Part shown: in pieces, positions 1 through 64,000 of the stretch
Layout of the letters: each line of letters opens with the position of its first letter
Position numbering within the stretch: the stretch's first letter is position 1
Assembly: GCF_900086705.1 (NCBI RefSeq)
Contig: NZ_LT575483.1
Coordinates: 3,743,459 to 3,807,458 of the forward strand
Source of the DNA: Massilibacillus massiliensis
Lineage (GTDB): Bacteria; Bacillota; Negativicutes; FLKF01
DNA: 64,000 nucleotides
Direction of reading: 5' to 3'
The notes under the pieces: generated by a model
Databases searched by the model: none
Told to the model about the DNA's origin: nothing
The model's input: only the letters and a program-made list of their open reading frames with translations
Position numbers and translations under genes: made by a program

Positions 1-25
1 AAAAATGCGGCATCCCCTTAGTCTT

Positions 26-75
26 TGCGTATCTGGCCTTTCCGTAAAAACACGCTCCGAAGGATGAAAAAGCCC
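26..75 (+). repeat. partial copy of dispersed repeat R2
   Basis: The stretch resembles the conserved left part of the R2 repeats at 18762-18945 and 21212-21396: the GGCCTTTTCCGGAAAAA-like segment followed by CGTTCCGAAGGATGAAAA. Only about 50 bases match; the long inverted repeat of the full copies is absent. A 79-codon reading frame runs through it from 25, but it has no ribosome site and no protein-like features, so it is not called as a gene. Confidence 0.5.
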
Positions 76-139
76 TTTAATTTTTTAAAACAAGATGGTA
101 ATACTAAATATGGATGTGTCAGGGTATTTATATTTTCTA

Positions 140-168
140 TTGACAATTTTCATGGGAATGATTATCAT
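140..168 (+). promoter_or_regulatory. promoter of the copA-csoR operon
   Basis: TTGACA at 140-145 and TATCAT at 163-168 are separated by exactly 17 bases, a good sigma-70-type promoter. The predicted transcription start, near 175, lies just before the CsoR-type palindrome at 179-197. Confidence 0.75.
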
Positions 169-178
169 ATAAATATAC

Positions 179-197
179 ACCACCCTGGTGGGGTGGT
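179..197 (+). promoter_or_regulatory. CsoR-type copper operator
   Basis: ACCACCC (179-185), a 5-base spacer and GGGTGGT (191-197) form a perfect inverted repeat. G/C tracts flanked by A/T are the usual form of CsoR operators. The site overlaps the expected transcription start of copA, so a bound repressor would block initiation. csoR itself is the last gene of the operon, which makes autoregulation likely (inference). Confidence 0.75.
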
Positions 198-278
198 AGA
201 ATGCGGAATCGTGTTTTGGGATATGCTAGCTAGCAAACAAATTACGCATACTTTTGAATTTTGAAAGGAGCAAAAAAT

Positions 279-2834
279 TTGAAGACGAAATTTGATATTA
301 CGGGCATGACATGTTCGGCGTGTTCTGCGCACGTAGAAAAAAGTGTACGTAAATTGCAAGGCGTAGAAGAAGTGACCGTAAACTTACTTGCGAATCATAT
401 GCAAGTTTCTTATAATGAAGATTTAGTAACTGAAAAACAGATCTGCGGTGCAGTTATTGCGGCCGGTTATGGTGCGACTGTAAATGCCCCGGGTGCTGTA
501 AACAAGGATAATAAAGGGAAAGATGCACAGAATCAGGTACAAACAGAAATCGCACAAATGAAATTCCGTTTCTTTTTGTCGGTCGCTTTTTCGATTCCAT
601 TAATGTATATCGCGATGGCACATATGTTTTCATTACCATCTCCGGCATTTTTTCATGGAACAGAAAATGCACTCGGTTTTGTGTTCACACAATTTTTATT
701 AACACTCCCGATTGTATATGTGAATCGTAAGTATTTTTCCAATGGCTTTAAGACCTTGTTTAAAGGGACACCGAATATGGATGCGCTTATTGCAATTGGA
801 TCGTCAGCAGCGCTTATATATGGTATTTTTGCTATTTATTCTATAGGGTATGGTTTAGGACATGGTGATACGGCGTTAGTAGATCGTTACAGAATGGATT
901 TGTATTTTGAATCAGCGGCAATGATATTGACCCTGATCACTTTTGGAAAACTATTAGAAACGAAATCAAAAGGAAAAACTTCTGAAGCAATTACTAAGCT
1001 GATGAATCTTGCGCCTAAAACGGCAACTGTTTTACGGGATAACCAAGAAGTCGAAGTTTCCGTAGATGAAGTGATCGTTGGAGATATTGTACTTGTAAAA
1101 CCGGGACAGAATATTCCGGTAGATGGTCTGGTGATCAAGGGGAGCTCTTTTATTGATCAGTCTGCAATTACTGGAGAAAGTATTCCTGTAGAAAAGAAAA
1201 AAGGGGATGCTGTAATTGCAGCAACGATGAATAAAATTGGTGCATTAGAAGTAAAGGCTACGAAAGTTGGAAACGATACAACGCTTGCACAGATTATTCA
1301 ACTCGTCGAAGATGCAAGCTCGAGCAAAGCGCCGATTGCAAAATTAGCGGATAAGATCAGTGGGATTTTTGTGCCAGTGGTTATTTCCATCGCACTGCTT
1401 GCAGCGATCGTTTGGTTTTTGTTAGGTGCGAGCTTTGATTTTGCATTGTCAATAGGAATTGCCGTTTTAGTTATTTCTTGTCCGTGTGCGCTCGGCTTGG
1501 CAACACCCGTTGCGATCATGGTTGGTACAGGGAAAGGCGCGGAGCACGGGATCTTAATTAAATCAGCAGAGAGTCTGGAGATCACCCATAATGTAGATAC
1601 GGTAGTTTTAGATAAGACAGGAACAATTACAGAAGGAAAGCCAAAGGTAACCGATGTCGTTTGTACTTCAAATATCAGTGAAGAAAAATTATTGCAGGTT
1701 GCGGCTTCGCTGGAGAAACAGTCAGAACATCCATTGTCGGTTGCAATTGTAGAATATGGGGAGACCAAGGGCACTGAAATTTTAAGTGTTGATGATTTTC
1801 AAGCCGTATCAGGGCAAGGTATTCAAGGTGAGATAGATGGCGTAAAATACTTTGCAGGAAATGCAAAATTTATGCAAAAAAATCAAGTGATATTAGATGG
1901 ATTTGTACAAAGTGGTGATGCTTTAGCCGCAGATGGAAAAACGCCGCTTTACTTTGCAAATGATGCGGGTGCAGTATTGGGGATTATTGCTGTGGCTGAC
2001 ACAGTGAAACCGACCAGCAAGGAAGCAATTCAGCGTTTAGTAGATCATGGGATAGAAGTGGTTATGCTGACCGGCGACCATCAGCGCACTGCAGAAGCAA
2101 TTCAGAAACAAGTGAACGTTTCAAGTGTCATTGCTGAAGTCTTACCGCAGGATAAAGAAATGGCAATTCGTAATTTACAAGAGCAAGGTAAAAAAGTCGC
2201 TATGGTTGGTGATGGGATCAACGATGCTCCGGCATTGGCAAGGGCTGATGTGGGTATCGCGATCGGTTCAGGGACTGATATTGCAATCGAATCTGCTGAC
2301 ATTGTATTAATGAAAAGTGATTTGCTTGATGTATTTACGGCAATTGAACTGAGTAAAGCTGTTATAAAAAATATCAAAATGAATTTATTTTGGGCATTTT
2401 TCTATAATGTAATCGGGATTCCACTGGCTGTCGGTATTTTTTACACAATCTTGGGATGGAAGTTAAATCCTATGTTTGCTGCAGCTGCAATGAGTTTGAG
2501 CTCTGTTAGTGTGGTGTCAAATGCACTGAGATTGAAGTTATTTCAACCTTATAAACTAAAAGAGAAAACTCTGCAAACAAGTGGTTATATAGAAATAAAT
2601 GAAAAAGAAAAGGAAGTAGAAAAAATGAAAAAAGTTATTATCATTGAAGGTATGATGTGTAATCATTGCAAAAAAAATGTAGAAACAATTTTAGGCGAAC
2701 TCAATGGCGTAGAACAAGTTACGGTAGATTTAGAAAAGAAATCAGCGACTTTGGTGCTTTCCGAAGATATTTCGGATGAAGTATTAAAACAGACGATTGT
2801 GGATGCCGACTATCAAGTAGTCTCTATTCAATAG
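279..2834 (+). CDS. copA: Cu(I)-exporting P1B-type ATPase with C-terminal CopZ-like domain
   Basis: Membrane ATPase that exports cytosolic Cu(I). An N-terminal metal-binding domain carries GMTCSAC (Cys12, Cys15). Then come the membrane helices, the TGES actuator motif, the copper-path CPC (401-403), the phosphorylation site DKTGT (Asp445) and GDGINDAP. Unusually, a second complete heavy-metal domain (GMMCNHC, Cys794/Cys797) is attached at the C terminus through a charged linker. The TTG at 279 is chosen because AAAGGAG at 264-270 lies 8 bases before it; the in-frame TTG at 261 has no such site. csoR follows 18 bases downstream in the same operon. The family is certain; copper rather than silver specificity rests on CPC and the CsoR operator. 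Confidence 0.95.
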   Translation: MKTKFDITGMTCSACSAHVEKSVRKLQGVEEVTVNLLANHMQVSYNEDLVTEKQICGAVIAAGYGATVNAPGAVNKDNKGKDAQNQVQTEIAQMKFRFFLSVAFSIPLMYIAMAHMFSLPSPAFFHGTENALGFVFTQFLLTLPIVYVNRKYFSNGFKTLFKGTPNMDALIAIGSSAALIYGIFAIYSIGYGLGHGDTALVDRYRMDLYFESAAMILTLITFGKLLETKSKGKTSEAITKLMNLAPKTATVLRDNQEVEVSVDEVIVGDIVLVKPGQNIPVDGLVIKGSSFIDQSAITGESIPVEKKKGDAVIAATMNKIGALEVKATKVGNDTTLAQIIQLVEDASSSKAPIAKLADKISGIFVPVVISIALLAAIVWFLLGASFDFALSIGIAVLVISCPCALGLATPVAIMVGTGKGAEHGILIKSAESLEITHNVDTVVLDKTGTITEGKPKVTDVVCTSNISEEKLLQVAASLEKQSEHPLSVAIVEYGETKGTEILSVDDFQAVSGQGIQGEIDGVKYFAGNAKFMQKNQVILDGFVQSGDALAADGKTPLYFANDAGAVLGIIAVADTVKPTSKEAIQRLVDHGIEVVMLTGDHQRTAEAIQKQVNVSSVIAEVLPQDKEMAIRNLQEQGKKVAMVGDGINDAPALARADVGIAIGSGTDIAIESADIVLMKSDLLDVFTAIELSKAVIKNIKMNLFWAFFYNVIGIPLAVGIFYTILGWKLNPMFAAAAMSLSSVSVVSNALRLKLFQPYKLKEKTLQTSGYIEINEKEKEVEKMKKVIIIEGMMCNHCKKNVETILGELNGVEQVTVDLEKKSATLVLSEDISDEVLKQTIVDADYQVVSIQ
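2610..2627 (+). promoter_or_regulatory. possible internal ribosome site and start for a free CopZ
   Basis: Inside copA, AAGGAAG at 2610-2616 precedes an in-frame ATG at 2625-2627 by 8 bases. Translation from here would release the last 69 residues as a stand-alone CopZ-type copper chaperone starting MKKVIIIEGMMCNHC, the normal length and start of that family. The signal is visible; its use is inference. Confidence 0.45.
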
Positions 2835-2852
2835 TTATTTGGAGGAGCGTCT

Positions 2853-3116
2853 ATGAAAGCTGATCGTAAAAAAGTAAGTCGTCTTTTAAAGACGGCACGA
2901 GGTCAAATTGACGGTATTATAAAAATGGTAGAAGAAGATCGATATTGCATTGATGTGTTTAACCAGATCTTAGCTACACGATCTTTGCTCAACTCTGTGA
3001 ATAAAGAGATTATTCATGGACATTTGGAAAACTGCGTGAAACAGTCCTTCGAAGAAGGCAAAGAAGAAGAAAAGATCGCAGAAGTCCTCATGATTATGGA
3101 TAAACTATCAAAATAA
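2853..3116 (+). CDS. csoR: copper-sensing transcriptional repressor CsoR
   Basis: Cytosolic all-helical DNA-binding repressor of 87 residues, the usual CsoR length. The Cu(I) ligand set of the family is complete: Cys32 in RYCIDV, His57 and Cys61 in HGHLENC. The start ATG follows GGAGGAG (2841-2847). It is the second gene of the copA operon and is followed directly by an intrinsic terminator. The operator at 179-197 is its likely target, so Cu(I) binding should release the promoter and induce both genes. FrmR/RcnR relatives have different ligand sets, so CsoR is the best assignment. Confidence 0.93.
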   Translation: MKADRKKVSRLLKTARGQIDGIIKMVEEDRYCIDVFNQILATRSLLNSVNKEIIHGHLENCVKQSFEEGKEEEKIAEVLMIMDKLSK

Positions 3117-3118
3117 TG

Positions 3119-3148
3119 AAAATCCACCGATTTAATCGGTGGATTTTT
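3119..3148 (+). terminator. intrinsic terminator of copA-csoR
   Basis: AATCCACCGAT and ATCGGTGGATT form a stem with a 3-base loop, followed by a T run. It begins two bases after the csoR stop. The stem sequence is nearly the same as the terminator at 5835-5867. Confidence 0.9.
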
Positions 3149-3200
3149 CAGATTCTAGACAAATCATATATTTATGCTAATAATTTAGAAAATAACGAAA

Positions 3201-3376
3201 TTCGTACCACTTATAAACTAGTACGAAGATAGGTTGCCGGTTGGTGAGAAGTGCTCAGATGCTAGGCGCAGTAAGGCGGTGTGAAGGAGTCGTACTTCTG
3301 TACTAGGGCGAGCAGCACCTTGCTGTAACGACGCAGATGCGTGCTTATCCCCGACCCGCTGCCTATCTGTCCATAG
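3201..3376 (-). repeat. dispersed repeat R1, minus-oriented copy
   Basis: About 175 bases that match, as reverse complement, the segment at 18520-18694. Shared landmarks are the end TTCGTACCACTTATAAACTAG, the GCACGCAT block and the GACAGAT end. The copy is visibly richer in G and C than its surroundings and fills the gap between the csoR terminator and the asparaginase gene. In the other copy an internal inverted repeat (GCAGGAAGG / CCTTCCTGC) predicts a hairpin. No coding function is seen. Confidence 0.8.
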
Positions 3377-3465
3377 TTTGCTTGGAGTCTTTTTATTTGC
3401 GTTCATTTATGAATCATAGTAAAATGAGAAAAACTTTGTATTTTTATGAAAGAGGTTGTTTAGTT

Positions 3466-4461
3466 ATGCATAAATTACCAAAAATACTGATTTTAGCAAC
3501 GGGTGGAACGATTGCCGGAAGTGCGGCAAATGATACGGACATGACAAGTTATCAAGCTGGCGCATTGAAAATAGAGACTTTACTTGAGGCAGTTCCACAG
3601 ATTAATTTATATGCAGATGTACAAGGCGAACAAATTTGTGATATAGATAGTTGTAATATGACGGACGAAATCTGGTTTCAATTAGCTGAGAAAGTGAATA
3701 CTTTACTTAGAGATGCATCAATAGATGGTATCGTTATTACGCATGGGACGGATACATTGGAAGAAACGGCATATTTGTTAAATTTAGTTGTAAAACATGC
3801 GAAGCCAGTTGTTCTTGTTGGTGCGATGCGCCCGGCAACGGCTATCAGTGCAGATGGTCCGTTGAATTTGCTCAATGCAGTTAAAGTTGCAATTTGTAAA
3901 GAATCAGCGGGGAAAGGTGTATTAGTTGCAATCAACGATGAAATACACGGTGCGCGCGATGTGACGAAAACCAATACTTCCAGTGTACATACTTTTCAAT
4001 CGCCTGCGTTTGGAATCTTAGGTTGTATCAGCAATGGGCAGCCCATTTTTTATCGTACGCCAATGCGAAATCATACGATAAAGAGTGAATTCTCTTTAGA
4101 AAATCTTACGAATTTGCCAAGAGTAGAAATCGTATATGCCCATGCGAATCAGAATCGGTTTTTGATTGATGCACTGATCAATGCTGGTGTAAAGGGAATT
4201 GTCTATGCTGGGATGGGCAATGGCAGCATTCATTGCAATGCCGAGGAAGGTTTACTGGATGCAGCAAAAGAAGGGATCGTTGTTGTACGAAGTTCACGCA
4301 GTGGCAGCGGACGTGTGACTCGTTCGAATCAAAAATGGGAAGAATTTAATTTTATAAAAGCAGATACGCTAAATCCGCAAAAAGCGCGTATCCTCTTGGC
4401 TCTAGCATTAACGAAAACAAAGGATGCAGAGGTCATACAGCGTATGTTTGATATGTATTGA
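3466..4461 (+). CDS. L-asparaginase, type II-like but cytoplasmic
   Basis: Hydrolyses L-asparagine to aspartate and ammonia. The two family signatures are intact: ATGGTIAG near the N terminus (nucleophile Thr15) and THGTDT at 92-97 (Thr95, Asp96). Overall similarity is to the AnsB (type II) family, including AMRPATAISADGP and VYAGMGNGS, yet no signal peptide precedes the catalytic domain, so the enzyme is expected in the cytoplasm. Start: the ATG at 3466 follows AGAGG at 3451-3455. A longer in-frame extension upstream runs through repeat R1 and has no family similarity, so it was discarded. It is a single gene on the plus strand. Glutaminase side activity cannot be judged from sequence. Confidence 0.92.
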   Translation: MHKLPKILILATGGTIAGSAANDTDMTSYQAGALKIETLLEAVPQINLYADVQGEQICDIDSCNMTDEIWFQLAEKVNTLLRDASIDGIVITHGTDTLEETAYLLNLVVKHAKPVVLVGAMRPATAISADGPLNLLNAVKVAICKESAGKGVLVAINDEIHGARDVTKTNTSSVHTFQSPAFGILGCISNGQPIFYRTPMRNHTIKSEFSLENLTNLPRVEIVYAHANQNRFLIDALINAGVKGIVYAGMGNGSIHCNAEEGLLDAAKEGIVVVRSSRSGSGRVTRSNQKWEEFNFIKADTLNPQKARILLALALTKTKDAEVIQRMFDMY

Positions 4462-4561
4462 TATATAGCCGACTTATTCGTACTGCCGTGATAGATTTTC
4501 AGCAGGAAAAATTTTTCGCTTTTCCGCAATTTAAATTGATATATAGGGGTGTTGATGTAGG

Positions 4562-5836
4562 ATGAATAAAGGAAGAAATAAAAAAGTAACACCCAAAAGA
4601 CAGAAAAATCCAGATAAGAAACAAAAGAGTAAAAAACGAGTATGGATTTTGTTGGGAATTGGTCTTTTATTTGTTGTGGGGTATGTATTTGGTGTTCAAA
4701 ATAAACAGCAAGATAAATCGATGGAAAAAATACCGAATTATGTAGTGGAGAAAACTGGAGCAGGTACGAATATTAATTTTACTGAGAAAACAAAACAAAT
4801 ACATGGGACTGTTGATCAAGTAATACAGGAAAAGGGAGCAACGACACTTGATACAGTACAAATGGATAAAACAGTAAAACGAAAAAATATAGAAGGATCC
4901 ATTTCATGGCATACACGTAAAATTCCGGTTTCGGTTGCAAACGGAGCTGTAGATGAGTTAAAAGCACGTCTTGGAAAAAGGTTAAATGAAATTGGTGCGA
5001 AAATACTACAGACACAAACGGATCAATATAACAATCATACGGCTATACGTTTGGATATTGGGATAGAGGATGAACTTGACGGCGACAAGGTAACGATTAT
5101 TTCAGATACATTATATGTGTTAGAAGAGAAATCGCTGACTGATCAACCGCTTGTTTCTAAAGATACGAGAGCCAAAAAAGCAAAATTGGCATTTGTAATT
5201 GACGATTTTGGTTATGCCAAGGAGCCGATTGCCGCATATGAAATGATTGAACGTCCTCTGACCTTCGCAGTTTTGCCAAATCAAACCTATAGCATAGAGG
5301 CTGCAAATCGTGGTTATAAAAGCGGCAGACAGATTATCTTGCATTTACCGATGGAAGCGCTTAGTGATTCTGCGAAAGTAGAAGAGAAAACAATTGAGGT
5401 TAAAATGACCGATGCTGAGATTAAAGCTATGGTTGATGAACTAACGGAAGCGGTACCGCATATCATCGGCGTAAATAATCATCAGGGATCGAAGGCGACG
5501 TCTAATCAACGTGTCATGCAGGTCGTGCTGCGTGAGCTTATGAACAAAAGATTATTTTTTATCGATAGTAAAACGATTGGAAGCTCCGTTGCATATGATG
5601 TGGCAAAGTCGATGGGTATAAAGACAGGTGAAAATGAAATTTTTTTAGATAATCAAAATGATGTCGCTGCAATAAAAAAGCAAATACGCCAAGCTGCGCA
5701 GATTGCTTTGAAAAGTGGCAGCGCGATTACGATCGGTCATGCGCGTTTAAATACGGCGCAAGCGATTCGCGAATCCATTCCTGAACTTGAGGAACAGGGG
5801 ATTGAATTGGTTTTTGCATCTGCATTATTAAAGTAA
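4562..5836 (+). CDS. divergent polysaccharide deacetylase family protein (YibQ/DUF610)
   Basis: Predicted membrane-anchored exported protein of 424 residues. A basic N terminus is followed by one membrane segment at about residues 25-45 (VWILLGIGLLFVVGYVFG), a long linker of about 150 residues, then the conserved domain from KLAFVIDDFGY (about 210) through ILHLPMEA, VNNHQGS and FFIDSKT to TIGHA near the C terminus. These are the landmarks of the divergent polysaccharide deacetylase family related to NodB-type carbohydrate esterases. The substrate is unknown; cell-envelope glycan is the usual suggestion for the family. It ends at a terminator shared with the convergent chemoreceptor gene. Confidence 0.85.
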   Translation: MNKGRNKKVTPKRQKNPDKKQKSKKRVWILLGIGLLFVVGYVFGVQNKQQDKSMEKIPNYVVEKTGAGTNINFTEKTKQIHGTVDQVIQEKGATTLDTVQMDKTVKRKNIEGSISWHTRKIPVSVANGAVDELKARLGKRLNEIGAKILQTQTDQYNNHTAIRLDIGIEDELDGDKVTIISDTLYVLEEKSLTDQPLVSKDTRAKKAKLAFVIDDFGYAKEPIAAYEMIERPLTFAVLPNQTYSIEAANRGYKSGRQIILHLPMEALSDSAKVEEKTIEVKMTDAEIKAMVDELTEAVPHIIGVNNHQGSKATSNQRVMQVVLRELMNKRLFFIDSKTIGSSVAYDVAKSMGIKTGENEIFLDNQNDVAAIKKQIRQAAQIALKSGSAITIGHARLNTAQAIRESIPELEEQGIELVFASALLK

Positions 5837-5867
5837 AAAATCCACCGAAATCTTCGGTGGATTTTTT
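5835..5867. terminator. bidirectional terminator between convergent genes
   Basis: AAAAAATCCACCGAA pairs with TTCGGTGGATTTTTT. A on one side and T on the other allow use from both strands: the deacetylase gene on plus and the chemoreceptor gene on minus. The minus-strand gene's stop codon begins only a few bases away. Confidence 0.85.
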
Positions 5868-5869
5868 AT

Positions 5870-7873
5870 TTAAACTTTAAATTTATTTACTTCTTCGATT
5901 AGCGCTTGTGCCAGTTTGGATAATTCATTGCTCGATGCGGAGATTTCCTGCATCGTTGCAGATTGTTCTTCTGTAGTTGCTGAAATGCTTTGGGTTTGTT
6001 CAGAGTTTTGCTTACTCATATGCTCAATCTCATTGATTGCAGTAACGATTTTTGTCCGTTCGGATTCAATGTCTTCAACCTTCTTTGAGATTTCAATGAT
6101 TTTTTCCGTAGTGGCAGCAATTACTTTTGCGATATCTTGGAATGCAACGCCTGCTTCGTTTACGACTTGCGTACCGATTTCGGCTTGCAGTGTTTCCTCT
6201 TTCATACCAGAGACCACAGTGTCAGTTTCAGTTTGAATATCATTGATAAGCCCTGTAATTTCATGTGCGGCTTCTTGTGATTGTTCAGCCAGTTTGCGTA
6301 CCTCTTCAGCAACCACTGAAAATCCGCGTCCTTGTTCGCCGGCTCTGGCTGCTTCTATAGCAGCATTTAAAGCGAGTAAGTTGGTCTGTGACGCAATGTT
6401 AGAGATCGTATCAATGATCTGTCCAATACGGATCGATTTTTCTCCTAATTGGTTTGCGCGCTTGGTAGATCCGGTTACCGTAGACTGGATGTTATTCATT
6501 TGCGCAATGGCTTTTTCAATCGAGATATTTCCGTTGGCAATCGTTTGCGTTGCAGCAGCAGTCTGCGTTGATACAGACTTCACATTTTCTGTTACATTAT
6601 GAATATGTGCAGAAATATTGTTGATTAATTGATTTGTGTTATCTACATGTGTCATTTGTGATTGTGCGTTTGCCGCTACCAGAGAGATTGCTTCTGCTGC
6701 ATTCGCTACACCTTGCGCTACTTCTTCACTGCTTAAGGTGAGACCATCACTCGCTGCGTTTACTTTCTCGGCGCTGGATTGAATTTTGGTCGTTAAAAGT
6801 TTTAATTGTTGAATCATATTATTATAGGCATGGCTTAATTCGCCGATTTCATCTTCCGCATGCACTGTAATTGTTTGGGTTAAATCTCCGTTTGCAACCA
6901 GTTTAGTTTGCTTTGCTAAGCCCTTAATCGGTTTGGTTAATATTTTTGTTAAACCAAAAGCAATCAGTACAACAAAAATTGCAGTGACGAGACAAGTAAA
7001 GAGTGAAAAAGTCAACTGTTTACGTGAATTGGAAATGGCGTTATTTTTATCTGTTTCTACGACAAATGACCAGTTGGATTGATTGATCGGTGCATAGCCG
7101 GCGATCATATCACTGCCTTCAGCCGTGGTATAACGAACCGCGCCTGTGTTTTTAATCATTGCGTTTGAAACGGGGGCTAGACTGCTTATATTTGTTAGTG
7201 ATTTCGCGGTTTCCTCGTTTGAGTGCATAATCAAATTGCCCTGTGAATCAGCTAAAAATGCCTGACTTAGTTGATTTTGTGTAGACGATGAGACGATAAA
7301 CTTTAAAAGGCTTAAATCCATGGTTGCCGAGAGTGAGCCAATCACTTTATCTTGACTGTTCTTGATCGGAACGGATAGGATGAAAATTGATTTATTGGAG
7401 TATTTAGAAGAAACCACGTCACTTACCGATATTGCTTTTGCACCGGATAAGATCGGTTTGATATAAGAACGGTCGCTGACGTTTTGGTTTTCTCCGGCAT
7501 CTCTGGCAATTTGCTGTCCATTGATATCACAGACAAACATATTGCTGATATCCGGGAAACTCGTTTTAAAAGATTGCAATAGAGGAATGATTTCATCTGG
7601 CTTCATTTCCTGCATCTTTTGAAGTTTTGCCATGGAATGCAGCAGATTAATTCTATTGAGTAACATATCATCAATTTCTTTGGCAGCATTTACAGCGGCT
7701 GTTTGATTTAGTGTATGTGTAGCTTCAATTTCAGCGTTGTAAGATAAAATCCCATTAAAAATAATGATGATGAACAATGGAATGAGTGCTATGGCAGCAA
7801 ATCCGAAAGTAAGTTTTGTTTTTAGTTTGGTTTTACGATCTAGTGTTTGCATGAATAGAAATAGTTTGTTCAA
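5870..7873 (-). CDS. methyl-accepting chemotaxis protein with extracellular Cache domain
   Basis: Membrane chemoreceptor, about 667 residues. Order: first membrane helix ([19 protein letters not shown]), an extracellular double-Cache-like sensor of about 230 residues (includes DRSYIKPIL and [16 protein letters not shown]), second helix near 285-310 ([20 protein letters not shown]), HAMP, then the cytoplasmic signalling coiled coil with the conserved tip [25 protein letters not shown]. Start: TTG at 7873 is preferred because AAGGG lies 10 bases upstream; the TTG three codons earlier touches the ribosome site. No chemotaxis genes are adjacent. The paralogue at 42220-44199 has the same plan. The ligand is unknown; Cache receptors often sense amino or organic acids. 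Confidence 0.92.
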
Positions 7874-8030
7874 ATTACTCAATCCCTTCAGAATGAAATA
7901 TGGTGTATAGGCTGTAATTTGTATATGTATTTAAAAATAATTTATATTTTACTCATTGTTCTAGAAATAACTACAATATCCTTTTAAATATGATAAAAGA
8001 TAATTTTTCAATAGAGCTTTTATACTGTTT

Positions 8031-8822
8031 TTATAAATTTTTCTGGGGATACATAAATGTAGTATATTTTTCTTTCATCTGTTCACGATTTTGTGTGTCC
8101 GGCCAAAGTTCGATAACGGCGTTATCGCGCATGCCGGCGGCTAAGTGTGAATATAGCATTGGATTCTCTTTGCTTAATGTGGCAATCAGTTCTTTGACTT
8201 CTTGCCGTTTGGTTTTGCCATTGATCGGACACGGGCTATCAATAGGACTGAAGCCATGAATGGAGATCGTATCACGGACTTCTTCCTCTCTAAAATATAC
8301 CAGCGGTCGAATGACAGTTAAATCTGTGCGGTCAAGATATGTTTTTGGTAGAAATGTTTTTAGTTGACCAGAATAGAGCAGGCTCATTAAAAAAGTCTCG
8401 ACGGCATCATCATTATGATGTGCATAAGCAATTTTGTTGAAGCCATGTTCTTTCGCAAAGCGATTGATCGCGCCGCGGCGGAAAAAAGCACAAGTAAAAC
8501 AAGGATCTTTTCCATTTTGCTCCTCGATTGTGCCGGCAATGTCAACGGCTTGTGTATAGAACGGGATCGATAATTTCTTACAAAATTCAGCGATTGGTGT
8601 ACTGTCAAAATCCTCAGTAAACATTGGATCTATGGTAATCGCGGCAAGTGTAAAGTTTTTTGGCAAACGGTCACGCATAACAGCGAGCGCATACGTCAAG
8701 AAAGTGCTATCTTTGCCGCCGGATAAACCAATCAGGATGTTATCGCCTTCTTCGATCAAATTGAATTCTACAATTGCCCGCATTAAACGGCTAAAATGTG
8801 TTTGTGGTAAGTGGATCTTCAT
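8031..8822 (-). CDS. TtcA-family PP-loop ATPase (tRNA thiolation-like)
   Basis: Cytosolic adenine nucleotide alpha hydrolase of 263 residues. It has the PP-loop SGGKDS near residue 35, a CFTC motif (about residue 112) followed by RRGAINRFA, HHNDDAVETFL, and the late SPCPINGKTKRQEV segment. The CxxC plus the late cysteine is the pattern that holds a 4Fe-4S cluster in TtcA, which makes 2-thiocytidine-32 in tRNA. Many Bacillota and Clostridia carry TtcA-like paralogues of unproven substrate, so no symbol is given. The start ATG follows GAGGTGC. It is encoded divergently from the pyrophosphatase. Confidence 0.85.
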   Translation of the reverse strand: MKIHLPQTHFSRLMRAIVEFNLIEEGDNILIGLSGGKDSTFLTYALAVMRDRLPKNFTLAAITIDPMFTEDFDSTPIAEFCKKLSIPFYTQAVDIAGTIEEQNGKDPCFTCAFFRRGAINRFAKEHGFNKIAYAHHNDDAVETFLMSLLYSGQLKTFLPKTYLDRTDLTVIRPLVYFREEEVRDTISIHGFSPIDSPCPINGKTKRQEVKELIATLSKENPMLYSHLAAGMRDNAVIELWPDTQNREQMKEKYTTFMYPQKNL

Positions 8823-9051
8823 AAAGCACCTCGACTATCTAATGGAATTTATTTTTATTATAGAGCATGACAGATATAAAATAAAAGTGACAAATGTTTA
8901 AATTTATAAATTTTTTGACAATAATATAATGATTGGTCTTTTCTAAGTAAGCCGAAATGTCGTATAATGATAAGTAAACGCATTTTATGATGTTACTTGG
9001 AAAGTTTTTATATAATTTTATAAATAACTGATTAACAACTTGGAGGTACAT

Positions 9052-10689
9052 ATGAAAGGAAGTAAACCCATTTATACAATTGGTCATCGCAATCCTGATA
9101 CAGATTCTATCTGTTCTGCCATTGGATATGCGTATTTAAAAAGAGCATTAGGCGAGAACGTCGAACCTGCAAGAGCGGGGAAGATTAATTCAGAAACGAA
9201 ATATGTGTTGGAAACATTTAAAATCGAGACGCCAAAACTGATTACAGATTTATACCCACGTGTAAAAGATGTAATTTTAGACTGCAAGGTAGTGGTCAAA
9301 GAAACTGATACACTGCGCACCTTAGGAGAAGTAATGCGTGGGAATAATGTTAAATCTGTACCGGTTGTAGGGAAGAATAAAAAACTGACCGGGATTGTGA
9401 CAGTAAGTGATTTAGCAAAACGTTATTTTAATGAATTAAGTATGCAAAACTTAGCAGAAGCTGAAGTTACTTTAAGTGCTATTGTCGATGTCATTGATGG
9501 AGAAGTACTCAATGCAGGCAATTTAGATAAAAAAATCACCGGAAATGTTAGAATCGCAGCGGGCAGTGAAGCTACAATTCGTGAAATTGTCAAAACAGGT
9601 GACGTTGTATTAATCGGGGATCGGAATGACGGGTCGATGCTTACCTGTTTGGATCAAAAGATTGCTTGCCTTATTGTAACAGGAGCGAGTGAAGTTCCTG
9701 GTAATGTTTTAACGCTGGCGGAAGAAAGAAACTTACTCATTATTAGTTCTCCGCATGATACTTATACATGTGCAAGATTGGTAAATCAATGTATTCCGGT
9801 CAGCATGATTATGCAAAAAAGTATTACAAGCTTTAAACCGACCGATTTATTGAGTGATATCAAAGAAGTTATGGAATCCACTCAATTTAGAAATTATCCG
9901 GTTGTGGAAAAGGGCAGACTCGTCGGTGTCGTAAGCCGTGATCAATTGATTATTCCTGAACGTGAAAGAGTCATCTTAGTGGATCACAATGAACGAACAC
10001 AAGCGGTAGAGGGCATCGAAGAAGCAAAAATTCTTGAAATCATTGATCATCACCGTTTAGGTGGGATTCAAACCAGTGAGCCGATCTTTACTCGCCAAGA
10101 ACCGGTCGGTTGTACTGCAACAATTATTGCCAATATGTATTGGCAGCGGAATGTAGAAATTCCAGCCAACATTGCGGGGCTTTTATTATCGGCAATCATT
10201 TCCGATACCGTACTGTTTAAGTCGCCAACTTGTACACCGGTGGATCGAGAAGCAGCGGAAAAATTAGCCCGCATTGCGAGTGTTGATATCATGGAGCATG
10301 GAATGGCTGTGCTTAAAGCCGGTTCTGATGTCGGTACAATGACACCGGTTGAAATTGCGAAAAATGATTTGAAAGAATTTCAAATCGGCGAATATCGGAT
10401 GATTGTCAGTCAGATATCCGTTATGGATACAGCAGAAGTACTTGTTTTGAAGGATCAGCTTCTAGCGTGTATGGAAAGTATCTGTAAAAATGAAGGCTAT
10501 GATATGAGCTTACTGATGATCACTGACATCATTGCTGAAGGCACAGAATTGTTGTTTACAGGTAAACCAAAATCAATTATAGTTGAGGCATTTGGTAAAT
10601 CAGATGATGAACATCTAATCAGTTTACCAGGGGTAATGTCCCGGAAAAAACAGATTATCCCGCCAATGGTTGAAGCTGCAGAAAAATAA
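9052..10689 (+). CDS. ppaC: family II (Mn-dependent) inorganic pyrophosphatase with CBS-DRTGG regulatory insert
   Basis: Hydrolyses pyrophosphate in the cytosol. The DHH-type metal motifs are present: GHRNPDTDS at the N terminus, LVDHNE and IIDHHRLGG in the middle, and the C-terminal DHHA2-like substrate motif SRKKQIIPP. The length of 545 residues, against about 310 for the simple enzyme, comes from an insert of about 250 residues: a CBS motif, a DRTGG-like segment (about 110-240), then a second CBS motif. Such enzymes are known to be controlled by adenine nucleotides. Start: ATG 9052 follows TGGAGG; the TTG at 9040 lies before the ribosome site. A possible -10 (TATAAT) is at 8963. Confidence 0.93.
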   Translation: MKGSKPIYTIGHRNPDTDSICSAIGYAYLKRALGENVEPARAGKINSETKYVLETFKIETPKLITDLYPRVKDVILDCKVVVKETDTLRTLGEVMRGNNVKSVPVVGKNKKLTGIVTVSDLAKRYFNELSMQNLAEAEVTLSAIVDVIDGEVLNAGNLDKKITGNVRIAAGSEATIREIVKTGDVVLIGDRNDGSMLTCLDQKIACLIVTGASEVPGNVLTLAEERNLLIISSPHDTYTCARLVNQCIPVSMIMQKSITSFKPTDLLSDIKEVMESTQFRNYPVVEKGRLVGVVSRDQLIIPERERVILVDHNERTQAVEGIEEAKILEIIDHHRLGGIQTSEPIFTRQEPVGCTATIIANMYWQRNVEIPANIAGLLLSAIISDTVLFKSPTCTPVDREAAEKLARIASVDIMEHGMAVLKAGSDVGTMTPVEIAKNDLKEFQIGEYRMIVSQISVMDTAEVLVLKDQLLACMESICKNEGYDMSLLMITDIIAEGTELLFTGKPKSIIVEAFGKSDDEHLISLPGVMSRKKQIIPPMVEAAEK

Positions 10690-10729
10690 TTTTATCAACA
10701 TGTATAAATTAAAAAAATCAATAGATTTT

Positions 10730-10767
10730 CTTAACCTCTGGAGGCTTTTTAGTTTTCAGAGGTTAAG
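10730..10767 (+). terminator. possible terminator after ppaC
   Basis: CTTAACCTCTG (10730-10740) and CAGAGGTTAAG (10757-10767) form an 11-base perfect inverted repeat around a 16-base loop. No clean T run follows, so a regulatory role for the downstream pcrA gene cannot be excluded. Confidence 0.4.
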
Positions 10768-10833
10768 TATTCCTCATGGTATACAGTATAGAAATAAATC
10801 ACTGTGAGGAGAGAAAGAATATGGAGGAGAACA

Positions 10834-13056
10834 TTGAATATTTTTGAAGGACTAAATGCCGCACAGAAGCAGGCTGTAGAACATACTAAAGGACCTTTAC
10901 TCATTATGGCAGGTGCTGGATCAGGCAAAACCAAAGTACTCACTTGTAAAATTGCCAATCTATTAGATCACGATGTGGCACCGTATAATATTTTAGCGAT
11001 TACATTTACGAACAAGGCTGCGGCCGAAATGCGTGAACGTGTAGATCGCCTGATTGGCAGTAAGGCGAACGATGTTTGGCTTAGTACGTTTCACTCTTTT
11101 TGTGCGCGGTTTTTACGACGTGAAATTGAGGCGATCGATGGTTATAAACGCAATTTTATTATTTATGATTCTAGTGATTCACAAACCGTCATCAAATCTT
11201 GCTTAAAAGAATTGAATTTAGATGAGAAACAATATACGCCAAGTGGTATTCAATCCGCAATTTCCAACGCGAAAAATTCTTTAAAAGGCGTACGGGAATT
11301 TGAACATGATGCCGATTCCTTCTTTATGGAGAAGATTGCCGAAGTCTATAAACTTTATCAAAAAAAATTACACAGCAATAATGCCCTTGATTTTGATGAC
11401 TTATTGATGATTACGGTTGTGCTCTTGCAAGAGCACGAAGATATTTTACAAAAATATCAAACACGATTTAAGTACATATTAATTGATGAATATCAAGATA
11501 CGAATACAGCGCAATATTTATTAGCCAAATTGCTGGCAGCAAAGTATCGGAATCTTTGTGTCGTCGGTGATGCCGATCAGAGTATTTATGGCTGGCGGGG
11601 TGCCGATATTAGAAATATCATGGACTTTGAAAATGACTATCCAGAGTCGGCAGTCATTAAATTAGAGCAAAATTATCGTTCAACGAAAAATATTTTAGCG
11701 GCAGCAAACGCAGTCATTGAAAATAATATTGACCGCAAACCGAAAGAATTGTGGACGGAAAATACGACCGGTGAAAAAATCACCTGCTATTTGGCGAACG
11801 ATGAACGTGATGAAGCACAATTTATTGCTACGACAATTTTAAAACAGAAAACTATTTTCAATGTTTCCTATGGCGATGTTGCTGTTTTATATCGGACAAA
11901 TTCGCAGTCCCGCGTATTGGAAGAAGGTTTCATGCGTGCTGGCATTCCCTATACGATGGTAGGCGGATTAAAGTTCTACGATCGCAAAGAAATCAAGGAT
12001 ATCCTTGCCTATCTACGCGTGATCTTTAACCCGGCTGATACCGTAAGTTTAATGCGTATCATTAACGTACCAAAACGCGGTCTTGGCGATGCGACAATTG
12101 GCAAACTCAATGATTTTGCTCTGCAAAACGATATGTCCTTATTTGACGTCGTATCGAATCCGGAACTTGTACCGGGGCTGACCAATCGAGTTAAAAAACC
12201 TTTGGAATTATTCGGTGAATTTATTTTTACGATGATGGCGTACCAAAATAATCTTTCCGTGAAGGAATTGATTGAGAAAGTCATGCAGGATTCTGGTTAT
12301 TTAGCAGAATTAGAAGAGGAAAAGAAGCCGGAAAATGAAACGCGGATTGAAAACTTAAAAGAATTATTGAGTGTAGCTAAGGATTTTGCAAAAAGTGGTG
12401 AAGTGCCAAACTTAGAAAATTTCTTAAGCAATGTTGCACTTGTTTCTGATATAGATAATGCAGAACTTGAAGATGACCGTGTCACAATGATGACACTTCA
12501 CTCGGCGAAAGGGTTGGAATTCCCGATCGTGTTTATCGCCGGCATGGAAGAAGGGTTATTCCCGCATTCGAGAACGTTAATGAACGAAACCGAAATTGAA
12601 GAAGAACGTCGGACATGTTATGTGGGGATTACGCGTGCACGACGGAAACTCTATTTAACAAATGCAAAAATGCGGACGATTTATGGAAAAACACTTTGCT
12701 ATCCGCAATCTCGGTTTTTAAGTGAAATTCCTGATCCATATTTGGAACGGCTTGTCGTTCGGGCCAATAGTTATGGATTTACCAATTCCAATAACAATCA
12801 AATTGGCTATAGCAGTAGTTTCAGACCAACGAACCAGATGCAGACAGCACCGCAAATCAGAACGGCAGGACCAGTGATTAAACCAGATAACAACGTCTCT
12901 TGGCGTGCTGGCGACAAAGCGAAACATGGAAAATGGGGCATTGGCACAGTGGTATCGGTAAAAGGAAGCGGTGAAGAAGTCGAATTGCAAATCGCATTCC
13001 CTGATCAAGGTATTAAATCGCTGATGCAAAAATATGCACCGATTACAAAGGCATAA
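10834..13056 (+). CDS. pcrA: UvrD/PcrA-type DNA helicase
   Basis: SF1A 3'-5' DNA helicase for repair and replication restart, 740 residues. Motifs in order: Q motif LNAAQKQAV, Walker A AGAGSGKT, TFTNKAAAEM, DEYQDTN (Walker B), GDADQSIYGWRGA, QNYRST, MTLHSAKGLEFP and YVGITRAR. The C-terminal domain ends with the PcrA-type segment WRAGDKAKHGKWGIGTV, which binds RNA polymerase in known PcrA/UvrD proteins. Start: TTG at 10834 has GGAGG 6 bases upstream; an earlier in-frame GTG at 10804 has none. ligA follows after 61 bases in the same direction, the usual pcrA-ligA order of Bacillota. Confidence 0.96.
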   Translation: MNIFEGLNAAQKQAVEHTKGPLLIMAGAGSGKTKVLTCKIANLLDHDVAPYNILAITFTNKAAAEMRERVDRLIGSKANDVWLSTFHSFCARFLRREIEAIDGYKRNFIIYDSSDSQTVIKSCLKELNLDEKQYTPSGIQSAISNAKNSLKGVREFEHDADSFFMEKIAEVYKLYQKKLHSNNALDFDDLLMITVVLLQEHEDILQKYQTRFKYILIDEYQDTNTAQYLLAKLLAAKYRNLCVVGDADQSIYGWRGADIRNIMDFENDYPESAVIKLEQNYRSTKNILAAANAVIENNIDRKPKELWTENTTGEKITCYLANDERDEAQFIATTILKQKTIFNVSYGDVAVLYRTNSQSRVLEEGFMRAGIPYTMVGGLKFYDRKEIKDILAYLRVIFNPADTVSLMRIINVPKRGLGDATIGKLNDFALQNDMSLFDVVSNPELVPGLTNRVKKPLELFGEFIFTMMAYQNNLSVKELIEKVMQDSGYLAELEEEKKPENETRIENLKELLSVAKDFAKSGEVPNLENFLSNVALVSDIDNAELEDDRVTMMTLHSAKGLEFPIVFIAGMEEGLFPHSRTLMNETEIEEERRTCYVGITRARRKLYLTNAKMRTIYGKTLCYPQSRFLSEIPDPYLERLVVRANSYGFTNSNNNQIGYSSSFRPTNQMQTAPQIRTAGPVIKPDNNVSWRAGDKAKHGKWGIGTVVSVKGSGEEVELQIAFPDQGIKSLMQKYAPITKA

Positions 13057-13084
13057 ATATATTGGATAAAAGCGGGCGAAATAA

Positions 13085-15154
<2,070 letters not shown>

Positions 15155-15290
15155 TCAAAAGCAACGATCCATGCTTTAAGACGCAAATTTTACACAAGGT
15201 TATGAATATGATAAAATAAAGGGTAAAATTGTCATAGTACAGATTGCCTTGTTTAAGGCAAAGTATAGAGTAAAACTGGATGGTGAAAAA

Positions 15291-15581
15291 ATGAAAATTA
15301 CACGTAAAGACGTTGAAAATGTGGCATTGTTGTCACGCCTTGAAATTCCAGAATCAGAAGTAGAAACGTATACTGGACAGTTAAATGCATTTTTAGAATA
15401 TGCAGATGTTTTGACGAGTCTGAATACGGAGGGTGTTCAGCCAACTGCTCACGTATTACCATTAAAAAATGTTTTCCGTGCCGACGAAGTAAAACCTTCC
15501 CTTGATCGTGAATTGGCATTATCCAATGCACCGGAACAAGAAAATGGTTACTTTAAAGTGCCAAAAATTATGGAAGGTTAG
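15291..15581 (+). CDS. gatC: Asp/Glu-tRNA amidotransferase subunit C
   Basis: Small 96-residue subunit that clamps GatA to GatB in the cytosolic GatCAB complex. Recognised by [17 protein letters not shown] at the start and the C-terminal [12 protein letters not shown]...[10 protein letters not shown], both typical of GatC. The ATG at 15291 is used; an upstream in-frame extension to 15249 has no family similarity. The ribosome site (GGATGGTG) is modest. gatA begins 11 bases after its stop. Confidence 0.95.
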
Positions 15582-15592
15582 GAGGAACACCA

Positions 15593-17065
15593 GTGAAGTT
15601 ATTTAACAAACCAGCACATGTGCTTCATGACATGTTAATGAATAAAGAAATTACAGCGGTAGAACTCACAAATGACCTTTTTGCTCGTATGGACGAAGTG
15701 GAAGGTGAAGTGAACGCTTACATAACACAAACAAGAGAAGCCGCGCTTGAAAAAGCAAAAGCTGTCGATGAAAAAATTGCCCGCGGTGAAGAAATTTCCT
15801 TCTTAGAAGGGATTCCTGGGGCTGTAAAAGATAATATTTGTACAAAAGGCGTTAAAACGACTTGTGCATCTAAAATGCTAGAAAATTTTGTACCACCTTA
15901 CAATGCTACGGTTGTTGAAAAATTAAATGCTGCAAGTCCCGTAATCCTCGGTAAAGCGAATCTTGATGAATTCGCCATGGGCGGTTCTACGGAGAATTCT
16001 GCTTTTTATCCTACGCGCAATCCTTGGAATCTTGATTGCGTACCAGGTGGTTCCAGTGGTGGTTCCGCTGCTGCAGTTGCTGCGGGGACTGCAATATGGT
16101 CACTTGGTTCTGATACGGGCGGATCGATTCGCCAACCAGCGTCTTTCTGTGGTCTTGTTGGGTTGAAACCTACCTATGGCCGCGTTTCTCGTTTTGGTCT
16201 TGTTGCCTTTGCATCATCCCTAGATCAAATTGGGCCGATCACCCGCGATGTGACGGACTGTGCACATGTAATGAATATCATCGCCGGTTATGATAAAAAC
16301 GACTCTACTTCCATTGATGCTGAAGTACCAGACTATACAAAATCTTTAAAGAAAGATGTAAAAGGTTTAAAAATTGGCCTGCCAAAAGAATACTTTGTTG
16401 CGGGTATGGACGCGGACGTAGAAAAAGCAGTGCGCGCGGCAATCAAGCAATTAGAAGATCTGGGGGCAGAAATTGTAGAAGTTTCTATGCCGCATACAGA
16501 ATATGCGATATCCGCTTACTATTTAATTGCGACAGCAGAAGCAAGTTCCAATCTCGCACGTTATGATGGTGTGAGCTATGGTGCACGTGTAGAGGGAACC
16601 GATATAGTCGACATGTTTAAGAAAACACGCAGTGAAAAATTTGGACAAGAAGTAAAACGTCGTATTATGCTTGGTACTTATGCATTAAGTGCTGGCTACT
16701 ATGATGCGTATTATCTGCAAGCATTAAGAGTTCGTACTTTGGTGAAGCAAGATTTTGATAAAGCTTTTGAAAAAGTAGACGTACTTGTTACGCCAATCGC
16801 GCCAACGCCAGCCTATAAAATTGGCGATATGGTAAGCGATCCAATGAAAATGTATTTACAAGATGTTTGCACGGTTCCTGTGAATTTATCAGGTGTACCG
16901 GGGATTTCTGTACCATGTGGCTTTAGCGATGATGGTATGCCAATTGGTTTGCAGATTATCGGGAAACCACTAGATGAAGAGACTCTAATCCGCACTGCTT
17001 ATACATTTGAACAAAACAATGAGTTTCACAAGAGCATTGCACCATTGCGGGAGGCTAAAGCATGA
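15593..17065 (+). CDS. gatA: Asp/Glu-tRNA amidotransferase subunit A
   Basis: Amidase subunit that releases ammonia from glutamine and passes it to GatB. The amidase-signature core is intact: the catalytic Lys in PGAVKDNI, then [32 protein letters not shown], which holds the cis-Ser and nucleophile Ser. The length of 490 residues is normal. It starts at GTG (15593) after GGAGGA and overlaps the gatB start by 4 bases (ATGA), so the two are translationally coupled. Presence of GatCAB suggests that Asn-tRNA and/or Gln-tRNA is made by the indirect route here. Confidence 0.97.
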
Positions 17066-18504
17066 GTTACGAAACAGTCGTTGGACTTGAAGTCCATAGT
17101 GAATTAAAAACCAATACAAAAATATTTTGTGGCTGCCCGACCAAGTTCGGCGGCGAGCAAAACACCCATGTATGCCCGGTTTGTTTAGGATTGCCGGGCG
17201 TATTGCCGGTAATTAATGAAAAAGTAGTTGAATTTGCAATTAAAGCAGGTCTTGCACTCAATTGCAAAATTAATAAATTTAGTAAATTTGATCGTAAAAA
17301 TTATTACTATCCGGATCTACCCAAAAATTTCCAAACTTCTCAATTCGATTTACCGATTGCAGAACATGGGTATTTAGATATTGAAGTGAACGGTCAAACC
17401 AAGCGTATCCGCATCACCAGAATCCACATGGAAGAAGATGCTGGTAAATTGGTTCATTCAGGGACAACTATTAACGATTCTTCCTCTGCATGCGTTGACT
17501 ACAACCGCACAGGCGTGCCATTAATCGAAATTGTTTCCGAACCGGATATGTCTGGCCCTGAAGAAGCACGCGCTTATATGGAAAAAATCAAATCCATCTT
17601 AGAATATATTGATGTTTCTCATTGTAAAATGGAAGAAGGTAATCTTCGTGCTGACGTTAACGTATCACTAAGAAAAACTGGTACGACCAAACTGGGAACG
17701 AAAGCCGAAATGAAAAACCTCAACTCGTTCAAGATGATTGAAAGCGCACTTGCTTATGAAATTGATCGCCAAACAGAAATCCTTGATGATGGCGGTCGTA
17801 TTATCCAAGAAACGCGTACTTGGGATGAAGCAAAAGGTATGACGGTTTCGATGCGTACAAAAGAAGAAGCCAATGACTATCGCTATTTACCTGAACCGGA
17901 TCTTGTACCAATCATCACTTCCGATGAACAGATCGAAGCAATTCGGGCAGCGTTACCAGAACTTCCCGATGCTCGTAAAAAACGCCTCATGACAGATTGC
18001 GGCTTATCTGAATATGATGCGGCGATCATTACGACAACACGTCAAATGGCGGAATACTTTGATGCTGCGATTGCACAAAAAGCCGATGCAAAATTAGTTG
18101 CGAACTGGATCATGGGCGACTTAGCGAAAAACTTGAATGGTGAAGGTAAATCCATTGAAGAGAGCCCAGTAACAGCTGAAAGATTAGCTGAATTGGTTAA
18201 CTTAATCAGCAAAGGTACGATCTCCAGTAAAATTGCAAAAACTGTATTTGAAGAAATGTGGAAAACTGGCGATGCTCCAGAAAAAATCGTAAAAGAAAAA
18301 GGATTAGTCCAAATTACCGATACGAAAGAAATTGAAGGCATCGTAGACAGCGTGATCGCTGCGAATCCAAAACCAGTGGAAGATTATAAAGCTGGCAATG
18401 CAAAATCCATCGGTTTCTTGGTAGGACAAATCATGAAACAAAGCAAGGGGAAAGCAAACCCAGCTATGGTTAATCAGATGCTTAAAGATAAGTTGGATGC
18501 ATGA
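17062..18504 (+). CDS. gatB: Asp/Glu-tRNA amidotransferase subunit B
   Basis: ATP-dependent kinase/transamidase subunit of GatCAB, 480 residues. The signature [23 protein letters not shown] and [16 protein letters not shown] are present, as are four zinc-type cysteines near the N terminus (CGC, CPVCLG). The helical and YqeY-like C-terminal tail includes [18 protein letters not shown]. Its ATG overlaps the gatA stop. The R1 repeat begins 16 bases after its stop codon, with no terminator before it; the first clear terminator is at 18727. Confidence 0.97.
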
Positions 18505-18519
18505 CGCCATAATGCATAA

Positions 18520-18694
18520 TAGGGACAGATCGGCCGCTGGCTGGCGATAAGCACGCATTTGCGGCGTTGCAGGAAGGTGCTGCTCGTCGACGTACACGAG
18601 TACGACTCCTTCGCAGCCCCTTCCTGCGCCTTGCATCTGCATACTTCTCACCAACCGGCGACCAATCTTCGTGCTAGTTTATAAGTGGTACGAA
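18520..18694 (+). repeat. dispersed repeat R1, plus-oriented copy
   Basis: Matches the reverse complement of 3201-3376 over its whole length, with scattered substitutions. The internal inverted repeat GCAGGAAGG / CCTTCCTGC would give a long hairpin if transcribed, and it lies directly behind gatB. The two copies sit in non-coding gaps more than 15 kb apart and in opposite orientation, as expected for a REP- or MITE-like family. Confidence 0.8.
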
Positions 18695-18726
18695 GGGCTA
18701 ACGATAAGATATTTTGTTTATAACTT

Positions 18727-18762
18727 AGGGACTGTTGCAATAAAATTGCAACAGTCCCTTTC
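18727..18762 (+). terminator. intrinsic terminator of the gatCAB operon
   Basis: AGGGACTGTTGCAAT and ATTGCAACAGTCCCT form a perfect 15-base stem with a 3-base loop, followed by a short T run. Confidence 0.85.
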
Positions 18763-18945
18763 GTCGTTGCCTTCGGCCTTTTCCGGAAAAATACGTTCCG
18801 AAGGATGAAAACTGACCGACTTACGTTAAGAAATCCGTTTGTCTGAGCGAAGCGAGTTAAGGATTTTAGTAAGTCGGTCAGTTTTCAAGTATTTTGTAGG
18901 ATTTAGGCCTAGACTTTTTGATACTTTTGTGGCAATGACAAAAGC
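18762..18945 (+). repeat. dispersed repeat R2, plus-oriented copy
   Basis: About 180 bases shared with 21212-21396 in inverse orientation. It begins with a CGTCGTTGCCTTCGGCC-like segment and contains a long imperfect inverted repeat (AAAACTGACCGACTTAC...GTAAGTCGGTCAGTTTT) around a loop with GCGAAGCGAG. It ends near GGCCTAGACTTTTT and ACAAAAG. The two full copies flank the manA-mobA pair. The rest of the 18505-19081 gap holds R1, the terminator and the manA promoter region. Confidence 0.8.
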
Positions 18946-19081
18946 ATCACTTCGTATTTGCAGTAACATTCGAATTTCCAAATAGATTTTTAAATGACAA
19001 CGTATTTCTCAAACATTTATGGTTACCATCTTCTGTGCTATAATAAATGTAAATTAAAGTCGTACTTTACAGGAGGCTAAG

Positions 19082-20047
19082 ATGCTATATCCATTAAAAC
19101 TACAAGCCCCATTAAAAGATTATCTCTGGGGTGGCAATAAATTAAAACATGAGTTTCATAAGCAAACAGACTTAGAAAAAGTGGCAGAAAGCTGGGAACT
19201 CTCCTGTCATAAAGCTGGTTCCAGTGTGATACTCAATGGCGAATATCAAGGCATGTCATTGCCAGAGTACATAGAAAAAGTAGGAAAGCATGTCCTGGGA
19301 AATAATGGTTTACACTTTTCTTACTTCCCAATCTTAATCAAGCTCATTGATGCGGCAGATAATTTATCCGTACAAGTGCATCCGGAAAATGAATATGCGC
19401 TAAAAGTAGAGGGCGAATACGGCAAAACGGAAATGTGGTATATCGTTGACTGCGTAGAAGGTGCAAGCCTACTCTATGGCTTTAAAGAGCAAATTTCCAA
19501 AGAAGAATTTAAACAAAGAATTGAAAGCAATACCTTACTCGAAGTATGTAATGAAGTGCCGGTAAAAAAAGGCGATGTGTTCTTTATCGATGCGGGGACA
19601 TTGCATGCGATAGGCAAAGGCATCGTGATTGCCGAAATTCAGCAAAATTCGAATACAACCTATCGCATTTATGACTATGGCAGAGTTGGCACCGATGGAA
19701 AACCGCGTCAGCTTCATGTAGACAAGGCGATGGAGGTAACAAAGCTGATGCCGCCAACCAAACCCACCGAAGCAATGGCAGAAATGCATTTCTTTGCTGA
19801 CTACGATATGGCGTTATTGGCGAAATGCGAATATTTCACGGTGTATCATTTAAAAATAAAGAAACAATGCAGCTTGCTTGCCGATGAAAGTTCATTTCAG
19901 TCTATTCTTGTTTTAGATGGCGATTTAACTTTGGAATATTTAGATCAATCCTATACATTAACAAAAGGCGAAAGTATGTTTATTCCTGCCAATATGGGTG
20001 AATATAAACTTACAGGTAAAGCAGAAATTATTTTTAGTATGGTATAG
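19082..20047 (+). CDS. manA: mannose-6-phosphate isomerase, class I (short form)
   Basis: Zinc cupin enzyme that interconverts fructose-6-phosphate and mannose-6-phosphate, feeding mannose use or GDP-mannose synthesis. The short form of 321 residues is typical of Bacillota. Metal-site landmarks are VQVHPENEYA and the YGKTEMWYI glutamate; DAGTLHAIGKG and IAEIQQNSNTTYRIYDYGR follow. The ATG is preceded by AGGAGG. The downstream MobA-MobB gene starts 24 bases after the stop and is probably co-transcribed, although the pathways have no obvious link. Confidence 0.94.
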   Translation: MLYPLKLQAPLKDYLWGGNKLKHEFHKQTDLEKVAESWELSCHKAGSSVILNGEYQGMSLPEYIEKVGKHVLGNNGLHFSYFPILIKLIDAADNLSVQVHPENEYALKVEGEYGKTEMWYIVDCVEGASLLYGFKEQISKEEFKQRIESNTLLEVCNEVPVKKGDVFFIDAGTLHAIGKGIVIAEIQQNSNTTYRIYDYGRVGTDGKPRQLHVDKAMEVTKLMPPTKPTEAMAEMHFFADYDMALLAKCEYFTVYHLKIKKQCSLLADESSFQSILVLDGDLTLEYLDQSYTLTKGESMFIPANMGEYKLTGKAEIIFSMV

Positions 20048-20071
20048 GATGCATTGGGGAGTTGTTATCAT

Positions 20072-21142
20072 ATGAATTTTGGTTTGATTATCCTTGCCGG
20101 TGGGAAAAGCAGTCGTATGGGGCGCGACAAGGCTTTTTTGGAGTGGCAGGAAAAAACATTTATTGAACATATTTTAGAAAAAGCAAAACAAGCAAAATTT
20201 CATGAGATTGTTATCGTAACGAATCAACCAGAGAAGTTTGAATTCTTAGATGTAGAAGTCATTTCTGATATTTACAGTCAGATGGGGCCGCTTTCCGGTA
20301 TCCATGCTGGCTTGATCTATAACCAGTCACAATATAACTTGGTCATCCCTTGTGATATGCCATTTATTGATTTTTCCTTAGTTAAAGAACTGGAGCAGTA
20401 TAGCAAGCAAGACTATCAAGCAATTGTGCCGATGAAGGATGGAAAACATCAGCCGCTCATGGCGATTTATAGTAAAGACTGTATCAAACCAATCGAAAAA
20501 CTACTTTTAATCGATCAGGAACGTAAGATCATGAAATTGTTAGAGCGGGTAGCTACGAAATTTGTAGCATTCAATGATGCAGAAGAAAACTTCTTTAATG
20601 TGAATACACCAAAAGAATTTCTGATTGCACAAGCGAAAGCTGCCAATCGAAAACGTAGAATACCGCTTGTATCCATTGTAGCCAGTCAATCCGGTACGGG
20701 AAAAACTACATTTATTACAAAGCTGATTCCAGAACTCAAAACATTAGGATTTCGCGTTGCTGTTGTGAAAAGTGACGGTCATGGTTTTGAGATGGACAAG
20801 GAAGGCAAGGATACGTGGCAGTTTACGAAGGCGGGCGCAGAAGCAATCGCCATTGTCTCACCAGATAAGTATGCAATCATTCAACAGACGAAAGAAAAAG
20901 AAAGCTTGGAAAACGTGATCGCCCTTATACAGAATGTCGATTTGATTCTTATCGAAAGTCGGAGCAAGGGAATATTCCCGGTGTTAGAAATAGCAAGAGC
21001 TGGGGTAACGGAGTCTTTGATTAGCAAGCAATCGGAATTAGTGGCAGTGATTACCGATCAGATGGAGTTCTCTGCGGATAAAATTCGATTGCCGTTGAAT
21101 GCATCGCAAGAGGTTGCAAGATTTATTGTAGAGATATTATGA
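20072..21142 (+). CDS. MobA-MobB fusion: molybdenum cofactor guanylyltransferase plus GTP-binding MobB
   Basis: Cytosolic protein for late molybdenum cofactor maturation. Residues 1 to about 190 are MobA: the nucleotide-binding LAGGKSSRMGRDKAFLEW, DIYSQMGPLSGI, and IPCDMPFID with the metal-binding Asp. From about residue 200 the MobB domain follows, with P-loop SQSGTGKTTF, VKSDGHGFEMDKEGKDTW and AGAEAIAIVSPDK. MobA attaches GMP to the cofactor. Start: ATG at 20072 lies 10 bases after GGGGAG; the TTG at 20054 precedes it. The fusion suggests that the host has molybdo- or tungsto-enzymes elsewhere (inference). Confidence 0.9.
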   Translation: MNFGLIILAGGKSSRMGRDKAFLEWQEKTFIEHILEKAKQAKFHEIVIVTNQPEKFEFLDVEVISDIYSQMGPLSGIHAGLIYNQSQYNLVIPCDMPFIDFSLVKELEQYSKQDYQAIVPMKDGKHQPLMAIYSKDCIKPIEKLLLIDQERKIMKLLERVATKFVAFNDAEENFFNVNTPKEFLIAQAKAANRKRRIPLVSIVASQSGTGKTTFITKLIPELKTLGFRVAVVKSDGHGFEMDKEGKDTWQFTKAGAEAIAIVSPDKYAIIQQTKEKESLENVIALIQNVDLILIESRSKGIFPVLEIARAGVTESLISKQSELVAVITDQMEFSADKIRLPLNASQEVARFIVEIL

Positions 21143-21211
21143 AAATAGGGCTGTAGGATTACATTAAGATTTTATTGCTAAACAGCTTAGTATAGTCATA
21201 GATACACAGGT

Positions 21212-21396
21212 GCCCTTTTGTCATCGCCACAAAAGGGCGAAAAAGTCTAGGCCTCACACCTCCAAAATACTTGAAAAATGACTGACTTACTAAAATTCGC
21301 AAACTCGCTTCGCTCAGACAAGCGAATTTCTTAACGTAAGCCAGTCATTTTTCATCCTTCGGAACGTATTTTTCCGGAAAAGGCCGGGGACGACGA
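21212..21396 (-). repeat. dispersed repeat R2, minus-oriented copy
   Basis: Reverse-complement match of 18762-18945, including the long inverted repeat (AAAATGACTGACTTAC-type arms), the loop CTCGCTTCGCTCAG, and the TTTTCCGGAAAAGGCC end. The two arms differ from the other copy at several paired positions in a compensating way (GACCGACTTAC / GTAAGTCGGTC against GACTGGCTTAC / GTAAGTCAGTC), which hints that the hairpin is maintained. It fills the gap between mobA-mobB and rlmD. Confidence 0.8.
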
Positions 21397-21527
21397 AAAT
21401 AAAAACTACCGCATTTTCATTTATTTTGCGAGAATCATAATATTTCAGTCGAACTATTACATAATAAGTGATATAATAATAATTTATGAAAAGCAGAAAC
21501 TTTTAACATACGATTGGAGAGGCTAGA

Positions 21528-22895
21528 TTGAAAATTGAAATACCAGTGATTAGAGGGCAAAAATACGTTGTGGACATCGTTAGCATGGGGCATAGTTGTG
21601 AGGGTGTTGGTAAATATAAAGATTTTACGGTGTTTATTCCTTTTGCGTTAGTCGGGGAACAAGTAGAAGTTGTGATCACGGAAGTAAAGAAAAGTTATGC
21701 AAAAGGAAAAATGCTGAATATAGTAAAAGCGAGTCCGGATCGTGTAGAACCAAAATGTGAGATTTACCATCAATGTGGTGGTTGCCAAATCCAGCATTTA
21801 AATTATGAAGCTCAATTGAAAGTAAAACATCAACAAGTTGTTGATGCAATAGAGCGCATTGGCAAGCAGGAAAACGTTGTGATTCATCCAACCCTTGGTG
21901 CAGAAAATCCTTGGAATTATCGTAATAAGATGCAGTTCCCGATTGCCAGAAAAGAGAATGATGTCATAATTGGTTGTTACGCACAAGGAACACATGCGAT
22001 TATCGATACAAAAAATTGCTTGATTCAAAACGAAGCCAACAATACCATTGCCAATGCAGTTCGTGGTGTGGTGAAAAGATTAAATATCAGTACGTACGAT
22101 GAAAAAACCGGCCGCGGTGTCCTGCGTCATGTCATTGGCCGTGTTGGTACCAATGGCGAAGTTATGGTCGTTTTAGTGACTAGCACGGACGTTTTACCTA
22201 AACAAGAGAAAATCATCGCTGAATTACGTAACAATATCCCAGGACTCGTTAGTATCATGCAAAATATCAACATGAAGAATACAAACATAATCATGGGGAA
22301 AAGAACCTTAAAACTTTGGGGTGAACTAACGATCACGGATAAATTGGGCGACTTTACGTTTAACATATCCGCACGTTCTTTCTTCCAAGTCAATACGAAA
22401 CAAGCTGAAGTCCTTTATAACAAAGCTGTAGAATATGCACAGCTCACGGGCAAAGAAACCGTAATCGACACCTATTGTGGGACAGGTACGATTACCCTAT
22501 TCTTAGCAAAGAAAGCGAAAAAAGTATACGGTATCGAAATCATCGAAGCCGCAATTAAAGATGCCAATAAAAATGCTGAAAATAACAATGTAACCAACAC
22601 CGAGTTCCTCGTAGGCGATGCAACCGATGTGATGCCCGAGCTATACAAACTAGGCATTCACCCCGACGTCATCGTCGTAGACCCACCCCGCGCCGGCTGT
22701 GACAAAGCCGTCCTAGAAAACTTCGCCCACATGACCCCAAGACGCATCGTCTACGTATCCTGCAACCCAGCATCACTGGCAAGAGATATCGCGATATTGG
22801 CGGAATTTGGGTATGTTGCGAAAGAGATACAACCAGTTGATATGTTCAGTGAGACAAGTCATGTGGAGTGTGTGGCGTTGTTGGAGAAGAAGTAG
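21528..22895 (+). CDS. rlmD: 23S rRNA (uracil-5-)-methyltransferase, RlmD/RumA family
   Basis: SAM-dependent RNA m5U methyltransferase of 455 residues. Order: TRAM RNA-binding domain (about 1-60), iron-sulfur cysteines CEIYHQCGGC plus a later Cys in TKNCLIQNE, a central domain, then the methyltransferase fold with [25 protein letters not shown] and the catalytic Cys in [13 protein letters not shown]. The TTG start at 21528 follows GGAGAGG. Bacillota relatives modify U747 and/or U1939 (RlmCD), so the exact site is not certain. The last 440 coding bases and about 170 bases beyond are duplicated at 28227-28848. Confidence 0.93.
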   Translation: MKIEIPVIRGQKYVVDIVSMGHSCEGVGKYKDFTVFIPFALVGEQVEVVITEVKKSYAKGKMLNIVKASPDRVEPKCEIYHQCGGCQIQHLNYEAQLKVKHQQVVDAIERIGKQENVVIHPTLGAENPWNYRNKMQFPIARKENDVIIGCYAQGTHAIIDTKNCLIQNEANNTIANAVRGVVKRLNISTYDEKTGRGVLRHVIGRVGTNGEVMVVLVTSTDVLPKQEKIIAELRNNIPGLVSIMQNINMKNTNIIMGKRTLKLWGELTITDKLGDFTFNISARSFFQVNTKQAEVLYNKAVEYAQLTGKETVIDTYCGTGTITLFLAKKAKKVYGIEIIEAAIKDANKNAENNNVTNTEFLVGDATDVMPELYKLGIHPDVIVVDPPRAGCDKAVLENFAHMTPRRIVYVSCNPASLARDIAILAEFGYVAKEIQPVDMFSETSHVECVALLEKK

Positions 22896-23068
22896 GAAAT
22901 GTAGTAATAATTTCATAGAAGTAAGTGAAGAAATCGCCTAGAGATATGTTTCTAGGCGAATTTTTTATTTTAAATAGTATGCTTCTAAGAAAAATATAGG
23001 ACTTTTGAAGGAGTTTTTGTCTTTGTATGGAAAATTATAGATTAAGATATATTTTGTTTAGTATAAAA
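22453..23068 (+). repeat. direct repeat: rlmD 3' end and downstream, copy 1
   Basis: This segment is repeated in the same orientation at about 28227-28848. Coding parts differ mostly at third positions, and the similarity runs past the stop codon through the terminator to about 23068, where it stops abruptly next to the REP-like motif at 23072. Everything between the copies is accessory DNA. Confidence 0.9.
22931..22966 (+). terminator. intrinsic terminator of rlmD
   Basis: AATCGCCTAGA and TTTCTAGGCGAATT form the stem, followed by TTTTTT. Related hairpins lie at 28705-28741, in the duplicate, and at 55578-55612, behind the methyltransferase gene. Confidence 0.85.
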
Positions 23069-23071
23069 TTT

Positions 23072-23092
23072 TAGACAAACAGAACCATCACC
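23072..23092 (-). repeat. REP-like junction motif, copy at the left island edge
   Basis: TAGACAAACAGAACCATCAC is the reverse complement form of the recurrent motif (consensus GTGACGGTTCTTTTGTCTAC). It sits four bases after similarity between the two rlmD 3' copies ends. Other copies are at 25134/28189 (split by IS elements), 39066, 41671 and 48151. Confidence 0.5.
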
Positions 23093-23218
23093 TTGTTATG
23101 GCTTAGATAAATATAACTTGAAGTTAATTGATCAGTATGTTTGGCAACTTGGGAAGGATTACTTCCCGAAGAACTACGGAAAGAAAAAACAAAATAAAGG
23201 GAAATTGGAGAGAAACTT

Positions 23219-24937
23219 ATGGCATATGAGAAGAAAAATATAAGAGCTGTAATCGAAGAAATAAATAGTCGCAAGATTTATCTTCCGGCAATACAAAGAA
23301 AATATGTATGGGATGATGATCAAATAACACGGTTAATGGATTCTATCATGCTTGGCTATCCGATAGGAACCTTTCTTTTCTGGAAGGTTAGAAAGTCAAT
23401 CATTAATAAAAAAGAGTATTCAATGTACGAGTTTATAAAGGATTTTCATGAAAGAGATGTCTATAAAAATCCATCTGCTCCACAGCCATTTCCTATTGGA
23501 AGTAATGAGGAACCAATATGGGCTGTTCTTGATGGTCAGCAGAGATTAACCTCGCTATATATAGCTTTGCAAGGTAGTATGAGTAGGAAGTTACCAAACA
23601 AACGTTGGAAAAATGATGATGCATTCCCTATAAAAGAATTGTATTTAGACCTACATAGTCAGAGAACTGATGAAGAAGATATTTCTTACGAGTTTAAATT
23701 TCTGACACGAGAAGAAGCTAAAAAGCAAAAAGATGATAAGCTATGGTATTTGGTTAAAGATATATTAAAGTATTCTCAGGATGAGCTTGTAACAGATTTA
23801 ATTATTCCAAACGGCTGGGCTTCGGATAAAGTTGCAATGAAAAATATATCTTTATTGCATACCAGACTTGTTGGTGACGAAATAATTAACTATTTTGAAG
23901 TTCAAACAGACTCTATCGACAGTGTACTCGATATATTCGTTCGTGTTAATTCTGGTGGTACAGTTTTATCGAAGAGTGATTTGTTGTTCTCTACCATTGT
24001 TTCGCATTGGGACAAAGCTAGAGATGAAATAGATAAACTACTTGCAGAAATTAATAAGATTGGTGAAGGGTATAAGTTTTCCAATGATTTTATTATGCGT
24101 ACATGCCTATATGTCCTTGATATGTCCGTTACTCTTAAAGTTGAGACATTCAAGAAGGAAAGCGTATTGAAGATAAAAATCAATTGGGAAAACATTCGTA
24201 AAGCTATTAAGGACACAGTAGATTTACTTAATGAATTTGGATTTAATTCAGAAAATATTATATCCTATGTGGCTATATCGCCAATGGTTTATTATCGTTT
24301 TAAAAGTGGAAATTTTGATGATGAAAGTAAGTCTGAGTTAAGAAAGTATATAGTTATATCGCAGGTAAGACAGGTGTTTGGTGCTGCTACAAACTCAGCC
24401 CTTACAAGTATACGAGAAGCTTTGAAAGCAGCTCCAAAAGATTCGTTTAAGATGGGTAATTTGCTAAATGTACGCTTTACCGGTGAAAGAACATTGCGCT
24501 ATACCTCTGAAGAAATAGATGCAATGTTTGATACATATGAAATTGGTGCATATACGTTTATGTTATTATCCTTACTTTATCCAAATTTAAAATACAGCCA
24601 GAAAGGGTTTCATCAAGATCACATGCATCCATATGCTGGTTTTGAAGAAAGTAAGATTGCAAGCCTTAAGCTTCCTGATGGCTCAGTTATTGATGATGTT
24701 AGAAAAGATGAATGGAGGCGCAGAAGAAATACATTGGCGAATCTACAATTATTAGAAGGGCGCGAGAATGAGAGGAAAAATGCGACACCTTTAGTAGATT
24801 GGATTAAGGTTATAGCTAATAGTGAGAATGCTAAATATATGCCGAGTGATTCTTCTTTTGAACTATCTCACTTTGAAGATTTTATAGATAAGCGACAAAA
24901 ATTAATGAGCGATGCATTTAAAGCAATATTGCTTTAA
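23219..24937 (+). CDS. DUF262/DUF1524 protein, GmrSD/BrxU-like (probable type IV restriction)
   Basis: Predicted 572-residue cytosolic nuclease. The N-terminal ParB-like DUF262 domain has the family start IYLPAIQRKYVWDDDQITRLMDSI and the NTPase motif LDGQQRLTSL (about residues 105-115). In the C terminus, DHMHPY (about 468) and RRNTLANLQLLEGREN (about 503-520) match the His/Asn pattern of the HNH-like DUF1524 nuclease domain. Proteins joining both domains (GmrSD, BrxU) cut modified phage DNA using NTP. No modification enzyme is next to it, consistent with type IV restriction. ATG follows GGAGAG. It lies inside the island bounded by the rlmD duplication. Target specificity is unknown. Confidence 0.8.
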   Translation: MAYEKKNIRAVIEEINSRKIYLPAIQRKYVWDDDQITRLMDSIMLGYPIGTFLFWKVRKSIINKKEYSMYEFIKDFHERDVYKNPSAPQPFPIGSNEEPIWAVLDGQQRLTSLYIALQGSMSRKLPNKRWKNDDAFPIKELYLDLHSQRTDEEDISYEFKFLTREEAKKQKDDKLWYLVKDILKYSQDELVTDLIIPNGWASDKVAMKNISLLHTRLVGDEIINYFEVQTDSIDSVLDIFVRVNSGGTVLSKSDLLFSTIVSHWDKARDEIDKLLAEINKIGEGYKFSNDFIMRTCLYVLDMSVTLKVETFKKESVLKIKINWENIRKAIKDTVDLLNEFGFNSENIISYVAISPMVYYRFKSGNFDDESKSELRKYIVISQVRQVFGAATNSALTSIREALKAAPKDSFKMGNLLNVRFTGERTLRYTSEEIDAMFDTYEIGAYTFMLLSLLYPNLKYSQKGFHQDHMHPYAGFEESKIASLKLPDGSVIDDVRKDEWRRRRNTLANLQLLEGRENERKNATPLVDWIKVIANSENAKYMPSDSSFELSHFEDFIDKRQKLMSDAFKAILL

Positions 24938-25026
24938 ATGGTATATAGGTAAGGCTCTTAAGTTTGGCTCGAGCAAAGGAGATTAAAACTCTACTACGGT
25001 AATAAGCTATGAGGGAAGGTAATCAC

Positions 25027-25140
25027 ATGTTTAATGCAAAGTTAAGAAAAAATGCAATCGACAATTATAATGCAGCGGTTGAACGTTATGGAAAGGTCGC
25101 CAATGATTTAGGTGAAACACGAATGTTCTTTAGAGACTGA
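25027..25140 (+). pseudogene. truncated small gene of unknown function
   Basis: An open frame begins ATG at 25027 after GAGGGAAGG and encodes MFNAKLRKNAIDNYNAAVER..., a helical, Asn/Lys-rich N terminus. It stops after 37 codons exactly where the junction motif AGACTGAGTGACGG begins, so the native 3' part seems lost. The opening looks like that of small uncharacterised proteins of Bacillota, but no function is assigned. Confidence 0.45.
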
Positions 25141-25227
25141 GTGACGGCAGACTGTGTGAAAACACAATTACCACTTATTTTCCTAAAGTCGAAATACCAG
25201 ATTTTCCATCATCAAAGCCTTTATTTC

Positions 25228-26587
25228 GGGAGTGTAAAATAATCTGTGTAAGTATAAAACTTGCACAGATTATTTTAATATTGGATAATAAAAAATATTA
25301 AACACGAAAAGGACGAAAAAATGGCTAGAAAAAACTCTGAACAAGAACAGCTTGCCCAAGAAATTATTGCAAAATATCAACCAAAATCTGTCGAAGATAT
25401 GCAAAATGCCTTAAAAGATATTTTCGGACCGATGTTCCAAGCAATGCTAAAAGGTGAATTAGATCACCATCTTGGTTATTCAAGTAATGATCGTGGTGAA
25501 AAAGAATCCTCAAATCGTCGTAATGGGTATTCACAAAAAACTCTTAAAAGTTCTTTGGGTTCTATTCCAATTGATGTTCCGCGTGATCGTCAAGCGACTT
25601 TTAAGCCACAAATTATACCCAAACATAAAACCAATGTATCTGACATTGAGCAAAAAGTTTTAGCGATGTATGCGCGTGGACTCAGTCAACGAGATATAGC
25701 CGCAACGATTGAAGATATCTATGGTTTTGAAATATCTCATGAACAAATTTCAATCATCACAGATAAAATATTAGAAGAGCTCGATCAATGGCAAAAACGT
25801 CCCTTAAATCCATTCTATCCATTTGTTTTTGTCGACTGCATGTACGTGACAATTCGAAAAGATTATGAAGTTAAGAGTTGCGCAGTTTATACGATTCTTG
25901 GGTACAACATGGATGGTCATAAAGATATCTTAGGATTATGGATCAATGAAAATGAAAGTAAGCATACCTGGATGCAAATCTTCGATGAGCTCAAGGCTAG
26001 AGGAATACAAGATATCGGATTCATCTGTATGGATGGATTGAGCGGATTAGAAGATGGAGCTAAAGCAATATTTAAAGACGTAAATGTACAGAGATGTATC
26101 GTGCATTTAATAAGAAATTCTATAAAATATGTTCCAAGTAAGGACTATAAGGGATTTACAGCCCAGTTAAAGAAAGTATATGGAGCTTCAAGTTTAAAAG
26201 CGGCAATTGCGGAATTTGAGCGATTTAAAGTGGCGTGGGCAAACTATCCTGGAGCCGTTAGCGTATGGGAACGGAATTTCTCACATATAGAGCAGCTTTT
26301 TAATTACGGTAGTGCAGTGCGAAAGATTATGTACACAACAAATGCCATAGAAAGCGTGAATTCAAGTTTCCGAAAAGTGACAAAAAAAGGAGCGTTTCCA
26401 AATGAAAACGCCATACTGAAAGTATTGTATTTACGAGTTACAGAACTTTATAAAAATGGCATGATCGCCCAGTTCTCAATTGGTCTATGGTTCGAAACCA
26501 ACTTTCAATTGATACTAGGATTCAGCCGATTTTTCAAAAATATGAACAACACTTTTAATCTTGTTACACAAAATTCTTGACACTCCC
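25228..26587 (+). mobile_element. IS256-like insertion sequence nested in the IS1182-like element
   Basis: Ends are GGGAGTGT at 25228 and its complement ACACTCCC-type end at 26587 (GGGAGTGTaAAataaTcTGTGTAA against GGGAGTGTcAAgaatTtTGTGTAA). An exact 8-base target duplication, TTTATTTC, flanks it at 25220-25227 and 26588-26595; 8 bases is the usual IS256 value. It landed in the non-coding side of the IS1182-like element, downstream of its transposase. The intact duplication implies a recent event. Confidence 0.9.
25321..26580 (+). pseudogene. IS256-family transposase with a C-terminal frameshift
   Basis: DDE transposase of the Mutator/IS256 family: GELDHHLGYS, NRRNGYSQKTLKSS, the catalytic Asp in FVDCMYV and ICMDGLSGLED, and Glu in TTNAIESVNS. 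The first 375 or so residues look normal. After TELYKN at about 26452 the protein departs from the family. If one A is added to the A run at 26452-26456, the frame becomes KKWHDRPVLNWSMVRNQL..., ending at a TAA at 26558, which is the normal IS256 C terminus. So either a 1-base deletion has altered the last 40 or so residues, or the A run is slippery. The catalytic residues precede the shift; activity is doubtful. Confidence 0.8.
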
Positions 26588-26615
26588 TTTATTTCCCTTT
26601 AAATGGTATAACAAA

Positions 26616-26657
26616 AGCAGCAAACAGTACCTTTATTCTAGTACTATTTGCTGCTTT
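26616..26657 (-). terminator. terminator overlapping the end of the IS1182 transposase
   Basis: AGCAGCAAACAGTAC and GTACTATTTGCTGCT pair with one mismatch around a 10-base loop. On the minus strand the hairpin encloses the transposase stop codon. Confidence 0.6.
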
Positions 26658-28096
26658 TCTTTTAACATTTTCAATAATTCCCCAATTCCAAGTATATTCA
26701 TTACTCGTTTTAAGTTATACGCTAAAAAAGTCAAAGAGATCTCTGCACTGACTGAAGCCTTTCTTTTCGTGAGAAAATAGTAGGCTCCCCAGCTTCTTTT
26801 TATCGTGCCAAATGGATGTTCTACAATCATTTGCCTTTGTTTGTATTTTTCTTTGTTTAATTCCATTCCTAAATTTATTGTATCTAAAAAATCTTGGTCA
26901 ACATGGCGACAGAGTGTTCGCCCTTTTTTACTTTTTGTACATCGTTCCTTGTATTCACAGTTTTGGCAGGCTTCATAATTTTTGTATTCGTACCCATAAA
27001 CACCTTTATCTTTTTGTGTACGTTTTCTTCCTAAATAAAGTTCTTTACCTGCTGGGCAAATATAGATATTCTGCTCTTTATCATATTGAAATTTGTCCGT
27101 GTAAAATTCTTTATCGCCCGTCCCATTGGAGTAGGTTTGCTTAGCTACATAAGGGGTTATTCCTTTTTCTACGCATTTTTTTAAGTCACTCGCTTTATAA
27201 TAGCCTTTGTCGGCTAAAACTTCAAAATCCTTTCCACCAAATAACTTTTTTGCTCTGAGCGACATATTATCTAGTTCTCCTAAATCATTTGGATGCTGTG
27301 TTGTTTTAAAATCTGCAACTAATTTGTGTTTTGCATCTACTGTTGTCTGTACATTGTAACTTACATCTACATTATTATTGTTATTGCACATAAGTCGTGC
27401 ATCGGGATCAGTGGTGGAAATTTCATTGTTGCCGGTTTTATGTAATTTATCTTGGTAACTTTCATATTTTTCTTTGCGATTCTTAAGTTCTTGAACTTTT
27501 TTCTTTATTTCTTGATCTGTAGGTTTTTTATCACAAGTTTCAGCTAGATCTGTTTCGTCTAATTCTTGTAAATACTTCTCTATTTTTTCATCAATATATT
27601 TTATATTTTTTTCGAGCTTTTTGCTGTTAAAGTTGTTTCGTTTTGAATTACAAGCACGAATTTTTGTTCCATCAATCGCAACGAGTTCTTTGCCAAATAA
27701 ACCCCAATTATCACAGAGTTTATTAAACTCTCTAAAGATCAATTTTAAGGCTTTTTTATTATCTTTTCTAAAATCTGCGATTGTTTTAAAATCAGGCTTT
27801 AATTTCTTTAAAAGCCATATGACTTCAATATTTCTTATGGATTCATGTTCAAGTCTTCTAGATGAGCGTACTCGATTAAGGTATCCATAGATATAAAGTT
27901 TCAGAAGGTCTTTAGGATTGTATGGTGGTCTTCCCGTGGCAGAACAAATTGCTTTCTTAAAGTTAAGTTTGACCATATCGAGTTGTTCTACATATGCTTC
28001 TATTACTCGAACGGCATTATCTTCTCCAATATAATCATCTAAACTTTCGGGGAATAGTAGTCCTTGTATTCTATCTTGACCTTTTATATAGTTCAT
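26633..28096 (-). CDS. IS1182-family transposase
   Basis: Intact 487-residue DDE transposase. It opens with MNYIKGQDRIQGLLFPESLDDYI, then RPPYNPKDLLKLYIYGYLNRVRSSRRLE, the catalytic Asp in LVAIDGTKIRA, a long charged coiled coil (about 155-225), VLADKGYY, a cysteine cluster (CQNCEYKERC), and Glu in VEHPFGTIKRSWG. This is the usual IS1182 order. The start at 28096 has AAGGTGG 5 bases upstream; an upstream in-frame ATG at 28138 lacks a site. Its own IS is interrupted downstream of the gene, so the protein should be unaffected. Confidence 0.9.
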   Translation of the reverse strand: MNYIKGQDRIQGLLFPESLDDYIGEDNAVRVIEAYVEQLDMVKLNFKKAICSATGRPPYNPKDLLKLYIYGYLNRVRSSRRLEHESIRNIEVIWLLKKLKPDFKTIADFRKDNKKALKLIFREFNKLCDNWGLFGKELVAIDGTKIRACNSKRNNFNSKKLEKNIKYIDEKIEKYLQELDETDLAETCDKKPTDQEIKKKVQELKNRKEKYESYQDKLHKTGNNEISTTDPDARLMCNNNNNVDVSYNVQTTVDAKHKLVADFKTTQHPNDLGELDNMSLRAKKLFGGKDFEVLADKGYYKASDLKKCVEKGITPYVAKQTYSNGTGDKEFYTDKFQYDKEQNIYICPAGKELYLGRKRTQKDKGVYGYEYKNYEACQNCEYKERCTKSKKGRTLCRHVDQDFLDTINLGMELNKEKYKQRQMIVEHPFGTIKRSWGAYYFLTKRKASVSAEISLTFLAYNLKRVMNILGIGELLKMLKEKQQIVLE

Positions 28097-28188
28097 AAAT
28101 CCACCTTCTTTTGCAAATTTATATCTATATTTTATCATATTTGTTGTTTTGTGTATTTATTTATACGACTTTTCACACAGTCTGACGG

Positions 28189-28214
28189 TGTGCAGTGCAG
28201 TTCCTTTTGTCTAC
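28189..28214 (+). repeat. right half of an IS-split REP-like junction motif
   Basis: AGACTGAGTGACGG at 25134-25147 and TTCCTTTTGTCTAC at 28201-28214 are the two halves of the junction motif, separated by the IS1182-like element and a short GTGCAGTGCAG stretch. The adjoining TTTTGTC...GACAAAA can form a small hairpin just before the duplicated rlmD piece. Confidence 0.5.
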
Positions 28215-28226
28215 AATTAATGGACA

Positions 28227-28670
28227 AAAGAAACCGTAATCGACACCTATTGTGGGACAGGTATGATTACCCTATTCTTAGCAAAGAAAGCGAAAAAAGT
28301 ATACGGTATCGAAATCATCGAAGCCGCAATTAAAGATGCCAATAAAAATGCCGAAAACAATAATGTAACCAACACCGAGTTCCTCGTAGGCGATGCAACC
28401 GACGTAATGCCCGAACTATATAAACTAGGCATTCACCCCGATGTCATCGTCGTAGACCCACCCCGCGCCGGCTGTGACAAAGCCGTCTTAGAAAACTTCG
28501 CCCACATGACCCCAAGACACATCGTCTACGTATCCTGCAACCCAGCATCACTGGCAAGAGATATCGCGATATTAGCGGAATTTGGATATGTAGCTAAAGA
28601 GATACAGCCAGTCGATATGTTTAGTGAGACAAGTCATATTGAGTGTGTGGCGTTGTTAGAAAAGAAATAG
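28227..28670 (+). pseudogene. duplicated 3' fragment of rlmD
   Basis: Encodes the last 147 or so residues of RlmD (from [12 protein letters not shown] to the stop), with the SAM motif, [11 protein letters not shown] and SCNPASL retained, but without the TRAM and iron-sulfur parts and without a start or ribosome site. The frame is still open, and differences from 22453-22895 are mostly silent. It is either recently derived or the original gene end displaced by the island. Confidence 0.85.
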
Positions 28671-28848
28671 GAAAAGTAGTAATAATTTCATAGAAGTAAG
28701 TTAAGAATTCGCCTATAGATATATTTCTAGGCGGATTTTTTGTTTTAGCTAATATCCTTTTAAGGAAAATATAGGACTTTTAAAGGAATTTCTGTCTTTG
28801 TATGGAATTTTATAGGTGGATTATACTTTTTTAATATAAAAAATTTAT
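28227..28848 (+). repeat. direct repeat: rlmD 3' end and downstream, copy 2
   Basis: Second copy of the 22453-23068 segment, including a degenerate terminator (28705-28741) and the GGACTTTT...TCTTTGTATGGAA stretch. The non-coding part has diverged more than the coding part. Confidence 0.88.
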
Positions 28849-29408
28849 ATAATAACGTCGTTACTTTGTATATATACAAAATAAAAATAAGATGCCTGAG
28901 ATTTTAAACAAATTGTGACAATATGAATGAAAAAGAAAATATGCTTTAATCATTATCGTTTGTGGTGGAGGAATAGGTAAGAGTGATTTTGTTATAAAAG
29001 CCCTCAATTAGCTCAAACTATTATAATTCAATGATTGATATTGGAACGGTTATCGGGTTTTACAAATAATTATCTTCTATGTGATTAGATAGCTGGCTGA
29101 TAGTGGATTTGAAACACCAACAGAAGCTGATTAAGTGATTTTTATCATGTACAAAAACAAAAGAAGCGAGATAAAGAAATTTAATTTGTTGGAAAAAAGG
29201 AACTTTATTTAAAAGTAGATTTTGCAAGGATGATAATGAACTCAAAATTCGGATAGGCGTTTTGGAGAATCAAAATAGATTTTTAAAATTATGTTGTTAA
29301 GGATTGCTTTTGTATTTCTATAAAAAATAGTTTTTTGAGATGTTATTGAGCTTACAATATATTTGAATAAATAAGATGATGTGAACTAGTTGGATATGGG
29401 GGAGTACT
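28849..29408. other. intergenic stretch with possible gene remnant
   Basis: About 560 bases of AT-rich DNA before the defence genes, without a convincing gene. At 28952-29011 a short frame reads IIVCGGGIGKSDFVIKALN, which recalls the start of a PTS IIB or a P-loop protein, but it has no start codon and stops at once; it may be a relic. GGGGGAG at 29398-29404 is the ribosome site of the next gene. Confidence 0.35.
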
Positions 29409-32400
29409 ATGGCTAATTATGATTCTTTAAAACTAATAAGAGTGCTTAGTGATAGAGGAGAAACAAATTCAAGAGTAGATTTAATGCAGGAAGAAAATGC
29501 AGAAAATTATTTCGTGAGGAAGACAATATTTGGTATAGATCAACCGCTATATCAAGCTATATTTACAAGAGAAGTTCAAGCTTTATATAAATTGAATAAT
29601 TGTTCCAAGATTGTAAAAATACTCTCACATAAAAATATGAAAGTAAGGACTACAAATGAAAGGGTAGGATGTATATTTTTAGAACGTATTTTTGGTGAAA
29701 CTTTATTTAAAACAAATTTAATAAAGTTATCTTCTAAAGATAAGTTTAATATTCTTAATCAGCTTTTGACTGCTATTGAAGTAGCTCATTCAAATGGAAT
29801 AATTCATAGGGATATCAATCCTAATAATATTATGATAACGGATCAAAAAGAAGTTAAGGTAATCGATTTTGGAATATGTAAGATTAAAGAAATGGTAAGT
29901 TGTTCGACAGTTTATAAAATGGGCACAAATCTATATTCAGCTCCAGAAGTTCATTTACATAGTGAAAATGCTACAGAAAAAAGCGACTTATACTCAATTG
30001 GTGCTGTCGCGTATTATTTATTTACTGGAAATGAGCCTCCACTTGCAAGTGATTTTCAAAATGTGTTAGATAAAACATCTGGAATTGATATCGATTTAAA
30101 GTCTGTTCTTAAAAAAATAGTTTTTGAAAATCCAGAAGAACGGTATAAAGATATTTTTGATTTAAAAAGTGACCTTTCAAATTTATTTAGCAGATTTTTA
30201 GATATAAATCAACAGATTAATATTACAATGGATTCTGAAAAATTTAGTTATTTGAAAAAGCAGAATTTGCTCCCGCAACGTGCTAGATTTACAGACACGG
30301 AGTATATCAGTCAAAATTTTACTGAACTTTATGCATTTAAAAACAATAATGATATATACCAATTTTTAGGGTTAAACTATTTAATGGAATGTATTTATAA
30401 TGCCGATTTAAATGCATTTAATGTATGCGCTTTTAGAAAGCTTGTCCCAATTCAAAGAGAAAGCAAAAAAAATAAATTTGCAGAAATTACAGCGAAAGTT
30501 CAAGTTGTTGATCCGAAATGGATTCATCGTCAAAGTAGAAATAACAACATTGAAGTGAAAAATATTATCGACGACTATTATGATGAATATATGTCGAAGA
30601 ATAATGTTGACTCTGAATATAGATCAAAATATGGTGCATGGAGAGAACTTCTTGATTTAACAAAAAAAAGTATAGAAAAAAACATAATAAGATTTTCGTA
30701 TGAATCGGTTATTTCGAAGGACGGGATATTAACATTTTCATTGAGTAAAAGTGTATTTTTAGGAGACGAACCATTAACTAAAGAACATTTATTTGTATAT
30801 GAAAAACCTTCTAGAGGAAAAAAGAAAGTTAGCCTGCAGGTTATTGGTCATTATGAAGATGATTATTTTGATCGAGATCACGTAGTACTTAAAATACGCT
30901 TTGATAAAAAGCAACCGCGGCTGCCCTATAAAGGTTCCATATGTTTAGATTACAGGAAGGATATGGCAAATGTACAACGGCAAATGGATGCCCTTGATAC
31001 GATTGAAAAAGAAGATTATTCGTGTCCATTTAATCTAAAAAGGATTATTTCTGGTGTGGAAAATCCAGGTGTTAAAATTCTTGAAGATAATTTTAAATTT
31101 TTCAATGATAGATTGGATATGTCTCAGCGGGCTTCTGTAAAGAAAGTCTTAAATTCAGAATCGCTTTCGCTTATTCAAGGACCTCCTGGAACTGGTAAAA
31201 CTAATGTTATTATTGAAATTATTCGACAGATATTACATGAAAATGATAGAAATCCGGAGCTTCCAGAGAAAAAAATATTATTAGTATCACAATCACATCC
31301 TGCTGTTGATAAAATGCTCGATGATTTAATAGAACAATCTAATACACGCCCCAACCTTATAAGAATTGGACGAGATGAAAAATTAAATGAAGATATTCGA
31401 GAAGAGTATGGAATAAACTATGTGAAAGAAAAATGGATAAATAATGTTAGAAAAAAGTGTATAGAAGTTTCTGCTGATATATGCAATAATTTGCAGATTA
31501 GTGAAGAAGAATTCGATGCGTATTATGCGGAATACGAGAAAATGCAGATTGTAGATTTTGAAAGTGAAAAAATTGATAAAGAGATTATTACCAACCTGAA
31601 AAGTAAGACTCAAACAATAACAAAAGAAAAGTTAAGACAAACTTTAGAAATACAGCGACAATGGATGGAACAATTACCTCAATGTGAAGAAGTGGATTTA
31701 TATATTATAAAAACCACAACTATTATTGCTGGAACCTGTACAGGGTTTATATCGAATAGAGTTATAAAAAATGCGGAATTTGATTATCTGATTATTGATG
31801 AAGCTGCTAAAGCCACGTTCCCTGAGCTAGCAGTATCTTTTAATAAAGCAGATAAAATTATTATGGTTGGAGATCACAAACAACTTCCGCCTGTTTTAGA
31901 TACTGATATTATTAATAAAAATAAAGATGTCCTTGACATACAAACTTTATCAATGGGAATGTTTGAAAGGCTGTATGAAATATTTCCGGAAGAAAATAAA
32001 CATAGATTAACCGTACAGTATCGAATGCATCCAATTATTGGTGCTTTAATTAGTAAAATTTTTTATGATAATGATATTCAAAATGGTGTGGAAAGAGAAA
32101 AAAGGTTAACGGGTATTCCTGAATATTCTGATATTGCGATTGAGTGGTTAAGTACATCTACTAGGCCATCGAAAGAAAAATTTGAAAAAAGACAAGGGGT
32201 TGAACCGAGGCAGACTTATCGAAATGATTTAGAAGTAATGATAATAAAAGAAAAATTGGCTTATTTGGACAGATCACTAAATAAAACTGCTAAAGTAGCT
32301 GTAATTACTGCGTATAGTGCACAAAAGTATGCATTAGCTAATATGATCAAGCAGCAAAGGTACCAAAACTTACATATTGAAGTCGATACAGTAGATGCTT

Positions 32401-32642
32401 TTCAAGGGAGCCAAAAAGAAATTATTATTTATTCAACTGTAAGAAGTAGCGAAAATCCATATAAAATTGGTTTTCTTAAATCAGAAGCAAGGCTTAATGT
32501 AGCATTTTCTAGGGCCCAATCGTTGCTCATTATAGTTGGTGATCATAAGTTTCTAAATAATAGTAAAATTTCTCAAAATAAATTTCCGGAAATTATTAAT
32601 TATATTATGGAAAATGACTCATGTAGAATCTCAGAAATTTAG
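29409..32642 (+). CDS. Ser/Thr protein kinase - SF1 (Upf1-like) helicase fusion, Mokosh MkoA-like
   Basis: A 1077-residue defence-type protein. Residues about 1-265 are an eukaryote-like kinase: catalytic loop HRDINPNN, DFG in VIDFGICK, APE in YSAPEV, SDLYSIG; the Gly-rich loop is degenerate, but a VRK lysine is present. A region of about 260 residues without recognised motifs follows. The C-terminal half is a COG1112/Upf1-type SF1 helicase: Walker [47 protein letters not shown] and RLNVAFSRA. Kinase plus this helicase, followed by one partner gene, is the make-up of type I Mokosh antiphage systems. The partner gene begins 11 bases after the stop. Base composition is strikingly AT-rich. Confidence 0.85.
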   Translation: MANYDSLKLIRVLSDRGETNSRVDLMQEENAENYFVRKTIFGIDQPLYQAIFTREVQALYKLNNCSKIVKILSHKNMKVRTTNERVGCIFLERIFGETLFKTNLIKLSSKDKFNILNQLLTAIEVAHSNGIIHRDINPNNIMITDQKEVKVIDFGICKIKEMVSCSTVYKMGTNLYSAPEVHLHSENATEKSDLYSIGAVAYYLFTGNEPPLASDFQNVLDKTSGIDIDLKSVLKKIVFENPEERYKDIFDLKSDLSNLFSRFLDINQQINITMDSEKFSYLKKQNLLPQRARFTDTEYISQNFTELYAFKNNNDIYQFLGLNYLMECIYNADLNAFNVCAFRKLVPIQRESKKNKFAEITAKVQVVDPKWIHRQSRNNNIEVKNIIDDYYDEYMSKNNVDSEYRSKYGAWRELLDLTKKSIEKNIIRFSYESVISKDGILTFSLSKSVFLGDEPLTKEHLFVYEKPSRGKKKVSLQVIGHYEDDYFDRDHVVLKIRFDKKQPRLPYKGSICLDYRKDMANVQRQMDALDTIEKEDYSCPFNLKRIISGVENPGVKILEDNFKFFNDRLDMSQRASVKKVLNSESLSLIQGPPGTGKTNVIIEIIRQILHENDRNPELPEKKILLVSQSHPAVDKMLDDLIEQSNTRPNLIRIGRDEKLNEDIREEYGINYVKEKWINNVRKKCIEVSADICNNLQISEEEFDAYYAEYEKMQIVDFESEKIDKEIITNLKSKTQTITKEKLRQTLEIQRQWMEQLPQCEEVDLYIIKTTTIIAGTCTGFISNRVIKNAEFDYLIIDEAAKATFPELAVSFNKADKIIMVGDHKQLPPVLDTDIINKNKDVLDIQTLSMGMFERLYEIFPEENKHRLTVQYRMHPIIGALISKIFYDNDIQNGVEREKRLTGIPEYSDIAIEWLSTSTRPSKEKFEKRQGVEPRQTYRNDLEVMIIKEKLAYLDRSLNKTAKVAVITAYSAQKYALANMIKQQRYQNLHIEVDTVDAFQGSQKEIIIYSTVRSSENPYKIGFLKSEARLNVAFSRAQSLLIIVGDHKFLNNSKISQNKFPEIINYIMENDSCRISEI

Positions 32643-32653
32643 GGGGTGTGGCT

Positions 32654-34036
32654 GTGGAGAAAATATTAAATACAATTAAGAGTCAAATACCTAAGGAAGT
32701 TAATGGTTTTTTTTGCATCAAAACACAAGAAATTTTAATTCCCCATATGGAAATTGGAATAGAATGTTTAATTCATGATATTTCGGAACTAAACCTATTT
32801 TTTGAAACAATTCTTAAGTTAGTTGAAATAGAAGTGAAAGAAATAAGTTCGATTGCTCGTATTCTTGGTGTTTCTTTTGATACGGTAAAGGAAGCTGTTG
32901 TGGATATGGTTTCAGGAGACTATATTAGTGTATCTGCAAATATTTTAGGAATCACCAAAAAAGGAAAAGAAGTATTAAAATCTAAAAAATTAATCGAAAT
33001 AAAAAGGAAAAATTTAAACAAAGTAATGGTGAATCTGATTACAGGAGAGATTAGTGATGGTAGCAATGTTAAAACAGCAAGTGCTGGAAAATCATCGGTA
33101 TGTTTAGCAGAAGAGATTGCTGTTAATAAATCATTTTTAGATACGAATTATTCTTCTATTAATCAAGTGTATCAAGTACAGCAAGAAAACGACAGCGCGT
33201 ATGGAAGAAAGGGAATTACGAAAGAGCTGTATAAAATAGTAGATATTTCATATCGGAAGTTAGTATATCTTGCAAATGAAGTAGTTCTTTATAAAAGTGA
33301 TGATTCAGTGGAGCTTCAAATTCAATTTACGACAGATGCTAATGATACATACTCAAACTGTTTATATAGGCAACTCAAAGGTGAAATTCATCCATGTTTA
33401 GAAAATTTCTTTGAAAAAAGCCGAGATTTTGTAAAGAAACTATCAGCTTATCCGAGTCAGTTAGATCAAGCACTTAATGATGTGGCGAAAAAGGTAAAGG
33501 CCGAGTTGTATGATAAAGCTAATGTAGCCGACGTTGATCTTAGTTTATTTGGGAATAGACGTTACGCATTGGTTGATAAAGAGTATATTGATTATTTCAC
33601 TCATAGTGATGAATTTAGATTTGATCGTTTGTTTATTTATACTAATAGAATAAATAGCATGTTAAATCCTGAAGTTTTTAGTGAAATAGAAAGAATTTCG
33701 GAAAAGAAAAAAGTAGTCATCTTATATGATAAAAAAGAATTTCATGCAATGGAAACTATAAAACACTTTTTGGGTAAAAAACCAAATAAGAATCTATTCA
33801 TTATTCCAAGTGATAGTGTTGATAAAACTATCATATGCTTTGATCAAGCTTTAATAATAGAGGTAAAAGAAGAAATTGTTTATATGTTTGAAAAGCCGAT
33901 ATGCTATAAAGTTCCTATTGTTGATTTTGATAAAAGTAAATTAAAACCTTGGGTAGAGGAAATTCAAGAAGAGTATGATCTTAAGAAAATATTGCAGCCC
34001 ACAAACAATATAAACAATCATCAAAAAAAGTTCTAG
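32654..34036 (+). CDS. partner of the kinase-helicase; possible divergent PLD-like protein
   Basis: A 460-residue protein of unknown function. The start GTG at 32654 is 7 bases after AGGGGG; GTG 32648 is too close to it. The middle of the first third (ISSIARILGVSFDTVKEAV...GDYISV, about 65-100) looks like a winged helix. The C-terminal third alternates strands and helices (FDRLFIYTNRI, KKVVILYDKKEF, NLFIIPSD) like half of a phospholipase D fold, the fold of MkoB. However, at the place of HxKxxxxD it reads VDKTIICFD, and no HxK occurs anywhere, so classical PLD catalysis is not supported. Tight coupling to the helicase gene argues for one system. Function is inference from position. Confidence 0.55.
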   Translation: MEKILNTIKSQIPKEVNGFFCIKTQEILIPHMEIGIECLIHDISELNLFFETILKLVEIEVKEISSIARILGVSFDTVKEAVVDMVSGDYISVSANILGITKKGKEVLKSKKLIEIKRKNLNKVMVNLITGEISDGSNVKTASAGKSSVCLAEEIAVNKSFLDTNYSSINQVYQVQQENDSAYGRKGITKELYKIVDISYRKLVYLANEVVLYKSDDSVELQIQFTTDANDTYSNCLYRQLKGEIHPCLENFFEKSRDFVKKLSAYPSQLDQALNDVAKKVKAELYDKANVADVDLSLFGNRRYALVDKEYIDYFTHSDEFRFDRLFIYTNRINSMLNPEVFSEIERISEKKKVVILYDKKEFHAMETIKHFLGKKPNKNLFIIPSDSVDKTIICFDQALIIEVKEEIVYMFEKPICYKVPIVDFDKSKLKPWVEEIQEEYDLKKILQPTNNINNHQKKF

Positions 34037-34163
34037 AGATAAAGGTTAGGTATAAGCCATAGCGGATAATCCGTTTAGTGGTGGTAAGGGATTGTGCTAA
34101 TCATTGTTGTTTAGGGCTATTTTTAAAGTAAGAAGAGCAGTAGAAAGTTAGAGGTGTATGTAA

Positions 34164-36188
34164 ATGCAAATTACGAAGCTCAAGGTGTCTAATTTTCGGT
34201 CCTTTGGAGAAGAAGAAACCATTATTCCTTTGAAAGATATGTCTATCCTTATTGGCAATAATAGCGCAGGAAAGACCACAGCTATGCAGGCACTAATAAA
34301 ACTTTTTGGTGTATATGCAAAAGACCGCGAACTCGTGCGTGCCGATTTTCATGTTCCGCCTGGAGTCAATCCGGAAGATCTTACTGAGGCTGCACTTTAT
34401 CTTGAAGCAGTAATAGAATTTGCTGAATTGCAAAATACAGCTGGATCAGGAATGGGATGCATTCCTCAATTATTTCATCAAATGGTTGTTAACGGACAAG
34501 GACAAGCCCCATATGTTAGGATCAGGCTTTCGGCAACTTGGCAGCGAGGCAACACGCCTGACGGTGATATTGATCCTAAACTTGAATTCATTACGGTTGC
34601 TGAAGGTGAGACTATTACTGATGAGAATAGAATACCGGTCAAACCTCATCAGCGCTCGCTAATCCAAGCCTTTTATGTTCCTGCCATGCGTGATCCGCGA
34701 ACTCAGTTAAAACATGACTCAGGCACAATTTTATATCGTTTTTTTAAGGCAGTAAAATGGACTTCTGATCTTACCGATACACTAAAAGCAAAAAGTGAAG
34801 AAGTCAATGGACTCTTTACCAGTCAGCCTGGGGTTCAAACTGTCGAAAATTTAATAAAAGCTCAGTGGAAAGAGTTTCACGATGATATCAAATACTCGGA
34901 TGCAGGGCTTGGTTTCTCGGCAACGGAGTTAGAAAAAGTATTAAAGAGGGTTGAAGTTTACTTTCGGCCTACTCCTGAGGAAAAAAGCTATACAATTGAT
35001 CAATTGGGTGATGGTCTACGTTCCTTGTTTTATATTGCGCTAGTTTCAGCTTTGTTGAAATTAGAAGCTGATTATACAAGTATGACAGCCGAATCAGGGA
35101 TTGAAATTGACTGTACCTCCATACCTGTATTAACGATCATGGCTCTTGAAGAGCCGGAAAACCATTTGGCCCCTCATCTTCTTGGCCGGGTGATTGGCTT
35201 GCTAAAAAATGTTTCCAGCCAGTCTAATGCACAAGTGATCATATCGTCACATACGCCTGCAGTGTTACAACGCGTGGAACCTGAAAATATTCTCTATTTC
35301 CGAATGTTGAATCCGCAAATGCGAACTTGTGTTAAAACCATCACACTCCCTCCAGCTATATCAGAAGCGTTCAAATATATTAAAGAGGCAGTCAAAGCGT
35401 ATCCGGAGTTGTATTTCGCGAAGCTTGTAATTTTAGGCGAAGGAGATAGTGAAGAATTAATTCTGGCAAAGACTCTTGAAGTTATGAACACTCCTATCGA
35501 CCGAAGTTTTATTTCAATAGTACCGTTAGGGGGACGGCATGTTAACCATTTCTGGCGTCTTTTAAGTCAGCTTAACATTCCGCATCTCACAATTCTTGAC
35601 CTGGATAGGGAAAGAGATGGAGGTGGATGGGGCCGGATTAAGTATGCGATAAAGCAACTCAATGAAGTTGGTGTTCCCATAACAGAGTTGACTAATACTG
35701 AATTTGAAGATGGGAGTACAATTGCTTTTACGAATGAAGACTTAGAAGGAATGCATTTATGGCCATTGGACCCAGAACGTTTAGAATTAATGGATAAGTT
35801 TGTAAAATGGTTACGGAAATATGGGGTATTTTTCTCAACGCCCTTGGATATTGATTTTATGATGCTTTCAACATTTCCGACAATCTATCAGAGTGCTACG
35901 GAAGGGACCGGTCCTAGAATTCCTAACAGGACAGAACCGGCATTTTTAGAGAAAATAAACACGGCGATAAAGGCAACTTTGAAGAATGAAAAATGTACTG
36001 GTTATACATACAGTGCGGAAGATAAGGAACTGTTTATTTGGTATAATTACTTGTTCCTTGGTCGTGGGAAGCCAGTAACTCATTTGCTTGCGTTAAAAGA
36101 AATAGAGGACTGGTCGCTAGAATGCAATCTGCCTGAACCTATTACGGCATTAATGAATACTGTCGTCAATAAACTTGGGAGGCGTTAA
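34164..36188 (+). CDS. gajA: Gabija GajA: OLD-family ATPase with TOPRIM nuclease domain
   Basis: A 674-residue OLD-family endonuclease. The N-terminal ABC-type ATPase has LKVSNFRSFGEEE, Walker A GNNSAGKTT (about 31-39), the signature region GDGLRSL, Walker B MALEEPENHL and the SSHTP switch. The TOPRIM domain has LVILGEGDSEE (about 427-437) and LDLDRE (about 477), which supply the metal-binding acids. GajA nicks phage DNA when nucleotide pools drop. GajB follows with a 2-base gap. The length exceeds the best-known GajA (about 580) because of a longer C terminus. ATG follows GAGGTG. Base composition is clearly less AT-rich than in the two genes upstream. Confidence 0.88.
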   Translation: MQITKLKVSNFRSFGEEETIIPLKDMSILIGNNSAGKTTAMQALIKLFGVYAKDRELVRADFHVPPGVNPEDLTEAALYLEAVIEFAELQNTAGSGMGCIPQLFHQMVVNGQGQAPYVRIRLSATWQRGNTPDGDIDPKLEFITVAEGETITDENRIPVKPHQRSLIQAFYVPAMRDPRTQLKHDSGTILYRFFKAVKWTSDLTDTLKAKSEEVNGLFTSQPGVQTVENLIKAQWKEFHDDIKYSDAGLGFSATELEKVLKRVEVYFRPTPEEKSYTIDQLGDGLRSLFYIALVSALLKLEADYTSMTAESGIEIDCTSIPVLTIMALEEPENHLAPHLLGRVIGLLKNVSSQSNAQVIISSHTPAVLQRVEPENILYFRMLNPQMRTCVKTITLPPAISEAFKYIKEAVKAYPELYFAKLVILGEGDSEELILAKTLEVMNTPIDRSFISIVPLGGRHVNHFWRLLSQLNIPHLTILDLDRERDGGGWGRIKYAIKQLNEVGVPITELTNTEFEDGSTIAFTNEDLEGMHLWPLDPERLELMDKFVKWLRKYGVFFSTPLDIDFMMLSTFPTIYQSATEGTGPRIPNRTEPAFLEKINTAIKATLKNEKCTGYTYSAEDKELFIWYNYLFLGRGKPVTHLLALKEIEDWSLECNLPEPITALMNTVVNKLGRR

Positions 36189-36190
36189 AA

Positions 36191-38101
36191 ATGTCAACGC
36201 CAATAAGTCCCGAAAGCTGGATTCCATCCGATGGTATTATTCTTGAGCCGAATGCGGAGGCCGCTGTTCGTAGTAATTTTAATGCGGTAGTGGTTGCTGG
36301 CCCGGGGGCCGGGAAGACGGAACTGCTTGCCCAACGAGCTTGTTTTTTACTTCAGACGAATACCTGCAAACCACCAAAACGAATTCTGGCAATCAGTTTT
36401 AAAAAAGATGCGGCCACTAATTTGGCAGAGCGGGTTGAAAAGCGCTGCGGTAAGGCGCTGGCACAGCGTTTCGATTCCTATACCTTTGACGCTTTTGCAA
36501 AGTCATTACTTGATAAGTTTTTAAATGCACTGCCAATAGACTATAAACCTTCAAGAAATTACGAGATCATTTTTCCAACCAGAGATCAGATGCAAGAAGC
36601 AATTCACGAGCTCGTTTTACCGCCTACTTGGTCTGGTCGTAATATCTATGAAATACAAGCTCAAAGGGTATTAAATAATATTTGCGTTAGAAAGCTGCCG
36701 TTGAATAATAACACTACTTTAGAGCAGTGGGCTATAAGGGAAATATGGCAAAAGTGGCTGCGTAGTCCTGATTCCTCACGGTTAACTTTCCCAATGATCA
36801 GCCGTTTAGCTGAGTATCTGCTAACGCAAAATCCTTTGCTTGTTAAGGCATTGCAAATGACGTATAGCCATGTATTTTTGGACGAATTTCAGGATACTAC
36901 ATACATTCAATATGACTTATTAAAAACTGCCTTCCATAATTCACAGGCGGTTTTTACGGCTGTTGGTGATACCAAACAAAGAATTATGGGGTGGGCGGGA
37001 GCCTTACCTAATGTATTCTCAACGTACTGTAATGACTTTCAAGCTCAAAGGTTAGACTTAATAAAAAATCATCGATCTGCACCTGTGCTAGTGAATATTC
37101 AAGCAGCACTTTTTCAACATCTTGACCCTGAAGCAGTTCCAGCCGTAGCGGCTGAGGGGTGGGAAGCAAATGATGGGATATGTGAAATTTATTTGTTTGA
37201 TAGTCATATACAGGAAGCAGAGGTGCTAGCCAGGCAGATTTATGAATGGATATCTCTTGATCATGTAGACCCAAGAAAAATAGTGATTTTAGCAAAGCAA
37301 CAGGTCGATGTTTATGCAAGAGAAGTAATTAATCAATTAAGTCTTGTCGGTCAAAAATCCCGGGTAGAGTCTGATATGCAAGACTTGTTAGCAGAACCTT
37401 TGATCCAGATCATTTTGCAGTTTTTAAGACTGGTGACCACGGAACGCATGCCCGCAGACTGGCAGGCGACTGTTGATTTATTATTAGAACTTCGTGGTTG
37501 CCAACATGAGGAAAAGACAGGAAAAAGTATAGAGATTGAGATACAGTTGGCTGCTTTTCTTCAGACACTTAGGGATGAACTCGGCAATATTACAATGGAA
37601 ACCTGTTCTTCCGCAGTGATACGGTATATATTAAGTCTGATTGTCAGTTTCATGGGTGAGAGTGCTATTAAGAGCCAATTTCCACAATATAAAAGAGATC
37701 GCTGGTACGAAAACCTACTTAATAAGGCTTCTGTAATTCTCTCTGATGGTTACCGTGTTTCATGTGAATGGGCGCAGACAATAGACAATTTCGTTGGGAA
37801 AAATACTATTCCAATTATGACAATCCATAAAAGCAAAGGTCTTGAATACGATATAGTCGTATTTATTGGCCTGGAAGATGGCGCTTTCTGGAGTTTTCGT
37901 ACGCAAACCCATGAAGATACATGTGCATTTTTTGTTGCTTTATCTAGGGCTAAGAAGAAAGTTTATTTCACGTTTTGTGATCGCAGGCAGACGCGGCGAG
38001 GAAATACTCAACAAGAGCATCAAAGCATTGGAACGCTGTATGATCTGTTAACGAGTGCTGGTGTAGAAGTAGTTGAATATAGAGGGGATAGTCAGGTATG
38101 A
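36191..38101 (+). CDS. gajB: Gabija GajB: UvrD-like helicase
   Basis: A 636-residue SF1A helicase-like protein. Motifs: VAGPGAGKTELLAQRA (Walker A), ISFKKDAATNLAERV, YTFDAFAKSLL, FLDEFQDTT (Walker B), VGDTKQRIMGWAGA, KNHRSAP, MTIHKSKGLEYDIVVFIGLED, and a final FFVALSRAKKKVYF. It partners GajA, whose gene ends 2 bases upstream and contains its ribosome site (GGGAGGCG), so translation is coupled. In known Gabija, GajB senses DNA ends or products of GajA and hydrolyses nucleotides. This copy is longer than the roughly 500-residue reference protein. An alternative is an orphan OLD-UvrD pair, but order, spacing and domains fit Gabija. Confidence 0.87.
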   Translation: MSTPISPESWIPSDGIILEPNAEAAVRSNFNAVVVAGPGAGKTELLAQRACFLLQTNTCKPPKRILAISFKKDAATNLAERVEKRCGKALAQRFDSYTFDAFAKSLLDKFLNALPIDYKPSRNYEIIFPTRDQMQEAIHELVLPPTWSGRNIYEIQAQRVLNNICVRKLPLNNNTTLEQWAIREIWQKWLRSPDSSRLTFPMISRLAEYLLTQNPLLVKALQMTYSHVFLDEFQDTTYIQYDLLKTAFHNSQAVFTAVGDTKQRIMGWAGALPNVFSTYCNDFQAQRLDLIKNHRSAPVLVNIQAALFQHLDPEAVPAVAAEGWEANDGICEIYLFDSHIQEAEVLARQIYEWISLDHVDPRKIVILAKQQVDVYAREVINQLSLVGQKSRVESDMQDLLAEPLIQIILQFLRLVTTERMPADWQATVDLLLELRGCQHEEKTGKSIEIEIQLAAFLQTLRDELGNITMETCSSAVIRYILSLIVSFMGESAIKSQFPQYKRDRWYENLLNKASVILSDGYRVSCEWAQTIDNFVGKNTIPIMTIHKSKGLEYDIVVFIGLEDGAFWSFRTQTHEDTCAFFVALSRAKKKVYFTFCDRRQTRRGNTQQEHQSIGTLYDLLTSAGVEVVEYRGDSQV

Positions 38102-38144
38102 ATGATTCAACCATTTCGTTGCTAAGAGGCTAATATCAAGAAAT

Positions 38145-38213
38145 AAAAGGACGGTTCTAATGATTAGTTTTTGCTTAAACAATTAAGCTGTGAATCACCA
38201 GAATCGTCCTTTT
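38145..38213 (+). terminator. terminator behind the Gabija operon
   Basis: AAAAGGACGGTTCT (38145-38158) pairs with AGAATCGTCCTTTT (38200-38213) with one mismatch. An inner hairpin GCTTAA/TTAAGC lies in the loop. The stem resembles REP-like hairpins of Bacillota. The 38214-38386 remainder shows nothing else. Confidence 0.65.
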
Positions 38214-38386
38214 AGAGTCATGTTGTGCTCAGCTAGCGCCTATTCAGTTTAAAGCAGTGTCAGACTGATTATAATAGATTTTCTAATTTTCTCTTTTGAC
38301 CTCAGTCTTGTATCAATCCACTGAAATCGTCGGTATTAGGGTACAGTTCTTTGGCCCAAAAATCAATTTGAAAAAATATATATGTC

Positions 38387-38986
38387 TTATTTTACACCAT
38401 ATTTTTCGTTTGCCACAATTTCAATTTCTTGCAAGATAGAGATTGCCTCATACCATGTAAACTCTTTTTGAACTTCTTCTCCAAAAGCGATATAAGAGAT
38501 AACATCATACATAATTTTTTCATTCCAAACCTTGTCCCAATGGTCGCAAATATCTTCTCCAAAGTTGCCCAGACATGTATTACAATAATTGTAATTTGAG
38601 TCACATTCTTTTAATTTGGCTTCTGCCTGACTGAACATTTCTCTTACATAGTCGTTTCGATTATCTTCTTGTGTTACTGACCAAGGTGTACAAGTGAAAT
38701 GTAAAAGAATGCTCCTTAGAATAGTACAATTTTCAACTGGGTATTTACCTAGCCACGTAACACCTCGGGATATGCTTTGCTTTATCGTCCATTGGTCGAG
38801 CTGCCCAGCTTCTTCCTGTTGTAGGATAAAACTAGCTTCTAATCGTAGAGGCTCTGCCGTTGGAAAAAACCAGTGATAAATGGCATTGTTGAACAACTTT
38901 CCGATTTTTACGCCTGATTTTCGTGTATATTCGTTAATGAGCATATCAATACCTTTTTCGCTATCAAAAATACGTTTCATATTCAT
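38387..38986 (-). CDS. hypothetical protein
   Basis: A 199-residue soluble protein, not recognised. It is rich in Trp, Glu and Lys and has four cysteines clustered around NYCNTCLGNFGEDIC (about 133-147), a possible metal or disulfide cluster. The C-terminal part is helical (WYEAISILQEIEIVANEKY). The ATG follows GGAAGG on the minus strand, a good ribosome site, so the gene is probably real. It is convergent with gajB across a terminator. It could be part of the defence island or a separate cargo gene; nothing in the sequence decides this. Confidence 0.6.
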   Translation of the reverse strand: MNMKRIFDSEKGIDMLINEYTRKSGVKIGKLFNNAIYHWFFPTAEPLRLEASFILQQEEAGQLDQWTIKQSISRGVTWLGKYPVENCTILRSILLHFTCTPWSVTQEDNRNDYVREMFSQAEAKLKECDSNYNYCNTCLGNFGEDICDHWDKVWNEKIMYDVISYIAFGEEVQKEFTWYEAISILQEIEIVANEKYGVK

Positions 38987-39065
38987 ACCTACCTTCCATG
39001 TTATTATATAATTATATGTATTTAAAAATATTATACCATAAAAATATGGTGATTCAACAATTTAT

Positions 39066-39090
39066 AGACTGAGTGATAGTTCTTTTTGTA
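39066..39090 (+). repeat. REP-like junction motif copy
   Basis: AGACTGAGTGATAGTTCTTT-type sequence, two mismatches from the copy at 48151, located upstream of the hypothetical gene. Confidence 0.45.
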
Positions 39091-39756
39091 TTATTTTGAA
39101 TTATTGGGGCGCTTTACTTTTTTTGTAGAGGTATCACGAAAATAATAAAAAGCAACAAGGTTGTGTTTGTCTCATTCATAGGCTTCACACTTTTTTAGGG
39201 AGAAAATTGATTGCCTGCTGTTTGATAGTAGCACTTGGAAAAATTATAGTGTAGTTGGTCAAAATAAGAATTTCCTCATATGCAAAAAATGTATTACCTA
39301 CGTATTCTCCAATCCAGTTTTCCTCGATAGGGTATCTTTTATATTATCCTAACCAAAAGGGATTATCATGCTGATGATAAATTTAAAAACCCACAACAAA
39401 AAACATGATTCTACAAAAAAATCATGTTTCATCCTATTTTTACTTGCAATCCCTAAAAAGTGTAATATAATTAGAAATAGGTGGAAATTAAAAAAGTCGC
39501 CGTGTCCTAGGAGTGGTGGTACACTCTTAGGCACGAGCAGGTGGATCAGCACCTACACGTAACAGCTAGCTGTCTACGACGACAATTTATTATACCGTGC
39601 TTTTTCTTTGGTGACAAGGGAGATGGTATGTTCGGTATAATACGATTGGAGTTTTGGCAGGAAGCTTAGCGTCTGCATGCAATCATGATATAGCAAAGCG
39701 CATGTGTAGGTTGGATAAACCCTCGCATGCGCTTTTTTGATTTCCCCTGAGACAAA

Positions 39757-39809
39757 CTGTAGATTGATTTCTTCTATCTGAACAGGCAGATAGAAGAAAT
39801 CTCCTACAG
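39757..39809. other. strong imperfect hairpin
   Basis: GATTTCTTCTATCTG and CAGATAGAAGAAATC are perfect 15-base arms around AACAGG. They are extended by CTGTAG (39757-39762) and CTACAG (39804-39809). A T run does not follow, so it is not a standard terminator; it may be part of a structured RNA or a relic of a mobile element. Confidence 0.5.
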
Positions 39810-40005
39810 AATGAGGATGGGGGAGATATAAATTGGTATTAGGAAAACAAGGTCGCAAAAGGCTGAATTTAGGCAACCTCAAAAACGCGTGGCGAGGCGT
39901 CATCTTCGCCACAAAAACCAATGGACAGAATGAACGATCAACGAAGCTCGAGACTTAGCTTTCATCATAATTGAAAACTAAAATATAGTTGGAGGGATCG
40001 TTATT

Positions 40006-40299
40006 ATGAGGAAGAGTGTGTTTGATTTCTTGGCTGCGACGATGGAACATGAAAATTTGAAGGAGTTAGATTTAGATAAATATTCTAGTGAATACTATCA
40101 TGCCAATCAAAAAGTCCTTGCATATCAGAAAAAACTCCAAAATGCATTACCTGTGGAGCTGCAACAAACTTTGATCCAGCTTGATGATGAATATAACTGT
40201 ATGCTCATCAGTGGAATGGACGTACACTATCGACAAGGTTTTTCCGATGCAGTTCATCTAATGCTGGAGACCTTAACTTGGGCACCGACACGGAGTTAA
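40006..40299 (+). CDS. small conserved protein, DUF6809-like
   Basis: A 97-residue helical cytosolic protein starting MRKSVFDFLAATMEHENLKELD and containing YRQGFSDAVHLMLETL near its end. This is the pattern of a family of small proteins of unknown function frequent in accessory regions of Clostridia and Negativicutes (DUF6809; assignment by eye). GGAGGGA precedes the ATG. A truncated copy lacking the first third lies at 48433-48621. It is next to phage-type relics, so it is probably mobile-element cargo. Confidence 0.6.
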   Translation: MRKSVFDFLAATMEHENLKELDLDKYSSEYYHANQKVLAYQKKLQNALPVELQQTLIQLDDEYNCMLISGMDVHYRQGFSDAVHLMLETLTWAPTRS

Positions 40300-40434
40300 T
40301 GATAAAGAAAAACCTCATTGCTACCAGAATAGCCAGTCTATCTGAAGAACAGGCTCTGTTCTATCAATGTGAAATACTGTGAATGAGTGAGATAAACAAA
40401 GTAAATCGTTAGATTTTTAAAGGAGGTTAAGTCG

Positions 40435-40764
40435 ATGAAAAAGCATTCAACTGTTCGGAATTTCCGAACAGTTGATACTAACGGAAAGACTTATAATATG
40501 GCTTACTATAACCTTGACATGATTATTTCTTTGGGGTATCGAGTAAGATCACAGGTTGCTACGCAGTTTCGTTGCTGGGCAACGGAGCGATTGAAGAAGC
40601 ATAGCTGCAAACAATTAAAGAAGTCGATAAGACTGCCAAGAAAAAGGTGGAATGCAAGGAATAGACTGCATCCACTAACTGCCAGATGGAGAAACAGAAT
40701 GCTTCTAAGGACAATTCAACATAAGATGCATGTACCTGAGTTGAATTATAGGAACCATTCTTGA
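40435..40764 (+). pseudogene. RhuM-family gene remnant
   Basis: After AGGAGG, an ATG opens a frame whose first 60 residues (VRNFRTVDTNGKTYNMAYYNLDMIISLGYRVRSQVATQFRCWATERLKK) are the core of RhuM-family proteins (Fic/DOC-region virulence-type, often in phages and islands). The usual N-terminal part is missing, and after RLKKHS the frame shifts into Arg/Lys-rich sequence (LKKSIRLPRKRWNARN) unlike the family. It is therefore truncated at both ends. A 29-base palindrome overlaps the VRNFRTV codons and recurs at 44472-44512. Confidence 0.75.
40447..40475. repeat. palindrome shared with 44472-44512
   Basis: TCAACTGTTCGGAA and TTCCGAACAGTTGA are perfect 14-base arms around a single T. The inner 25 bases recur exactly at 44480-44504. 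Confidence 0.7.
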
Positions 40765-40777
40765 GAGTATTTTTTTA

Positions 40778-40806
40778 TTGTCGATAAAAGGAAAGTTTGT
40801 TATAAT
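40778..40806 (+). promoter_or_regulatory. toxin promoter, module copy 1
   Basis: TTGTCG at 40778-40783 and TATAAT at 40801-40806, spaced 17 bases. The same arrangement (TTGTAG-17-TATAAT) recurs at 47739-47767 and 50030-50058. Confidence 0.65.
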
Positions 40807-40885
40807 CAGGACAGGTGCTACGATAACGATAGGCGGTTAGTTTCCGTTCGGTATCCGTGTTTTACGGAGGAATGGGGGTGATGCC

Positions 40886-40951
40886 ATGAATGATACAAAT
40901 TTAACTCTGTTATTTTTTATCATCTTGGTTTTTGCCATAAAAAAAGATTAA
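40886..40951 (+). CDS. putative type I toxin: 21-residue membrane peptide, copy 1
   Basis: ATG at 40886 after GGAGG...GGGGGTG encodes MNDTNLTLLFFIILVF...IKKD: one hydrophobic helix with a charged tail, the form of small holin-like toxins of type I toxin-antitoxin systems. The 5' leader (GGTGCTACGATAACGATAGG...) is complementary to sequence downstream of the gene, so the mRNA can fold end to end, as in known toxin mRNAs. A minus-strand promoter and terminator define an antisense RNA over its 3' end. Three near-identical modules are present. Toxicity is inference. Confidence 0.65.
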   Translation: MNDTNLTLLFFIILVFAIKKD

Positions 40952-41029
40952 CCGCCCTGCTCTCAACATGTGCGGTTAATCTTCTAATCGTATAACGGGA
41001 GCTAACCGTTTATCGGTAGCACCTTTTAT
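40939..41029 (-). ncRNA. putative antisense RNA antitoxin, copy 1
   Basis: On the minus strand, TTGACA (41064-41059) and TATGAT (41041-41036) are spaced exactly 17 bases, predicting a start near 41029. The RNA would end at the hairpin AGATTAACCGC/GCGGTTAATCT followed by seven T (plus-strand A run 40939-40945), giving about 90 nt complementary to the toxin stop region and 3' UTR. Confidence 0.65.
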
Positions 41030-41399
41030 ATGTTTATCATAAAACATATAATTTATTCTGTCAATAACGAAATATAATATTTAGGGAGCGGAATCAGAAT
41101 AAAATAAGGGCGCCATTGTTGCCGATCACCTTAAGAGTCGGTAGTGAAAGAAGCGGTTCCGAAACTTACATAGACAAGCGAAGCCGGAACTTTGGATTTG
41201 TTCATTAAATCTGGTCAAGGTCAATCGCATTTCATACACAATCTGTTCCTATTTATTATCATTCGTTATAAAACTACAATTTGTAGGCTGTATGCCTTAG
41301 TAGGGCACTTGCAGTTTGATTAGAGGGCAACCTAGAAATGGGTTGTCCTAATTTATTTTAAATAGTAAAAAACATTACCAATATTATAAAAAGACCATT

Positions 41400-42026
41400 T
41401 TAAGTATTATGCGATAAAGCTAGCTGAAACCGTTTAATATCAGCAATGGGAGGTAATCCGAACATTCGTAAAGACTCCCTGCTGAATTGTGAAGGACTGT
41501 CATAACCGACTTTATATCCGGCAGTTGCGTATTCAAATGATTCCGACAGTAATAAACGTCTTGCTTCCTGTAGTCGGATTTGCTTTTGATACTGTAGTGG
41601 GCTTAGGGCAGTAATGTCCTTAAAATGACGATGCAATGATGCAGAACTCATATTTGCAATTAAGCCAAAGGTGACGGGTCTGTTTGTCTATTCACGTAAA
41701 TTTAAAAATTCGCTACAATGCCAATAAATTTAAGTTTTATACGCCTTATCTTTTTTCACCTAATGGGTGAAAGTAAAAAAACATGAAAAAAGAGTTCATT
41801 CTTGCTAACTTTTTATTGATTTGAGCAAGATAATCAGAAACGCTATACCGATAACTTTCCGAACCGAGCATCACGATCTTTTCTCCTTGAGCAACTATAC
41901 ATAAGGACGGTTTTTGAATATGACATATAGGCACTGCAATATTTGAATCACAAATAAGATGAAGGTATGAAATTTTCGTTTCATGGTCTTCATCACTACC
42001 AGAAAAACGCTTAATAAGTCTGGCTA
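41400..42026 (-). pseudogene. broken AraC-family regulator (copy of the gene at 44959)
   Basis: The C-terminal helix-turn-helix part (MSSASLHRHFKDITALSPLQYQKQIRLQEARRLL) at 41400-41660 and an N-terminal piece (PICHIQKPSLCIVAQGEKIVMLGSESYRY) at about 41820-42026 both match the intact gene. About 420 bases between them are deleted and replaced by a foreign stretch that contains a junction-motif copy (41671-41690). The start region is also lost. Confidence 0.88.
41671..41690 (+). repeat. REP-like junction motif inside the AraC break
   Basis: GTGACGGGTCTGTTTGTCTA lies at the breakpoint of the AraC pseudogene, two mismatches from the consensus. Confidence 0.4.
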
Positions 42027-42219
42027 GTTCATTGCAATATACTCAGATAATGCTTAATCTAAATGATAGTATTAGGCAAGAAGTTGATATAAATAGTATA
42101 TCGTATATTGCAATAAAGAGAGTAAAATGACATCAAGTCACTTAGTGTAACCTATCCAGTAAAAGAATATATCGTAAAAAAACTTTAAATATTGTATAAA
42201 ATAGGAAGGGGAGAATATT

Positions 42220-44199
42220 GTGAATTTAAAAACTAAAATGCTACTGTTGATTTTGATTCCGGTTATATTTTTAGTGAGCTTGTTGAGTTTATACGGTTAT
42301 TATGCTTCAAAACAACAGTTGGAAGAACAAGTTATGGAAACGAATCGAAACATGATGCTTGCCTATAGTGAACAGCTTAATAACGAATTAAAGCAAGAGG
42401 AAAGCCAAGTCAAACATTTAGCTGTCATGATTGGAAAACAAAATTTAACGTTAGATGAGATTCGTAATTTGGCACATCTAACCAAAGATGGTGCAAATAA
42501 AACGACGCTAAGCGTCTTTGTTGGTTTGGAAGACGGTGCCTATGTAAACAGTGAGGATTACACCGTTCCGGCTGGATTTGATGTTCGTCAGCGTGACTGG
42601 TATAAGGGCAGCAGTAAAGAGGACAAACCTTTTTATACGGAAGTATATAAAAGTGCAGATGGCAATACGGTCGTAAGTATTGGGCAACGCATTATGGGCA
42701 TTGATGGAAAATTGAAAGGTGCAGTTTGTAATGATGTAAATTTGACGGAACTTTTGAAAAAGGTGCAAAGTCTTAAAGTAGGAGAGTCCGGCTATGTATT
42801 TTTAGTTGCACGGGATGGGTCTTATATTATACATCCAAAATTCAAGAGTGAAGATAATATAAAAGATGTGGCCAATGCTGCTTTTGCCGGATTCTTTGAA
42901 CGCGTTTCAACGGGTGATACTGTAGTAGAAATCACGCAATTTGAAGGAGCTGAAAAAATTACAGGTGGAGTTCCGGTCGGCAATAGTGGATGGATTCTTG
43001 GCCTTTCAATGGACTATGACGAAATGTTTGCGGCAACGCGTACAATGGCGGAGATCTTTGCTCTGGCTACAGGTATAATTGCTCTACTGCTTTGTGGAAT
43101 TATCTTATGGGTTATTTTAAAGATTACAAGTGCAATGCAAGGTATGACCAAGCTTTCAGAGCAACTTGCTCAAGGTGATTTTAGAGAAAATGAAAAATAT
43201 CAAATTACAAGTAAGGATGAAATCGGCAGATTGGGCAATTCTCTTCTTAAAATGCGGACAACATTAAGAACCTTGCTTAAACAAGTCAGCCATTCTGCGG
43301 AACAAGTCGCTGCTGCCAGTGAAGAATTAACTGCAAGCTCCGAACAGTCATCTCAGGTAACACAACAAGTTGCTGTTTCCATTACAAATGTGGCAGAAGG
43401 TGCTGATCATCAGGTAGCCGCAATTGATACTGTAACAAAAGAAGTTGCAGGTATAAATGAAAATATTCGTGAATTGATCAGTAACTCGGATCAAGTATTT
43501 GTGAAGGCTGCTGATGCTGCGGAAAAAGCCGAGTCAGGAAATCAAGCTATTTTAAGTGCAGAGAAACAAATGGTTAGTATCGAATCTGTTGTAGGATTAT
43601 CGGCAAACGTAGTTGAATCGCTAGGGGAGCGTTCGAAAGAAATTGGTACTATTGTAGATACGATTTCTGGGATTGCAGGACAAACAAATTTATTAGCGTT
43701 AAACGCAGCAATTGAAGCCGCACGGGCCGGAGAGCAAGGAAAAGGCTTTGCTGTTGTAGCAGAAGAAGTAAGGAAGCTTGCTGAACAGTCACAAGAAGCG
43801 GCAAAACATATCGCAGAGCTTATTCACAAGATTCAGGAGGATACAGCGCAAGCGGTCGATGTGATGCAAAGTGGTACCGATGAAGTAAAACGCGGTACCG
43901 AAATCGTGACTCATGCCGGAAGCATCTTTAAAGAAATTAATGAAATGGTTGTATTGGTAAATGAGAAGGCAAAATTAGCGCAGGATTCTGTTGGGAAAAT
44001 CGTCAATGGAATTATGAAGATTGATGAATCCACTAAAAATATTCATCAGGTTAGCAGATCTACCTCAGCAGAGGCACAAAGTGTATCTGCTGCCACGGAA
44101 GAACAATCCGCTTCCGTTCACGAAATGTCTACAGCCAGTCAGTCTTTAGCAAATTTAGCACAAGAATTGCAAAATGAAGTGAATCGATTTAAAGTTTAG
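42220..44199 (+). CDS. methyl-accepting chemotaxis protein with dCache sensor
   Basis: A 659-residue membrane chemoreceptor. First membrane helix at residues 5-28; extracellular dCache_1-type sensor (about 30-275) with [15 protein letters not shown] and [19 protein letters not shown]; second helix about 281-305; HAMP; methyl-accepting coiled coil with the tip [46 protein letters not shown] is typical of Cache domains that bind amino-acid-like ligands. It starts at GTG after GGAAGGGGAG. It sits between the two AraC copies, so it is probably part of an inserted or duplicated segment rather than of a chemotaxis operon. Confidence 0.93.
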
Positions 44200-44210
44200 C
44201 TGAGAATGAA

Positions 44211-44250
44211 AGAGGCCTGCCGCATATTACTACGGCAGGCTTCAATTTTT
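44211..44250 (+). terminator. intrinsic terminator of the chemoreceptor gene
   Basis: GAGGCCTGCCG and CGGCAGGCTTC form an 11-base stem with one G-T type pair, followed by AATTTTT. Confidence 0.85.
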
Positions 44251-44471
44251 AAACAAATTAAAATAACTATATCAATATAGCAGGAGATAGCAAAATCCGT
44301 TCTTTTTGTCTAAAACAAATAATGGTTCTATAATAAATGTTGAGGTAATTAGCGAAAACTGATTATCTCAACATTATATTTTGTATATAAGATGACGTTT
44401 TTTTTTCGTCTTGATAAACCTAGATTATCATGCCAAGCCGACAAAGAGATAAGAAGAAAGTAAGCGTCAAT

Positions 44472-44512
44472 TTATTATAAACTGTTCGGAATTTCCGAAC
44501 AGTTTATAATAA
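44472..44512. repeat. 41-base perfect palindrome
   Basis: TTATTATAAACTGTTCGGAA (44472-44491), a single central T, and its exact complement (44493-44512). The core is shared with the RhuM remnant at 40447. It stands 28 bases before the KilA-N relic. Confidence 0.75.
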
Positions 44513-44539
44513 CTAAAGGAAATAATTCATACCAAAGGT

Positions 44540-44758
44540 ATGGATATTGCGGTATATACAGAAAATTTTCAAGATGAATTTATATCCCTAACTGATATCG
44601 CCCGATACAAAAGTAATTAACCTAAAGCCGTTATCAAGAATTGAATGCGAAGTAAAGACACAATAGAATTTTTAGGCTTATGGGACTTTTTATATAATAA
44701 TAGTTTTAAGGGGGGCGAATTCGACTCCTTTAAAAGAGAAGTGAAGCCGTCACTTTGA
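44540..44758 (+). pseudogene. KilA-N domain gene remnant
   Basis: Reading from ATG 44540: MDIAVYTENFQDEFISLTDI then ARYKSN, a stop, PKAVIKN, a second stop, MRSKDTIEFLGLWDFLYNNSFKG, EFDSFKREVKPSL, stop. This is the N-terminal KilA-N DNA-binding domain of phage antirepressor-like proteins, all in one frame but with two nonsense codons and an early end. AAAGGA lies upstream. Confidence 0.8.
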
Positions 44759-44769
44759 ATTTGTCCATC

Positions 44770-46040
44770 AATCTAGTTAAGGTCAAGAGCATTTCATAAA
44801 CGATCTATTCCTATTTATCATTTGTTATAAAACTACAATTAGTAAGCTGGATGTCTTAGTAGGGCACTTGCAGTTTGATTAGAGGGCAACCTAGAAATGG
44901 GTTGCCCTACTCGATTTTAAAAAGTAAAAAACATTATCAATGTTATAGAAAGACCATATTAAGTATTATGCGATAAAGCTAGCTGAAACCGTTTAATATC
45001 AGCAATGGGAGGTAATCCGAACATTCGTAAATATTCTCTGCTGAACTGAGAAGGACTGTCATAACCAACTTGATATGCGACAGTTGCAGCTTCAAATGAT
45101 TCCGACAGTAATAAACGTCTTGCTTCCTGTAGTCGGATTTGCTTTTGGTACTGTAGTGGACTCAGGGCAGTTATGTCCTTAAAATGACGATGCAATGACG
45201 CAGAACTCATATTTGCAATCACAGCCATGTCATCAATACGCAAATTCTTGTCGTAATTTTTTAAAATATACTTGGTTACTTTTGCAATACGACAGAAATT
45301 GCTGTCTGCCATAGCAATTAATTTCAAAGAATCCCCCTGTTCATCACAGAGAACTCTATAGAGAATCTCACGGATGATTAATGGGGCGAGTATAGGGATA
45401 TCTTTTGGGTTTTCCAGGAGTTGAACAAGCCTTACTACTGCATCAAGAAGATTAAAAGGCATTTTGCCCAAAAACAAACTGCGGCTGGATCTTTTTATTT
45501 TATTTGGCAGAAGATCGGTTTCTTTCATAATGTCAAAAATAAGATTTTGGTCTAAATCCAGCCGGAGTGCCAAATAGGGAAATTCACGCGATGCCATGGT
45601 CACTCTTCCGGTAATTGGTACACCTACAGATACAGCAAGATAATCAGAGACGCCATAACGATAACTTTCCGAACCAAGCATCACGATCTTTTCTCCCTGA
45701 GCGACTATACATAAGGAAGGTTTTTGAATATGACATATAGGCCTTGCAATATTTGAATCACAAATGAGATGAAGGGCTGGAATTTTAGTTTCAAGGTCTC
45801 CATCACTACCAGTAAAATGCTTAATAAGTCTGGCTAGTTCATGTTGTTTTGTACTTGTATCTTTCAGGGGTGTTAACTCTATATAATCCGACATTAATTA
45901 GCTCCTTTATCAGATCCTGTTTTTATTATATTTGAACAGTATACTCAGAAAATACTTAATCTAAATGATAGTATTAGGCAAGAAGTTGATATAAATAGTA
46001 TACCATATATTGCAATTAACAGGCTATAATGATATCAAGT
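44770..46040. repeat. segmental duplication, intact copy
   Basis: Counterpart of 41200-42150; contains the complete AraC gene and the divergent regulatory region. Confidence 0.85.
44959..45894 (-). CDS. AraC-family transcriptional regulator
   Basis: A 311-residue regulator with an AraC_N-type (cupin) sensor domain (about 20-170, includes PICHIQ-like RPICHIQKPSLCIVAQGEK and YLAVSVGVPITGRV) and a C-terminal double helix-turn-helix (RIDDMAVIANMSSASLHRHFK...YQVGYDSPSQFSREYLRMFG). It is divergent from the MFS transporter gene at 46169 across 274 bases, so it probably controls that exporter. Signal ligand unknown. A decayed copy lies 3.5 kb away. Confidence 0.9.
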   Translation of the reverse strand: MSDYIELTPLKDTSTKQHELARLIKHFTGSDGDLETKIPALHLICDSNIARPICHIQKPSLCIVAQGEKIVMLGSESYRYGVSDYLAVSVGVPITGRVTMASREFPYLALRLDLDQNLIFDIMKETDLLPNKIKRSSRSLFLGKMPFNLLDAVVRLVQLLENPKDIPILAPLIIREILYRVLCDEQGDSLKLIAMADSNFCRIAKVTKYILKNYDKNLRIDDMAVIANMSSASLHRHFKDITALSPLQYQKQIRLQEARRLLLSESFEAATVAYQVGYDSPSQFSREYLRMFGLPPIADIKRFQLALSHNT

Positions 46041-46168
46041 CGCTTAGTGGTAGCTAAGAGATTTGATATTAACATGCAATAGTAGATAGAGAAAAGGAGT
46101 GGTTTTTTGGAACAAAGTAAGAAAAACAAATACATAGGGATATGGGTTAGATATATTGGAGGATTAAA

Positions 46169-47374
46169 ATGAACCAAATAAAAAAGAAACCTTCTGAAAA
46201 AATAGAACTAAATCAATTCTTGATTCTTTTGATGTCAATTGCTAGCGCAATTTGTGCAGCAAATTTATATTATGCGCAACCTTTGCTATCCAATCTTTCG
46301 ACCTATTTTCATGTCTCGTCGACCGTTATCGGAATTCCGGCAACGATTATTCAAATTGGTTTTGCAATTGGATTGATTTTTATTGTGCCGTTGGGTGACA
46401 TAGTAAACCAGCGTTCATTAATTATCGTTATGCTCCTTTGCTCGATGGCAGCATTACTGGAGCTTTCGTTTGCCACAAATATTATATGGTTCACCATTGG
46501 TTCTTTATTTGTTGGCATCACGTCTATTGCCCAAATGGTACTTGTAACATTAGCAGCGCATTTGGCAAATCCCGCTTCCAGAGGTCGCGTAATTGGTACT
46601 GTAATGTCCGGCGTGTTAATTGGAATGCAGCTGTCACGCACTTTTAGTGGAGTTATTGGAACATATTATGGCTGGCAAGTGGTCTATCTGATCGCTGCTG
46701 TAATGATAGGAATACTAATTATTATTTTCTATTTTTACCTACCCCAGTCCGCTCCTAACGCAGCTATGAGTTATGGTAAATTGATTGCATCTTTGGGGAG
46801 TATCCTGCGCAATCAATCTATATTAAGAAGTTCTTCTTTGATCGGTGCGATGATGTTTGCGTCTTTCAGCGCTTTCTGGACGACGCTTTCCTTTCTATTG
46901 AAATCTCCTGTGTATAATTTAGGCGCGCAAATGGCCGGAATGCTTGGACTTATTGGTGCAGTTGGTGCTTTAGCTGCCTCTGTAGCAGGACGGGTTGTAG
47001 ACAAAAAGGGGGATTATTTCACGTTAACAATAGGGATTAGTCTTTCCATGGTGGGGGTTATGTGTTTCTGGATGATAGGATATCAAATGTGGGGACTTGT
47101 TTTGGGAATTATTCTGTTAAGTATAGGTGTCCAAACCGCCCAAATAGCCAATCAGGCAAAAATTAATACACTGGATGCCGCTCTGCGCAGTCGAAATAAT
47201 GGTGTTTATATGGCATTTTATTTTATTGGTGGAGCAATAGGTTCGTTTTTAGGATCATATTTTTGGGGGCTGTCAGGGTGGACAGGAGTTTGTATCCTTG
47301 GAGTTGGTTTTCAAATTATCACAGCATTAACGCACTTTTTGGGAAACAAACACTCTGCTATAGCTCCAAATTAA
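46169..47374 (+). CDS. MFS transporter (probable drug or metabolite efflux)
   Basis: A 401-residue integral membrane protein with about 12 hydrophobic segments. The start region ISAICAANLYYAQPLLSNLS and the loop motif PLGDIVNQRSLII (about 70-83) are typical of the YnfM/AraJ-like drug:H+ antiporter group. ATG follows GGAGG. Divergent AraC regulator upstream; a small membrane ORF follows 68 bases after the stop. Substrate not predictable. Confidence 0.88.
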   Translation: MNQIKKKPSEKIELNQFLILLMSIASAICAANLYYAQPLLSNLSTYFHVSSTVIGIPATIIQIGFAIGLIFIVPLGDIVNQRSLIIVMLLCSMAALLELSFATNIIWFTIGSLFVGITSIAQMVLVTLAAHLANPASRGRVIGTVMSGVLIGMQLSRTFSGVIGTYYGWQVVYLIAAVMIGILIIIFYFYLPQSAPNAAMSYGKLIASLGSILRNQSILRSSSLIGAMMFASFSAFWTTLSFLLKSPVYNLGAQMAGMLGLIGAVGALAASVAGRVVDKKGDYFTLTIGISLSMVGVMCFWMIGYQMWGLVLGIILLSIGVQTAQIANQAKINTLDAALRSRNNGVYMAFYFIGGAIGSFLGSYFWGLSGWTGVCILGVGFQIITALTHFLGNKHSAIAPN

Positions 47375-47442
47375 TAGGTTGAAAATTGGAAATTCTTTTT
47401 GAAATGATTGATAAAATATAATTTAGAAAGAAGAATGATTTT

Positions 47443-47616
47443 GTGAAAAGAATATGTAGCATAGTTGCTATTATTTTTTGGGGGAGTATAGTTTATTCAC
47501 TGTTTTGGCTGTTTGGCATAGCAAGTGATAACAATATATCTAAAGAGGAGTATGCTCGTATGGCACAGGAACTTGTTGAACAAAGTTTAAAGCCAATACC
47601 TTCTGATGTTGAGTAA
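47443..47616 (+). CDS. small predicted membrane protein
   Basis: A 57-residue frame from GTG 47443: basic start, one hydrophobic helix (SIVAIIFWGSIVYSLFWLFG), then a charged helical tail ending KPIPSDVE. The ribosome site (AGAAAGAAG) is weak. It could be coupled to the MFS gene. Not recognised; the membrane helix and absence of decay support a real gene. Confidence 0.45.
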   Translation: MKRICSIVAIIFWGSIVYSLFWLFGIASDNNISKEEYARMAQELVEQSLKPIPSDVE

Positions 47617-47845
47617 TTTATATAGAAGACTATGATTACAAAAAGAGTTTATAAATTTAAATTACCTAGGATGCAGAGGTAAAATTATCACAAATACCTA
47701 AGCTGAATTATAGAAACCATTTCTGCAAGTATTTTTTATTGTAGATAAAAGGAAATTTTGTTATAATCAGGACAGGTGCTACGATAACGATAGGCGGTTA
47801 GTTCCCATTCAATGTCCATGCTTTTGGAGGAATGGGGGTGATGCC

Positions 47846-47911
47846 ATGAATGATGTAAATTTAACGTTGTTACTTTTTATCATCTTGGTTTTTACCATAA
47901 AAAAAGATTAA
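47846..47911 (+). CDS. putative type I toxin, copy 2
   Basis: Same module as at 40886 and 50137. The 21-residue peptide MNDVNLTLLLFIILVF...IKKD is identical to copy 3. Promoter TTGTAG-17-TATAAT at 47739-47767; ribosome site GGAGG...GGGGGTG. The module and about 120 bases beyond (to about 48150) are repeated at 49990-50445. Confidence 0.65.
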   Translation: MNDVNLTLLLFIILVFTIKKD

Positions 47912-47989
47912 CCGCCCTGCAACCAAACATAGCGGTTAATCTTTTAATCCTATAACGGGAGCTAACCGTTTATCGGTAGCACCTTCTAT
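47899..47989 (-). ncRNA. putative antisense RNA antitoxin, copy 2
   Basis: Minus-strand TTGACA (48024-48019), 17 bases, TATGAT (48001-47996); hairpin plus T run ending at 47899. Layout is the same as copy 1. Confidence 0.65.
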
Positions 47990-48150
47990 ATGTTTATCAT
48001 AAAACATATAATTTATACTGTCAATGCCGAAATATAATATCTAGGGAGCGACTTAGTATGACATAGAGACGTCATGCTGTACACCGTACAAGGAATGAAC
48101 CATCAAAATAAAATTTTGGATATATGGTAGATATATCCAAAAAATTAAAT

Positions 48151-48178
48151 AGACTGAGTGACGGTTCTTTTGTCTACA
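48151..48178 (+). repeat. REP-like junction motif, best copy
   Basis: AGACTGAGTGACGG followed directly by TTCTTTTGTCTACA. This is the uninterrupted form of the motif, located where similarity between toxin module copies 2 and 3 ends. Confidence 0.5.
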
Positions 48179-48432
48179 AATTTGCATCTTAAAAGGTAAT
48201 TCAGATAATCCTGAAAATACTTGCTGTGACTTTAAAACCATCAAACAAATTTACAGAAGTTACATTTTTGAAATTAATATTGATATTTATTGATGCTATG
48301 GGTATAGTAAATATATGTAGAGGTCTTACCGATAAGCGGTTAGCCCCCCAATAAAAGTAAGTAAAAAAGTTTACGCCTTAGTTTGGACGCTTGGGGAGAT
48401 TTACTTTTTTGTAAAAGTACCACAGGAATAAA
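48179..48432. other. intergenic stretch with decayed toxin-type leader
   Basis: At about 48325-48350 the sequence CTTACCGATAAGCGGTTAG resembles the flanks of the toxin modules, and 48390-48435 resembles 39105-39155. No gene is seen; it is probably a decayed module. Confidence 0.35.
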
Positions 48433-48621
48433 AAAGTCCTTGCATATGAGGAAAAACTACAAAGTGCATTACCTGCGGAGCTGCAGCAAACTTTGATCCA
48501 GCTTGATGATAAATATAATTGTATGTTAATCAGTGGAATGGACATACATTATCGACAAGGTTTTTTCGATGTAGTTCATCTGCTTCTGGAAACATTAACT
48601 TGGGCATCGACACGGAGTTAA
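48433..48621 (+). pseudogene. 5'-truncated copy of the DUF6809-like gene at 40006
   Basis: Encodes KKVLAYEEKLQSALPAELQQ through HYRQGFFDVVHLLLETLTWA to the same TRS-stop end. The first third and the start codon are missing. The open frame is retained, with several substitutions. Confidence 0.8.
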
Positions 48622-48662
48622 AGATAAAGTGATTTTGTTTGCAATAAGAGTTTATAGATTTG

Positions 48663-48694
48663 AACCACCTGAGATGCTTCTTAGGTGGTTTTTT
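48663..48694 (+). terminator. intrinsic terminator
   Basis: AACCACCT and AGGTGGTT with a 12-base loop, followed by TTTTTT. A second short inverted repeat (AACCACTTGGTGGTT) lies at about 48742. Confidence 0.7.
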
Positions 48695-48764
48695 GGTATA
48701 ATTTAGATAATCGAGTCATCTATAGTAAGATGCCACATTAAACCACTTGGTGGTTTTATTTAAT

Positions 48765-48875
48765 ATGGAAAGTTATGATTCTTTAATATGTAAAATGTAT
48801 GGAGAAAGGGCGGCTATAACAGAAGACGAAGATGATATAAAAGCAATACAGGAAAAGTTAGTAGATATAAAATAA
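48765..48875 (+). CDS. very small acidic ORF, uncertain
   Basis: A 36-residue frame MESYDSLICKMYGERAAITE... ending 26 bases before the pRiA4b-like gene. No clear ribosome site. It could be a leader peptide or chance; not recognised. Confidence 0.25.
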   Translation: MESYDSLICKMYGERAAITEDEDDIKAIQEKLVDIK

Positions 48876-48901
48876 GCTGTACACTAATGAGGTGATCAAG
48901 T

Positions 48902-49981
48902 ATGATTATAAGCTGTACAAAAAAATTGCAGGAGGAATTAGGAATTAAGCCAACTTTACTTCAGGTTGAAAATCCTCTTTTTTCTTGGCATGCCAATATA
49001 TTACGAGTAAATAGAAAGAAAACAATTGTCTTTGTAAATGATGCTTGTCGATATCATGTCATTCTCTATGGAGTAAAGGCAAAGGAGTTAAAAAATATAA
49101 AAGAGCTCATCATATCGGCGATGAGGCAAATGTTTTTAAATGATGGTATGAACCCGGAAGCCATAGAGCAGTACTTGGACAAGTCTAGTGAGATTTTATT
49201 TTCCAAGACCCAAAACAGAACTATGGTTGCAAGATTAAATAAAGGCTGTGAAGCAGCTGAAATCTTTCGTGATCTTTATATAGAAGAGCATGTAGTGCAG
49301 TTTTTGGTCTCAAAAAAGGCAAATCGATTTACTCTTATTGATTGTGATGGCGAGTACAAGCATCCACATGAACTTTTTTATGAGCAATTGAGTGATATCT
49401 TTCATTTTCCTGCAATAAAATGCAGGGCTTTGGAATTAAAAGTGATGATGAATTTGGAGAATTTTAACGTATGGCGTAAAGTAGTGGTACCGTTAAATTT
49501 TACTTTTAGCGAATTACATAAGGTGATGCAAGTAATTTTTGATTGGAAAGAGTATCACTTGCATGATTTTATTATTTTGGATGGCGATAAACCTTTTGTT
49601 CATATAGTAGAAAATGAAGAAGACTTTGAATATCAGGGAACTACCCCGATGCTTCTTGGGAATAATATAAAAATAGAGGAGTATCTGCCTAGATATAAGG
49701 TTATTAATTATAGGTATGACTTTGGCGATGGTTGGGAGCATAACATAAAAGTTGAGAATGTAATTTTTGACTACGATAAAATTTATGCATATTGCTTAGA
49801 CGGAAAAGGAGATGCGCCGCCAGAGGATGTTGGAGGGGAAGGCGGGTATGAAGAGTTTGTAGAAGTTATGAACGATCCTACTCGTGAAGAATATGAACAT
49901 ATGAAATTATGGGCAGAAAGTCAGCCGTATAAGAGGTTTGATATAGAGTCAGTTAACCGTAGACTAAAATATTTATTTTAG
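48902..49981 (+). CDS. plasmid pRiA4b ORF-3-like protein with N-terminal DUF6933-like domain
   Basis: A 359-residue soluble protein. The N-terminal 150 residues (ISCTKKLQEELGI...WHANILRVNRKKTIVFVND) resemble DUF6933. The C-terminal domain from about 180 (FNVWRKVVVPLNFTFSELHKVMQVIFDWKEYHLHDF, INYRYDFGDGWEHNI, CLDGKGDAPPEDVGGEGGYEEF) is the pRiA4b ORF-3 fold. Both are uncharacterised families common on plasmids and islands. The ATG lies after GAGGTGATC. It sits between two toxin modules, which suggests mobile origin. Biochemical role unknown. Confidence 0.82.
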   Translation: MIISCTKKLQEELGIKPTLLQVENPLFSWHANILRVNRKKTIVFVNDACRYHVILYGVKAKELKNIKELIISAMRQMFLNDGMNPEAIEQYLDKSSEILFSKTQNRTMVARLNKGCEAAEIFRDLYIEEHVVQFLVSKKANRFTLIDCDGEYKHPHELFYEQLSDIFHFPAIKCRALELKVMMNLENFNVWRKVVVPLNFTFSELHKVMQVIFDWKEYHLHDFIILDGDKPFVHIVENEEDFEYQGTTPMLLGNNIKIEEYLPRYKVINYRYDFGDGWEHNIKVENVIFDYDKIYAYCLDGKGDAPPEDVGGEGGYEEFVEVMNDPTREEYEHMKLWAESQPYKRFDIESVNRRLKYLF

Positions 49982-50136
49982 CATCTTATAGACTGGGTAC
50001 CAACTCTAGCTTTTTGCGAGTGTTTTTTATTGTAGATAAAAGGAAATTTTGTTATAATCAGGACAGGTGCTACGATAACGATAGGCGGTTAGTTCCCATT
50101 CAGTGTCCATGCTTTTGGAGGAATGGGGGTGATGCC

Positions 50137-50202
50137 ATGAATGATGTAAATTTAACGTTGTTACTTTTTATCATCTTGGTTTTTACCATAAAAAAAGATT
50201 AA
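50137..50202 (+). CDS. putative type I toxin, copy 3
   Basis: Third module: promoter TTGTAG-17-TATAAT at 50030-50058, the same ribosome site, and a peptide identical to copy 2. An in-frame extension back to 50014 starts upstream of the promoter and is not used. The flanking leader/trailer complementarity (GGTGCTACGATAAC... against ...TATCGGTAGCACC) is kept. Confidence 0.65.
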   Translation: MNDVNLTLLLFIILVFTIKKD

Positions 50203-50279
50203 CCGCCCAGCTACCAACTTTGCGGTTAATCTTTTAATCGTATAATGGGAACTAACCGTTTATCGGTAGCACCTTCTAT
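50190..50279 (-). ncRNA. putative antisense RNA antitoxin, copy 3
   Basis: Minus-strand TTGACA (50314-50309), 17 bases, TATGAT (50291-50286); terminator hairpin with T run at 50196-50190. Confidence 0.65.
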
Positions 50280-50482
50280 ATGTTTATCATAAAACATATA
50301 TTTTATACTGTCAATGCCGAAATATAATATCTAGGGAGCGACTTAGTATGACATAGAGACGTCATGCTGTGCACCGTACAAGGAATTAACAATCAAAATA
50401 AAATTTTGAATATATGCTAGAGATATCCCAAAAATTAAATAAGAAATTTAGGCTATAGAAATATACAAAAATTTTGCTAATT

Positions 50483-50541
50483 AAATCTAGGAGCGTGTTG
50501 TTCGCTGAATGTATTACGAACAATGCTCTCCTAGATTTAGT
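50483..50541 (-). terminator. intrinsic terminator of ftsH
   Basis: AAATCTAGGAGCGTGTTGTT and its near complement form a stem of about 22 bases (50483-50504 with 50517-50538). It begins next to the ftsH stop codon. The extended stem may also insulate ftsH from the toxin module. Confidence 0.8.
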
Positions 50542-52350
50542 TTATTGCATCGATTTTACAATATCAGCAAGTTCATCCCCAGATATGACTTCTTTATCTT
50601 GGAGAAATTGTGAAATATGATGCAGTACTTCTAAATGATCGGTTAAGATTTTCGTAGCTGTTTCTTGTGCTTGTGTTAAGAGATCGCCAATTTCTTCATC
50701 AATCGAGGCAACTGTTACGGTGCTTAAGTCATTTCTAGAGCTTACCCCGCTTTGTAAGTAAGAGCCTGTAGATGATGCAAGTCTGACCGGACCAAGTTTT
50801 TTGGACATCCCAAATTCGGTAACCATACGTCGCGCCATTTCGGTTGCTCGTTCTAAATCATTAGAAGCACCTGTGGTGGCTTCTTTAAATATGATAAGTT
50901 CTGCCGCCCGACCGCCAAGCATTACAGCCATTCGAGATCGAAGTACATTTTCACCGATCAGATAACGGTCTTCTTCAGGCATTTGCATGGTATAGCCTAG
51001 AGCACCTTTGACCGTTGGGATAATACTAATTTTATGAACCGGATCTGTTCCGGGCAGATAGTAGGCAGTAAGGGCATGCCCTACTTCGTGATAGGCTACT
51101 TTTTTACGGATATCTTCGGAAAGCGGTATTTTCCGTTGAAGACCTGCCACAATACGTTCAATCGCCAAATCAAAATCATGCATTGTGATTGTTTTTGAAG
51201 CACGGCGTATTGCAAGCAATGATGCCTCGTTCGCTATATTAGCCAGCTCTGCTCCCGAGAAGCCTGCGGTAATTTTGGCTAGACGTTCTAGGCTGATATC
51301 AGAATCAAGCGGCATCTCTCTCGTATGGATGGTTAGTATTTCAAGTCGGCCTGGTTCAGTAGGCAATGTTACTTGAATTTGACGATCAAAACGGCCTGGA
51401 CGTATTAACGCCGGATCGAGAATTTCAGGCCGATTTGTAGCGGCCATAATTACGACGCCAGAGTTAGATTTAAAGCCATCCATTTCGGCAAGTAGTTGAT
51501 TCAACGTATTTTCTTGTTCGCTATTGCCGCCGACCCGACCGATGCTTGTCCGCGCCTGCCCAATTGCATCGATTTCATCAATAAAGATAATGCAGGGAGC
51601 CTTTTTCTGCGCTTGTTCGAATAAATCGCGGACTCTTGCAGCACCCACGCCAACAAACATTTCAACAAAACTTGAGCCTGTTAAAAAGAAAAAAGGAACG
51701 CCTGCTTCACCCGCAGTAGCTTTGGCAAGCAAAGTTTTGCCAGTACCTGGAGGCCCTGCAAGCAGAACGCCTTTGGGAAGTTTTGCACCCATATGGGTAA
51801 ATTTCTCAGGATTTACTAAGTACTCTATAATTTCACGAAGTTCAATCTCAGCTTCACCGACGCCGCCTACATCCTTAAATTTTATGCCGATCATTTCGCC
51901 TTGAATTTCCTTGGCTTTACTTTGCCCTAAAGACATAGCATTGGAGCCTGCACCGCCCATTCGTTTAAAAAGAAAATACCAGAGTACAAGTAAGGGAAGT
52001 AAAGGTAGAATCCAGCCAAGTATCGATGAAAGCAAGCTTTGGGTTTGCTGCTGCGCCGAGAAAGAAACTCCCGCTGCAATAAGCCGATCAATTAAATCGG
52101 GGTCATTTACCGGGACTACATTAGCCAAATTTTCCTTTTGATCTTCAGTGGCTTTTAAAGTATAGATAATACGATCACCTGACAAAACAACCTCTGAGAT
52201 TTTATCTTCATTCAAGTTTTGAATAAATACATTATATCCGACTTCCATTTCGCGAATGACAAGTGGTTTATATATATAATCATTGAAAATCCAAGTGAGT
52301 ATTAGGGCTAATAAAAAATAACCTGCAGAAAAAGTACGTTTGTTATTCAT
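50542..52350 (-). CDS. ftsH: ATP-dependent zinc metalloprotease FtsH
   Basis: Membrane AAA+ protease of 602 residues that degrades misfolded membrane and regulatory proteins. Order: membrane helix (about 9-24), short external domain, second helix ([16 protein letters not shown], about 113-128), AAA module with [13 protein letters not shown], the pore motif [30 protein letters not shown] region RPGRFDRQI, then the zinc site HEVGH (about 420) and a third acidic ligand further on. The C terminus ends soon after the protease domain, without the longer tail of many FtsH. ATG after AGGAGG on the minus strand. It lies away from the usual tilS-hpt-ftsH cluster, so it may be a second FtsH. Confidence 0.95.
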
Positions 52351-52822
52351 AATGCCTCCTGAAAAGTATAAATTGAAAGCGTTCTGTTGATTAAATCAAA
52401 TCTTGATCAATGGTTACTAACGATAGATTACCTTGGATTATTATTAGCAATGCGATAAAAAATAATACGATAACGTACGACAGATCCGGTTTTCATAATT
52501 CAATTGAAAGCAATGAATAAAATGGCTAAAGAAGACAGTATTTTGTGCTTTGTATTTGCTTCAACACGTAATTTTATTCCAAATTTACATATAGATGAAA
52601 CGAATATCATAGATTCGTTTCATGAATTTTACGAATATGTCTATTTTGTGTATAATTTGAGCATGGAGAAATCTTTATTTTACATTTTACGACATTCATA
52701 ATCGAAATGATTAAAATGAACAGCGAAAGTGGAGATAGATTTTCTTTTGAATATAGTTTTAATAACAGGCGTAAACTAATTTCTAACCTTGTTGTTGATA
52801 CGAATGGAGAGGACTGATAGCG
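52351..52822. other. intergenic region between ftsH and cfa with an operator-like palindrome
   Basis: ATGAAACGAAT (52595-52605) and ATTCGTTTCAT (52613-52623) are perfect 11-base arms around 7 bases. This is a candidate operator for cfa or, in the other direction, ftsH. A 65-codon frame through it (52504-52701) lacks a ribosome site and is not called. Confidence 0.4.
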
Positions 52823-53998
52823 GTGCTAATGAAAATGGCTTTAAAACTAACTTTAAAACAGTGGAAAAAAGGTGGATTTTCCATTCGATTTTGGGATGGA
52901 GAGGAAGAAAGCTATGGTGATGCTTCTCCATCTTTTAAAATAATTTTTCATAAAGAGCCTCCCTTAAAATTTAATAGTACAGATGTGATTTTAGCTATGG
53001 GGGAAGCTTATATGAATGGAATTATCGATTTCGAAGGATCGATGGATGATATTATGCATGTGATTGCACTTAACACAAAGCCAGAGCAATTAAAAGAGCA
53101 TCATCACGTTAAAAGCAATGCGAATAATTGTAGAATGCAGAAGCAAAATATTCATCATCATTATGATTTGGGGAATGATTTTTTTTCACTTTGGCTCGAC
53201 AAGACAATGAGTTATTCCTGCGCATATTTTAAGACACCAGAGGATTCCTTGGAACAGGCTCAATTGCAAAAAATCGATCATATTCTTAAAAAATTGAACC
53301 TTAAGCCTGGTGAAAGATTATTAGATATTGGTTGTGGCTGGGGTTGGCTGATTATCAAAGCCGCACAGCAATATAATGTGAAGGCTACAGGTATTACATT
53401 GAGTACCGAACAATTTGCTGCAGTAACTGAACGGATAAAAAAATTAGGCTTGGAAGATCAGTTGCAAGTTAAATTGATGAATTATCAAGAACTGGATTCT
53501 ACACAATATCAATTTGAAAAGATTGTAAGCGTAGGCATGTTTGAGCATGTCGGAAAAGGAAATTTGGGCTGCTATATGAATAAGGTCAACGAGCTCTTGG
53601 TGCCCGGGGGCATATCTTTGCTACATAGTATTACTGGGATGTTTGAGGATGCTACGAATACATGGATGGAAAAATATATTTTCCCTGAAGGTTACGCACC
53701 ATCGCTGCGTGAAACCATCTGGCTATTGCCGCAATATGATTTTCATCTAATACATGCAGAAAGTTTACGTATGCATTATGCGAAGACGTTAGATGCGTGG
53801 TATGATAATTTTTCAAGACGCTTAGATACGATTCGTGAAATGTTTGATGAACGTTTCATTCGCATGTGGTCACTTTATTTACAAGGTTGTGCTGCTGCCT
53901 TTCGGACATCGGGTCTTGATGTTTATCAATTGCTCTTTACAAAAGGGTTAAATAATGAACTGCCTTTAACGAATTCTTACATGTACCATAAATCATAA
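52823..53998 (+). CDS. cfa: cyclopropane-fatty-acyl-phospholipid synthase
   Basis: SAM-dependent enzyme that adds a methylene bridge to unsaturated acyl chains of membrane phospholipids. 391 residues: an N-terminal lipid-binding domain (about 1-95, GSMDDIMHVI), then HHYDLGNDFFSLWLDKTMSYSCAYF, the SAM motif LLDIGCGWGWL (about 166-177), ATGITLS, and the active-site region VSVGMFEHVG with ENFSRRLDT-like YDNFSRRLDTIRE at the end. GTG 52823 follows GGAGAGG by about 10 bases; ATG 52829 is an alternative. Single gene; induction by stress is typical of the family. Confidence 0.94.
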   Translation: MLMKMALKLTLKQWKKGGFSIRFWDGEEESYGDASPSFKIIFHKEPPLKFNSTDVILAMGEAYMNGIIDFEGSMDDIMHVIALNTKPEQLKEHHHVKSNANNCRMQKQNIHHHYDLGNDFFSLWLDKTMSYSCAYFKTPEDSLEQAQLQKIDHILKKLNLKPGERLLDIGCGWGWLIIKAAQQYNVKATGITLSTEQFAAVTERIKKLGLEDQLQVKLMNYQELDSTQYQFEKIVSVGMFEHVGKGNLGCYMNKVNELLVPGGISLLHSITGMFEDATNTWMEKYIFPEGYAPSLRETIWLLPQYDFHLIHAESLRMHYAKTLDAWYDNFSRRLDTIREMFDERFIRMWSLYLQGCAAAFRTSGLDVYQLLFTKGLNNELPLTNSYMYHKS

Positions 53999-54264
53999 AT
54001 ACGCAAATAAAAGACAAAGTGGCGGCAAGTTATGTGAGCTTCATTTAAATATTCTTTAAATGAATAAATATGATAAAATATTGATATAAATTCATCTGAC
54101 GAAAGTGAGCTATATATAAGGTGAAGATAAACACAAGGCAGACTGTTCCTCGAAAGTTTATAGACGCAAAGAGGAGGTCTAGTGATTTATTTTGAAGGTT
54201 TTGCAAAAAAATAAAATATTTTAGAAGGGAGAATGACTTATCATTCTATATTATTTGGATTCGG

Positions 54265-54344
54265 TGTTATGCGGAGCAGAGGCTATCGCATAACAAACAT
54301 GATGTGAGATAGCCTTTGCTCCATCCTAAAAGTACAATTTTAGG
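54265..54344 (+). promoter_or_regulatory. structured leader with competing hairpins before the CD3324-like gene
   Basis: Stem A: GTTATGCG (54265-54272) with CGCATAAC (54287-54294). Stem B: GGAGCAGAGGCTATC (54273-54287) with GATAGCCTTTGCTCC (54308-54322), one mismatch. Their segments interleave, so they cannot form together. Stem C: CCTAAAA (54325-54331) with TTTTAGG (54338-54344) reaches into the AGGAGG ribosome site. This is an attenuator or riboswitch-like arrangement; ligand unknown. Confidence 0.55.
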
Positions 54345-54353
54345 AGGCGCATA

Positions 54354-54629
54354 ATGGGCTACAAGAACGCAATTCGTGTATTTCCAGCCGATTTGTTAGA
54401 AAAAATGCAGCAATATATTGATGGTGAATATATTTATATTCCACGCAAGACAGAAAATAAAAAACAGTGGGGTGAAGTAAAAAACAGCAGGCAATATCTT
54501 CAGGAACGCAACGAGTGGATTTTTTCCCAGCATCAAGACGGAATTTCGGTTGAGGATCTTGCAAGCTGCAATTATTTATCCCCAAAAACTATTTATAAAA
54601 TATTGGCTGAATTAAAAAGTCAGCGCTAA
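54354..54629 (+). CDS. CD3324-family small HTH protein
   Basis: A 91-residue protein: MGYKNAIRVFPADLLEKMQQYIDGEYIYIPRK is the hallmark of the CD3324 family, followed by RNEWIFSQHQDGISVEDLASCNYLSPKTIYKILAE, a clear helix-turn-helix. It is probably a DNA-binding regulator; targets unknown. The leader of stem-loops (54265-54344) overlaps its ribosome site. The methyltransferase gene follows 133 bases downstream, an association I recall for this family in Clostridia, but I cannot verify it here. Confidence 0.8.
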   Translation: MGYKNAIRVFPADLLEKMQQYIDGEYIYIPRKTENKKQWGEVKNSRQYLQERNEWIFSQHQDGISVEDLASCNYLSPKTIYKILAELKSQR

Positions 54630-54762
54630 AGTGGAAGCGACATGGTAATTTTGCTGTGTCGCTTTTTTGTTTCTGAATTATCTTGTAGGGTGCATTGTAA
54701 TAATAGAACTAATACAATGGATTTATAATAACAAGATAAAGAATTAGCGGAGGAAGAAGCTT

Positions 54763-55488
54763 ATGTATACTTTTACAGATCAATTTGTTTCCAGTCAGAG
54801 TAATATGGAATTTTTGAAAACTGCCATGATGGGGCCTAATGCTATGCGGGTAGCAGAGGAATTGGCGTCGTACTTAAATATCGATGAAAATATGTGTATA
54901 CTTGATCTTGGTTGTGGGTGTGGTCTCTCTACACTCTTGTTGACACAAAAATACGGCGCGAAAGTTTTCGCTGCCGATTTGTGGATTTCACCGACTGAAA
55001 ATTATGAGCGCTTTAAATCCATCGGGATTGATAATAAAGCTGTTCCAATTTCAGTAGATGCGACCAAAGGATTGCCTTTTGCAAACGGATATTTTGACCT
55101 GTTGTTTACTGTGGATGCTTACCATTATTTCGGTGATACAGCGGAAATGCTCCCGTCGCTGATTCCTTTTGTGAAAAAAGGCGGTTATATTGCCGTGGCG
55201 ATTCCCGGCTTAAAGTATGAATTTGGGAAAAACGTTCCCGATGATATGCGACCGTTTTGGAATAGCGAGATGGAAAGAACCCTGCACTCGCTTGATTGGT
55301 GGAAAGATTTGTGGGAGAATACCGTAGGTATTGAAATGCTGGACAGCCGCGAAATGGTTTGCTGTCAACAGGCGTGGAAAGAATGGCAGACCGGTTATCA
55401 TCCCGTTGTCACCGAGGACATCAAAATGATGGAGGCTGAGGGCGGAAAGTATTTTAATCTTGTTCAGTTGATTGCTAAAGTTATTTGA
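54763..55488 (+). CDS. class I SAM-dependent methyltransferase
   Basis: A 241-residue cytosolic methyltransferase. Motif I is ILDLGCGCGLSTLL (about 46-59), followed by VFAADLWISPTENY (motif II), VDATKGLPFANGYFDLLFTVDAYHYFG (motif IV region), and VKKGGYIAVAIPG. The C-terminal third, with MRPFWNSEMERTLHSLDWWKDLWENT, is likely the substrate cap. It is of the small-molecule methyltransferase type (UbiE/arsenite-like fold), substrate unknown. ATG after GCGGAGGAAG. It ends before a terminator. Confidence 0.85.
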   Translation: MYTFTDQFVSSQSNMEFLKTAMMGPNAMRVAEELASYLNIDENMCILDLGCGCGLSTLLLTQKYGAKVFAADLWISPTENYERFKSIGIDNKAVPISVDATKGLPFANGYFDLLFTVDAYHYFGDTAEMLPSLIPFVKKGGYIAVAIPGLKYEFGKNVPDDMRPFWNSEMERTLHSLDWWKDLWENTVGIEMLDSREMVCCQQAWKEWQTGYHPVVTEDIKMMEAEGGKYFNLVQLIAKVI

Positions 55489-55577
55489 ATGGCGAGGGCT
55501 AAGCTCACGGTTCTGCTTGTTTAGGTAGTTTGTTGAAGAAAATAAAATCCAAAATATTTCCATAAAATGAAGCCGAG

Positions 55578-55612
55578 AAATCGCTTAGAAATTCTATTTC
55601 TAGGCGATTTTT
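55578..55612 (+). terminator. intrinsic terminator after the methyltransferase gene
   Basis: AAATCGCTTAGAAA and TTTCTAGGCGATTTTT. It resembles the rlmD terminator at 22931, and the following bases also resemble the rlmD downstream region, so this is probably a third, older copy of that element. Confidence 0.8.
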
Positions 55613-55799
55613 ATAGAGAAATTTTAGCGGTAAATAGAAAATTATGAAAGGGAATTTTGTTTTTTTAGGGAAATATATAAATAATTATAGTTACTTAATA
55701 GGAATTTTTTAAGACAATAAAAATCATTACGTTTATTTGTTTTGGTATTTTTAGAACATTCTCCAATACAATAGAGTTATATGGAGAAAAAGGGGTTGT

Positions 55800-56174
55800 G
55801 TGGTTATTATAATGAATAGAAAAGATATTTTTTCCTATGTAAAATATAAATTTAATACTACACCGATTTATAAATGGATGAAACAGCCCAATTATGCTGT
55901 GCTCCAACACGAAGTATCTGGGAAGTGGTATGGTCTTATTATGAATATTCCAAAATCTAAAATTGGTTTAGGCGAGGAGGAGATGATAGACATATTAAAC
56001 GTGAAATGCGATCCAGACATGAGAGAATTTCTCAGGAATGAAGAAGGAATTTTACCTGCATATCATATGAACAAGGAACATTGGTTGTCCATTGTTTTGG
56101 AAAGCTCTTTTCCTAAAAACGAAATCTACAATTTAATTGATATAAGCTATAAACTGACCCAGGGATCAAAGTAA
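55800..56174 (+). CDS. MmcQ/YjbR family protein
   Basis: A 120-124-residue protein of the MmcQ/YjbR double-wing fold: ADIFSYV-like KDIFSYVKYKFNTTPIYKWMKQPNYAVL, the conserved WYGLIMNI, LNVKCDPDMREFLRNEEGILPAYHMNKEHWLSIVL. Family members may bind DNA; role unproven. Start: GTG 55800 follows AAGGGG by 4 bases, while ATG 55812, which gives a family-like MNRKDIF start, lies 16 bases away; both are possible. Confidence 0.85.
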   Translation: MVIIMNRKDIFSYVKYKFNTTPIYKWMKQPNYAVLQHEVSGKWYGLIMNIPKSKIGLGEEEMIDILNVKCDPDMREFLRNEEGILPAYHMNKEHWLSIVLESSFPKNEIYNLIDISYKLTQGSK

Positions 56175-56359
56175 TTGATCTAATGATGTGAAAAATCGGT
56201 AGTTAAATCGCTGGAAACATTCTCGTGAGTCGAAGCTTGCATTATACATAACCCTCATGATCGTGGGTAAACTACTTTGCATTAGTATGATCAAGCTAAG
56301 CCTTATGTATTTGGGCTTAGCCATTTGTATGTATATATCAATTGAAAGGAATGATGCGC

Positions 56360-59023
56360 ATGTGGTTTGCAAAATCACAGGAACAAGCTCTTAATGAATA
56401 TAATGTCAATCCGACTGTTGGGTTGACTACGGAAGAAGCGCAAGCAAGACTTGTGAAATATGGGGAAAATAAGCTGAAGGGCAAACCGAAGAAAAGTTTG
56501 ATAGCTCTATTTTTTGCCCAGCTTCAGGATATGTTAATTTATGTTCTGTTGGGGGCAGCAGTTATAACTGTGTATATTGGCGAATATGTAGACGCAATTA
56601 TTATTCTTTTAGTAGTCGTTTTAAATGCTGTTATCGGTGTTTTTCAAGAGTACAAAGCGGAAAAGGCTATAGAAGCCCTGCAGGAAATGACTACACCGAG
56701 AGCACTTGTAAGACGTGATGGTGAAGTAAAGGAAATCAATTCTGAAGAAATTGTCCCTGGTGATATTGTCATTCTTGACGCTGGCAGATTTGTATCCGCA
56801 GATCTTAGACTGATAGATAGTGCCAATTTGAAAATAGAAGAATCATCGCTTACAGGCGAATCCGTCCCGTCAGAAAAGAACGCAAATGATGTACACGAAG
56901 ACCCAAAAACACCAATTGGCGATAAAACCAATATGGCATTTATGTCGACGCTGGTCACTTATGGCCGAGGTGAAGGGGTTGTTATAGCAACCGCGATGGA
57001 TACGGAAATAGGTAAAATTGCGACGATACTTGATGAAGAAATTGAGGAAATGACGCCGTTGCAAAAGAGGCTTGGTGAGCTGGGAAAAGCGTTAGGCTTA
57101 ATCGCTATGGGGATATGTGCGCTAATCTTTGTCATAGCCCTGTTCCAGAAGAGAGATTTATTTGAGATGTTCATAACAGCGATTAGTTTAGCTGTTGCTG
57201 CGATTCCAGAAGGACTTCCCGCGATCGTTGCCATTGTTCTTGCACTTGGCGTTACCAGAATGTCCAAAATCAATGCGATTGTAAAAAAGCTGCCGGCTGT
57301 TGAGTCACTTGGTTCTGTAAACATCATCTGTTCAGATAAAACAGGAACGCTTACGCAGAACAAGATGACGGTTGTGAAACTTTATACGTTAGATAATTTA
57401 AAAGATGTCCCTGCTGAAGGTAAGGGATTGGAGCCCACGCAAGACGAACAGGCGTTGATCAAATCCTTTGTACTGTGTTCGGATGCAACTTATGAGAATG
57501 AAGAAAGTACAGGTGACCCCACGGAAGTTGCTTTAATCGTACTTGGTGATAAATATAACCTGACCAGAAAAACGCTGCATGCCGCGTACACACGAGTTGG
57601 CGAAAATCCTTTTGATTCCGACAGAAAATTAATGTCTACGCTAAATGAGGAAGAAAGTGCCTATCGGATTCACACAAAAGGCGCGATTGATAATATTTTA
57701 AAAATATCATCGACTGCTTTAGTAAATGGTAGGGTTGTTCCTTTAACGGAAGAGATGAAAAAAAACTACTTGCGGATTGCTGAAGAAATGTCTGATAGTG
57801 CACTGCGGGTGCTAGGCACAGCGTTTAAAAACAGCGATTCTATGATTCATCCAGATGAAATGGAAACGGACTTAACTGTTATTGGGATAGTTGGAATGAT
57901 TGATCCTCCTAGACTGGAAGTTAAGGATTCTATAATGAAAGCTAAGCGTGCCGGTATTACGCCGATCATGATAACCGGAGATCATAAGAATACAGCAGTA
58001 GCTATAGCGAAGGAATTGGGAATTGCGACATCTTTAGAACAAAGTATAACCGGTGCCGAATTAGATGAATTATCGGATGAGGAATTTATAAGCCGAATTA
58101 ACGATTATCGAGTATTTGCCAGAGTATCGCCGGAGCATAAGGTTAAGATTGTTAAAGCTTATCAGATTCATGGAAATGTTGTTTCGATGACTGGCGATGG
58201 AGTTAATGATGCGCCTTCCTTAAAGAATGCTGATATCGGTGTTGCCATGGGGATTACAGGTACGGATGTTTCTAAGGGCGCCAGTGATATGATTCTTACG
58301 GATGACAACTTTACTACGATTGTTCATGCGATAGAAGAGGGGCGGAACATTTATAACAATATAAAGAAGTCAGTCATATTTCTGCTTTCCTGCAACTTGG
58401 GCGAAGTGATTGCTATATTTATTGCTGTACTCTTTTACTGGCCTATACCGCTCATAGCTACACAGCTATTATGGATTAACTTAATTACCGATACCTTGCC
58501 GGCGATTGCTTTGGGTGTAGATCCTGGCGATGAAGATGTTATGAGGAAAAAGCCGCGTAATCCCAAAGAAGGATTTTTTGCACACGGTGCCGGATTTAGA
58601 GCGGTACTTGGCGGAGTCCTAATTGGCAGTCTTACGCTTGCTGCGTTCTATTTTGGCTTACAGGAATATGGTTATAGTTTGGGATCAAGAAATATACCGG
58701 AAGAAGTATTAACCTATGCTAGGACGATGGCCTTTGTAGTTCTTGCCGGCTCCCAATTATTCTTTTCCTTAGCGATGAGAAACTCTACCAAGTCAATTTT
58801 CCAAATTGGACTGTTCTCTAATAGATTCTTGATCGCTGCCATTGTAATCGGGTTTATATTACAATTTGTAGTTATATCAGTGCCATTCCTTGCAAGTGCG
58901 TTTAAAGTACAAATGCTTTCTGCAGGAGACTGGGGATTGGTAATCCTGTTTAGTTTAGTTCCATTCGTATTGAAGGAATTCTCCAAACTGTTTATGCGTG
59001 GAAAAAATGAAAGTGAGAGTTAA
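56360..59023 (+). CDS. P2A-type cation (calcium) ATPase
   Basis: An 887-residue membrane cation pump. Order: N-terminal cation-ATPase domain (NPTVGLTTEEAQARLVKYGENKL), helices 1-2, actuator LTGES, helices 3-4 with the ion-binding AAIPEGLPA, phosphorylation site CSDKTGTLTQNKMTVV, nucleotide domain with KGAIDNI, TGDGVNDAPSLKNADIGVAMG, helices 5-6 with SCNLGEV...QLLWINLITDTLPAIALGVDP, and a C-terminal set of helices. This is the SERCA/PMCA-like type that expels Ca2+ in bacteria. Start: ATG 56360 has AAGGA 9 bases upstream; earlier in-frame starts at 56342-56354 overlap that site. Upstream stem GCTAAGCC/GGGCTTAGC at 56295-56321 may be regulatory or a terminator. Confidence 0.93.
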   Translation: MWFAKSQEQALNEYNVNPTVGLTTEEAQARLVKYGENKLKGKPKKSLIALFFAQLQDMLIYVLLGAAVITVYIGEYVDAIIILLVVVLNAVIGVFQEYKAEKAIEALQEMTTPRALVRRDGEVKEINSEEIVPGDIVILDAGRFVSADLRLIDSANLKIEESSLTGESVPSEKNANDVHEDPKTPIGDKTNMAFMSTLVTYGRGEGVVIATAMDTEIGKIATILDEEIEEMTPLQKRLGELGKALGLIAMGICALIFVIALFQKRDLFEMFITAISLAVAAIPEGLPAIVAIVLALGVTRMSKINAIVKKLPAVESLGSVNIICSDKTGTLTQNKMTVVKLYTLDNLKDVPAEGKGLEPTQDEQALIKSFVLCSDATYENEESTGDPTEVALIVLGDKYNLTRKTLHAAYTRVGENPFDSDRKLMSTLNEEESAYRIHTKGAIDNILKISSTALVNGRVVPLTEEMKKNYLRIAEEMSDSALRVLGTAFKNSDSMIHPDEMETDLTVIGIVGMIDPPRLEVKDSIMKAKRAGITPIMITGDHKNTAVAIAKELGIATSLEQSITGAELDELSDEEFISRINDYRVFARVSPEHKVKIVKAYQIHGNVVSMTGDGVNDAPSLKNADIGVAMGITGTDVSKGASDMILTDDNFTTIVHAIEEGRNIYNNIKKSVIFLLSCNLGEVIAIFIAVLFYWPIPLIATQLLWINLITDTLPAIALGVDPGDEDVMRKKPRNPKEGFFAHGAGFRAVLGGVLIGSLTLAAFYFGLQEYGYSLGSRNIPEEVLTYARTMAFVVLAGSQLFFSLAMRNSTKSIFQIGLFSNRFLIAAIVIGFILQFVVISVPFLASAFKVQMLSAGDWGLVILFSLVPFVLKEFSKLFMRGKNESES

Positions 59024-59103
59024 AATTCTCGTTTCTAAAAAGGATGGTTCTTTGTTTCATAGGGCGCTAAGAGAAAAGGCTATTTCATATTTGTGGAGTT
59101 TGT

Positions 59104-59970
59104 TTAACATTCAGCTTTTATTAAATCTACAAACTTGGTTATTGCCGCCGTTGGAATGATATCTTTTCTTCGGATCAGCATGGTTGTACACTTCCGAAGA
59201 TGGGGTGGTAATTCATAAGCGGATAGGGTGCCTGACCGCAGTTTATCTTCTATAACTGATTTAGGCAATAGGGAGATGCCGATACCCGCAGACACACCAC
59301 CGATAATAGCTTCCAAAGAACCAAATTCAAACTGCCTTAACGGTATCAAGGTACTCTCCTGCAAATATCGCTCAAGCAATGAGCGGTAAGAACAGCCGGA
59401 TCGAAAAACCAAGATTGTCCTATTTTTTAAAATATCCAAGATATCTTGGGTATTTTCTTTTTTTTCGGTAATCAGAACCATTTCTTCATCGAAGCTTTCC
59501 GTTTCGATGATTTCAGGGTGGTTGACAGTTGATGCGACAAAAGCCAGATCAAGTTTGTAATTTAGAACTTGATTCATTAAATATTCAGTGGAGCCTGTTT
59601 GCAGTGAAAGTTCAACCTTATCATATAAGGAATGATATTTTTTTAACAACGAGGGTAGCCGAATCGCGGCTGTTGTTTCCATGGCGCCGATACGTAATAG
59701 ACCACTGGGAATTTCAGTTGGGCGTAATTGATGATGTAACTCTTCGATGAGTCGAGAAATCTTTAGTCCTTGTTCTTTGAAGATTTGACCTGAAGGTGTA
59801 ATTTGAACCCCCTTTGCATTGCGGTAAAACAAATCTACTTTTAATTCTGCTTCCAGCTTTCGGATGCGCGCAGTTACACTGGATTGTGCATATCCCAGCG
59901 CTTCGGCTGCTTGTGTCATGGAACCGCGTAATGCTACTTCACGAAATACTTTTATATCGTCTAAATCCAT
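59104..59970 (-). CDS. LysR-family transcriptional regulator
   Basis: A 288-residue regulator: N-terminal winged helix (MDLDDIKVFREVALRGSMTQAAEALGYAQSSVTARIRKLEAEL) and periplasmic-binding-like effector domain (about 90-285, GLLRIGAMETTAAIRLPSLL, GVSAGIGISLLPKSVI). It is divergent from the MFS-tautomerase pair across 374 bases and is the likely regulator of that pair. Effector unknown. The gap 59971-60344 holds a palindrome-like CTATCTTCTAGATAG near 60084 and no gene. Confidence 0.92.
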   Translation of the reverse strand: MDLDDIKVFREVALRGSMTQAAEALGYAQSSVTARIRKLEAELKVDLFYRNAKGVQITPSGQIFKEQGLKISRLIEELHHQLRPTEIPSGLLRIGAMETTAAIRLPSLLKKYHSLYDKVELSLQTGSTEYLMNQVLNYKLDLAFVASTVNHPEIIETESFDEEMVLITEKKENTQDILDILKNRTILVFRSGCSYRSLLERYLQESTLIPLRQFEFGSLEAIIGGVSAGIGISLLPKSVIEDKLRSGTLSAYELPPHLRKCTTMLIRRKDIIPTAAITKFVDLIKAEC

Positions 59971-60344
59971 TTTTATTTCACCTCTACCTATAGTTAAAAA
60001 CGTTCTCTATTCATAAGGGTAATCGTTTATTGTAATGGAACTATCATAACATATAAATAATATTGTGACTAGCGAGATAAGCACTATCTTCTAGATAGCT
60101 GAGCGTATGTAAAACTGTGGTACGAGTGTTATGCTAAGTTTAGCTTCGACAATGTGCTTTAATTCGTGTAGTTATAAATTGTGTAAAGGTGGACATAGAT
60201 ATGCCTATAGATAAATACGATAGCTATCATAGATATTATTCGCTTCTGCTGATGGATGTTTTTATGTAAAATTATACAAAAAGTTTATATTTTCGCGAAA
60301 AGGGGGCGGACAAATCGAAGACGGGTTATAATCTTGCTATTCTT

Positions 60345-61463
60345 GTGGGTGGAATTTGTACCTTGAGTTTAGCAATGGGAATTTCAAGATTTGGATTTAC
60401 ACCCATTATTCCGTTAATGCAAAGGGATATTGGTGTAACTGAATGGGATATTGCGGTCATGGCTTCGATGAATTATTTGGGGTACTTGCTTGGTGCTTAT
60501 ATTTCAAGAACTGAGTGGATAAGACGTCATTTAAGAGTTTGCTTAGGTGGAGGAATCCTTGTCAGTTTGCTCTTACTGGTTGCTATGCCATTGACATTAA
60601 ATAATTTCCTTTGGGCATTTCTAAGACTGTTTGCTGGATTTCTTAGCGCAATTTTATTCGTTGTTGCTTCGAGTGTTACTTTAGGGCAAGGGCGAAATGA
60701 TTGGGCAGGGTATCTATATAGCGGGGTTGGTATCGGAATTGCATTTACTGGGATCTTTGTTCCGATTTTTGATGCTTTTGGCGATTGGACGATTTCATGG
60801 TATGGATTGGCACTGGGAGGCAGTTTATTTGGCATCGTTGCGTGGTATACGTTATCGAAAGTGATATACGATAAAACTGGAGAGACAGGAAAATCACAAT
60901 CTCGCAATTGCTTTATAAGAGATTATCAGTGGTATGTTCTTCTGCTGAGTTACGGACTAGAGGGGATCGGATATATCATAACAGCCACATTTATTGTGCA
61001 AATGATAAATTCAATGCCCGAGCTTAGCCATATTGCCAATCAAAGTTGGGTGCTCATTGGCTTGGCAGCAATTCCATCGACCTATCTTTGGGCACTGCTT
61101 GCTAAAAAAACAAATATAAAAGTAAGCCTTATACTGGCTTTTGCTCTGCAAGCGATGGGAATCCTACTGCCAGTTATTTTGCCAAATCAACTCAGTACAT
61201 TAATTGGAGGTGCGTTATTTGGCGGAACTTTTATGGGCATAACCAGTCTTTCTATAACTTTGGCGCAACAATTGCAACCTAAAGCCCAAATGCAAGCGAT
61301 TGGAGAATTAACAACGGTATATGCTTTGGGACAAATTATAGGACCTATTGTCGCTGCATATCTTCAAAATCAGTTCAATATTTTAGCGCCTAGTATTTTT
61401 GCTGTTATGATTTTAATACTTGCATTATTCGTGTTGATGACATTAAAAATAAGAAGAAAGTAG
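60345..61463 (+). CDS. MFS transporter, YbfB/YjiJ-like
   Basis: A protein of 372 or more residues with about 12 membrane segments. The motif GISRFGFTPIIPLMQRDIGVTEWD at the start is typical of the YbfB/YjiJ group. The first clear start is GTG 60345, but the frame stays open and hydrophobic upstream (TGYNLAILVGG), and AGGGGG at 60301-60306 is spaced correctly for codon 60315, which here is TCG where TTG would be expected. So the N terminus may be 10 residues longer using an odd start, or the native start is mutated. The tautomerase gene follows; its ribosome site overlaps this stop. Substrate unknown. Confidence 0.82.
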   Translation: MGGICTLSLAMGISRFGFTPIIPLMQRDIGVTEWDIAVMASMNYLGYLLGAYISRTEWIRRHLRVCLGGGILVSLLLLVAMPLTLNNFLWAFLRLFAGFLSAILFVVASSVTLGQGRNDWAGYLYSGVGIGIAFTGIFVPIFDAFGDWTISWYGLALGGSLFGIVAWYTLSKVIYDKTGETGKSQSRNCFIRDYQWYVLLLSYGLEGIGYIITATFIVQMINSMPELSHIANQSWVLIGLAAIPSTYLWALLAKKTNIKVSLILAFALQAMGILLPVILPNQLSTLIGGALFGGTFMGITSLSITLAQQLQPKAQMQAIGELTTVYALGQIIGPIVAAYLQNQFNILAPSIFAVMILILALFVLMTLKIRRK

Positions 61464-61473
61464 GTGAAAATGA

Positions 61474-61674
61474 ATGCCATACGTAAACATAAAGATTACC
61501 AAGGAAGGCGCAACGACTGAACAAAAAGCGCAATTGATTCAGGGCGCGACGCAACTCTTGGTAGATGTGCTAGGAAAAAATCCAAAAACTACGGTTGTCG
61601 TGATTGATGAGGTCGATACTGACAATTGGGGAATCGGTGGGGAACCCGTTACCATGATAAGAAAGAGATCATAA
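61474..61674 (+). CDS. 4-oxalocrotonate tautomerase family protein
   Basis: A 66-residue enzyme of the tautomerase fold. Pro1 after the initiator Met (MPYVNIKITKEG) is the catalytic base; TEQKAQLIQGATQLLVDVLGKNPKTTVVVIDEV and NWGIGGE complete the family pattern. It normally works as a hexamer in the cytosol. TAGGTGA, containing the stop of the MFS gene, is its ribosome site, so it is coupled to the transporter; the pair may import and isomerise an aromatic or keto acid (inference). Confidence 0.92.
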   Translation: MPYVNIKITKEGATTEQKAQLIQGATQLLVDVLGKNPKTTVVVIDEVDTDNWGIGGEPVTMIRKRS

Positions 61675-62066
61675 TACTCGAATTTGGAGATCGTATTAAA
61701 TTTGTACCTTTAAGTGTTGCAGTTACTGCTAGTACTGATGAATTGGTGAACAGGTAACATAAAGTTTTTATCAACTCTATAATCAAAACATTTTTAAAAC
61801 TGTAATGGTTATTCTAAATTTTCGATCGTCTATGAAAGAATAAGTATTTATGATAGATCATAAATGAGTACAGAAACCTGCTAATAAAAATCAATGGTTT
61901 TTATTAGCAGGTTTCTGTTTCTAGTTTCTTGAATATAAATTTGAGATAAGGACTCATTATTTTGTATAAAAATCAAGTAAGCTATAGAGATGCGAATGTA
62001 AGCTATTTTATAATAGATAACTAAGTGGGATAGTATATCAGTATACGTTGTGAAGGAGGAGAGAAA
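61675..62066. other. intergenic region with one terminator
   Basis: Apart from the terminator at 61871-61917 and the ribosome site GGAGGAGAG before 62067, nothing is seen. Confidence 0.5.
61871..61917. terminator. perfect 20-base stem terminator
   Basis: CAGAAACCTGCTAATAAAAA (61871-61890) and its exact complement at 61898-61917 around TCAATGG. A/T tracts inside the stem allow use on either strand. Confidence 0.75.
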
Positions 62067-62720
62067 ATGCACGCAGTATTAGTAGGGGCGACGGGAGCGA
62101 CAGGTAAAGATTTGCTGGATTTATTGTTAAAAGATAATTTTTTTCATTCGGTAGATATTTTTGTTAGGCGAGACCCAGGGCTTGAACATAAAAAGTTAAG
62201 GATAAATGTTATTGATTTTGACAAACCAGAACAATGGGGAAGTTTAGTGAAAGGTGATGTTTTGTTCTCATGTTTGGGGACTACCCTTAAAGTTGCAGGC
62301 AGTAAAGCGAATCAATGGAAAATTGATTATGACTATCAATACCAGTTTGCTAAATTGGCGCGCGAAAATAGTGTGAATCATTATGTATTAGTATCTTCTG
62401 GTTATGCTTCGCCGAGTGCTTTCTTCTATTACCCAAGAATGAAAGGACAGTTGGAAGAAGCTGTGAAGAGTTTAAGGTTTCCCAAGTTGTCAATTTTTAA
62501 ACCGCCTATGTTAGTCCGAAAAAATAGTGATAGAAGAAATGAAATTATCGGGATGAAAGTTATACAGTTTTTGAATAAAATGGGATTGTTTCGTTCGCAA
62601 AGGTCTCTACCGACAGAAGTATTGGCGCAAGCCATGATAAATTCCGCCAAAACAAAAGAAAATGGTATTTTCACACTAAAAAACAAAGCTATTTGGGAAT
62701 GTGCCAAAGGTAACAAGTAA
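62067..62720 (+). CDS. NAD(P)-binding Rossmann-fold oxidoreductase (TIP30/HTATIP2-like)
   Basis: A 217-residue short atypical dehydrogenase. The cofactor loop is GATGATGKDLLDLLL at the N terminus, followed by VFVRRDPGL, DVLFSCLGTTLKVAGSKANQWKIDYDYQYQFAKLA and YVLVSSGYASPSAFFYYPRMKGQLEEAV, whose Tyr-Lys pair (YPRMK) resembles the extended SDR active site, then FKPPMLV. Substrate unknown. ATG after GGAGGAGAG. Convergent with the LysR gene at 62739. Confidence 0.85.
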   Translation: MHAVLVGATGATGKDLLDLLLKDNFFHSVDIFVRRDPGLEHKKLRINVIDFDKPEQWGSLVKGDVLFSCLGTTLKVAGSKANQWKIDYDYQYQFAKLARENSVNHYVLVSSGYASPSAFFYYPRMKGQLEEAVKSLRFPKLSIFKPPMLVRKNSDRRNEIIGMKVIQFLNKMGLFRSQRSLPTEVLAQAMINSAKTKENGIFTLKNKAIWECAKGNK

Positions 62721-62738
62721 AACGAAAGTGCGCATCAT

Positions 62739-63638
62739 TTACAAGATAGATTTTGCCGCATAGGTTTTGCGTGTTTCTTCCAAAAAATTTAAAATGCTAG
62801 GCGAAATCCATTTATCTTTATGATATGCAATCTGAGTAAAAACCTTTATGGGTGGGCCTTCCCAAGGAACTTCTTCTAAGTGATTTTGCGTTAGTTCATA
62901 TTCCACGGTAGTACGTGGCAAAATAGTAATTCCCAAGCCACTCATAACCAATTGTTTGATGGCCTGTACATTGTTAATTTCAATAATGGAACGCGGCTGT
63001 ACTCCGGATTTTTGTAACAGTTCGTCAATCGTAGCTCTATATAGGCAATTTGCCTGCGTAATGATCAGATTTTCGCTTTGGAAATCATGAAAATCAACGG
63101 TCTTTTTTTGACGGAAGGAATGACTGGGAGCAACAACGACTACACTTGATTCTGAACATAATGTTTCTATGATTAAATCGGGATAATGTATTTTTTTTGT
63201 TAGGAAGAAGGCTACATCCACTACATTTTCTTGTATTTGCTCACGGATTTCTTGAACCGTGCCAAATTTTAAGCGAATATCTGCCTGTGGATATTTTTCA
63301 ATAAACGATTCTAATATACTTGGTAGTTGGGCAACGCCAAACGATTGATTGGCTCCTATTGTAATTTTTCCTGTTATATTTTTCTTTTCGGCAAAGATTG
63401 AACTAGCTTCATTGGAAAACGTCATTATCTTTTCCGCGTAATAGAGTAACTGTTCTCCTTCACTAGTTATTTTAATTGTATGGCCTAGCCTTTCAAAAAG
63501 TTTTATCTTAAATTCATCTTCTAATATTTGAATATGCATAGTAACTGTTGGTTGAGCATATCTGAGGAGTTTGGCAGCTTTACTGAAGCTGCCTGTCTTA
63601 TGTACGATGAGAAAAGTTTTTAGATGCTTAATATCCAT
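62739..63638 (-). CDS. LysR-family transcriptional regulator
   Basis: A 299-residue LysR protein: helix-turn-helix MDIKHLKTFLIVHKTGSFSKAAKLLRYAQPTVTMHIQILEDEF and effector domain (ITIGANQSFGVAQLPSIL, VVVVAPSHSF, VMSGLGITILPRTTV). It is similar in plan to CysL/CbbR-type regulators. It is divergent from the partial gene at 63779, a likely target; the 140-base gap is AT-rich with TATAAT-like boxes. Confidence 0.92.
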   Translation of the reverse strand: MDIKHLKTFLIVHKTGSFSKAAKLLRYAQPTVTMHIQILEDEFKIKLFERLGHTIKITSEGEQLLYYAEKIMTFSNEASSIFAEKKNITGKITIGANQSFGVAQLPSILESFIEKYPQADIRLKFGTVQEIREQIQENVVDVAFFLTKKIHYPDLIIETLCSESSVVVVAPSHSFRQKKTVDFHDFQSENLIITQANCLYRATIDELLQKSGVQPRSIIEINNVQAIKQLVMSGLGITILPRTTVEYELTQNHLEEVPWEGPPIKVFTQIAYHKDKWISPSILNFLEETRKTYAAKSIL

Positions 63639-63778
63639 TGTTACACTACCTGATATTATAATTTATAATCAATTTCATTATAACTATCGATTTTACTTAT
63701 ATATTATAATTCAGTATAGTTTATATACAGTATCTTTGCAAACGCGAATAATTAAAATATAGAAAATAGGGTGATATG

Positions 63779-64000
63779 ATGAATAAGACAGATATTTGTG
63801 CCAGTGCGGAAAAATTTGTGGAAGCATCAGAATATAATTATGTGGCAGAAAAAATTGCCATTACACCGCGGGTAGCTGGTTTGAAAATGTTTGAAACGCC
63901 GATTTTTGGTGTTGGCTTAGCTACAGATCATTACTTTGCTGAATTGAAAGAAAGCGCCGCGATTGGTGAACATTTTTTATTGCCGCAACAATGGCTGCCA
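63779..64000 (+). CDS. start of an epoxyqueuosine-reductase-like (4Fe-4S) protein, cut by the window end
   Basis: The frame from ATG 63779 (or the adjacent ATG 63776) is open to the end of the window, 74 codons. Residues such as ICASAEKFVEASEYNYV, ITPRVAGLKMFETPIFGVG and FLLPQQWLP resemble the N terminus of QueG-like proteins with a double 4Fe-4S domain, but the cysteine motifs would lie beyond the window. GGTGAT serves as ribosome site. Confidence 0.55.
   Translation, partial: MNKTDICASAEKFVEASEYNYVAEKIAITPRVAGLKMFETPIFGVGLATDHYFAELKESAAIGEHFLLPQQWLP

Follow-up and report, generated by a model that had tools for sequence, protein, structure and literature searches.

The window analysed here, a stretch of 64,000 nucleotides of the Massilibacillus massiliensis genome, carries a kinase-helicase gene followed at once by the gene of a partner protein in which the HKD site of PLD nucleases is missing. 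Canonical Mokosh is described as a helicase plus a PLD nuclease (PMC11672841), and the locus raises the question of whether such a pair is still Mokosh and, if so, which of its activities would confer immunity. Both open reading frames announced by the initial annotation are present and intact:

29409..32642, + strand: MkoA-like kinase-helicase, 1077 aa (PADLOC MkoA; Pfam Pkinase and AAA_11/AAA_12)
32648..34036, + strand: MkoB-like partner, 462 aa (GTG 32648) or 460 aa (GTG 32654) (PADLOC MkoB; hhalign)

The tight coupling claimed for them is borne out by the 5 bp that separate the MkoA stop from the first MkoB GTG at 32648. The second GTG, at 32654, is better spaced from the AGGGGG and is more plausibly the start, giving the 460 residues already attributed to the partner.

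Both proteins match PADLOC models of Mokosh type I, as the label Mokosh-like had implied: MkoA matches PDLC03921 (E 6.5e-190) and PDLC03920 (E 1.3e-168), and MkoB matches PDLC03923 (E 6.2e-32), the latter match stopping at residue 377, short of where the HKD would lie. With the family defined from secondary sources (PMC10952713, PMC11672841) and PADLOC, the M. massiliensis pair is, by homology, Mokosh type I and not the canonical PLD-nuclease form. Gene order, the kinase-COG1112 helicase, the wHTH and PLD-fold partner, the HMM matches and the defence island are those of type I, whereas MkoB has no intact HxK…D site, MkoA is about 100 aa shorter than the same-class HKD-associated proteins of loci L039 and L040, and the kinase loop in this clade reads HRDxNP instead of HRDxKP. 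Unlike Mokosh type II (MkoC), in which helicase and PLD share one polypeptide, the locus has two separate ORFs. To speak of a new subtype, as first proposed, is too strong, as PDLC03923 already includes such sequences. The novelty lies in a loss of the HKD that is clade-wide, selected and recurrent; a search of freely accessible papers found no discussion of Mokosh together with HKD, PP2C, NERD or pseudokinase.

The partner, noted to have a winged-helix-like N-terminal part, had been read either as a degenerate PLD protein or as a different effector. Pfam finds no PLD domain in MkoB, and the MkoB profile retrieved no significant match from PDB sequences. Its fold was examined on an AlphaFold2 model built from an alignment of 11 homologues (mean pLDDT 86.4), which delimits the following elements:

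32783..32989, + strand: MkoB winged-helix domain, residues 46-114 (VIA Z 11-12.7 to MarR/CggR/SSo2273)
33542..33982, + strand: catalytically degenerate PLD-fold domain, residues 299-445 (Foldseek and VIA on the predicted model)
33818..33844, + strand: VDKTIICFD at the position of the lost HKD, residues 391-399 (alignments)

The winged helix holds up, with a MarR/CggR-like fold at Z of about 12 and weak HTH_45 and wHTH matches by sequence. As judged from the predicted model, the C-terminal domain belongs to the PLD fold superfamily: the Foldseek matches of top rank (E 1e-4 to 9e-4) include FAM83B (1.2e-4), PLD6 (1.7e-4), NucT (3.3e-4) and FAM83A, and VIA returns NucT (Z 11.9, rmsd 3.0 over 129 residues) and FAM83A/B (about 11; FAM83A 11.0). 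Zucchini/PLD6 and NucT share this fold with MkoB but retain the HKD that the M. massiliensis protein lacks. Over its full length, MkoB aligns with HKD-bearing MkoBs at 99.2% in hhalign (E 3.2e-19, 413 columns). Of the two readings, the degenerate PLD partner is the one that survives, as the predicted fold, the homology to HKD-bearing MkoB and the disappearance of the HKD residues agree, and the different effector is set aside by the same fold and homology.

What has been lost is an entire active site. In ten HKD-bearing MkoBs (Nostoc, Pseudanabaena, Allocoleopsis, Oscillatoria, Arthrobacter, Streptomyces, Mycobacterium gallinarum, Aliarcobacter, and those of genomes G029 and G411), the invariant residues in Nostoc numbering are H419, K421, D426, T433-N436, S351-W353, R449 and E451. 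VDKTIICFD aligns with their HKD, as had been proposed; aligners disagree on whether V391 or D392 faces the histidine, and HxKxxxxD appears in no register. The claim that no HxK occurs anywhere holds near every catalytic position and fails only in the disordered tail, where HQK is found at 458-460. In the clade described below, the conservation of HxK, D, TSFN, SPW and R-x-E-x-G is lost together, P32, E53, G74, G105 and the core pattern are still conserved, the only invariant charged residues are E53, E82, E256 and E312, with no invariant H/K/D set, and a basic C-terminal tail is present in most, not all, of the proteins.

This state is not peculiar to M. massiliensis. A scan of the genome collection with the MkoA C-terminus of Massilibacillus and Anaerospora, followed by ORF analysis, recovered ten further distinct loci in Clostridia and Negativicutes, including Ruminococcus, Lachnospiraceae, Oscillospiraceae, Desulfosporosinus and Anaerospora. 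In all 11 loci the genes are adjacent (MkoA 1075-1110 aa; MkoB 446-525 aa), and in none does alignment reveal a complete HKD (0/11), so the pair is conserved without it in other genomes; the outcomes that would have spoken against the initial reading, namely a fold without PLD features, a lack of co-occurrence with kinase-helicases or a complete HKD, were found in no case. No third gene conserved across the clade loci was found. A tree of 27 rows, built on the helicase part of MkoA, groups the 11 proteins in one clade with 100/100 support that is HKD-minus throughout. For the pseudo-PLD domain, dN was 0.32-0.40 against a dS of 1.3-3.2 in four pairs, values that make dN/dS rough as dS is near saturation, and the dead domain evidently is under purifying selection and not drifting. 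Identity to the L041 proteins is 53% for MkoB and 69% for MkoA, MkoB being the faster to diverge.

Searches beyond the clade returned little. MkoB had no match in plasmids (tblastn) or viral contigs, nor had the MkoA C-terminus in viral contigs. Beyond M. massiliensis, a phylum-wide scan with PDLC03923 gave only short N-terminal stretches, largely winged-helix, which were judged to be chance matches and left out of the count, and a scan of Pseudomonadota with query A7 gave few matches, mostly partial. A distant relative in genome G510 (L038, 4594-8387) has an MkoA broken by IS21-like genes and an open MkoB frame.

Across Mokosh as a whole, the HKD-minus state takes four changes on the best MkoA tree, at least three of them on well-supported branches, and the HKD of MkoB disappeared on three or four occasions at least; sampling for this count is modest and partly plasmid-based, and the root is not fixed, so the direction of change on the NERD branch is root-dependent. 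First, Acinetobacter and Vibrio plasmids (L121, L122) encode an MkoA of about 1670 aa with a degenerate kinase, together with an MkoB that lacks the HKD and, like that of M. massiliensis, falls in PADLOC family PDLC03923. The NERD assignment of this type rests on an EFD…ELKDW sequence region and on a review that includes NERD for Mokosh type I (PMC10952713). Unlike this type, whose NERD-like region is N-terminal, the M. massiliensis MkoA retains HRD and DFG, has no Pfam match to NERD, and begins its kinase near residue 21. Second, four Hyphomicrobiales plasmid loci (L123, L125, L140, L141) combine a kinase-helicase and an HKD-less MkoB, as in M. massiliensis, with a third gene, a PP2C phosphatase, that M. 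massiliensis does not have; HKD was lost separately there on the tree, and three of the four MkoAs carry an HRDLNP loop. Finally, Mycobacterium marinum MkoB has Val for the His of HxK and Asn for the Ser of TSFN, whereas its sister M. gallinarum (L143) keeps the HKD intact; this loss looks recent. The M. marinum MkoB with VxK for HxK (L142, 4610-6463) is annotated as an S1-domain protein. A Nostoc BREX locus with pglX and pglZ (L147, 801-7549) has a COG1112-type helicase followed by DarT-like and ADP-ribosylglycohydrolase genes.

With the PLD site gone, the kinase-helicase deserves closer attention. Its fusion of a kinase to an Upf1/COG1112 SF1 helicase, noted from the start, is confirmed by Pfam domains, PADLOC MkoA and PDB relatives alike:

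29469..30212, + strand: Ser/Thr protein kinase domain, residues 21-268 (Pfam PF00069, motif table, homologue conservation)
30192..31112, + strand: kinase-RecA1 interval, residues 262-568, partly Upf1/Ighmbp2-type 1B beta-barrel and stalk
31113..32546, + strand: SF1 Upf1-like helicase core (AAA_11/AAA_12, PDB relatives)

Pkinase PF00069 is matched at 4.9e-29 (residues 21-268) and AAA_11/AAA_12 at 3e-46/2e-46 (residues 569-1046). SMUBP2, UPF1 and SEN1 are the top PDB relatives of the helicase (E 1e-57 to 1e-49), and the SF1 motifs are intact and invariant among clade homologues. A nuclease hidden in the kinase-helicase linker was considered and rejected: the predicted structure of the region (AF2 pLDDT 85.5) gave in Foldseek and VIA only 1B-barrel and stalk matches, with rows to eIF5B, Upf1, Ighmbp2, Sen1 and SETX, weak RelE rows (E about 0.2) being disregarded.

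The kinase has K38, E55, HRD (133-135), N140, DFG (153-155) and APE (178-180), and K38, E55, HRD, N140, D153, G155 and the PE of APE are conserved or nearly so across the 11 MkoAs, with the F of DFG replaced by Y once. These motifs uphold the description of an apparently active enzyme, with one reservation: in the catalytic loop, HRDINPNN, Asn occupies a position that is Lys in most Ser/Thr kinases. The loop reads HRD[IL]NPxN in all 11 clade MkoAs, as against HxD[IL]KPxN in the MkoAs of the ten HKD-bearing systems. Since the Asn loop has only two origins on the MkoA tree, its association with HKD loss is suggestive only. From its motifs, activity of the clade kinase is probable without being certain, and the Asn in place of the loop Lys could leave it weak or redirect it.

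Since MkoB lacks a nuclease site, no nuclease fold was recognised in the linker and no third gene is conserved, the enzymes left are the helicase and the kinase. Most likely, MkoB does not cut nucleic acid but binds it, serving the kinase-helicase as an adaptor or regulator. That the pair is, more fully, a Mokosh type I variant whose MkoB has turned into a pseudo-PLD adaptor, with the output passing through the kinase, has in our judgement about an even chance. MkoB, with its winged helix, PLD-fold domain and often basic tail, would bind nucleic acid and hold or gate the kinase-helicase; the Upf1-type helicase would detect or remodel phage-derived RNA or DNA; and its output would drive the kinase to phosphorylate host or phage proteins and stop the infection, without the nuclease step that the PLD protein performs in canonical Mokosh. 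The PP2C third gene of the related HKD-less lineage, by analogy, points to phosphorylation as the regulated step, and in the KKP phage-defence module toxic phosphorylation is restrained by a PP2C phosphatase (PMC11341870). The FAM83A/B matches, pseudo-PLDs with a kinase-anchoring role taken up below, likewise favour this reading. Against a nuclease-free output, cutting might be done by a nuclease provided in trans.

Tentatively, and with well below an even chance of being right, HKD loss may be a repeated effector swap, the clade pseudo-PLD docking and gating the Ser/Thr kinase and immunity arising by phosphorylation, in parallel with FAM83 and CK1. Human FAM83/DUF1669 proteins have a PLD fold without the catalytic His, are functionally linked to a Ser/Thr kinase, and are pseudo-PLDs that directly anchor CK1 kinases (PMC6008594). 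However, the family is vertebrate-only and the likeness is one of fold alone, with no common origin shown beyond the PLD fold: identity to MkoB is 13-19% and TM about 0.2 (query-normalised), and the active enzymes NucT and PLD6 score about equally.

Among the alternatives to the adaptor reading, the one that survives best, although we consider it unlikely, makes MkoB a nucleic-acid-binding platform and the helicase the effector, unwinding or displacing phage RNA/DNA complexes while the kinase merely tunes it. The winged helix and PLD-fold scaffold of MkoB, the basic tails of most relatives, the invariant SF1 motifs and the Lys to Asn change in the kinase loop all fit such a scheme, whereas the retention of K38, E55, HRD, N140 and DFG in nearly all 11 proteins would be needless for a mere scaffold, and the related lineage carries a PP2C phosphatase. 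It is quite improbable that MkoB is instead the substrate of the kinase, its phosphorylation being a switch that frees the helicase or another partner; the constancy of the gene pair and the faster divergence of MkoB favour this idea, but by sequence it is inseparable from the adaptor model. Equally doubtful is a complex with nuclease activity left, whether from an active site that escaped recognition or from a nuclease that it recruits in trans: canonical Mokosh includes a nuclease (PMC11672841) and the NERD type suggests that another one is usable, yet MkoB lacks an invariant H/K/D set, no nuclease fold was recognised in the linker, and no third gene is conserved. A decaying remnant, to which the transposases in the island and the broken MkoA of L038 might point, is very improbable given two intact frames, an HKD loss common to 11 diverse pairs and purifying selection.

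The recurrent, selected loss of the PLD site suggests that the usual model, in which a helicase has a PLD nuclease as its effector, is not the whole Mokosh story. The lineages allow a clean comparison of kinase, helicase or nuclease as the carrier of immunity in each. For annotation, a PADLOC match to MkoB does not imply a nuclease.

The neighbours of the Mokosh pair are themselves defence genes, which we counted for the adaptor model. A GmrSD/HEC-05 gene with two transposases lies on one side and a Gabija pair on the other:

23219-24937: GmrSD_N/DUF262 protein, lone candidate defence gene (top PADLOC match HEC-05, E 4e-194)
34164-38101: complete Gabija pair, directly after the Mokosh pair (PADLOC GajA E 1.7e-247, GajB E 3.3e-234)

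Because the GC content of the Mokosh pair is about 30%, against 40% for Gabija and 38-42% for the flanking housekeeping genes, the pair looks separately acquired. A segment of 617 bp is duplicated at 92% identity (22452-23068 and 28227-28841), the copies lying about 5.8 kb apart with the GmrSD/HEC-05 gene and the two transposases between them. It corresponds to the 3' end of a 23S rRNA (uracil-5) methyltransferase-like gene (21528-22895), an arrangement such as would result if a mobile element had integrated into that gene at its 3' end.
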